Below are positions 1 to 32,020 of a stretch of DNA of 32,020 nt, one piece after another. The notes beneath the pieces were generated by a model. That model was not told where the DNA came from. It saw nothing but the letters and a program-made list of their open reading frames with translations, and searched no databases. Within the stretch, counting starts at the first letter, position 1. Each line of letters starts with the position of its first letter. Where the stretch lies: assembly GCA_945907425.1 (NCBI GenBank), contig CAMDTE010000008.1, positions 1 to 32,020 on the forward strand, given 5' to 3'. This stretch comes from Owenweeksia hongkongensis DSM 17368 (GTDB taxonomy: Bacteria; Bacteroidota; Bacteroidia; Flavobacteriales; Schleiferiaceae). Position numbers and translations under genes: made by a program.

Positions 1-1
1 G

Positions 2-373
2 TACGAGGATTTGTTAGCGGGGCAGTGGGGTTCCATAGAACGCGCGCTAGGACGAGCCGTAATAACACGAGGCACCCAATCTAAAAATTTCAACCATCTC
101 GTGCGCAGCCGTGGGAGTGAAAGCTGGCGCAAGTGGTTTACAGCCCAAGACGTTGCGGTATTAACGCCGATTTTTCAACCGTATCTGGTGAAATGGGGAT
201 ACGAGACTTCGGATGTTTCCTGGCCAATAGATCCCTTGCCGACCTTGAATCCATCCGAAGGATCTGTTTATATGTACGGGCTATTTCACCACGAAAACGG
301 GCCGTACGCCCTGCCGAAACCGTTGTGGGGTCGACTCAAAAATCAAATCAAGGCGTGGTTGGGTCGGACATAG
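2..373 (+). CDS. Sulfotransferase family protein, C-terminal fragment (5' end outside window)
   Basis: The reading frame is open from the left edge (frame beginning at base 2) and ends at TAG 371-373, so only the last ~123 residues are present. The fragment opens with YEDLL, matching the R-Y-E-D-L segment that follows the 3'-phosphate-binding loop in PAPS-dependent sulfotransferases. It later carries a WRKWFTAQDV...F..YLVKWGYE stretch typical of the family's C-terminal helix, where the protein folds over the bound PAPS. Such enzymes transfer sulfate from PAPS to hydroxyl groups of glycans or small molecules. The P-loop lies outside the window, so catalytic competence cannot be judged. It converges on the Wzt-like ATPase gene and overlaps its 3' end by 26 bases. 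That placement suggests, without proving, that its substrate is the exported polysaccharide. Confidence 0.7.
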   Translation, partial: YEDLLAGQWGSIERALGRAVITRGTQSKNFNHLVRSRGSESWRKWFTAQDVAVLTPIFQPYLVKWGYETSDVSWPIDPLPTLNPSEGSVYMYGLFHHENGPYALPKPLWGRLKNQIKAWLGRT

Positions 374-1484
374 TCCAAGTGGGGGACAGCCAAAGCCCGT
401 TGGATCGAGGGGCAAAGGAATCTCCTTCAGGAAAATACAGTCCGTCTTGCACGGCAAAAGGAAGTGCAGCGGCTTGACCGTCTTTTTCTAGGTCACAAAC
501 AAAGAGTTTGTAGCCCAAAAAGTAATTCCCCTGCATCAAGGGCAAACGATCGAAGTGCATTTTCCAATGAGCGCCTGCTGGCCAAGATGGCAGTGAAGTG
601 CCCGAAGTAGTGGGGCTGAAAGGGGCTAAAAATTCACCGTTTTGGTTGTGCAGTACCAGTCGAATATTGGCGCGCTCCAGGGGCATCGCGGGGTTTAATT
701 CCACGGTTAGCGTCGCCGGTTGGCCAGAAACCAAGGGTTGGCTCCATTGCATGGATTTTATCCACGGAGTTTGTTGAAATGCGCGAGGTGGTGATCCTTG
801 CCCAGCGGTGTTGAATCCGCTGTAGGCATCCAGTACATCGGCTGTGTTTCCGTCACGATGCAAGACCCCCTTGTCCAACCACAAGGTGCGTTGGCACAAT
901 CGTCGGATGGTTCCCAGGTGGTGAGAGACAACGACGAGTGTTTTCCCTTCCTCAGAAAGTACGGTTTGCATCCGCGCAAAGGATTGTTGTTGGAAGGCGA
1001 CATCGCCCACACCCAACACTTCATCCATTAATAATATATCCGCGCGCAAGTGTGCCGCCACAGCAAAACCCAGGCGTATTTTCATGCCCGATGAGTAATG
1101 TTTGATGGGTTCGTGGAGAAAATCTTCCACCCCTGCAAAAGCCACAATGGGGTCAATCAATGCTTTGATTTCCGATCGCTCCATCCCCAAGGCAATCCCT
1201 GAAAGAAATATATTCTCTTTACCTGTCAATTCCGGATGAAACCCTGTGCCCACTTCCAAAAGGCTAGCCAATTTCCCCTCCCTCAGAATTTTACCGCTCG
1301 ACGGAGAAGTGATGCCTGCAGCCAACCGCAGCAAGGTAGATTTACCAGCGCCATTGTGTCCAATCAAGCCTATGGACTCGCCCGGCATCCACTCAGAAGT
1401 AAAGTCGTGAATAGCTGTGCAGGCTTCTCCGTTGGCTTTTCTATAATCTTTGCGAACGGAGGTAAAATGAAGACGCGCTTTCAT
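348..1484 (-). CDS. wzt: Polysaccharide ABC exporter, ATP-binding subunit (Wzt/KpsT-like) with C-terminal extension
   Basis: 378 residues. The nucleotide-binding domain has Walker A GHNGAGKST (~42-50), the signature SSGM (~131-134), Walker B ILLMDE (~150-155) and the H-loop histidine near 188. The LLEVGTGFHPELTG stretch is characteristic of the Wzt/TagH/RfbB class that powers export of O-antigen, capsule or teichoic-acid-like polymers across the inner membrane. Residues ~230-378 form an extra beta-rich C-terminal domain; in Wzt proteins such domains bind the non-reducing terminus of the polymer and set specificity. Its ATG overlaps the stop of the upstream permease by 4 bases (ATGA), indicating translational coupling. 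Its 3' end overlaps a convergent sulfotransferase gene. The exported glycan cannot be deduced from this sequence. Confidence 0.9.
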   Translation of the reverse strand: MKARLHFTSVRKDYRKANGEACTAIHDFTSEWMPGESIGLIGHNGAGKSTLLRLAAGITSPSSGKILREGKLASLLEVGTGFHPELTGKENIFLSGIALGMERSEIKALIDPIVAFAGVEDFLHEPIKHYSSGMKIRLGFAVAAHLRADILLMDEVLGVGDVAFQQQSFARMQTVLSEEGKTLVVVSHHLGTIRRLCQRTLWLDKGVLHRDGNTADVLDAYSGFNTAGQGSPPRAFQQTPWIKSMQWSQPLVSGQPATLTVELNPAMPLERANIRLVLHNQNGEFLAPFSPTTSGTSLPSWPAGAHWKMHFDRLPLMQGNYFLGYKLFVCDLEKDGQAAALPFAVQDGLYFPEGDSFAPRSNGLWLSPTWTMSDPTTP

Positions 1485-2203
1485 AGGAAATCGGCACTAT
1501 TTTTCCCAAAATGCCGTAGGGCCAAAGGACCGGTAATGAACAAAACAATGGTGAAGGCAACACTCAATGCCCACGGCCCTGTGGGTTCCAGCAAGGTCGT
1601 GCTGATACTCTGTTTTGCCGCTATAACAGGGGAAGAGAGTGGATTCCATTGAATCCAAGAGGCATGGGTTGGTACGGAATACCAAACGGGCGTCAGAAAA
1701 AACAACATTTGAAATAAAAAGGGTAGCCCAGAGAGAAGGTCTTTGCTGCGGGTGGTCAACAGCGCCATCCACGTGCCAAAACCAAATCCCAAAAGCAACG
1801 ACCAGAGCAGTGGAATGAATACGATCATTCCGGAGGGGCCTTGAAACAAGAGGAGAACGAACAAGCCTACGGCCGCATCAAACGATGCGACGAGGGCTTT
1901 AGACAAAGGATAGGCCAGATGCGGAATCGGAGTTTTTTGTACCAGCGATAGATTGTTCACCAGGGAAAGTCCTCCCTGCAGCCCAGCGAAGGAAAAAGCA
2001 CTCCATACAATCCAGCCGGCAAAGAGAGCAGGGAAGGATTCCTTTTGACCCACCCCGTAGGAAGTTATCCACAAAACAGCGGCCATGCCTAGGGGCTGCG
2101 CAATAGCCCATACAGCCCCCAAAGCCGTTTGCGCATAACGCACTTTGATGTCGCGGTAGGCCAATGTTTGCGCTACGCTCCAAGCATGTCCTATGCGATT
2201 CAT
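1481..2203 (-). CDS. wzm: Polysaccharide ABC exporter, membrane subunit (Wzm-like, ABC-2 family)
   Basis: 240 residues with about six hydrophobic segments. The N-terminus reads L-A-Y-R-D-I-K-V-R-Y-AQTALGAVWAIAQPL, the cytosolic amphipathic motif of ABC-2 polysaccharide export permeases (Wzm, KpsM, TagG). It would form the transmembrane channel with the Wzt-like ATPase encoded immediately downstream with a 4-base overlap. Upstream, its ATG shares one base with the stop of the penicillin-binding protein gene (TGATG), so it is probably translated by re-initiation. Length is normal for the family. Confidence is high for class and low for the polymer transported. Confidence 0.9.
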   Translation of the reverse strand: MNRIGHAWSVAQTLAYRDIKVRYAQTALGAVWAIAQPLGMAAVLWITSYGVGQKESFPALFAGWIVWSAFSFAGLQGGLSLVNNLSLVQKTPIPHLAYPLSKALVASFDAAVGLFVLLLFQGPSGMIVFIPLLWSLLLGFGFGTWMALLTTRSKDLLSGLPFLFQMLFFLTPVWYSVPTHASWIQWNPLSSPVIAAKQSISTTLLEPTGPWALSVAFTIVLFITGPLALRHFGKNSADFL

Positions 2204-4620
2204 CAGGGAATAAAAGTAGGGTCTGTTCCGCCACCGCTTCCCGTTGGCTCCTCTGGAGCTACTGGGGTCTGTGCCTCATCAAGGAGGAAGACTTCTTCTT
2301 CTCGGAATAAATCATTGACTTCATCCATTAATCCGGGTTTGTAGTCCGGGCAATCCATGATGTTTTTCAAGCTGTCGGAGAGCGGTTTGAAGGGCAATAG
2401 ATATTTCCTGCTCAAACCAGAGCGTTCAACGGAACCCATGAAGTAGGCCCAAAGAGGAAGCGCTGTGGCGTTGCCTGCCCCTCGCGCATCGCTAAAATGC
2501 ACTTGAGGAGAAGAGGCACCCACCCAAGCTCCTGCGACTAAGTAGGGAGTGTAACCAACAAACCATCCGTCCGAATAGTTTTGTGCAGTACCCGTTTTCC
2601 CCGCATAATCCCCTGTCAGGCCAAAAGCGCGTACGCTATTTCCGGTCCCTTCATTGATTACAGCACGGAGCATATCGTTGAGCATGGCCACATTCGCCGT
2701 GTCCATGACTTGCCGCATTCTGATTCTACCTCTTTCGTACAGGACGTTGCCCATTTGGTCCGTAATTTTTGTTACCGCAACAGGGGTAAATGATTTTCCT
2801 CCGTTGGCAAAAGCGCAATAGGCGGTGACCAATTCCAACAACGAGGCGTCGTTTGCCCCAAGCGCCATGGCAGGTCGATTGTCCATATCTCCTTCAAAAC
2901 CCAACTTGCGCGCCATGCGTACCACGTTCCCTCTTCCTGTTTTCATCAATGCCTCAACCGTAGCTACGTTAATGGATCTTTTGAGTGCGCCGCGCATGGT
3001 GTACTCACCGCCGTAGAGTCGGTCATGGTTTTCGGGTGTCCAATTGACGAATTCCGGATAGGTTTTGAGTTCGTTTTCAAAATAAGTACAGGGAGGAATG
3101 CCTTTTTCCAAAGCGGCCGCGTATACAATGGGTTTAAAGGCTGAGGCCGTTTGACGCTCGGACAAAACATGGTCGTAGGGCAAGTATTGGAAGGAAGGTC
3201 CGCCCACCCACGCTTTAATGGTTCCGCGTTGCGGGTCCAAAGCCAAGAAACCACAACTCATCAAGGCTTGTGCATACTTTACGGAATCCAGTGTTGACAG
3301 GGTTCGTCTCTCATCTCCTTCCTCGTTGTACGCGAAAACAGTCATTTCCTTTTTTTCTTTCAATGCTTTATCGATTTCTTCAGGGCTTGCTCCATCCGCA
3401 AGCATGCGTTTGTAGAGACCTGTTTTCTTTACTTCCGATTGAAGAAGTCCCGGCAATTTTCTCCACGAGGATTCACCCCAATGGGCGTTGAATTGGGCCT
3501 GCAAATTTTTCATTTTGCGCCAAACAGCGTCGTTTGCATACCGCTGCATGGAAGACGAAATGGTGGTTTCGATGATCAAGCCATCGCGATCCAAATCATA
3601 AGCTGATCCGTCTGGTTTTTCAATTTCTGCTAAGATGGCCTCCAGCTCGGGACGCATAGCCGTCAAAAAGTAAGGTGCGGGCCGGTCCTCTTCTAAATTG
3701 TAATAGTTGATTTCCAAAGGCTTGTCGCACAATACTTTGTACTCCTCTTCGCTGAGGTATTCGTATTTGCGCATCTGACTCAAAACCACGTTACGCCTTT
3801 CTTTTGCGTTCTCTGGGTTTCTTCGGGGATTGTATTTGGAATTCGCTTTGAGCAAGCCGACCAAAACAGCGGCCTCTTCCAAGTCTAGTTCTGATGGTTT
3901 TTTATTGAAATACCGGAGAGAGGCTGTTTCGATGCCGTACACGTTCTCTCCAAAGCTTACGGTGTTCAAGTAGAGCTCCAGGATTTGTTCTTTGTTGTAA
4001 ATTTTCTCCAATCGCTTGGCGACAATGAATTCTCTAATTTTCGCTATAGGCATGGTCAATGGGCCGTAATTGCGACGCCCAAAAAGATTTTTTGCCAATT
4101 GCTGTGTAATGGTCGACCCACCCCCCGCAGATTCATTGCGTAGAACAATGGATTTAACAATGACCCGCACCAAGGAGCGTCGATCCACCCCGTCGTGTTG
4201 AAAAAATCGCACATCTTCTGTAGCCACCAACGCGTCGATCAAAAAGGGAGGTATTTCTTTGAAATCAGCGCCCGTTCTGTTCTGAACAAAGTACTTTCCA
4301 ATCAAAACCCCGTCTTCGGAAAACACTTCCGTCGCGAGGTCATTGCGCACGGAACGAATAGCGTCCTTCGTAGGCAAGATTCCAAAGGCACCCAAAGAAA
4401 TAGCGATCAATAGAAAGGAAATAGTTAAAAATCCGGCGATGGCTAGTTGTGCAGAGCGCCGTATCCATGCCTTGGTCATTCCCGGCCACTGAGCCATTCT
4501 TTGATCCAATACACGATAGGACGCTATGGTTTTATCTCGGACAGAACGCCAGGCAGACAAGCCTTTTTCAAGCCATTCGCGCCACTCGCACTTCTCGAGC
4601 CATTCCTTCCATTTATTCAT
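2203..4620 (-). CDS. mrcA: Class A penicillin-binding protein 1A (bifunctional glycosyltransferase/transpeptidase)
   Basis: A start at 4620 (MNKWKEW..., 805 residues) is preferred over the longer open frame to 4695, because it gives an 8-base overlap with the upstream permease gene instead of an 83-base one. A cytosolic N-terminus precedes one membrane anchor (~residues 55-82). The GT51 glycosyltransferase domain has E-D-V-R-F-F-Q-H-D-G (~135) and GGGSTITQQLAKNLF (~165-180). The transpeptidase domain has SAFK (~493-496, nucleophile Ser), SIN (~549-551) and KTGTA (~675-679), so all catalytic motifs are intact. The protein polymerises and cross-links peptidoglycan in the periplasm. The last ~50 residues are an acidic, Pro/Gly-rich tail of unknown role. 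It is unusual that this gene sits in an overlapping chain with a polysaccharide exporter. Confidence 0.95.
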   Translation of the reverse strand: MNKWKEWLEKCEWREWLEKGLSAWRSVRDKTIASYRVLDQRMAQWPGMTKAWIRRSAQLAIAGFLTISFLLIAISLGAFGILPTKDAIRSVRNDLATEVFSEDGVLIGKYFVQNRTGADFKEIPPFLIDALVATEDVRFFQHDGVDRRSLVRVIVKSIVLRNESAGGGSTITQQLAKNLFGRRNYGPLTMPIAKIREFIVAKRLEKIYNKEQILELYLNTVSFGENVYGIETASLRYFNKKPSELDLEEAAVLVGLLKANSKYNPRRNPENAKERRNVVLSQMRKYEYLSEEEYKVLCDKPLEINYYNLEEDRPAPYFLTAMRPELEAILAEIEKPDGSAYDLDRDGLIIETTISSSMQRYANDAVWRKMKNLQAQFNAHWGESSWRKLPGLLQSEVKKTGLYKRMLADGASPEEIDKALKEKKEMTVFAYNEEGDERRTLSTLDSVKYAQALMSCGFLALDPQRGTIKAWVGGPSFQYLPYDHVLSERQTASAFKPIVYAAALEKGIPPCTYFENELKTYPEFVNWTPENHDRLYGGEYTMRGALKRSINVATVEALMKTGRGNVVRMARKLGFEGDMDNRPAMALGANDASLLELVTAYCAFANGGKSFTPVAVTKITDQMGNVLYERGRIRMRQVMDTANVAMLNDMLRAVINEGTGNSVRAFGLTGDYAGKTGTAQNYSDGWFVGYTPYLVAGAWVGASSPQVHFSDARGAGNATALPLWAYFMGSVERSGLSRKYLLPFKPLSDSLKNIMDCPDYKPGLMDEVNDLFREEEVFLLDEAQTPVAPEEPTGSGGGTDPTFIP

Positions 4621-5866
4621 AACGCAACGATTCAATAGGGTCCAAAGCCGCCGCTTTTCGGGCCGGATACAGGCCTGCGACAATACCGACAACAATACAC
4701 AAAAGAACAGCCATTCCTATCCAATTCCAAGGGACAATAAAAGTACCGCCCATAGCGCTCGATAGCACATTTCCAATCAAAACACCCAATACTATTCCGA
4801 ACACGCCCCCCGCTATGGACACCAAAACTGCCTCCAACAAAAATTGCAGAGTAATGGTGTTCCGCGTGGCTCCCAAAGCCTTTCGAACGCCAATCTCGCG
4901 GGTGCGTTCCGTGACGGAGACCAACATGATGTTCATCAGGGAGATGGAAGCGCCCAACAGGGTGATGGCGCCAATCAATCCGGCAACCAGCCCAACGGAA
5001 GAAAGTTGTTCAATGAGCATGCTGGAAATAGAATCGCTTCTGCGGACATTGAAATTGTCTTCTGCTGAGGGCGGAAGATTTCGAACGGCTCGAAAAGTGG
5101 CGCGGGCTTCAGAAAGGGTAGGGTCTAGCCACTCTGGGGAGACGGCTTTGGTGGTAATCGCATAACTGGAGAAGGGAGTTCCAAAGGTGCGGTGGCCATT
5201 TTTTAACGGCACAACGACCGCCTGATCCTGTGACATAAAGGAGCTGTTTCCCTTGGCAGAGAGCACGCCCACCACACGGTAGCTTTTGCGTTGAAGGCGT
5301 ATACTTTTTCCAGGTTCGTATCCTTCCGGGAAGAGCTTCAGGGCCACATCTTGCCCTAAGATCACTACGTTCCTTCCCTCAAACAATTCTTGCTGAGAAA
5401 ACAATCGACCTTCTTTTAGGGAATAGCCCGTTGTTTTGAAATATTCGTTGTCTGCCGCAATCAGCTGAACATTGGGATTCGTTTTGAGTGTCCCGAGCTG
5501 CAACTGCGCTGTACCACTCAAGACGTCAGACACGCTCACGATGGCGCCTTGGTAATGAAAGTTCTGTTGAAATCGTAACGCTTGTCGAAGAGGAATACCG
5601 GGAAACTGCTTTTCTGTGCGCCCTTTTTTTCCTATCCGAATGGACATTCCACCGCTTTGAAAAGTAAACGATGTGGCTCCCATTTGAGAAAATTGCCCCG
5701 TTATGGCACTTTCCATAGCGGTAGTGGCCGTAAGCATGCCCACCAAAGCCATAATTCCGATGGAAATAATGAGTGCAGTCAATATTGCGCGAAGCATTTG
5801 GCCCCGTAAGGCACTGCTAGCCATTCCTAGCCCTTCCCAAAACGCTCGCCAACCCAGACTTTTCAT
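4613..5866 (-). CDS. MacB/FtsX-type ABC transporter permease
   Basis: 417 residues. There is one N-terminal membrane segment (~20-45), a large periplasmic MacB-PCD-like region (~45-280), then three C-terminal membrane segments. A V-S-V-T-E-R-T-R-E-I-G-V-RKALGA motif sits between the first and second of these, the coupling helix of the FtsX/MacB/LolE permease family. These mechanotransmission-type transporters move no substrate through the membrane themselves; they drive efflux, lipoprotein release or hydrolase activation with a separate ATPase. No LolD/MacB-type ATPase lies nearby; the Wzt-like ATPase downstream is of another class. The gene heads the chain permease-PBP1A-Wzm-Wzt and overlaps the PBP gene by 8 bases. 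An imperfect -7 box (TACCTTTA on the minus strand) lies just upstream of the ATG. Confidence 0.87.
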   Translation of the reverse strand: MKSLGWRAFWEGLGMASSALRGQMLRAILTALIISIGIMALVGMLTATTAMESAITGQFSQMGATSFTFQSGGMSIRIGKKGRTEKQFPGIPLRQALRFQQNFHYQGAIVSVSDVLSGTAQLQLGTLKTNPNVQLIAADNEYFKTTGYSLKEGRLFSQQELFEGRNVVILGQDVALKLFPEGYEPGKSIRLQRKSYRVVGVLSAKGNSSFMSQDQAVVVPLKNGHRTFGTPFSSYAITTKAVSPEWLDPTLSEARATFRAVRNLPPSAEDNFNVRRSDSISSMLIEQLSSVGLVAGLIGAITLLGASISLMNIMLVSVTERTREIGVRKALGATRNTITLQFLLEAVLVSIAGGVFGIVLGVLIGNVLSSAMGGTFIVPWNWIGMAVLLCIVVGIVAGLYPARKAAALDPIESLRYE

Positions 5867-5897
5867 CAGGTAAAGGTATTGATTTGCTTGTGAGTCC

Positions 5898-5905
5898 TAC
5901 ATTTG
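5898..5905 (+). promoter_or_regulatory. Putative Bacteroidota -7 promoter box
   Basis: A perfect TAnnTTTG (TACATTTG) lies 12 bases before the ATG at 5918, in the 51-base gap between divergent genes. It supports the ATG at 5918 over the TTG at 5903, which lies inside the box. A TTG about 16 bases upstream could be the -33 element. Sequence match only. Confidence 0.5.
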
Positions 5906-5917
5906 ACCCCTTCTGTT

Positions 5918-8425
5918 ATGCAACATTTCAACCATCACTCCTTTTCGACCCAGGAATCTCCTTCGTTCTTAGGTATTTTAGCGACGGGATGGCCGGGAGT
6001 TTTGTCTATGAGGCGTGGTCAAAAAAGAGAAATACCCGCCGATTTTTCCGCTTTTTTATCCCGTCAAAAATCTTCGAATTCTCAAAGTATTTCGCCACGC
6101 GCACTGGTTGTGGGGTGGGACGGTGCGGATCCTCGATGGATAGAACGATTCATCGCCGAAGGCAAGTTGCCAGCGATGGCGCAGTTGACCTCTCGTGGCT
6201 CCCTGGGTTTGTTGGCGTCTGTTCAGCCCCTTTTGTCTCCTTGTGTATGGACATCCATCGCTACGGGGGTGCGTCCACACGAACATGGCGTTTTGGGATT
6301 TGTGCAAAACGGACGTGTCGTGAGAGGGTCAGACCGGGAGAAGCCAGCGTTTTGGGATGCAGCGGTGAAAGCGGGAAAAAAGACACAAGTAATCGGTTGG
6401 TGGCCTTCTCATCCGGCCTATTCGGTAGGGATGGATGGATTCATGGTGAGCGATTTGCACAGCTTAGAGGGGTTAGCGGATCAGAGTGTTTTTCCTTCTC
6501 AAGAGAGGGACGTACTGGACTTTCTTCGGGTGTCTCCCCAGGATCTGGGAGTCGATGTCTTGGCTCCTTTCTTGGAGCCGGTGGCTCAGCGTCTCCCGGA
6601 AGTTCGCCAGGAGAATCATCCGCTGCAATCTGCTGTGGCTCATGCCGTCGCAGCAGCCCTGACGATTCAAGCCTACGCCACCTACGCGATGGCCTCGCGC
6701 CTATGGGATCTGCACGCGGTCTACTTCAATGCCTTGGATCCACTGCAACATTTGTCAGTGGCCTACCCGGAGTTGGTGGAACCAGCGTATCGTTTCCATG
6801 ACATGTTGCTGGAGGCATTGCTGGATCAAGCAGGGGAATCTGTACATGTATGTGTTGTGTCGGACCATGGTTTCAAAGCCAGTTCAGAACTTCAAGAAAA
6901 GTCTCCCCATCCGGCGCAGGATCACGCACCTTACGGGGTGATTGTGGCGGCAGGCCCCCAATGGGAGGGTCCGCAGCGGTTATACGGCGCCAGCGTTTTG
7001 GACATAGCGCCCACCGTTTGTTCCGTTCTGGGTGTGCCCTGGGTGGACTGCTCCGGTGTCCCTTTGAACGGGCTTTGGAAAAGCGGGACTGCCCCCGTAG
7101 TGCAAAAAATCGAATCTATTCCACCGATTTGGAAATCGGACACCTCTTTGGCCCAGAATGAAAATCAAAGTTGGGAAAGATTGGTATCCATGGGCTATTT
7201 GGAACCAGACGCGGTGTCAACGGACTCTCTTTCGTATACTCGAAAACACACCCTGTACAATGAATGTCTTTCTCGGTTGGCCGTAGGTGAATGGTTTACA
7301 GTAGGCCAGAAAATTACGGAAGGATTGGTAGAGTTTCCACAAGACCAAAGGCTTTTGCATCTCAGGGCTTCTGTAGCTTTTCAATGCCACGATACTTCGG
7401 TGGGGCTCGATGGACTACAGGGCGTGGGGCGCACCTTGTTTGAAGCCCTGTGGGGTTTAAGAGAGGGGCAATGGGAGCAGGCACTTGTTTTGTTGCGCTG
7501 TCTCCAACAAGAGCAACCGCTCAGCGATGAATGGCGTTGGCTTGTGGTGCGCTCTCTGCGGCAGGCAAGTCAATGGAACGAGCACCGCGTTTGGGTGGAG
7601 GAGTATCTTTCTCAATGCCCCGAATGGCCTCAACCTTCTGCCGACTGGCAATTGGAAGCAGGGTATGCCGCCGCCGCCCAAGGGAATTTTTCCGAAGCCT
7701 TGGACTGGGCTGTTCGTGCAAGCCAACAACAGCACAAAAACATCGAAATCCATAAAGCCATTGCGCAATGGGCTGAAAGGGCTTCCCTTTCAGAGGTAGC
7801 GACTCAAGCCACTGCCGTCGTTCACCTCTTGCAAGAACAAACAAAACCCTCTCATTCGCCTGTGGTCTTGGTTGTTGGTCATCCTCGGTCGGGCACCTCA
7901 CTCGTGATGCAATGTTTGGAAAGAATGAAAATTCCTTTGCAAACCGATGGTCACCGAATTCCTGATAAACACAACCCCAAAGGATATTTTGAATTTGACC
8001 CGGTCAAAAAATCGTTGGTTGACACCTCTTGGTTAACAACATGCTTTGGGAAAGCGGTGAAAGTAGTGACTCCTTTGGTGCCCTCCCTTCCGCAGCAGAT
8101 ATCTTATCGTGTCGTGTGGATTCGAAGGCCTTTGCCAGAGGTTGTTTTGTCACAAGAAATTCTTCGTGGAAGGCGAAAAGAAGAGGTATTGAGACACATG
8201 CCGTTTGGGCTTTTTCAACAGCTAGAAAAAGAGGACAAAGCGCTTGCGCAATGGCTCGATCATTTACCCCAAGAAAATGTTTGTTTGATCGATTTTCATC
8301 GATTGATTCAGAATCCGCAACAAACGATTGAAGAATTAGCAAAATTCTTGCAATGCCCCATTCCACAAGAGGGAACCTCAGGATGGGTGGATGTTGCGCT
8401 GGTCAGAAACACCTTATCTTTGTAG
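5918..8425 (+). CDS. Three-module protein: alkaline-phosphatase-superfamily phosphodiesterase, helical (TPR-like) repeats, sulfotransferase
   Basis: 835 residues from ATG 5918. Residues ~60-390 are a type I phosphodiesterase/nucleotide-pyrophosphatase-like domain: GWDGAD (Asp 68) as first metal site, L-S-P-C-V-W-T-S-I-A-T-G (~106-117) holding the probable Ser/Thr nucleophile, then D274/H278, S-D-H-G-F (D316/H317) and H336 as further metal ligands. An MGYLEPD segment (~425) resembles the LGY linker that precedes TPR repeats in sulfatase-like proteins. Residues ~440-635 are helical, with a TPR-like unit around 580-605. Residues ~648-835 are a sulfotransferase: V-V-G-H-P-R-S-G-T-S (5'-phosphosulfate loop, ~652-661), W-I-R-R-P...S (3'-phosphate site, ~734-745) and a YEDL-like L-I-D-F-H-R-L. 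There is no clear signal peptide, so it is probably cytosolic. The physiological substrates are unknown. Confidence 0.82.
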   Translation: MQHFNHHSFSTQESPSFLGILATGWPGVLSMRRGQKREIPADFSAFLSRQKSSNSQSISPRALVVGWDGADPRWIERFIAEGKLPAMAQLTSRGSLGLLASVQPLLSPCVWTSIATGVRPHEHGVLGFVQNGRVVRGSDREKPAFWDAAVKAGKKTQVIGWWPSHPAYSVGMDGFMVSDLHSLEGLADQSVFPSQERDVLDFLRVSPQDLGVDVLAPFLEPVAQRLPEVRQENHPLQSAVAHAVAAALTIQAYATYAMASRLWDLHAVYFNALDPLQHLSVAYPELVEPAYRFHDMLLEALLDQAGESVHVCVVSDHGFKASSELQEKSPHPAQDHAPYGVIVAAGPQWEGPQRLYGASVLDIAPTVCSVLGVPWVDCSGVPLNGLWKSGTAPVVQKIESIPPIWKSDTSLAQNENQSWERLVSMGYLEPDAVSTDSLSYTRKHTLYNECLSRLAVGEWFTVGQKITEGLVEFPQDQRLLHLRASVAFQCHDTSVGLDGLQGVGRTLFEALWGLREGQWEQALVLLRCLQQEQPLSDEWRWLVVRSLRQASQWNEHRVWVEEYLSQCPEWPQPSADWQLEAGYAAAAQGNFSEALDWAVRASQQQHKNIEIHKAIAQWAERASLSEVATQATAVVHLLQEQTKPSHSPVVLVVGHPRSGTSLVMQCLERMKIPLQTDGHRIPDKHNPKGYFEFDPVKKSLVDTSWLTTCFGKAVKVVTPLVPSLPQQISYRVVWIRRPLPEVVLSQEILRGRRKEEVLRHMPFGLFQQLEKEDKALAQWLDHLPQENVCLIDFHRLIQNPQQTIEELAKFLQCPIPQEGTSGWVDVALVRNTLSL
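8415..8422 (+). promoter_or_regulatory. Putative -7 promoter box adjoining the start codon
   Basis: TATCTTTG, a perfect TAnnTTTG, ends 4 bases before the ATG at 8427 and lies within the last codons of the upstream gene. If used, the transcript would begin at or within a few bases of the start codon (leaderless or nearly so). Confidence 0.5.
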
Positions 8426-8426
8426 G

Positions 8427-9269
8427 ATGAATCCATCCGTATCCCAAAAACAATCGCTGTCCTCGTATGCCGCTTTGGCTGCCTCCTTACTGGCGAGTTC
8501 TGCTGTTCAAGGTCAAATTGTCTATACAGACATCAATGACACCACCGTGAACACGCATTTGGGTCAGGTGGATATCAATATAAACAACGATACGGTACCT
8601 GATTTTTACCTTCGCTTGTATAAAAATGCAGGGGCGCTCGGAAAAATGGATGCCATCTTTATTTATCCCTATGATTCTGTTTTTGGAAAAGTAGCGGGAA
8701 GTGCGCAGGCCGGGTTCAACTATCCGTTCAATTTGACTCCAGGTTATGTGGTGGAGGATTCTATCTCCTTTAACGGAACGGGCGCTAATGGAACGGAAGG
8801 AGCATTGTCTTTCCGGTTCGATGGGCAACCCTATCCAAATATTGAATGGTCTGGAGCGGGAGATGGATTTTTAGGCGTACGAATTCGTCCCGATGATGCC
8901 TACCGCTATGGGTGGATTCGTGTACAAGTGGCTGCAGACGGAGAGTCTTTCACCGTCAAGGACATGGCTTTTGAGTCGTCCAAGGACAGTATGATCTATG
9001 CGGGCCACCTGTGGATGAGTCGCGGGGAAATGTGGAGTCAGAAAATTCAGAGCATTGCCGTTGACGGAGGAATACGCTTGGTAAAACCCTCTTCATCAGA
9101 ACCCATGTTTGTTGAGGTGTTGGGAATGGATGGCGCTCTATTGACTAAAGCGCAATGGAATGACGATCAATTGTTTTTACCTCTTGTGGGTGTGGCTCGT
9201 ACACTGGTTATCCTGCAATTCCATGTAGAAGGAATGACCGTACGTCGTCGACTCCTATTGAATAATTAA
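8427..9269 (+). CDS. Secreted protein with T9SS type A-like C-terminal domain
   Basis: 280 residues starting MNPSVSQKQS. The ATG at 8427 is chosen over an upstream in-frame start at 8391 because the resulting N-terminus is a signal peptide (hydrophobic A-A-L-A-A-S-L-L-A-S-S-A-V, cleavage probably after VQG). The body opens with IVYTDINDTTV and a D-I-N-I-N-N-D-T-V-P-D-F repeat-like segment, and has a Y-G-W-I-R-V-QV strand near 165, typical of a poorly characterised Bacteroidota secreted family. The last ~70 residues (VEVLGMDGALL...VARTLVILQFHVEG...RRRLLLNN) match the pattern of type IX secretion sorting domains. I infer export across the outer membrane by T9SS. Function is unknown. Confidence 0.7.
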   Translation: MNPSVSQKQSLSSYAALAASLLASSAVQGQIVYTDINDTTVNTHLGQVDININNDTVPDFYLRLYKNAGALGKMDAIFIYPYDSVFGKVAGSAQAGFNYPFNLTPGYVVEDSISFNGTGANGTEGALSFRFDGQPYPNIEWSGAGDGFLGVRIRPDDAYRYGWIRVQVAADGESFTVKDMAFESSKDSMIYAGHLWMSRGEMWSQKIQSIAVDGGIRLVKPSSSEPMFVEVLGMDGALLTKAQWNDDQLFLPLVGVARTLVILQFHVEGMTVRRRLLLNN

Positions 9270-9274
9270 TAATC

Positions 9275-9296
9275 AAAGAGTATAATTATACTCTTT
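9275..9296 (+). terminator. AT-rich perfect palindrome, possible terminator
   Basis: Bases 9275-9296 form a perfect 22-base palindrome (AAAGAG...CTCTTT around TATAATTATA), six bases after the upstream stop codon, followed by TTATT. It could be a weak Rho-independent terminator or a protein-binding dyad upstream of aconitase. It lies in the 77-base gap 9270-9346, in which I see no other feature. Confidence 0.45.
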
Positions 9297-9346
9297 TATT
9301 CATAAAAAAGGCAGTTTATTCGTAAATTGCATAAAATTTACAGCAT

Positions 9347-11611
9347 ATGGCATTCGACTTGGACAGGATTCGCGCTTTTTATCAAACGTATCCCGAGCGT
9401 GTAAACAAAGCCCGTTTAACCCTAGGGAAGCCGCTGACGCTCAGTGAGAAAATTCTCTATGCGCACGTTTCCGAGGGTATGTTGTCCACTCCTTTTGTGC
9501 GTGGAGAATCCTATGTTGATTTTGCTCCGGATCGCGTGGCTATGCAGGATGCAACGGCGCAAATGGCCTTGTTGCAATTTATGCAAGCCGGTCGGAAGGT
9601 TGCCGCTGTCCCCTCGACCGTACATTGCGACCATTTGATTCAAGCCCGCGTGGGTGCTAAAACGGATTTATCCGATGCAGTCAGCAAAAGCAACGAGGTT
9701 TTTGACTTCTTAGCGTCTGTGTCCAATAAATACGGGATTGGATTTTGGAAGCCCGGTGCTGGAATTATCCATCAGGTGGTCTTGGAAAATTACGCCTTCC
9801 CCGGTGGGTTAATGATTGGAACGGATTCGCATACGGTCAATGCCGGTGGTCTGGGAATGGTGGCCATTGGAGTGGGAGGGGCAGATGCTGTCGATGTGAT
9901 GGCCGGAATGCCCTGGGAATTGAAATTTCCCACATTGATCGGTGTTAAATTGACGGGACGCCTGAACGGTTGGTCATCGGCTAAAGATGTCATCTTGAAG
10001 GTGGCCGGCTTGTTGACGGTGAAGGGCGGCACGGGCGCAATCATTGAATATTTTGGAGAAGGAGCTTTGTCCTTGAGTTGTACGGGAAAAGGCACTATTT
10101 GCAACATGGGAGCCGAGGTGGGTGCTACTACATCGACTTTTGGATACGATGATTCCATGGAGCGTTATTTGCGCGCTACAGGACGTGCCGTAGTGGCCGA
10201 ATTGGCAAACAAGGTGGCCGCAGACTTGACCGGCGATGCGGAAGTGTACGCCCATCCAGAATTGTATTTTGACCAAGTGCTGGAAATTGATTTGTCCACA
10301 TTGGAACCGCATGTAAATGGTCCATTTACTCCGGATTTAGCCACGCCGATTTCCAAATTGGGCGCTCTCGCTGCAAAGAACGGCTGGCCTTTAGCCATTG
10401 AAGTGGGATTGATTGGTTCGTGCACGAATTCTTCATACGAGGACATGACGCGGGCAGCATCTGTCGCTCGACAGGCAGCAGAGAAAGGACTCGAAGTGCA
10501 GTCTGAGTTTACGGTGACGCCGGGTTCTGAGCAAGTCCGTTTTACAGCCGAAAGAGATGGTCTTTTGGCCGATTTTGAGGCCATTGGCGGAAAGGTATTT
10601 GCCAATGCCTGTGGTCCTTGCATTGGGCAATGGGCCCGTCCGGGCGCAGAGAATGGAATGAAAAATACCATTGTGCATTCGTTCAACAGAAATTTTGCAA
10701 AACGTGCCGATGGGAACCCAAATACCCACGCTTTTGTCGCCTCACCAGAAATCGTAACTGCGTTGGCTATTGCGGGTCGGTTGGATTTCAATCCCTTGGC
10801 AGACACGTTGATTAATCGTCATGGACAAGCAGTTTTGTTAGATCCTCCAACAGGAGAGGAGCTTCCGGTGCATGGATATGCCGTGGGAGATGCGGGTTAT
10901 CAGGCGCCTGCGGCCGATGGAAGCCACATTGTGGTGGCGGTGAATGCAGGTTCAGAGCGCTTGCAGCTTTTGGACGAATTTCTTCCGTGGGACGGCCAAA
11001 AATTAAGCGGTGTGCGTTTGCTGATAAAAGCACTCGGAAAATGCACAACGGACCATATTTCTATGGCAGGACCTTGGTTGCGTTTCCGAGGCCATTTGGA
11101 CAATATTTCAAACAACACATTGACGGGTGCGGTCAACGCATTCAATGGAGAGACGAACAAAGTGAAGAATGTTCTTACAGGTGTTTACGGTGAAGTTCCT
11201 GCCGTTCAACGTGCCTACAAGGCGGCCAACATTTCCACCTTGGTTGTGGGGGACCAGAACTACGGCGAGGGCTCTTCTCGTGAACATGCGGCCATGCAGC
11301 CACGCCATTTGGGCGTGAAAGCCATTTTGGTGAAAAGTTTTGCGCGCATCCATGAGACCAACTTAAAAAAGCAAGGAATGTTGGCTTTGACGTTCCAAAA
11401 GGAAACCGATTACGATTGTTTTTTAGAAGACGATTTTGTTGATTTCATTGATTTAGATGACTTTGCACCAGGTAAAGCCTTGACCTTAGTCCTTCGTCAT
11501 GCCGATGGAACACAGGATACAATGTGTGTGAACCACAGCTACAACGAACAACAAATTGGTTGGTTCCGCGCAGGAAGTGCGTTGAATCTGATAAAAAAAC
11601 AACAATCTTAG
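9347..11611 (+). CDS. acn: Aconitate hydratase (aconitase)
   Basis: 754 residues, the usual length for the mitochondrial-type aconitase of Bacteroidota. The enzyme interconverts citrate and isocitrate in the TCA cycle using a [4Fe-4S] cluster. The three cluster cysteines are visible: G-S-C-T-N-S (Cys ~359) and A-C-G-P-C-I-G-Q-W (Cys ~422 and ~425). Active-site segments include [13 protein letters not shown] (~164-176) and, in the C-terminal swivel domain, [20 protein letters not shown]. No disruption is seen. It is preceded by a palindrome and followed 18 bases later by an MFS transporter on the same strand. Confidence 0.96.
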
Positions 11612-11629
11612 AATCACTATCTTTTGTCC

Positions 11630-12946
11630 ATGATACAAACGGACAAAAGAACCCAGCGGGGTTGGGTTTTTTACGATTGGGCGAACTCTGCCTATACGCT
11701 CGTTGTAGGCACGGCGGTTTACCCGATTTACTATGGTTCCGTAGTTAAATCAGCAGAGATCACGAAGTTTACCTTCAGCAATGGGCTGACTCTTTCGCCG
11801 ACGGCTGCCTATACCTTTTCCATAGCAGCGGCCTTTTTAGTGGTTAGCCTTGTGGCTCCTTATTTGGCTGCTTTGTCTGAGGTGTCAGGGAACAAGCGTT
11901 CTTACATGCGTGGATTTATGTATATGGGTGCGCTCGCGTGCATTTCGATGTTCTTTTTCACAGAATCCACTGTTTGGCTTGGATTGGTCGCTCCCTTTGT
12001 TGCCTCCCTGTCCTTTTCTGGATCCTTGGTTTTCTACAATTCCTACTTACCTGAAATCGCGTTGCCGGAGGATCAAGATTCCTTGAGCGCCAGAGGATTT
12101 TCCATGGGTTATTTTGGAAGTTCTTTTCTGCTGATTGCGGTTTTGACAGCGATTCAAAACCCGGATTGGATTGATCCATCAGCGACTGTTGGACTGGTCA
12201 CGCGGTGGTGCTTCGTGGTGGTTGGACTGTGGTGGATATTGTTTGGTGAATACAGTATGGCTCGTTTACCCAAAGGAGCGCCTCATGCCCTTAATGCAGT
12301 ACAGAAACATCCATCCACGGCTTATAGAACTCTTTATTTGGTCATTGTGGACTTGTTCAAAGACAAAGCCATTCGTCTCTTTGTGGCCGCGTTCTTCTTT
12401 GCAAGCGCAGGTGTGCAGACAGTTATTTTGATTGCTAGTTTGTTTGGGTCACAGGCCCTTGGATTACCTACGAGTGCTTTAATTACCACCATTTTACTTA
12501 TTCAATACGTGGCCATGCTTGGCGCCTGGGGGTTTGCAAAATTGTCTAAAGTCTGGGGCAATATACCTACTTTGATTGTCGCTGCTGTTGGGTGGGCGGT
12601 AGTCTGTGTATTGGCTTATTTTGTACAAAATACCTTGCAGTTTTATTTGATGGGCGCAGGGGTAGGATTGGTGATGGGAGGAATACAATCCCTTTCCAGA
12701 TCTACCTTTTCCAAACTATTACCGGAAAGGGAGGAGCATGTTACGTACTTCAGTTTTTATGACATTGCCGAAAAACTAGCCACCGTGCTGGGAATGGTTT
12801 CTGTGGGTTGGTTAGAAAACGCTACCGGAAACTTACGGTTGTCTGCCTTAATGCTGGTTGCCTATTTTGTCATTGCTATTGTCTTTTGGCTGCGCATCCC
12901 AAAATCTGTGTCGGCACGTTTTTTACAGTCAAGGATTACGGCATAA
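11630..12946 (+). CDS. UMF1-family MFS transporter (Atg22-like)
   Basis: 438 residues from ATG 11630; a TTG two codons upstream is a less likely start. About twelve hydrophobic segments fill the length. The N-terminal R-G-W-V-F-Y-D-W-A-N-S-A-Y motif followed by TAVYPIYYG is diagnostic of the UMF1 family, related to fungal vacuolar Atg22 amino-acid exporters. Inner membrane; the substrate is not predictable, though amino-acid or small-metabolite efflux is plausible. It follows aconitase by 18 bases. A near-consensus -7 box (TA, three bases, TTTG; 11618-11626) sits just ahead of the ATG, so it may have its own promoter. The gene ends 29 bases before the haem-protein operon. Confidence 0.85.
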   Translation: MIQTDKRTQRGWVFYDWANSAYTLVVGTAVYPIYYGSVVKSAEITKFTFSNGLTLSPTAAYTFSIAAAFLVVSLVAPYLAALSEVSGNKRSYMRGFMYMGALACISMFFFTESTVWLGLVAPFVASLSFSGSLVFYNSYLPEIALPEDQDSLSARGFSMGYFGSSFLLIAVLTAIQNPDWIDPSATVGLVTRWCFVVVGLWWILFGEYSMARLPKGAPHALNAVQKHPSTAYRTLYLVIVDLFKDKAIRLFVAAFFFASAGVQTVILIASLFGSQALGLPTSALITTILLIQYVAMLGAWGFAKLSKVWGNIPTLIVAAVGWAVVCVLAYFVQNTLQFYLMGAGVGLVMGGIQSLSRSTFSKLLPEREEHVTYFSFYDIAEKLATVLGMVSVGWLENATGNLRLSALMLVAYFVIAIVFWLRIPKSVSARFLQSRITA

Positions 12947-12975
12947 GTTTCGCTCTAATCTAAAATCATTCGCTT

Positions 12976-13347
12976 ATGAAATGGAGAGTAGCTTCCCTTT
13001 TGCTTTTTTCAGCGGTGCTCTTGGGCACGACTCAATGCTATTACGATGATGCGCGTACACTTTATGGAACGACGCCTTGCGATACAGCCGCAGTAACCTG
13101 GACAGCAGATATTCAACCTTTGTTTCAAGCACAGTGTGCGGGATGTCACGGTGCTATTTCTCCAGGGGGTGGATTGTCGCTCATCAATTATTCACAAATC
13201 AGTGCCGCATCACTCAACGGCTCCTGCATGAACCGCATACAGATGCCTGCAGGAAGTCCAATGGCGATGCCACCCAATGGATCATTGACATCGTGTCAAA
13301 AGGCTAAAATTCGTACGTGGATACGCCAAGGAGCCCTTCAAAACTAA
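12976..13347 (+). CDS. Small single-haem cytochrome c-like envelope protein
   Basis: 123 residues. An N-terminal hydrophobic segment (~4-18) ends at Cys21 in an atypical lipobox-like L-G-T-T-Q-C, so it may be a lipoprotein or simply secreted. One canonical CXXCH haem motif, C-A-G-C-H (~54-58), is followed by a candidate distal Met in M-A-M-P-P (~98). The layout W...I.P.F...C..CH......L.L..Y resembles small c-type domains in many Bacteroidota and planctomycete lipoproteins. Three further cysteines (35, 84, 107) could form disulfides. It is the first gene of a five-gene same-strand run ending in lhgO. Expected role: periplasmic or surface electron transfer; partners unknown. Confidence 0.75.
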   Translation: MKWRVASLLLFSAVLLGTTQCYYDDARTLYGTTPCDTAAVTWTADIQPLFQAQCAGCHGAISPGGGLSLINYSQISAASLNGSCMNRIQMPAGSPMAMPPNGSLTSCQKAKIRTWIRQGALQN

Positions 13348-13368
13348 TCTCATTAATCCTACATTGAA

Positions 13369-13920
13369 ATGAATAAAACACTGTTATTTTCCGTTTTTAT
13401 ATTCACTGCGCTCGGCGCTTCTGCCCAACGATTGATAGCGAAAGACGCGTTTATTCGCTTTTATTCTTCCACTCCGATGGAGGATATTGAGGCAACAACC
13501 AATACCGCTGTTTCTGTTTTGGATAAAACCTCTGGAGAGGTAGCGTTTCAAGTGAGTATAAAGAATTTCACTTTCGACAGGGCTCTGATGCAAGAGCACT
13601 TTAATGAAAATTATTTGGAAAGCGAAAAGTATCCCAAAGCCTCTTTCCAAGGAAAATTAGTGAATCCTAGCGCTGTAAAGTGGGGTAAAGACGGGGTTTA
13701 TTCTGCGCATTTGAAAGGAAAAATGAACATTCACGGAGTGGAGCGCGAAATAACGACACCGGTAACTTTTACCCTGAAATCCGGGCAAATTTTGTTAGAG
13801 TCAACATTTTATGTCCAGTGTGTGGATTACAACATTGAAGTACCGACGCTTGTTGTCGCTAAAATTGCGGAGAAAATACAAGTAAGTGTTAAAACGAAAT
13901 ACGTACCCGCCAGCAAATGA
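13369..13920 (+). CDS. YceI-like periplasmic lipocalin-fold protein
   Basis: 183 residues with a signal peptide (residues 1-19, ending G-A-S-A-Q). The mature part has the YceI layout: an F-Y-S-S-T-P-M-E-D-I-E-A strand, then F.FDRALMQEHFNENYLESEKYPKASFQG (~70-100) matching the family's loop in which a hexapeptide and Y-P.A.F recur, then HGVEREITTPVTF. YceI proteins are eight-stranded barrels that bind long isoprenoid or amide lipids; some occur beside cytochromes and are thought to handle quinone-like molecules. It lies 21 bases after the single-haem gene, and its stop overlaps the next ATG by 4 bases (ATGA), so the three proteins are likely made together. Confidence 0.85.
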   Translation: MNKTLLFSVFIFTALGASAQRLIAKDAFIRFYSSTPMEDIEATTNTAVSVLDKTSGEVAFQVSIKNFTFDRALMQEHFNENYLESEKYPKASFQGKLVNPSAVKWGKDGVYSAHLKGKMNIHGVEREITTPVTFTLKSGQILLESTFYVQCVDYNIEVPTLVVAKIAEKIQVSVKTKYVPASK

Positions 13921-14816
13921 AAAAATTCTTTGGAATTGTCCTGTGGTTTCTTTCCGTGTCTGTTCAGGCGCAGGAAGAGGACTTAATGAAACTACTCAAT
14001 GCGGTGGAAGGTCCGGCCCCAAAGGAATATGTATCGGCCACATTCAAAGGGTCAAGAGTGGTCAATCTACAAACCAATGAAATGCCTGCGCGTGGTGTGG
14101 GTCAATTGATCATCAGTCATCGGTTTGGAACCATAAACAAGGAACCTTTATACAACTTTTTTGGGCTGGATGTCGCTCAAATGAGGGTTGAATACAGCTA
14201 TTCGCCCACCGGATGGTTCAATTACGGATGGGGAAGGTCATCGGCCAATAAAACGTACGACGCATTTACAAAAGTGCGGCTTTTTCGCCAAGGTCACGGC
14301 GGAGGCAGTCCCGTAGGTATCGTCTGGTATTCTTCATCCAATATCAATACAACCAAATATTCGGATGGGATTGATCATTATTTTTCGGACCGATTGTCCT
14401 ATGCGCACGAATTGATTTTCGCACGGAAATTCAACGAGACATTTTCTATGGAAGTAGTTCCTTCTTTGGTTCATTTCAATTTGGTGGAAACTCCCGATGT
14501 TCCCAACGATCAGTGGGGTGTAGGAGTGGCTGCTCGATACAAGTTGGGCAACCGCACCGCGCTGACGGCTGAGTATTTGGCCAGAGCGTATCGCCCGGAG
14601 GCCTTTTACGATCCGCTGAGCATCGGGCTGGATGTGGAAACCGGCGGGCACGTCTTTCAATTGCATGTGTCCAACGCGCGTTTTATGAACGATCCCAGTT
14701 GGATGATGCAAACGCCGGGAAGTTGGGTCAAAGGGGATTTGTATTTTGGTTTCAATCTTTCCCGAGTCTTTACACACAAAGCACCTAAAAAGGCACAAGC
14801 ACCGGAACTCCTTTGA
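13917..14816 (+). CDS. DUF5777-type outer-membrane beta-barrel protein
   Basis: 299 residues with a signal peptide ending at V-Q-A-Q (~18). The sequence shows alternating amphipathic strands through the mature region, with landmarks V-S-A-T-F-K-G-S-R-V-V-N-L-Q-T, R-G-V-G-Q-L-I-I-S-H-R-F-G and NYGWGRS that fit the DUF5777 family of Bacteroidota, predicted barrel proteins of unknown function often encoded with small cytochromes and YceI proteins. It is coupled to YceI upstream (ATGA) and to the di-haem protein downstream (TTGA overlap). A porin-like or haem-protein-scaffolding role is my inference from context. Confidence 0.75.
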   Translation: MKKFFGIVLWFLSVSVQAQEEDLMKLLNAVEGPAPKEYVSATFKGSRVVNLQTNEMPARGVGQLIISHRFGTINKEPLYNFFGLDVAQMRVEYSYSPTGWFNYGWGRSSANKTYDAFTKVRLFRQGHGGGSPVGIVWYSSSNINTTKYSDGIDHYFSDRLSYAHELIFARKFNETFSMEVVPSLVHFNLVETPDVPNDQWGVGVAARYKLGNRTALTAEYLARAYRPEAFYDPLSIGLDVETGGHVFQLHVSNARFMNDPSWMMQTPGSWVKGDLYFGFNLSRVFTHKAPKKAQAPELL

Positions 14817-15457
14817 AACAGACGACATTGATTTTGCTATTGCTCCTGGTGGTGCAGTGCACCCACGAGCCTATCATCCAGGAGGATTGTCCTCCGGGGG
14901 TCATTAGTTTTCAAGAAGAAATCCTTCCGCTGATTAAAACAAATTGCGGAACTCCGGGTTGTCATGGAGGAGCCTTTCCTGAGGATGGATTGAGATTGGA
15001 CTCTTACGCATCCATCATGAGAAAGGTCAAGCCCAACAATCCAGAGGATTCAAAACTTTACCGCGTACTTTTTGAAACAGGAGAGGATCAAATGCCCCCA
15101 TCTCCCATGGGTGTATTTTCCGCGGCTCAGAAGAATCTTATTTACCAATGGATTGCTCAAGGGGCTGAAAAAACAACTTGCCATGTCTCCAACTGCGATA
15201 CGATTGGCAATCCATCGTTTGCCTCTGTTCAACAGGTGATAGACTTACATTGTATCAGCTGCCACCGCACGAACAATCCTGCGGGAAATGTAAAATTAGA
15301 CACCTATGCCGATGTTAAAACAGCCGTAACAAACCAAGGGTTGATCCAGAGTTTGCAAGGGCAATATGGTTTCAAACAAATGCCCCCCTCTGGACCCATA
15401 TCCGATTGCCACATGGCCATTTTAGAGCGATGGGTTGGAGCCGGAATGCCGCAGTAA
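14813..15457 (+). CDS. Di-haem cytochrome c-like envelope protein with one CX4CH motif
   Basis: 214 residues from a TTG start that overlaps the preceding TGA (TTGA). An N-terminal hydrophobic stretch ends at Cys16 (L-L-V-V-Q-C), an atypical lipobox-like site. Two tandem homologous c-type domains follow. Domain 1 (~30-118) has the expanded haem motif C-G-T-P-G-C-H (CX4CH, ~45-51) and Met94 in Q-M-P-P; domain 2 (~125-214) has canonical C-I-S-C-H (~147-151) and Met190 in Q-M-P-P. Each domain also carries a K-L-D-T-Y/R-L-D-S-Y strand after the haem site. It probably acts in periplasmic or surface electron transfer with the single-haem protein, YceI and the barrel encoded just upstream. The redox partner is unknown. 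Confidence 0.75.
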   Translation: MKQTTLILLLLLVVQCTHEPIIQEDCPPGVISFQEEILPLIKTNCGTPGCHGGAFPEDGLRLDSYASIMRKVKPNNPEDSKLYRVLFETGEDQMPPSPMGVFSAAQKNLIYQWIAQGAEKTTCHVSNCDTIGNPSFASVQQVIDLHCISCHRTNNPAGNVKLDTYADVKTAVTNQGLIQSLQGQYGFKQMPPSGPISDCHMAILERWVGAGMPQ

Positions 15458-15462
15458 GAACC

Positions 15463-15470
15463 TACCTTTG
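15463..15470 (+). promoter_or_regulatory. Putative -7 promoter box adjoining the lhgO start
   Basis: TACCTTTG, a perfect TAnnTTTG, ends 4 bases before the GTG start at 15475. It may give lhgO a separate, essentially leaderless transcript despite its place at the end of the haem-protein operon. No clear TTG at 17-23 bases upstream was found. Confidence 0.45.
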
Positions 15471-15474
15471 AAGG

Positions 15475-16674
15475 GTGAAAAAATTTGATTTAGCCGTAGT
15501 AGGAGGAGGCATTATAGGTGCCGCCACCTTGTACAAATTGCGTCAAAAATTTCCTGATGCTCGGTTGGTGCTGCTTGAAAAAGAGTCAGAGTCTGCTCTT
15601 CATCAAACAGGTCGAAATTCGGGAGTAATTCATTCGGGGCTGTATTATGCCCCCGGGTCTTTAAAAGCGCAAACGTGTTTAGACGGGTATCGGCAATTGA
15701 TCCCTTTTTGCCAGGAACACGATGTCTTTCATGAAGTGTGCGGAAAGGTTGTTGTCGCTACCGAAGAGTCCGAAAGACCGAGACTCCAAACGCTGTATGA
15801 ACGGGGCATAAACAATGGGTTGAAAGGCTTGGAATGGCTTGACTCTTGTGGCATTCGTTCACACGAGCCATTCATTGCGGGAGTCCAGGGACTGTATGTT
15901 CCTCAAACCGGCATTGTGGATTACCGAGGAATGACACGGGCTCTTTTGTCGCATGTCACCTCCGGCGCTGGCGTCCATGAGGTCCTTTATGACTTTAGAG
16001 TGGAATCCATAGCAGAAAGGGAAAACGGCCTTCAATTGGCGGGTAGCGGACAGGCCGTTTGGGCAGAACAAGTGGTTTTTTGTGGTGGATTGCAGGCAGA
16101 TCGATTGGCCGTACAGGACGGAGCCAATGTAGACGTGAAAATCGTGCCTTTCCGTGGTGATTATTACGAGTTGGCGCCTCATGCAAAAAACAAAGTTCGT
16201 CATTTGGTTTACCCTGTTCCCGATCCTCAATTTCCTTTTCTAGGGGTTCATTTTACACGCATGCACGATGGAAGTGTAGAATGCGGTCCCAATGCCGTTT
16301 TTAGTTTCAAACGGGAAGGTTATTCTAAGACATCTTTTGATTGGACAGATACCCTGGAATCGCTGGGATATGCAGGCACTTGGAAGCTTTTCGCCAAGCA
16401 ATGGCGTTACGGTTTGGGTGAATACGAACGCGCTTTTTCCAAATCAAAATTTTTGAAAGCGTTGCAGCGTTTGATGCCTGATTTACAAGCAGAGGATTTG
16501 ATTCCGGGAAGATCCGGTGTTCGCGCGCAGGCATTGCGTTCTGACGGAACGCTAGTGGATGATTTTGTCTTTGTGAGGGGACAAAGGGCGATTCACGTAG
16601 TGAATGCTCCTTCTCCCGCAGCTACCGCTTGTTTGGCTATAGCCGATAAAATTGTTTCCTTGGTGGAGGTATAA
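15475..16674 (+). CDS. lhgO: L-2-hydroxyglutarate oxidase
   Basis: 399 residues from a GTG start. An N-terminal FAD-binding Rossmann motif is visible as V-V-G-G-G-I-I-G-A-A (~7-16), followed by Q-T-G-R-N-S-G-V-I-H-S-G-L-Y-Y-A-P-G-S (~45-63), the hallmark of the LhgO/L2HGDH group of the DAO family; R-S-G-V-R-A-Q lies near the C-terminus. The enzyme oxidises L-2-hydroxyglutarate to 2-oxoglutarate, passing electrons to the respiratory chain or oxygen, and so repairs a by-product of malate dehydrogenase activity. Location is cytosolic or membrane-associated. It lies 17 bases after the di-haem gene and converges on the AstE-like gene 6 bases away. Confidence 0.93.
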   Translation: MKKFDLAVVGGGIIGAATLYKLRQKFPDARLVLLEKESESALHQTGRNSGVIHSGLYYAPGSLKAQTCLDGYRQLIPFCQEHDVFHEVCGKVVVATEESERPRLQTLYERGINNGLKGLEWLDSCGIRSHEPFIAGVQGLYVPQTGIVDYRGMTRALLSHVTSGAGVHEVLYDFRVESIAERENGLQLAGSGQAVWAEQVVFCGGLQADRLAVQDGANVDVKIVPFRGDYYELAPHAKNKVRHLVYPVPDPQFPFLGVHFTRMHDGSVECGPNAVFSFKREGYSKTSFDWTDTLESLGYAGTWKLFAKQWRYGLGEYERAFSKSKFLKALQRLMPDLQAEDLIPGRSGVRAQALRSDGTLVDDFVFVRGQRAIHVVNAPSPAATACLAIADKIVSLVEV

Positions 16675-16680
16675 CCCTGC

Positions 16681-17676
16681 TCAATAGACAGGAGGCTCCA
16701 TTTCAGCCGCGATATGGAACAAGGCATCCCCTTTGTGCACAACGGGCATATTGTTGTGTCCAATAATGAATCCATCAATAGGGCTGAATACTTTTAGAGT
16801 AAATGAATCGTAGGGATTGTTGATTCGACCAATCATTTCTCCCTTTTCTACCGCTAAACCGCTGTGCCGTTCAAAGGTAAAGAGGCCGGACGACTCAGCG
16901 CGAACCCACGTGGAATCACTCAACCAGCGTCGGCGGGATTTTTCACCGATGCGACGACCTTTTACGCCTTTTATTTTGGGTGATTTCTCGCGCATCCCAT
17001 GGGCTGCCAACACTCTTTTGATTCCTTTGATGGCTTCTTTCACGGCTTGATGATCTAACCGGAGCGACTCGCCGCCTTCAAAAACCACCAAGGGAATGCC
17101 TTGAGAAAACGCTGTGGCACGGAGAGATCCTTGAATAACACTGATGGGAATAGAAAAGGGTGCGCCGAACTGATGCGCTAAAGAAACGGCTTTTGCATCC
17201 TCTTTTGCATACCGCAATTGCGGAAAATTAGTGCGTGAAGATCCCCCGGTATGAAAATCCAGGCCAAAATCTATCAAAGGCAATATTTTGGTTGTGAGCA
17301 CATGGGCAACAATGGAAGCGAGTGAACCCTCCGAAGATCCAGGGAAGGACCGATTGACATCTTTCCCATCGGGCACATCGCGTGAGAAAAACAAGAATCC
17401 GTAGACATTAATAATCGGAATGGCCAAAATGGTGCCGCGTGTTATTCTGGAGCACAGATTGCCGGAAATGGCTTGCCGTACCGTCTCGATACCATTGATT
17501 TCATCGCCGTGCAACCCGCCAGACAAAAGAATGACAGGACCGGGTTCCTTGGAATGAAAAACGTGTACAGGCAACGTGATTTGAATGCCCGAAGTCAATC
17601 GCGCAATGGGCAACTCGACCACTTTGTGGCTTCCTGGCGCAATGACCGTTGTGTCAAGCACCAAGGGTTTTTGCAT
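16681..17676 (-). CDS. Succinylglutamate desuccinylase/aspartoacylase-family zinc hydrolase
   Basis: 331 residues from ATG 17676, preferred over an upstream in-frame start at 17742 because it avoids a 56-base overlap with purB. Zinc-carboxypeptidase-like motifs: G-G-L-H-G-D-E (His56, Glu59) and D-F-H-T-G-G (His142) as metal ligands, V-N-R-S-F-P-G (~108-114) for substrate carboxylate binding, and V-F-E-G-G-E-S (Glu ~200) as candidate catalytic acid/base. The last ~50 residues (V-F-S-P-I-D-G-F-I-I-G...V-H-K-G-D-A-L-F-H-I) form a small lipoyl-like beta domain common in this subgroup. It likely removes an acyl group from an N-acyl amino acid or a related amide; the substrate is unknown. It starts 10 bases after purB on the same strand. 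Confidence 0.85.
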   Translation of the reverse strand: MQKPLVLDTTVIAPGSHKVVELPIARLTSGIQITLPVHVFHSKEPGPVILLSGGLHGDEINGIETVRQAISGNLCSRITRGTILAIPIINVYGFLFFSRDVPDGKDVNRSFPGSSEGSLASIVAHVLTTKILPLIDFGLDFHTGGSSRTNFPQLRYAKEDAKAVSLAHQFGAPFSIPISVIQGSLRATAFSQGIPLVVFEGGESLRLDHQAVKEAIKGIKRVLAAHGMREKSPKIKGVKGRRIGEKSRRRWLSDSTWVRAESSGLFTFERHSGLAVEKGEMIGRINNPYDSFTLKVFSPIDGFIIGHNNMPVVHKGDALFHIAAEMEPPVY

Positions 17677-17686
17677 AGAAAGGGGT

Positions 17687-19027
17687 TTATTGTCCAAGAT
17701 AATTCTCGGGGCGGATGGCGCGCAATTCCTTTTTAAGGGCATCGGAAATGTCGAGGTTGTCCAGAAAGGAGCCCATAACCAATTCTGTAATAGCTCCGTG
17801 GGTTCGCGTCAAATCTCTGAGTGCTTCGTAGGGCTTCGGGTATCCTTCTCTGCGAAGCACTGTTTGAATCCCTTCCGCAACAACAGCCCAGTGGGATTGC
17901 AAATCAGCTGCGATGGCCCCTTCATTCAAGACCAATTTGTGCAGACCGCGCAAAAGGCTGCTCATAGCCAAAACGCTGTGGCCCAAGGGGACGCCTATGT
18001 TGCGCAAAACAGTAGAATCCGTTAAGTCGCGCTGCAATCTGGAGATGGGCAACTTGGAAGACAGATGCTCTGCTACGGCATTGGCCATGCCGAAATTCCC
18101 TTCGGCATTTTCAAAATCGATAGGATTCACTTTGTGAGGCATGGCAGAAGATCCCACTTCACCGGCTTTGATTTGTTGTTTGAAATAATCCATGGAGATA
18201 TAGGTCCAAATATCTCGACACAAATCAATCAAAATGGTATTGATCCTTTTGATAGTATCAAAATAAGCGGCCAGATGATCGTAGTGCTCAATTTGAGTAG
18301 TGGGATAGGATCGGTGCAACCCCAATGTTTCATTCACAAAAATGTCTGCAAAAGCATGCCAGTCCGTGGAAGGGTAGGCTACATGGTGTGCATTGAAGTT
18401 TCCTGTGGCTCCACCGAGCTTGGCTCCAAAGGGAATGTCACGCAACAAGTTCAATTGTTGGTGCAGACGTTCCACAAACACGCCCATTTCTTTGCCTAGC
18501 CGAGTGGGCGAAGCGGGCTGACCGTGTGTCCTTGCAAGCATCGGAACATCGCTCCACAATCCTGCGCGATCCGCTAATGCCTGCTGAACTTCTCGGATCA
18601 TGGGTTCAAAGACTTCCTGATGAAATTCCTTCAAAGACAAAGGAATAGCGGTGTTATTGATGTCTTGAGAAGTCAAACCAAAGTGCGCAAACTCCATAAA
18701 ATCATCCAGTCCCATGGCGGTCATTTTCTCTTTGAGAAAATATTCGATAGCCTTGACATCGTGGTTGGTTGTCTGTTCCAGGGCTTTGACAGTCAAGGCA
18801 TCTTCTTCTGAAAACTGTGTCACCAGGGCCCTTAGTTTTGGATAAACAATCGGATCCACTCCTTCCAATGGGGGCAAAGGGAGACTACACAGTGCGATGA
18901 AGTATTCTACTTCTACATGCAGGCGATAACGCATGAGGGCTAATTCTGAAAAATAATCAGACAAAGGCTCTGTGATGGCTGCATACCTCCCGTCCAAGGG
19001 AGATATGGCGTGAAGCGCTGAATTCAT
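17687..19027 (-). CDS. purB: Adenylosuccinate lyase
   Basis: 446 residues, normal length. The fumarase/aspartase-superfamily signature G-S-S-A-M-P-H-K-V-N-P (~282-292) is intact, containing the catalytic flexible-loop serine. Other PurB features include S-P-L-D-G-R-Y near the N-terminus, T-S-Q-D-I-N-N-T-A (~119) and A-R-T-H-G-Q-P-A-S-P-T. The enzyme acts twice in purine synthesis, converting SAICAR to AICAR and adenylosuccinate to AMP with release of fumarate. A -7-like element (TACCTTTA on the minus strand, 19043-19050) lies 15 bases upstream, in the 25-base gap after the methyltransferase gene, so it may have its own promoter. The AstE-like gene follows on the same strand. Confidence 0.97.
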   Translation of the reverse strand: MNSALHAISPLDGRYAAITEPLSDYFSELALMRYRLHVEVEYFIALCSLPLPPLEGVDPIVYPKLRALVTQFSEEDALTVKALEQTTNHDVKAIEYFLKEKMTAMGLDDFMEFAHFGLTSQDINNTAIPLSLKEFHQEVFEPMIREVQQALADRAGLWSDVPMLARTHGQPASPTRLGKEMGVFVERLHQQLNLLRDIPFGAKLGGATGNFNAHHVAYPSTDWHAFADIFVNETLGLHRSYPTTQIEHYDHLAAYFDTIKRINTILIDLCRDIWTYISMDYFKQQIKAGEVGSSAMPHKVNPIDFENAEGNFGMANAVAEHLSSKLPISRLQRDLTDSTVLRNIGVPLGHSVLAMSSLLRGLHKLVLNEGAIAADLQSHWAVVAEGIQTVLRREGYPKPYEALRDLTRTHGAITELVMGSFLDNLDISDALKKELRAIRPENYLGQ

Positions 19028-19042
19028 GGCTTTTTAAAAGAA

Positions 19043-19050
19043 TAAAGGTA
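19043..19050 (-). promoter_or_regulatory. Near-consensus -7 box upstream of purB
   Basis: TACCTTTA on the minus strand matches TAnnTTTG except the last base and lies 15 bases before the purB ATG. Weaker candidate than the perfect boxes elsewhere in the window. Confidence 0.3.
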
Positions 19051-19052
19051 CG

Positions 19053-20258
19053 TCATTCTATGTAGAGAAGGAGCCCCTTGAGGTACTCTCCTTCTGGGAA
19101 TCCTGTGACGACAGGGTGGTCTACCGGCTGCCCCAGCGTTTTTACAATTTTTAATGATTTACCGGTTTCAAAGGCGGCCGCTCGAAGTGCATCGAGAAAT
19201 TGGGACGAGGGCACATTTTGGGAACAACTGAAGGTGAATAGGAAACTTCCAGACTTCATTTTACTTAACGCCAAAGCATTGAGTCTCTTGTACGCCATCA
19301 TGGCATTGTGACTCGCTGTTTTCCGCTTGGCAAAAGCGGGAGGGTCCAAAATAACAACATCCCATGAATCATCCATGTTTTGGAGGTAATCAAAGGCATC
19401 GGAAATGACCACTGTATGTTTGTCTGACGCGCCCAAAAGGGCGGCGTGCTCTTCCGCGCGGGCGCATGCCCGCGCGGAAGAGTCCACAGACACCACGCGC
19501 GCCGCACCGTTGGCCAATGCAGCCATAGAAAATCCCCCCGTGTAAGAAAATACATTCAGGACATTTTTTCCAGAAGAATGCTTTCCCACCAAAGCCCTAT
19601 TGTCTCTTTGATCCAAGAAAAAGCCTGTTTTTTGTCCACCCTCAAAATCAGCCGTAAAGGGTATGCCGTTTTCCATGAAATGCCCTGCATTTTTACCCGC
19701 TTTTCCTTGTATCCAACCGTTTTCCACCGGTAACCCGGGGGTTGTTTTGTCCAACGGCTTGAAAGACTCTGCGGACTTGGAATAAATTCCTTTTGTTTTT
19801 GGTAAAGCCAAAAGAAGCGCTTCAGAAATGAAGGGCAAATCATTGAGCATGCCGCGGGTGTGGCATTGGACCACCAAAATTTCATCGAATCGATCCACGA
19901 TTAACCCCGGAAGGCCATCCCCCTCGCCAAAAACAACCCGGTATCCCGTCGTTTTTTTATCGGCACCCAACCCCCACGATTGACGGTACTGAACGGCTGC
20001 AGAAATTCTCTGCTCGTAGAATGCTTTTTTATCTTTCACCGGATCGCCAAACGAGAGAACCTTCAAAAGGATGCTCGCCTTGGGGTTTTGCATATGAGCG
20101 GTAGCTACGGGTTTTCCATCGGCATCCGTAACGTCCACCCACTCTCCTTCTTCAGGAAGTGTTTGTTGTCTCCAAAGGGCTCCAGAAAATACCCACGGAT
20201 GATGTCTCCAAAGTGCTTTTTCTTTGCCTGGGGCTAACCGTAAAGTAGGTGTTGTCAT
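19053..20258 (-). CDS. rlmI: Class I SAM-dependent rRNA methyltransferase, RlmI-like
   Basis: 401 residues. An N-terminal PUA-like RNA-binding domain (~1-75: H-H-P-W-V-F-S-G-A-L-W) precedes a linker and a Rossmann methyltransferase domain with T-G-F-F-L-D-Q-R-D-N-R (~210-220), N-V-F-S-Y-T-G-G-F (motif I, ~236-244), a V-D-S-S acidic loop and I-L-D-P-P-A-F (motif IV). This matches the YccW/RlmI family that makes m5C in 23S rRNA; target specificity in Bacteroidota is not established. Its ATG overlaps the upstream nuclease-like gene's stop (ATGA). The codons just after the VDSS loop form a perfect 34-base hairpin described separately. Confidence 0.88.
   Translation of the reverse strand: MTTPTLRLAPGKEKALWRHHPWVFSGALWRQQTLPEEGEWVDVTDADGKPVATAHMQNPKASILLKVLSFGDPVKDKKAFYEQRISAAVQYRQSWGLGADKKTTGYRVVFGEGDGLPGLIVDRFDEILVVQCHTRGMLNDLPFISEALLLALPKTKGIYSKSAESFKPLDKTTPGLPVENGWIQGKAGKNAGHFMENGIPFTADFEGGQKTGFFLDQRDNRALVGKHSSGKNVLNVFSYTGGFSMAALANGAARVVSVDSSARACARAEEHAALLGASDKHTVVISDAFDYLQNMDDSWDVVILDPPAFAKRKTASHNAMMAYKRLNALALSKMKSGSFLFTFSCSQNVPSSQFLDALRAAAFETGKSLKIVKTLGQPVDHPVVTGFPEGEYLKGLLLYIE
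19449..19482. repeat. Perfect GC-rich inverted repeat (15-bp stem, 4-base loop) inside rlmI
   Basis: Left arm 19449-19463 (CTCTTCCGCGCGGGC), loop GCAT 19464-19467, right arm 19468-19482 (GCCCGCGCGGAAGAG), with no mismatches. It encodes the residues S-S-A-R-A-C-A-R-A-E-E just after the VDSS loop, so the frame is intact. No U-tract follows on either strand, so it is not an ordinary terminator. It is much more GC-rich than the surrounding gene. Confidence 0.95.
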
Positions 20259-20644
20259 GGGGCAAAGGTAGGGAGCGATGCACGCTGAACAACGCCTTTT
20301 TCCTCTCCCGGAGCCGCTTCAAACAAAAAATGCTGTGTTCCATTGGTGATCATAGCATACGGACAATCGAGCGCTATTCGGTAGGAGAAAACTTGATTCA
20401 AGGTGTCCTGATCCAACGAAATATGGGGGGCTTTGCATTCGATAACCATCCACGGTTTGGCCTTTTTAAAAACCAAAATATCGAATCGTTTTCTTTTCCC
20501 GTAAACGAGGACGGATTTTTCAACGGCCAAAGCGATGGAGGGATATCCTTGCGCTAACAATCCAGCCAAAACTCCCTGCCGAACCCATTCTTCCGGGGTA
20601 GCGGACACATTTTTTTTTCGAAATGGGTCCCAGAGTGTATCCAT
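20255..20644 (-). CDS. Stand-alone HsdR N-terminal-like (PD-(D/E)XK) protein
   Basis: 129 residues from ATG 20644; the open frame extends upstream but that part would overlap the divergent Nudix gene. The core R-F-D-I-L-V-F...W-M-V-I-E-C-K-A-P (~65-85) is a PD-(D/E)XK nuclease motif (Asp, then Glu-x-Lys) as in the type I restriction HsdR N-terminal domain family (HSDR_N_2). The rest has the family's Y-R-I-A-L-D-C-P-Y-A-M-I-T-N-G-T-Q-H-F segment. Such stand-alone domains are common in Bacteroidota with no restriction genes nearby; no HsdM or HsdS is present here either. It is translationally coupled (ATGA) to the RlmI-like methyltransferase, which suggests a nucleic-acid housekeeping role. True substrate unknown. 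Confidence 0.75.
   Translation of the reverse strand: MDTLWDPFRKKNVSATPEEWVRQGVLAGLLAQGYPSIALAVEKSVLVYGKRKRFDILVFKKAKPWMVIECKAPHISLDQDTLNQVFSYRIALDCPYAMITNGTQHFLFEAAPGEEKGVVQRASLPTFAP
20263..20270 (-). promoter_or_regulatory. Putative internal -7 promoter box for rlmI
   Basis: TACCTTTG on the minus strand ends 4 bases before the rlmI ATG and lies within the last codons of the nuclease-like gene. It could allow rlmI to be transcribed alone with almost no leader. Confidence 0.45.
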
Positions 20645-20680
20645 GCTGCAAAGCAAGCAGTTTTTTATGGATTTTTGCCT

Positions 20681-21295
20681 ATGCATTCGCCGGATTTTGT
20701 GGACCAACTGCGCAACAAACCCCTTCCGGGGATAGAGTGCCAAATCTGTATGGCTCCACCCGAGAGACAGGCCACATTGACTTCTATCCCCACACCGGAT
20801 CAAGCGCGCAAAAAGGCAGCTGTTTTGGTACTGCTCTACCAACAAGAGGGGCAATGGCGAACCGTGATGATATTAAGATCAAAGAATGAAGGGGTGCATG
20901 CAGGTCAAATGGCTTTTCCAGGAGGCGGGTTGGAACCACACGATGCGCATTGGCAAGCAGCCGCGTTGCGTGAAGCGCAGGAAGAAATTGGATTGCCTCC
21001 CGAATGGGTACACGTCATTCGGTCCCTGACCCCATTGTTTATTCCTCCCAGTGGGTATTTTGTTCAACCCGTGTTGGGACTCATTACCCGTCTTCCTTTG
21101 TGGATTCCTGATCCAAAAGAAGTGGAAGAAATCGTAGAGTTCGCATTGGAGGATTTGCATAGAGCGGAATGGGATCATCCCACGGCGGGACGCGTTCCTG
21201 TTTTTTCTGTTCAGGGACACAAAATCTGGGGCGCTTCCGCGATGGTGTTGGCAGAAGTGATCTCCCTTATGGATTTTCGTACCTTTGAGCAGTAG
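20681..21295 (+). CDS. Nudix hydrolase, CoA pyrophosphatase (NudL-like)
   Basis: 204 residues from ATG 20681; a TTG two codons earlier is less likely. The Nudix box is present as G-G-G-L-E-P-H-D...A-L-R-E-A-Q-E-E-I-G-L (~86-110). The preceding I-L-R-S...H-A-G-Q-M-A-F-P-G-G fits the NuCoA signature of the NudL/NUDT7 group, which also tolerates the missing first Nudix glutamate seen here. Members hydrolyse CoA and acyl-CoA derivatives to 4'-phosphopantetheine and 3',5'-ADP. It diverges from the HsdR_N-like gene with a 36-base gap. A plsC-like gene follows after 11 bases, a sensible pairing with acyl metabolism, though coupling is only inferred. Confidence 0.85.
   Translation: MHSPDFVDQLRNKPLPGIECQICMAPPERQATLTSIPTPDQARKKAAVLVLLYQQEGQWRTVMILRSKNEGVHAGQMAFPGGGLEPHDAHWQAAALREAQEEIGLPPEWVHVIRSLTPLFIPPSGYFVQPVLGLITRLPLWIPDPKEVEEIVEFALEDLHRAEWDHPTAGRVPVFSVQGHKIWGASAMVLAEVISLMDFRTFEQ
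21280..21287 (+). promoter_or_regulatory. Putative -7 promoter box for the acyltransferase gene
   Basis: TACCTTTG, a perfect TAnnTTTG, lies in the last codons of the Nudix gene, 19 bases before the GTG start at 21307. A second imperfect copy (TA, three bases, TTTG) overlaps the Nudix stop codon. Confidence 0.4.
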
Positions 21296-21306
21296 TCTTT
21301 GGAATT

Positions 21307-22065
21307 GTGAAACTTTTTGCCCGCGACCCCTTTGGAAACCCCTTGATCCTCAAGCGGCTGATTATCTCCGCCTTTGGAATAGTGGTGTGGTATCGCTTGA
21401 ATAAGGTGAACAAAACCAAAGTTTTTGGGGCGGAACACTTGATAAATTTGCCAGACAATGAGGTGCTTTTCGTGAGCAATCATCAGACATACTTCATGGA
21501 TGTTTCTGCCATGTATTTGGTTTTGAACCATGCTAAATGGAAAATGGCCGGCAGAGTAGACGCTTGGTGGCGTATGTTGACACCCAGAACGAATCTTTAT
21601 TTCATCGCAGCCAAAGAAACAATGAAAGCCGGATTGCTTCCTCGAGTACTCGCTATGGCGGGATCGGTCAGTATCAAACGGACCTGGAGAGCAGCCGGAA
21701 AGACGATCGATAGGGGAGTGGATCCAAAGGATATTGAAAACATACACAAAGCCATCGCTAACGGCTGGGTGATTACCTTTCCGCAAGGGACCACAAAAGC
21801 GTTTGCTCCCGGGCGACGAGGAACGGCTCACATCATTAAAGGCACAAACCCCATTGTTATTCCTGTGGTCATTGACGGGTTTCGCCGCGCGTTTGATAAA
21901 AAAGGATTGTTTATTACGAATAGAAATACGAACTTAAGTTTGACATTTAAAGCACCTTTGGTGTGGAAAGAAGACGAAGATGCTCAAGCACTTTTAGATA
22001 AAATCATGCATGCCATTGAACAAAGCCCACCCTTTGAGGCGAAGGAAAGGGCTCTTAATGAATAA
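21307..22065 (+). CDS. 1-acylglycerol-3-phosphate acyltransferase-like (PlsC family)
   Basis: 252 residues from GTG 21307. The acyltransferase block I is N-H-Q-T-Y-F-M-D (~58-65), an HX5D spacing in place of the usual HX4D. Block III is F-P-Q-G-T-T-K in place of F-P-E-G-T-R, and block IV is I-V-I-P-V-V-I-D-G-F. The family moves acyl chains to lysophosphatidic acid or related lysolipids at the inner membrane. The two deviations may mark a Bacteroidota subgroup with another acceptor, such as an aminolipid. One weak hydrophobic segment near the N-terminus (~18-30) could anchor it. It lies 11 bases after the Nudix gene and 11 before the MbnP-like gene. Confidence 0.82.
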   Translation: MKLFARDPFGNPLILKRLIISAFGIVVWYRLNKVNKTKVFGAEHLINLPDNEVLFVSNHQTYFMDVSAMYLVLNHAKWKMAGRVDAWWRMLTPRTNLYFIAAKETMKAGLLPRVLAMAGSVSIKRTWRAAGKTIDRGVDPKDIENIHKAIANGWVITFPQGTTKAFAPGRRGTAHIIKGTNPIVIPVVIDGFRRAFDKKGLFITNRNTNLSLTFKAPLVWKEDEDAQALLDKIMHAIEQSPPFEAKERALNE

Positions 22066-22076
22066 ATTGTTGACCT

Positions 22077-22829
22077 ATGAAAAGCAATAAAATAATCGGT
22101 TTGTTGATGGCCCTCTCCGTGGGCTTGTCATCCTGTGTAGATGGCATTTTGAATTCCGACGAGAAATTGGAAAAAAGGAACGTGGTCCTTCAGTTGTTCA
22201 CGTACTATGGCAATGAATTATTGAATCCAGATTCATTGCACATTTTGGGCAATTCCGAGGTGAAATTCACAGATATTTCCTTTGTATACAGCGGGTATTC
22301 TTTCGTGTCGACTGCTGGCGATACACTCTTTAGAGATACTGCGGTGAACGTGCAAGATTTGATGAATTCTTTGGTGTATCTGACTAAAATCCCTGGAGGG
22401 ACCTATTCCGGAACGCATTATTTCAGCATCGGGCTGGATACCAATCAAGAAAAGATACTGCCGACGGCGTATCCGGAAGATCATCCTATGCGGGGCGCAA
22501 ATTTATACAGAGGAGTTGGTAAAGGGTATAACTACATGGTGTTTAAGGGTACATGGCGCGCTCTTGGGGACACCTTGGACCCTGCCAAGCCTTTTTCTTA
22601 TGTAGTGGCCTCACCCCTCGGAACGAAATTTAGCAAAACGATGGCCTTCACCGTAGGAGGAAGCAGTAAAGCCCGAATTAATATCGTGTTGAGTATCGAT
22701 AAATTATTGGCCGGGTTGGATCCTTCGGTCACGGCTGATGTCACTTGCAATCCCGCGTTGCCCTTGGATTTTGCTTTAGCAACGGGTATTAAACAGAATC
22801 TTGCTTCTTCCTACATTATTCAGCTCTAG
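22077..22829 (+). CDS. MbnP-like lipoprotein
   Basis: 250 residues with a type II signal peptide: M-K-S-N-K-I-I-G-L-L-M-A-L-S-V-G-L-S-S-C, Cys20 as lipid site, typical of Bacteroidota. The mature protein follows the MbnP-like plan: a central IPGGTYSGTHYFSIGLDTNQE (~104-124), Y-P-E-D-H-P-M (~130), and G-Y-N-Y-M-V-F-K-G-T-W (~147-157). The last ~90 residues are beta-rich. MbnP-family proteins are linked to copper or methanobactin handling in some bacteria, but most Bacteroidota members are uncharacterised. I see no obvious Met/His-rich copper site. It is followed 6 bases later by mpl. Confidence 0.6.
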   Translation: MKSNKIIGLLMALSVGLSSCVDGILNSDEKLEKRNVVLQLFTYYGNELLNPDSLHILGNSEVKFTDISFVYSGYSFVSTAGDTLFRDTAVNVQDLMNSLVYLTKIPGGTYSGTHYFSIGLDTNQEKILPTAYPEDHPMRGANLYRGVGKGYNYMVFKGTWRALGDTLDPAKPFSYVVASPLGTKFSKTMAFTVGGSSKARINIVLSIDKLLAGLDPSVTADVTCNPALPLDFALATGIKQNLASSYIIQL

Positions 22830-22835
22830 AGGTCA

Positions 22836-24200
22836 GTGCGTGTACACTTTATAGCCATTGGGGGCTCCGCCATGCACAATTTGGCGTTGGCTCTTTGGGA
22901 GCGCGGTGACGAGATTACCGGCTCTGATGATGAAATTTTTGAACCATCCAAGTCGCGATTGGCCGCCGCAGGTATTTTACCGGCAACGGAAGGATGGGAT
23001 GCCACCCGTATTACCGCCGATTTGGATGCTGTTGTCCTTGGAATGCATGCCCGGTCTGATAACCCTGAAATGCTCGCTGCGCAAGCGTTTGGCCTTCCTA
23101 TTTATTCTTATCCTGCCTTTCTTTTTCTGGCCGGAGCGGATAAAACGCGAGTGGTCATTGCCGGAAGTCACGGAAAAACGACGGTCACTGGGATGCTTTT
23201 GCATGTTTTGAAGTGGTGCGGCCGCACAGAAGATTTTATGGTCGGCGCCCAGTTGGAGGGATACCATACCATGGTTCGGCTTTCCAAAGAAGCGGAATTC
23301 ATGCTACTAGAGGGGGACGAGTACCTTAGTTCCGCCTTAGAGCCCATACCCAAGTTCCATTTGTACAAAGCCAATATTGCCCTCATTACTGGAATCGCTT
23401 GGGATCACATCAATGTGTTTCCAACCTTTGAGTCGTATGTAGAACAGTTCCGACTTTTTTTGAAAACCATGGAGCCCGGTGGAGTCGTTGTGTACAACAC
23501 GGACGATCCGGTGGTCAAAGAGGTCGTAGAAACAGACCTGTCGCCATTGAGAAAAATTGGCTATTCAACGCCTTCTTTCCGAGTAGAAAACGAAAGAATG
23601 ATTTTGGAATCACCACTGGGCGATGTGCCCTTGTCAATTTTCGGCTCGCACAATGCAAGCAATATAGAAGGAGCTCGATGGATTGCTCAGGAGATGGGAA
23701 TTCAAGAGGAAGAGTTTTACGAAGCCATTACATCCTTCAAGGGGGCTGCAAAACGATTGGAATTGTTGCGAAACGACGCGCAGTGTACGGTATACAAAGA
23801 TTTTGCACACGCCCCAAGCAAAGTAAAGGCGACCGTTACGGCTTTGGCCGAACAATTTCCTTTGCGGCGCAAAATAGCGTGCCTAGAACTCCATACGTTT
23901 AGTAGTTTAAATCCCGCGTTCTTGCCTTTGTATAAAGATGCATTGGCAGGGGCCGATGTTCCCATAGTCTATTTCAATCCGAAAGCCGTAGCTCATAAAA
24001 AACTACCCAATTTGTCTGCGGATACGGTAGCTGAAGCATTTGGTGAACCCAAACCCTTTGTATACACGTCAGCTAACGAGGTGTTGGAAGCACTGAAAAA
24101 ACACACAAGAGGGCCATCGAGCGCTACACTCTTGATGTCTTCAGGAAATTTTGATGGGCAAGATTTGTTGGTGTGGGCCAGCAAACTGGGCAATCCATAG
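22836..24200 (+). CDS. mpl: UDP-N-acetylmuramate:tripeptide ligase Mpl (Mur ligase family)
   Basis: 454 residues from GTG 22836. The N-terminal Rossmann domain reads F-I-A-I-G-G-S-A-M-H-N-L-A (~5-17). The ATP-binding P-loop G-S-H-G-K-T-T lies at ~110-116. E-G-D-E-Y follows, and the N-I-E-G-A-R and D-F-A-H-A-P-S-K segments stand where MurC and its relatives have N...A and D.AHHP. The loss of MurC's extra insertions and the G-S-A-M-H-N motif favour Mpl over MurC. Mpl ligates recycled L-Ala-gamma-D-Glu-meso-Dap tripeptide to UDP-MurNAc, bypassing MurC-E. It converges on the barrel gene with a single base between stops. Confidence 0.9.
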   Translation: MRVHFIAIGGSAMHNLALALWERGDEITGSDDEIFEPSKSRLAAAGILPATEGWDATRITADLDAVVLGMHARSDNPEMLAAQAFGLPIYSYPAFLFLAGADKTRVVIAGSHGKTTVTGMLLHVLKWCGRTEDFMVGAQLEGYHTMVRLSKEAEFMLLEGDEYLSSALEPIPKFHLYKANIALITGIAWDHINVFPTFESYVEQFRLFLKTMEPGGVVVYNTDDPVVKEVVETDLSPLRKIGYSTPSFRVENERMILESPLGDVPLSIFGSHNASNIEGARWIAQEMGIQEEEFYEAITSFKGAAKRLELLRNDAQCTVYKDFAHAPSKVKATVTALAEQFPLRRKIACLELHTFSSLNPAFLPLYKDALAGADVPIVYFNPKAVAHKKLPNLSADTVAEAFGEPKPFVYTSANEVLEALKKHTRGPSSATLLMSSGNFDGQDLLVWASKLGNP

Positions 24201-24201
24201 T

Positions 24202-24753
24202 TTAGAATTTGCGCTGAACGTTGAAAACCCACGCTGTGCGAATGTCCTGGGTAGTCATGTCAAACGTGCTTTGGTTGTTTACTCCAAAGGACCAATCCTT
24301 GTGTCTGTACACGCCTCCCACACCGATCAGCGCTACGACACCTTGTGTTTTGGTAACGTTGTAGTAGGGAGGAACCCAATCATTCATTCGCGCACGTACT
24401 GTCCTGCCGTAGAGCAGTCCTGTTTGAAACGTTAAATCAAAGGGGCTATCAAGGCCATAAAGACTTCCGCCGCAAGTAAATCCGCCTGCCATCCTGGAAT
24501 CAAAATCTGGAGGGAGCACTGTGTCTTTGATGTGCTCCGCAAAAGCATTCTGCGTTATTAGACCTATGGTGATGTGGTTGTTGATCGCGTAATCATACGT
24601 AAAACCATTGAACACGCCCCATCGAGAATCAGCAGAAAAGGAGTAGGTCCCGCCCTGAAGGCCAAATAAGTGCTTTTTTATACTCGGGGAATCTTGCGCC
24701 TGAAGCGATGGAGCGAACAGGATGATCACGGAAAGCCATAGAATTTTTTTCAT
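24202..24753 (-). CDS. Small predicted outer-membrane beta-barrel protein, unknown function
   Basis: 183 residues. A signal peptide (M-K-K-I-L-W-L-S-V-I-I-L-F-A-P-S-L-Q-A-Q) is followed by about eight amphipathic strands rich in Gly and aromatics (G-L-Q-G-G-T-Y-S-F, F-N-G-F-T-Y-D-Y, G-G-V-Y-R-H-K-D-W-S-F-G-V), ending in Phe, as outer-membrane barrels do. No specific family is recognised. It is the last gene of the pyrR-pyrB-STAS chain and overlaps the STAS gene's stop by 4 bases, an odd partner for pyrimidine synthesis. Confidence 0.65.
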   Translation of the reverse strand: MKKILWLSVIILFAPSLQAQDSPSIKKHLFGLQGGTYSFSADSRWGVFNGFTYDYAINNHITIGLITQNAFAEHIKDTVLPPDFDSRMAGGFTCGGSLYGLDSPFDLTFQTGLLYGRTVRARMNDWVPPYYNVTKTQGVVALIGVGGVYRHKDWSFGVNNQSTFDMTTQDIRTAWVFNVQRKF

Positions 24754-25091
24754 TCGTCGTTGAGTAATTTGCGTTGAATATCTTCCATTTCATAAAAATC
24801 TATCCCTTCTTGATAGGTCGGAACGACGGCTAAATCTTCGTCGAAAAGATGCATCATGGCCTCACGAACAATGAGGATAAAAGACAAATCGGAATCGATC
24901 CAACCGGATTGAACAGATTGCAATGGTTCTGTGTCTGAAAACTCTTCGACACTTAAAAGATTGAGTAGAATATGTTTTTGAGACTTGGAATCAAGCATTG
25001 ACTTCAACACTTTGAGTGCAGAGGCATCAAAGACTTCTTCTCCATATTTGATGTGAAGAAACCCTTCTTTTACTTCTATTTTGAAAGACAT
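24750..25091 (-). CDS. Small STAS-like domain protein
   Basis: 113 residues, no signal peptide. The predicted alternation of strands and helices (F-D-A-S-A-L-K-V-L-K..., H-I-L-L-N-L-L-S-V-E-E-F, L-S-F-I-L-I-V, L-A-V-V-P-T-Y-Q-E-G-I-D-F-Y-E-M-E-D-I-Q) fits a STAS/anti-sigma-antagonist-like fold with the conserved late P-T-x-Q-E-(A/G)-x-D segment. Between strands it has V-E-E-F-S-D where phosphorylatable STAS proteins carry a Ser, so regulation by phosphorylation is unclear. The start shares one base with the pyrB stop (TAATG). Similar small proteins sit between pyrB and the rnz region in other Bacteroidota as far as I know; role unknown. Confidence 0.6.
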   Translation of the reverse strand: MSFKIEVKEGFLHIKYGEEVFDASALKVLKSMLDSKSQKHILLNLLSVEEFSDTEPLQSVQSGWIDSDLSFILIVREAMMHLFDEDLAVVPTYQEGIDFYEMEDIQRKLLNDE

Positions 25092-26035
25092 TACGCTGTG
25101 AAATTCATGGTTCTTTTTGCAGCCAAAAGGTACAACACAGCCATGCGAATCGCTACACCGTTTTCCACCTGCTGCAAAATAATGGAATGTTTAGAATCTG
25201 CCACTTCCGACGTGATTTCCACTCCTCGATTGATGGGGCCAGGGTGCATAATGACAGGAACTTTGGGTAATGCTTCGAGGCGTTCCATGGTCACGCCGTA
25301 GTGGGTAACGTATTCCCGAAGGGTAGGAAAATAAGGCAAGTTCATTCGCTCATGCTGTACCCTCAACATATTTGCTACATCAGCCCAAGCCAAAGCCTTG
25401 TCTACATTGGTTTCCACAAGAACGCCCATTTCGGGCATGTGTTTTGGAATCAAGGTTTGCGGCCCGCATACCATGACTTCCGCTCCTAATTTTTGAAGAC
25501 AAAAGATATTGCTTAGGGCCACTCTTGAATGCAAGATGTCTCCAATGATTGCCACTTTCGCACCCTTAATATCTGACTGCAACGCACTCTGCATGGAAAA
25601 GGCATCTAGTAATGCTTGAGTAGGATGTTCGTGGGCACCGTCTCCTGCGTTTATTATGCTGGCGTCTACGTGCTGACTCAAGAAGTGTGCTGCTCCCGGA
25701 TGAGAGTGGCGCATCACCACCATGTCCACTTTCATGGCCAAAATATTGTTTACCGTATCGATCAGTGTTTCCCCCTTTTTAACGCTGGATTGAGCCGCGC
25801 TGAAATTGACCACATCTGCGGAAAGTCTTTTTTCAGCAATTTCAAAGCTCAAGCGGGTACGGGTGCTGTTTTCAAAAAAGAGATTGGCAACAGTGATGTC
25901 CCTCAAAGAAGGAACTTTTTTAATGGGTCGATTGATGACCTCTTTGAACTGTTCTGCCGTTTTAAAAATGAGATGAATATCCTCTGTTGTGAGGTTTTTG
26001 ATTCCTAGCAAGTGGGAAACACTCAAATCGCTCAT
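25091..26035 (-). CDS. pyrB: Aspartate carbamoyltransferase catalytic subunit
   Basis: 314 residues. The carbamoyl-phosphate motif F-F-E-N-S-T-R-T-R-L-S-F-E (~52-64), H-P-T-Q-A-L-L-D (~137-144) and M-H-P-G-P-I-N-R-G-V-E (~267-277) are all intact. The enzyme condenses carbamoyl phosphate and aspartate, the committed step of pyrimidine synthesis. No PyrI regulatory subunit gene is seen here. It overlaps pyrR by 4 bases (ATGA) and the STAS gene by 1 base, so pyrR-pyrB-STAS-barrel form one transcriptional unit. Confidence 0.97.
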   Translation of the reverse strand: MSDLSVSHLLGIKNLTTEDIHLIFKTAEQFKEVINRPIKKVPSLRDITVANLFFENSTRTRLSFEIAEKRLSADVVNFSAAQSSVKKGETLIDTVNNILAMKVDMVVMRHSHPGAAHFLSQHVDASIINAGDGAHEHPTQALLDAFSMQSALQSDIKGAKVAIIGDILHSRVALSNIFCLQKLGAEVMVCGPQTLIPKHMPEMGVLVETNVDKALAWADVANMLRVQHERMNLPYFPTLREYVTHYGVTMERLEALPKVPVIMHPGPINRGVEITSEVADSKHSIILQQVENGVAIRMAVLYLLAAKRTMNFTA

Positions 26036-26580
26036 GCAGCAGGACCTTGTATTAATGAAACTGAATCTAATTGACCATTGCCTAACCAGTCCAAACGCAC
26101 TCGTTCCGTGGCCATGGAATCTACATGACGTCCCACGTAATCGGGCTGAATGGGTAACTCTCGGCTGAACCGACGATCTATGAGAACCAGTAATTCCGTT
26201 TTGCTCGGCCTGCCAAACGCTTGCAATGCGTCCAAAGCAGAGCGCAAGGTCCGTCCGGTATAGAGGACATCGTCAATAAGTACAATCTTTTTCCCTTCAA
26301 TGGGCGTGTGCAATTCCGTTCTGTTGGCCTTGATGAGCTCATCCCGTCGACGAAAATCATCTCTAAAAAAAGTGACGTCCAAGGCGCCCGTTTTGACGGA
26401 GGGACACTGATAATTTTTTTGAAGGAGGCCCGCAATGACTTCTGTGAGGGCTACACCCCTGGGTTGAAGACCAATAAGAACCGTTTGTGAAAAATCGCCG
26501 TGAGATTCTATCAGTCGGCAGCACAGCCGGTTGAGAATCACCTGGAGCTCTTCTGAGCCAAACAAGCGTTTTTGCGTCAT
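26032..26580 (-). CDS. pyrR: PyrR: pyrimidine operon regulator/uracil phosphoribosyltransferase
   Basis: 182 residues from ATG 26580 (M-T-Q-K-R-L-F-G); the open frame extends to 26622, but that extension would overlap the promoter and almost reach the divergent rnz gene. The PRPP-binding motif V-L-I-D-D-V-L-Y-T-G-R-T (~99-110) is intact, with G-L-Q-P-R-G and D-Y-V-G-R-H (~153) as usual for PyrR. PyrR makes UMP from uracil and PRPP and in many bacteria binds pyr mRNA. With such a short leader here, mRNA attenuation upstream of pyrR looks unlikely, so the enzymatic role may dominate. First gene of the pyr unit. Confidence 0.93.
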   Translation of the reverse strand: MTQKRLFGSEELQVILNRLCCRLIESHGDFSQTVLIGLQPRGVALTEVIAGLLQKNYQCPSVKTGALDVTFFRDDFRRRDELIKANRTELHTPIEGKKIVLIDDVLYTGRTLRSALDALQAFGRPSKTELLVLIDRRFSRELPIQPDYVGRHVDSMATERVRLDWLGNGQLDSVSLIQGPAA

Positions 26581-26589
26581 TTCAAGAAA

Positions 26590-26622
26590 CAAAAGTACGG
26601 TTTTGCTAGTAATCATACACAA
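26590..26622 (-). promoter_or_regulatory. Predicted pyrR promoter
   Basis: On the minus strand TACTTTTG (26597-26590) is a perfect TAnnTTTG -7 box 9 bases before the pyrR ATG. A TTG (26622-26620) lies 22 bases upstream of it, within the 17-23 range known for Bacteroidota promoters. Confidence 0.55.
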
Positions 26623-26632
26623 CCGATCTTTG
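26603..26632 (+). promoter_or_regulatory. Predicted rnz promoter, overlapping the pyrR promoter
   Basis: TTG 26603-26605, a 19-base spacer, then GATCTTTG 26625-26632 (one mismatch to TAnnTTTG), 4 bases before the rnz ATG. It lies head-to-head with the pyrR promoter in the same 56-base gap. Confidence 0.5.
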
Positions 26633-26636
26633 AAAC

Positions 26637-27551
26637 ATGTCTATTTCTTTGACCATCCTAGGGTGTGGTGCTGCTGCACCCACTGTTTCGGCCCAACCTT
26701 CCGGCCAGGTGTTGGATGTGCATGGACAGCTTATTTTACTGGATTGCGGGGAAGGAACACAGGTGCAATTGCGGCTACGAAAGATTCGTTTTACACAAAT
26801 CAGTCTGATCTGCATTAGTCATTTGCACGGGGACCATTTCTTTGGTCTGCCGGGGCTTCTGTCCACTTTTCACCTTCTCAACCGCGAAAAACCGCTCACT
26901 TTGATTGGGCCGCCTGGTCTGGAGGTCTTGATTCGGACTATTTTGAAAGCAACCAAAACATGGACGTGCTACCCTCTTCATTTTTTGGAAGTGCCATTGG
27001 CTGATGGGTCGCTTGTCATGAAAAACGAAGCTTTTTCTGTGTTTGCCTTCCCCTTGGAGCATTCCATAGAGACCATTGGATTCCGCATCGAAGAAAAACA
27101 GGGTTTGAGAAAAATCAATGCAGTGGCTGTGGAAAACGCGCAGATTCCTCGTTGTGATTTAAGGCCTTTACAATTGGGCCGGGATATTCAAGACGCAAAA
27201 GGAACATGGATTCCCAATGCACAATTGACCTTCGATCCAAAACCCGTCATCAAATACGCCTACGCATCCGACACGGCCTTTTGTCCGGCCATAGTTCCGC
27301 ACATACGTGGTGTGGATTGGTTGTACCACGAGAGCACGTTTGCTGATTCACACGCTTCTTTGGCGTTAAAAACGAAACATTCTACGGCGCGCGATGCAGG
27401 AAAAATAGCAGCGCTAGCCAACGTGAAGCATTTGCTGTTGGGTCATTTTTCTATCCGATACGCGGATAGAACCGTTTTGTTGAGAGAGGCAGAAGAGGAG
27501 TTCTCCTCGGTGCAATTGGCTCACGATGGCTTGGTGATTCGCATGGAATAA
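26637..27551 (+). CDS. rnz: Ribonuclease Z
   Basis: 304 residues, the short-form (bacterial) length. The metallo-beta-lactamase zinc motif S-H-L-H-G-D-H (~61-67) follows D-C-G-E-G-T (~36-41), a standard RNase Z segment. F-P-L-E-H-S (~140), Y-A-S-D-T (~210) and the terminal L-G-H-F-S-I-R-Y (~269-276) supply further ligands. The protein trims tRNA 3' trailers. It diverges from pyrR and converges on rho; the stop TAA shares its last base with the start of the terminator palindrome. Confidence 0.95.
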   Translation: MSISLTILGCGAAAPTVSAQPSGQVLDVHGQLILLDCGEGTQVQLRLRKIRFTQISLICISHLHGDHFFGLPGLLSTFHLLNREKPLTLIGPPGLEVLIRTILKATKTWTCYPLHFLEVPLADGSLVMKNEAFSVFAFPLEHSIETIGFRIEEKQGLRKINAVAVENAQIPRCDLRPLQLGRDIQDAKGTWIPNAQLTFDPKPVIKYAYASDTAFCPAIVPHIRGVDWLYHESTFADSHASLALKTKHSTARDAGKIAALANVKHLLLGHFSIRYADRTVLLREAEEEFSSVQLAHDGLVIRME

Positions 27552-27580
27552 AAAAAAGCCAGCGATCGCTGGCTTTTTTT
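27551..27580. terminator. Perfect bidirectional Rho-independent terminator between rnz and rho
   Basis: A 30-base perfect palindrome: A7, a GCCAGC/GCTGGC stem with GATC centre, T7. Read on either strand it gives a GC stem followed by a U-tract. The two flanking stop codons (27549-27551 and 27581-27579) abut it, so the terminator fills the whole intergenic gap. Confidence 0.93.
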
Positions 27581-29303
27581 ATCCGTTCATGGAAATCAAG
27601 AACTCTTCGTTGCTTTGCGTTTTGCTCAATCGATCGTGCAAAAACTCCATCGCTTCTACAGGAGTCATATCGGCCAGATGTCGACGGAGTATGTACATAC
27701 GATTCAACACCTCTTTTCCTAACAGCATATCTTCCTTTCGGGTACCTGAAGAGATCAAATCGATAGCCGGCCAAATGCGTCGGTTGGCAATCTTCCGATC
27801 CAATTGCATTTCCATGTTGCCCGTACCTTTGAATTCCTCAAAAATAACCTCGTCCATCTTGGAGCCTGTATCGATCAATGCGGTAGCTAAAATGGTCAGT
27901 GACCCACCGTTTTCAATATTCCTAGCAGCGCCAAAGAATCGCTTGGGTTTGTGCAGTGCATTGGCATCGACACCACCAGAAAGCACTTTACCAGAAGAAG
28001 GGCTCACCGTGTTGTAGGCGCGAGCCAAACGCGTAATGGAGTCCAATAATATGATGACATCGTGGCCACATTCTACCAAACGCTTAGCCTTTTCTAAAAC
28101 AATGTTGGCTACGCGAACATGTCGTTCGGCCGGTTCGTCAAAAGTGGACGCCACGACTTCAGCATTCACGGAACGTGCCATATCCGTTACTTCCTCAGGC
28201 CGTTCATCCACGAGCAATATAATCATGTAAGATTCGGGGTGGTTGGCAGCGATAGCGTTGGCAATTTCTTTGAGTAAAGTAGTTTTACCTGTTTTGGGCT
28301 GCGCAACAATGAGGCCTCGCTGACCTTTTCCAATAGGGGAAAACAAATCTATTACGCGCGTGCTCAATGTGCTACGACGGCCAGTAATGTTGAATTTCTC
28401 TTCCGGAAACAAGGGAGTGAGGTGTTCAAAAGAAACACGATCCCGAATGTAATCTGGATCCCGACCGTTGATCATGAATATTTTCACCAACGGGAAATAT
28501 TTATCTCCTTCGCGCGGGGGGCGGACTTCTCCTCGAACAGTATCTCCCGTCCTCAGGCCGTATTGTTTGATTTGTTGCTGTGAAACATACACATCATCCG
28601 GTGAGTTGAGGTAGTTGTAGTCAGAAGAACGCAAAAATCCATATCCTTCTGGCATCAATTCAAAAACACCTTCGGTGGGAATGTTGGCTTCAAATTCAAA
28701 CCGTTTGCGCTCCTCACGGGGCTGACGCTCCTCACGCGGCGCACGCTCCTCACGGGGCTGACGCTCCTCACGGGGCGCACGCTCCTCACGGGGCTGACGC
28801 TCCTCACGGGGCTGACGCTCCTCACGGGGCTGACGCTCTTCTTGCGGCTGACGATTCTGCCCTTGTCCTCTTTCCCATCGATTGGGACGTTCCTCACGTG
28901 GCGCACCTTCATCACGCGGTTGGCGCTCTTGACGTGGTGCACCTTCATCACGTGGCGCACGTTCTTCGCGCGGTTGGCGTTCTTCACGCGGCGCACGTTC
29001 TTCACGTGGCGCACGTTCTTGACGCGGCGCACGTTCTTGTTCCGTTCCTCTTTCCCATCGATTAGGACGCTGTTCTCCGGGAATTCTCTCGTATCGATCA
29101 CGAGGCTCTTGAGGAAGAGGTGCTTCGCGAGAACCATTCGTAGCGGCCAATGACGGCTCAGGCATGGAAGACTCCGCAGGAGCCAGGCCCTTGATCGCCG
29201 TAATGAGTTCAGGTTTGTTCATGTAACGGGCTTTTGGGATGCCCAATGATTCGCCAAGCTGCTTGAGCTCAGGCAATTTCATGACTTTCAGGTCAGGAAG
29301 CAT
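27579..29303 (-). CDS. rho: Transcription termination factor Rho with long Arg/Glu-rich insertion
   Basis: 574 residues, longer than the ~420-residue enterobacterial Rho. Residues ~1-42 are the Rho N-terminal helical domain ([15 protein letters not shown]). Residues ~67-200 are a low-complexity insertion built from P-R-E-E-R-Q/A units. The cold-shock RNA-binding domain follows (~208-285; G-Y-G-F-L-R-S). The RecA-like ATPase has Walker A (Q-P-K-T-G-K-T-T, ~335-342), Walker B (V-I-I-L-L-D-S) and R-loop/Q-loop regions. The insertion is in frame and the catalytic core looks complete. Insertions here are common in Bacteroidota Rho. ATG 29303 is the only sensible start upstream of the N-terminal domain. 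The gene converges on rnz across a shared terminator and diverges from the DUF4293 gene. Confidence 0.96.
28705..29035 (-). repeat. 18-bp tandem repeats encoding PREER(Q/A) inside rho
   Basis: Units such as cgctcctcacggggctga repeat in tandem, most regularly at 28708-28830, with more diverged copies to ~29035. Each unit encodes six residues (R-E-E-R-Q/A-P). A longer-range duplication is visible: the segment encoding R-P-N-R-W-E-R-G occurs twice, exactly 180 bases apart (around 28869 and 29049). Confidence 0.93.
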
Positions 29304-29484
29304 AGAAAAATGTTGAAATGGATAGAATCTAGAAAAAAATAGCTGCGAATGCAGATTGAAAGTTCAAGTATATCAGTGATTTGTGTCCTAAAAAGGACGT
29401 ACGCTATGTGCGTAGGACGAGGCAATAGTACAACAAATTCAAATAAGTCGCTCTACTTTGTCTTTTTTTTTTCAGCTTTGCAGT

Positions 29485-29844
29485 ATGTGGCAAAGAATAC
29501 AAACGGTATATATGGCTTTGGGGGCATTGGCCTTCTTTAGTGTTGGATTGGGACAGCCAAACCAAACGGAAATAATCTTTGGCGGATTGGGATGTGGGCT
29601 TTTTATAGCCAATATATTTTGGTACAAAACCAGAAAACGTCAATTCGTAGTCAATCGATTGGTGATATTAGTAGCTTTTGCATTGGAAGGCCTCTTTATG
29701 TACCCTCTTCTTCAAAATCAAACACCCACACAAACAGCGTGGTTGACGATGGCACCACTGGTTGCTGTGCTGATGGCCGTATTAGCGAATCGCGCCATTC
29801 AACGCGACGAACAGTTGGTCAAATCTGCAGATAGGCTTCGTTGA
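29485..29844 (+). CDS. DUF4293 family membrane protein
   Basis: 119 residues from ATG 29485 (M-W-Q-R-I-Q-T-V-Y). The frame opens nine codons earlier, but the M-x-Q-R-I-Q-T start is the family's conserved N-terminus. Four hydrophobic segments are visible (~8-24, 30-45, 58-75, 82-100), followed by the conserved cytosolic tail L-A-N-R-A-I-Q-R-D-E-Q-L-V-K-S-A-D-R-L-R. DUF4293 is restricted to Bacteroidota, and I know it as a frequent neighbour of rho, as here. Function unknown; inner membrane. Between it and the rho start lie 181 bases with no further gene seen. Confidence 0.88.
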   Translation: MWQRIQTVYMALGALAFFSVGLGQPNQTEIIFGGLGCGLFIANIFWYKTRKRQFVVNRLVILVAFALEGLFMYPLLQNQTPTQTAWLTMAPLVAVLMAVLANRAIQRDEQLVKSADRLR

Positions 29845-29848
29845 TCGT

Positions 29849-30421
29849 TTATTCGTACGGATTGGGCAGGTGGGAAAGGGCCTCTTTCGTGCTGCGCGGT
29901 CCTAATTCTACCGCTTCCATTTTTTCTAAACGACCCGATTCAATAGTAAATCGGAGAAGAGTACGCACCTTGTGAAATCCACTCGTGCCGACCGCTCCGG
30001 GATTCAGGCAAATCATATGGGTATTTGCCTCTCTCATCACTCGGAGAATGTGGGAATGTCCACAAACAAAGACATCCAATGCCTTTTCTGCGCGCCTTTC
30101 CGCCAGTCCAGAACGAATGTGTGGAGGAAAATGGCCTGGATATCCTCCGATATGCGTCATCCATATACGAATGCCCTGGATTTCAAAATCTTGATTTTTT
30201 GGATACTGAGAGGTCCATGGGAGACCATCGATATTTCCGGTCACAATGCGTAGCCGCACGTTGTTTTTCACCGCCCACGCTTCCATCGCGTCTGACATTG
30301 GGCCTAAATCTCCTGCATGCCAAAGCTCTTGAATTCCGTTCAATGCCCCGACCAGTAAAGAATCCCAACATCCATGGGTATCAGAAATCAACGCCACGCG
30401 TACGGATTGTATTTTTGTCAT
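29849..30421 (-). CDS. YfcE/MJ0936-like metallophosphoesterase
   Basis: 190 residues from ATG 30421; the longer open frame to 30526 would overlap truA. Calcineurin-like metal motifs appear in order: L-I-S-D-T-H-G (~11-17), W-H-A-G-D-L-G (~34-40), T-G-N-I-D-G (~62-67), V-C-G-H-S-H (~116-121) and L-N-P-G-A-V-G. This is the YfcE-type phosphodiesterase family, active on phosphodiester substrates in vitro; physiological substrate unknown. It converges on the DUF4293 gene 4 bases away and is divergent from truA with only 18 bases between their start codons. Confidence 0.9.
   Translation of the reverse strand: MTKIQSVRVALISDTHGCWDSLLVGALNGIQELWHAGDLGPMSDAMEAWAVKNNVRLRIVTGNIDGLPWTSQYPKNQDFEIQGIRIWMTHIGGYPGHFPPHIRSGLAERRAEKALDVFVCGHSHILRVMREANTHMICLNPGAVGTSGFHKVRTLLRFTIESGRLEKMEAVELGPRSTKEALSHLPNPYE
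30410..30417 (+). promoter_or_regulatory. Putative -7 promoter box for truA inside the divergent gene
   Basis: TATTTTTG, a perfect TAnnTTTG, lies 22 bases before the truA ATG, within the first codons of the metallophosphoesterase gene on the other strand. No clear -33 TTG was found. Confidence 0.4.
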
Positions 30422-30439
30422 AAATAGAACTGGCCAACA

Positions 30440-31186
30440 ATGTCTCAAAGGTACTTTATGGATTTGGCTTACCGGGGAACGGACTGGGTGGGTTGGCAGA
30501 TACAACCCAACGGTCCAAGCATACAAGGAACCCTTTCGGAAGCTCTTGGGTTACTTCTCAAAGAAGAATGCATGCCCGTTGGGGCCGGCAGAACGGATGC
30601 GGGAGTTCATGCGACGCAGTATACTGCCCATTTTGATGTTGCTACGGCCGTCCCATCAACCGATGAGCTTCTCTACAAATTGAATCGGTTTCTTCCTGAT
30701 TCCATTGCCGTGTTGGCTATTCGGCCTGTGGGTGAACGAATGCATGCTCGATTTTCATGCACTTCTAGAATGTACTGTTACCGCATCGCCCGTGTGAAAA
30801 ATCCTTTTACTGTTCAAGGTGCGTGGGAACTGAGGAGACCTATGGAATGGGAAAAGTTACAGGAGGCAACGCTTTTGGTGAAGGGAGAACACGACTTTAG
30901 CGCCTTTGCCAGATCGGGAGCCAGCCATACATCCCCTCTGTGCACGGTAACGGAGGCCTATTGGGAGAAGTCAGATCAAGAATGGGTATTGCATATTCGT
31001 GCCAATCGATTTTTACGAAACATGGTCAGGGCTTTGGTGGGTACATTGGTGGAAGTCGCAGAGGGGGGTCGATCCGTTGATTCTTTTTCCCAATTACTGC
31101 AAGGAGGAACTAGGACTCTATCGGGACAAAGCGCACCCGCCTATGGACTTTATTTTGAAGGAGCAGAGTATCCGGAAGAAGCATAG
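30440..31186 (+). CDS. truA: tRNA pseudouridine synthase A
   Basis: 248 residues. The catalytic aspartate lies in G-A-G-R-T-D-A-G-V-H-A (Asp ~53). The R-Y-F-M-D-L-A-Y-R-G-T-D-W-V-G-W-Q start, the R-M-Y-C-Y-R-I segment and F-L-R-N-M-V-R-A-L-V-G-T (~194-206) complete the family signature. It makes pseudouridine at positions 38-40 of tRNA anticodon arms. It is divergent from the phosphoesterase gene (18-base gap) and followed 28 bases later by the ABC exporter gene. Confidence 0.96.
   Translation: MSQRYFMDLAYRGTDWVGWQIQPNGPSIQGTLSEALGLLLKEECMPVGAGRTDAGVHATQYTAHFDVATAVPSTDELLYKLNRFLPDSIAVLAIRPVGERMHARFSCTSRMYCYRIARVKNPFTVQGAWELRRPMEWEKLQEATLLVKGEHDFSAFARSGASHTSPLCTVTEAYWEKSDQEWVLHIRANRFLRNMVRALVGTLVEVAEGGRSVDSFSQLLQGGTRTLSGQSAPAYGLYFEGAEYPEEA
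30446..30453 (-). promoter_or_regulatory. Putative -7 promoter box for the metallophosphoesterase inside truA
   Basis: TACCTTTG on the minus strand (perfect TAnnTTTG), 24 bases before the phosphoesterase ATG and inside codons 3-5 of truA. Confidence 0.42.
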
Positions 31187-31199
31187 CCGATAAACCACG

Positions 31200-31207
31200 T
31201 AACTTTG
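31200..31207 (+). promoter_or_regulatory. Putative -7 promoter box adjoining the ABC exporter start
   Basis: TAACTTTG, a perfect TAnnTTTG, 7 bases before the ATG at 31215, in the 28-base gap after truA. Confidence 0.48.
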
Positions 31208-31214
31208 AACCTTC

Positions 31215-32020
31215 ATGGCAAACGTTAGCGGAAAGGTATTTGACAGAGAGGTGTTACGAGGGGTATTGACCTTTGTAAAGCCGTTTCAAAAAACATTTTA
31301 CTCCGCCGCCGTATTGACGGTCTTGTTGGGGTTTATCTCCACTGCCCGCCCCTTGCTGATTCGGGATGCAGTAGACACTTCCTTGCTTTCTGCCTCGACT
31401 GCGGATTTACACACGGCCATTGCTTGGTTGATGGGTCTTCTACTGGTCGAAGGATTGATGCAGTGGTTGTTTTATGTGCAAACGAACCGACTCGGTCAAT
31501 GGGTCATTCGAGAAATTCGGGTTCAACTTTTTGGTCATTTGTTGCGCTTTACCATTCCCTTTTTTGATAAAACACCGGTAGGAACACTGGTTACCCGGAC
31601 CGTTTCCGATGTGGAAACCATCGCAGATATTTTCTCTGAAGGCCTATTGGTCATTTTCGGTGATTTCTTCAAAATCCTGGTGATGTTGGTGGCCATGTTC
31701 GTGTATTTCGACCCGGCTTTGGTAGCTATTTCGCTCAGTGTCCTCCCCGTGCTCTTCCTGGCGACGCGGTGGTTTCAGCGGTCTATAAAAGACAGTTTTA
31801 CGGAGGTAAGAAACCAAGTAGCTGCCTTGAATGCTTTTGTGCAAGAGCGAATAACCGGCATGGCGGTGGTTCGATTGTTTCAGCGCGAAGAGGTGGAGGC
31901 GAAAAAATTCAAAGAAATCAACGCCCGGCATAGAGAGGCCAATATTCGAAGTATTTGGTACTTCAGTTTGTTCTTACCGATCATAGAAATGCTCTCCGCT
32001 ATCAGTATTGGATTGGCAGT
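31215..32020 (+). CDS. MsbA-like ABC exporter (membrane domain and ATPase half-transporter), 3' end outside window
   Basis: The frame is open from ATG 31215 to the right edge (268 codons), so the protein is incomplete. The visible part is the type I exporter membrane domain: hydrophobic segments near residues ~28-50, 65-90, 147-165 and 168-185; the conserved T-P-V-G-T-L-V-T-R-T-V-S-D-V-E motif (~120-134), matching the D.P.G.L.sR...D...i elements of MsbA/BmrA-like proteins; and A-L-N-A-F-V-Q-E-R-I-T-G-M-A-V-V-R-L-F (~205-223). The ATPase domain lies outside the window. Likely a lipid or drug exporter in the inner membrane; the substrate cannot be told. It sits beside truA, an order I know from other Flavobacteriia. 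Confidence 0.88.
   Translation, partial: MANVSGKVFDREVLRGVLTFVKPFQKTFYSAAVLTVLLGFISTARPLLIRDAVDTSLLSASTADLHTAIAWLMGLLLVEGLMQWLFYVQTNRLGQWVIREIRVQLFGHLLRFTIPFFDKTPVGTLVTRTVSDVETIADIFSEGLLVIFGDFFKILVMLVAMFVYFDPALVAISLSVLPVLFLATRWFQRSIKDSFTEVRNQVAALNAFVQERITGMAVVRLFQREEVEAKKFKEINARHREANIRSIWYFSLFLPIIEMLSAISIGLA

Follow-up and report, generated by a model that had tools for sequence, protein, structure and literature searches.

Organization of the locus

The stretch of 32,020 nucleotides that was analysed (the window) encodes an enzyme of 835 residues, in which a phosphodiesterase (PDE) domain, a TPR-like solenoid and a sulfotransferase domain follow one another in a single chain, and directly behind it a secreted protein of 280 residues, referred to here as the partner (Table 1). 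The ORF call bore out the reading frame on which the original prediction for this DNA was based. The Pfam model Phosphodiest (PF01663) matched the enzyme at residues 63-324 (E 5e-26, 92.5 bits, above the curated cut-off of 23), and the C terminus was recognized by Sulfotransfer_3 (PF13469, 32.2 bits, cut-off 27) and Sulfotransfer_1 (PF00685, 28.8 bits, cut-off 22). TPR models remained below threshold in this copy but were strong in relatives. An AlphaFold2 model built from a 65-sequence alignment (mean pLDDT 87.7, pTM 0.81) consists of an alpha/beta part up to about residue 390, at least 12 helices between residues 411 and 642, and a second alpha/beta part from residue 649 onward. Thus, the three folded domains proposed earlier were recovered, with Pfam matches at both ends and the modelled helical solenoid between them, and the enzyme was also confirmed to be devoid of a signal peptide.

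Table 1. Position of the genes, domains and segments discussed in the text within the window.
Feature	Position	Strand	Basis or remark
Wzt-like ATPase and Wzm-like permease, adjacent genes (polysaccharide or teichoic-acid type exporter)	348-2203	-	
MacB/FtsX-like permease, divergent to the enzyme	4613-5866	-	
PDE-TPR-sulfotransferase enzyme, 835 aa	5918-8425	+	Stop codon TAG at 8423-8425; ORF call, Pfam, AlphaFold
Enzyme residues 1-51, microprotein-like segment (SFLGILATGWPGVLSMRR compared with GSLGLLALGxxGLxxWR)	5918-6070	+	Motif match by eye, W replaced by M
Enzyme residues 56-405, AlkP-superfamily type I phosphodiesterase (NPP-like)	6083-7132	+	D68, T112, D274, H278, D316, H317, H336
Enzyme residues 411-642, helical TPR-like solenoid	7148-7843	+	TPR models sub-threshold here; AlphaFold helices
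Enzyme residues 645-835, sulfotransferase domain	7850-8422	+	5'-PSB PRSGTS 656-661, E692, 3'-PB R737...S745
Partner gene, 280-aa secreted protein	8427-9269	+	ATG 1 nt past the enzyme stop codon
Partner conserved leader (MNPSVSQKQSLSSYAALAASLLASSAVQG)	8427-8513	+	Codon of the leader Tyr at 8466; predicted first mature residue Q at 8514 (putative cleavage site)
Partner C-terminal beta domain, located where homologues have the T9SS type A sorting tail	9045-9266	+	TIGR04183 matches of homologues; Foldseek matches to T9SS CTDs

Structure comparison assigned the N-terminal half to the NPP-type fold, with Z scores of 27-28 to ENPP1/3, PafA and Xac NPP; the whole enzyme served as query and the matches were dominated by the PDE domain. 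The nearest sequence matches in the PDB were phosphonoacetate hydrolase and Xac NPP, with weak E values.

Conservation of the catalytic sites

The metal ligands of the PDE domain, D68, D274, H278, D316, H317 and H336, were found in 65/65 relatives, and the nucleophile T112 is a Thr in 56 and a Ser in 9 of them. We take these seven positions to be the NPP residues of a two-metal AlkP-type phosphodiesterase. The domain resembles the NPP/ENPP phosphodiesterases and PafA of the AlkP superfamily in its fold (Z about 28), its full ligand set and its Thr nucleophile; it differs from them by the missing signal peptide and by its fusion to a TPR region and a sulfotransferase. An FGly sulfatase was ruled out, as the nucleophile position is occupied by Thr or Ser and never by Cys in the 65 sequences.

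In the sulfotransferase domain, R657, G659, T660, S661, E692, R737 and S745 show no or hardly any variation across the 65 relatives. Binding of PAPS and catalysis have been ascribed to an Arg in the 5'-PSB, an Arg/Ser in the 3'-PB and a Glu/His between the two (PMC6637879), and the enzyme and its relatives have the corresponding residues R657, R737, S745 and E692 in 65/65 cases. The domain shares its PAPS motifs with the cytosolic SULTs and the protein-tyrosine sulfotransferases, and its profile gave weak matches to SULT1 (E 1e-6) and TPST1 (E 1e-3); unlike these enzymes, it is short (about 190 residues) and located C-terminal to a TPR region. Judged from the sequences, both catalytic sites look intact, with a residue conservation far beyond chance, and the earlier claim that the metal ligands and both PAPS-binding motifs are preserved was upheld by catalytic sets that are invariant or nearly so.

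Distribution of the enzyme

The window's own genome contains one copy of the enzyme, and 59 of the 88 genomes of the family Schleiferiaceae carry it, either whole or as contig-edge fragments. Within an even draw of the class Bacteroidia, it was identified in 35/395 genomes and 23/197 genera. The original prediction had regarded the joining of all three domains in one chain as unusual, which turned out to be wrong because of these counts in the family and the class, and a rare one-off fusion was thereby also ruled out.

A degenerate scan of reference genomes yielded 497 relatives; a single-sequence search of genome contigs gave no match, and an alignment search was needed. Each of the best 80 of these 497 relatives is encoded by an uninterrupted ORF of 813-910 aa, ruling out a fusion artefact of sequencing or annotation. 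The labels among the best 80 of 497 were nearly all Bacteroidota, Flavobacteriales, Chitinophagales or Saprospiraceae; only two fell outside this set (L067, uncultured, and L094, Rokubacteria). Relatives that bear a name comprise Phaeocystidibacter as well as MAGs assigned to Owenweeksia and Schleiferiaceae, and cultured bacteria with the enzyme include Phaeocystidibacter luteus (L031) and Winogradskyella thalassocola (L098). The entry L094, titled Candidatus Rokubacteria, displays the gene order of Flavobacteriaceae around the enzyme and is probably a mislabelled MAG. No description of the PDE-TPR-sulfotransferase combination, also together with type IX secretion, was found in the open papers searched. 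PADLOC profiles of known anti-phage defence proteins gave no match at E 0.01, by which a defence system was ruled out.

A linked secreted protein and a microprotein

The ORFs around 80 loci (the best 80 of the 497 relatives) and in the window were clustered into neighbour families. The partner family was present in 67 loci, and any other neighbour family occurred in at most 18. Using a profile of the family, a partner was located within 500 nt of the enzyme in 64 of the 81 loci (best 80 of 497 and the window), the other 17 having none nearby. Genes within 500 nt matched the profile in 67/169 cases, those more than 2.5 kb away in 10/544 (Fisher p 1.5e-36, the loci being phylogenetically non-independent). 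In Schleiferiaceae and Chitinophagales, the partner gene follows the enzyme gene on the same strand; in Flavobacteriaceae, it lies upstream in divergent orientation. It thus occurs on either side of the enzyme, and the neighbours are otherwise unrelated. Permeases of the MacB/FtsX-like family are neighbours of the enzyme in 12 loci, most of them from the window's own taxonomic family, which is probably simple synteny.

Members of the partner family are secreted proteins of about 290 residues which usually end in a T9SS tail, as TIGR04183 matched 33/36 and PF18962 31/36 of the aligned homologues; the copy in the window matches neither of the two and gave no match to any other family model. The predicted partner structure begins with a helical leader, followed by a beta domain and, at the C terminus, a domain similar to T9SS CTDs (Foldseek). 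Some loci encode several leader-type proteins per enzyme, and in L058 as many as four partners stand in tandem. In L054, L061 and L063, the leader-type partners are very long (about 660-806 aa) and contain Ig-like repeats. The Saprospiraceae-type partners of L075, L087, L103 and L106 have leaders of about 60-80 residues with a similar L.[KE].Y element in front of other mature domains.

In 63/80 loci (best 80 of 497), a microprotein ORF of about 35-103 residues is situated just upstream of the enzyme gene, and in most cases the two overlap by 8-20 nt at the enzyme start. Within the motif GSLGLLALGxxGLxxWR, the G, A, G and W are present in 63/63 and the R in 61/63 of these ORFs, the search pattern partly requiring the G, A and G and leaving W and R free. 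The microprotein is fused to the enzyme in L046 and L059, and the pattern search returned nothing in the Owenweeksia-type loci L033-L037. In the window, enzyme residues 14-33 (SPSFLGILATGWPGVLSMRR) resemble the motif by eye with an M in place of the W, and residues 11-50 were modelled as helices (AlphaFold, block pLDDT 71-93); residues 1-51 look like a fused copy of the microprotein. This fourth element of the enzyme, like the linked gene downstream, had not been noticed in the original prediction.

The partner leader accompanies the enzyme

The first 30 or so residues of the partner are conserved as L..L..Y.alA.a..g...a.gQ[IV].YTD. Tyr15 of the leader, which belongs to the predicted cleaved-off segment, occurs in 46/46 fusion-type partners, and Tyr34 at the mature start in 39/46, with W or I in the others. 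These leaders are less hydrophobic (mean maximum KD over 12 residues 1.50-1.58) than the N termini of enzyme-free orthologues (2.10). Within the family Schleiferiaceae, the leader-form partner was detected in 54/59 enzyme-positive but only 1/29 enzyme-negative genomes; in 24 of these 29, the secreted protein is retained but starts with an ordinary signal peptide. In the five enzyme-positive genomes without the leader form, the enzyme was seen only as fragments or contig-edge copies, and eight enzyme-positive genomes also hold copies with ordinary signals. At the genus level, the co-occurrence of leader and enzyme gave a p value of 0.004, which rests on three enzyme-free genera and few independent losses. 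The 99%-complete genome G030 (L152/L187) encodes a leader-type partner with no enzyme found, reflecting either a recent loss or an assembly gap.

Strongly conserved columns of the mature domain are largely common to the partners with and without enzyme, and the mature part yielded no candidate acceptor co-varying with the enzyme; only the leader Tyr differs between the two sets. This Tyr was absent from candidate leaders beside split enzymes (see below). As the mature residues are largely shared, the leader Tyr differs and the leader form tracks the presence of the enzyme, we conclude that the leader, and not the mature domain, is matched to the enzyme.

Split enzymes and supply of PAPS

In the genome G606 (L181), the PDE-TPR part and the sulfotransferase are encoded by separate convergent genes. 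In G782 and G830, cysC-cysD-cysN are followed by a stand-alone sulfotransferase gene, beside a PDE-TPR gene. The fused sulfotransferases of G687 and G816 (L184, 4297-7340, and L185, 3804-6784 on the reverse strand) lack the PRSGTS motif, the copy in G816/L185 being cut by the contig end, and in both genomes an intact stand-alone sulfotransferase is encoded directly upstream. In addition, APS kinase genes, as read from the sequence, lie beside the enzyme gene in the loci L067 and L072, and an APS kinase is present in 59/88 family genomes. The split genes, the cysCDN operons, the intact copies in trans and the APS kinase neighbours together connect the sulfotransferase both with PAPS and with the PDE-TPR part. 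Since the stand-alone sulfotransferase twice stands directly behind cysC-cysD-cysN, PAPS is the likely donor.

CysC, CysD and ATP sulfurylase (Sat) were, however, not found in the window's own genome, which is 91.3% complete, nor in most genomes of genus g6 that keep the enzyme. Despite these missing genes, nine PAPS-poor genomes (G000, G007, G098, G025, G089, G091, G092, G103 and G096) contain 2-9 PF13469 matches each, so that either binning has removed island genes or the enzyme relies on a different donor.

Possible function and alternatives

The combination of the enzyme, the leader-bearing secreted protein and the microprotein suggests a hitherto undescribed system that modifies, and probably sulfates, proteins before export. 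The reading best supported by these observations, which we put forward tentatively and at somewhat less than an even chance, is a module spanning the phylum Bacteroidota by which secreted clients would be recognized through their leader and modified in the cytosol, probably by sulfation, prior to export. The TPR solenoid and the microprotein, either separate or as residues 1-51, would engage the partner precursor via the conserved leader, and the sulfotransferase domain would move sulfate from PAPS to this precursor ahead of Sec export and T9SS sorting, after which signal peptidase would take off the leader. Within the same complex, the PDE domain may strip a phospho-substituent from the client or hydrolyse the nucleotide (PAPS/PAP), which would limit or reset the reaction. 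We infer that the partner is the substrate and sulfate the transferred group, as we do the order of the events and the role of the PDE domain. The adjacent leader-bearing protein and the cysCDN operons point to sulfation of exported proteins, a reading that was absent from the original prediction, in which the enzyme might take off one group and sulfate the same acceptor or might process a sulfotransferase by-product. Several observations argue against it: the PAPS genes missing from the own and most g6 genomes, the lack of a clear single acceptor residue, the 17/81 loci (best 80 of 497 and the window) without a partner nearby, the leader without enzyme in G030 and the few independent losses behind the co-occurrence.

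Among known systems, the T9SS response regulator PorX, compared by description, likewise links a cytosolic AlkP-superfamily domain to T9SS, but it has a CheY-like receiver and neither TPR nor sulfotransferase (PMC10951265, PMC11320123). RaxST of Xanthomonas carries out protein tyrosine sulfation of RaxX, a leader-bearing secreted peptide, which was the only documented bacterial tyrosine sulfation as of 2019 (PMC6637879). As in RaxST/RaxX, a cytosolic sulfotransferase is encoded beside a secreted, leader-bearing precursor, and as in RaxST there is an Arg in one PAPS motif, a Ser in the other and a His/Glu base between. Unlike RaxST, the window enzyme has a PDE and a TPR region in the same chain and a microprotein is present, and unlike the RaxX peptide the partner is a protein of about 290 residues. 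In addition, an invariant mature Tyr acceptor as in RaxX was not seen, given that Tyr34 varies and the invariant leader Tyr15 is predicted to be removed, and the clustered neighbours include no type I secretion genes (RaxAB), the partner family being T9SS-tailed. The pair may work somewhat like RaxST/RaxX, but due to the lack of an invariant mature Tyr and of type I secretion genes it is not a member of that system.

Glycans or small molecules are the presumed substrates of most bacterial sulfotransferases of this type, and Wzm/Wzt-like exporter genes are present in the window. Both would fit an enzyme that sulfates a cytosolic glycan or lipid-carrier intermediate of a surface polysaccharide, with the PDE domain processing a phosphodiester-linked precursor and the secreted protein being a co-regulated surface protein and no substrate. 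This is unlikely, as it leaves unexplained why the partner switches to an ordinary signal peptide where the enzyme is missing and why leader-type proteins occur in tandem, and as glycan genes are not conserved as neighbours of the enzyme. The lower hydrophobicity of the leader, and the leader being the part that co-varies with the enzyme, could also be accounted for by an enzyme serving mainly as an export escort, whose TPR region and microprotein hold precursors with weak signal peptides while the catalytic domains regulate this holding or act on nucleotides. We consider such a role improbable, since two catalytic sites are fully conserved in the 65 relatives and since the operons of cysCDN with a sulfotransferase and the in-trans rescue of decayed fused sulfotransferases argue that the chemistry matters. 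Use of another 3'-phosphoadenosine donor, e.g., a CoA derivative, by the sulfotransferase-like domain, at least in lineages without PAPS synthesis, would reconcile the missing CysC, CysD and Sat with the 3'-phosphate-binding R737 and S745 that are invariant in the sampled relatives, but is very unlikely in the light of the cysCDN operons in split relatives, the APS kinase neighbours and the 4-9 PF13469 matches kept by each of the searched g6 genomes, because of which the missing PAPS genes may be binning gaps.

Leader-guided modification before export could also be taken one step further, as a phylum-wide bacterial protein-sulfation system in which the PDE-TPR-sulfotransferase and its microprotein cofactor read a dedicated leader on Sec/T9SS-exported proteins and sulfate them in the cytosol, and in which an ordinary signal peptide replaces this leader each time the enzyme is lost; in this form we regard it as possible but rather doubtful. 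If the module does sulfate exported proteins, it would represent a widespread bacterial route to sulfation with its clients, leader and cofactor identified, and marine Bacteroidota in culture would allow it to be tested. Should no sulfation take place, the pairing of this leader with one particular enzyme of the cytosol would still imply a step of maturation or targeting before export that is undescribed in the papers searched.
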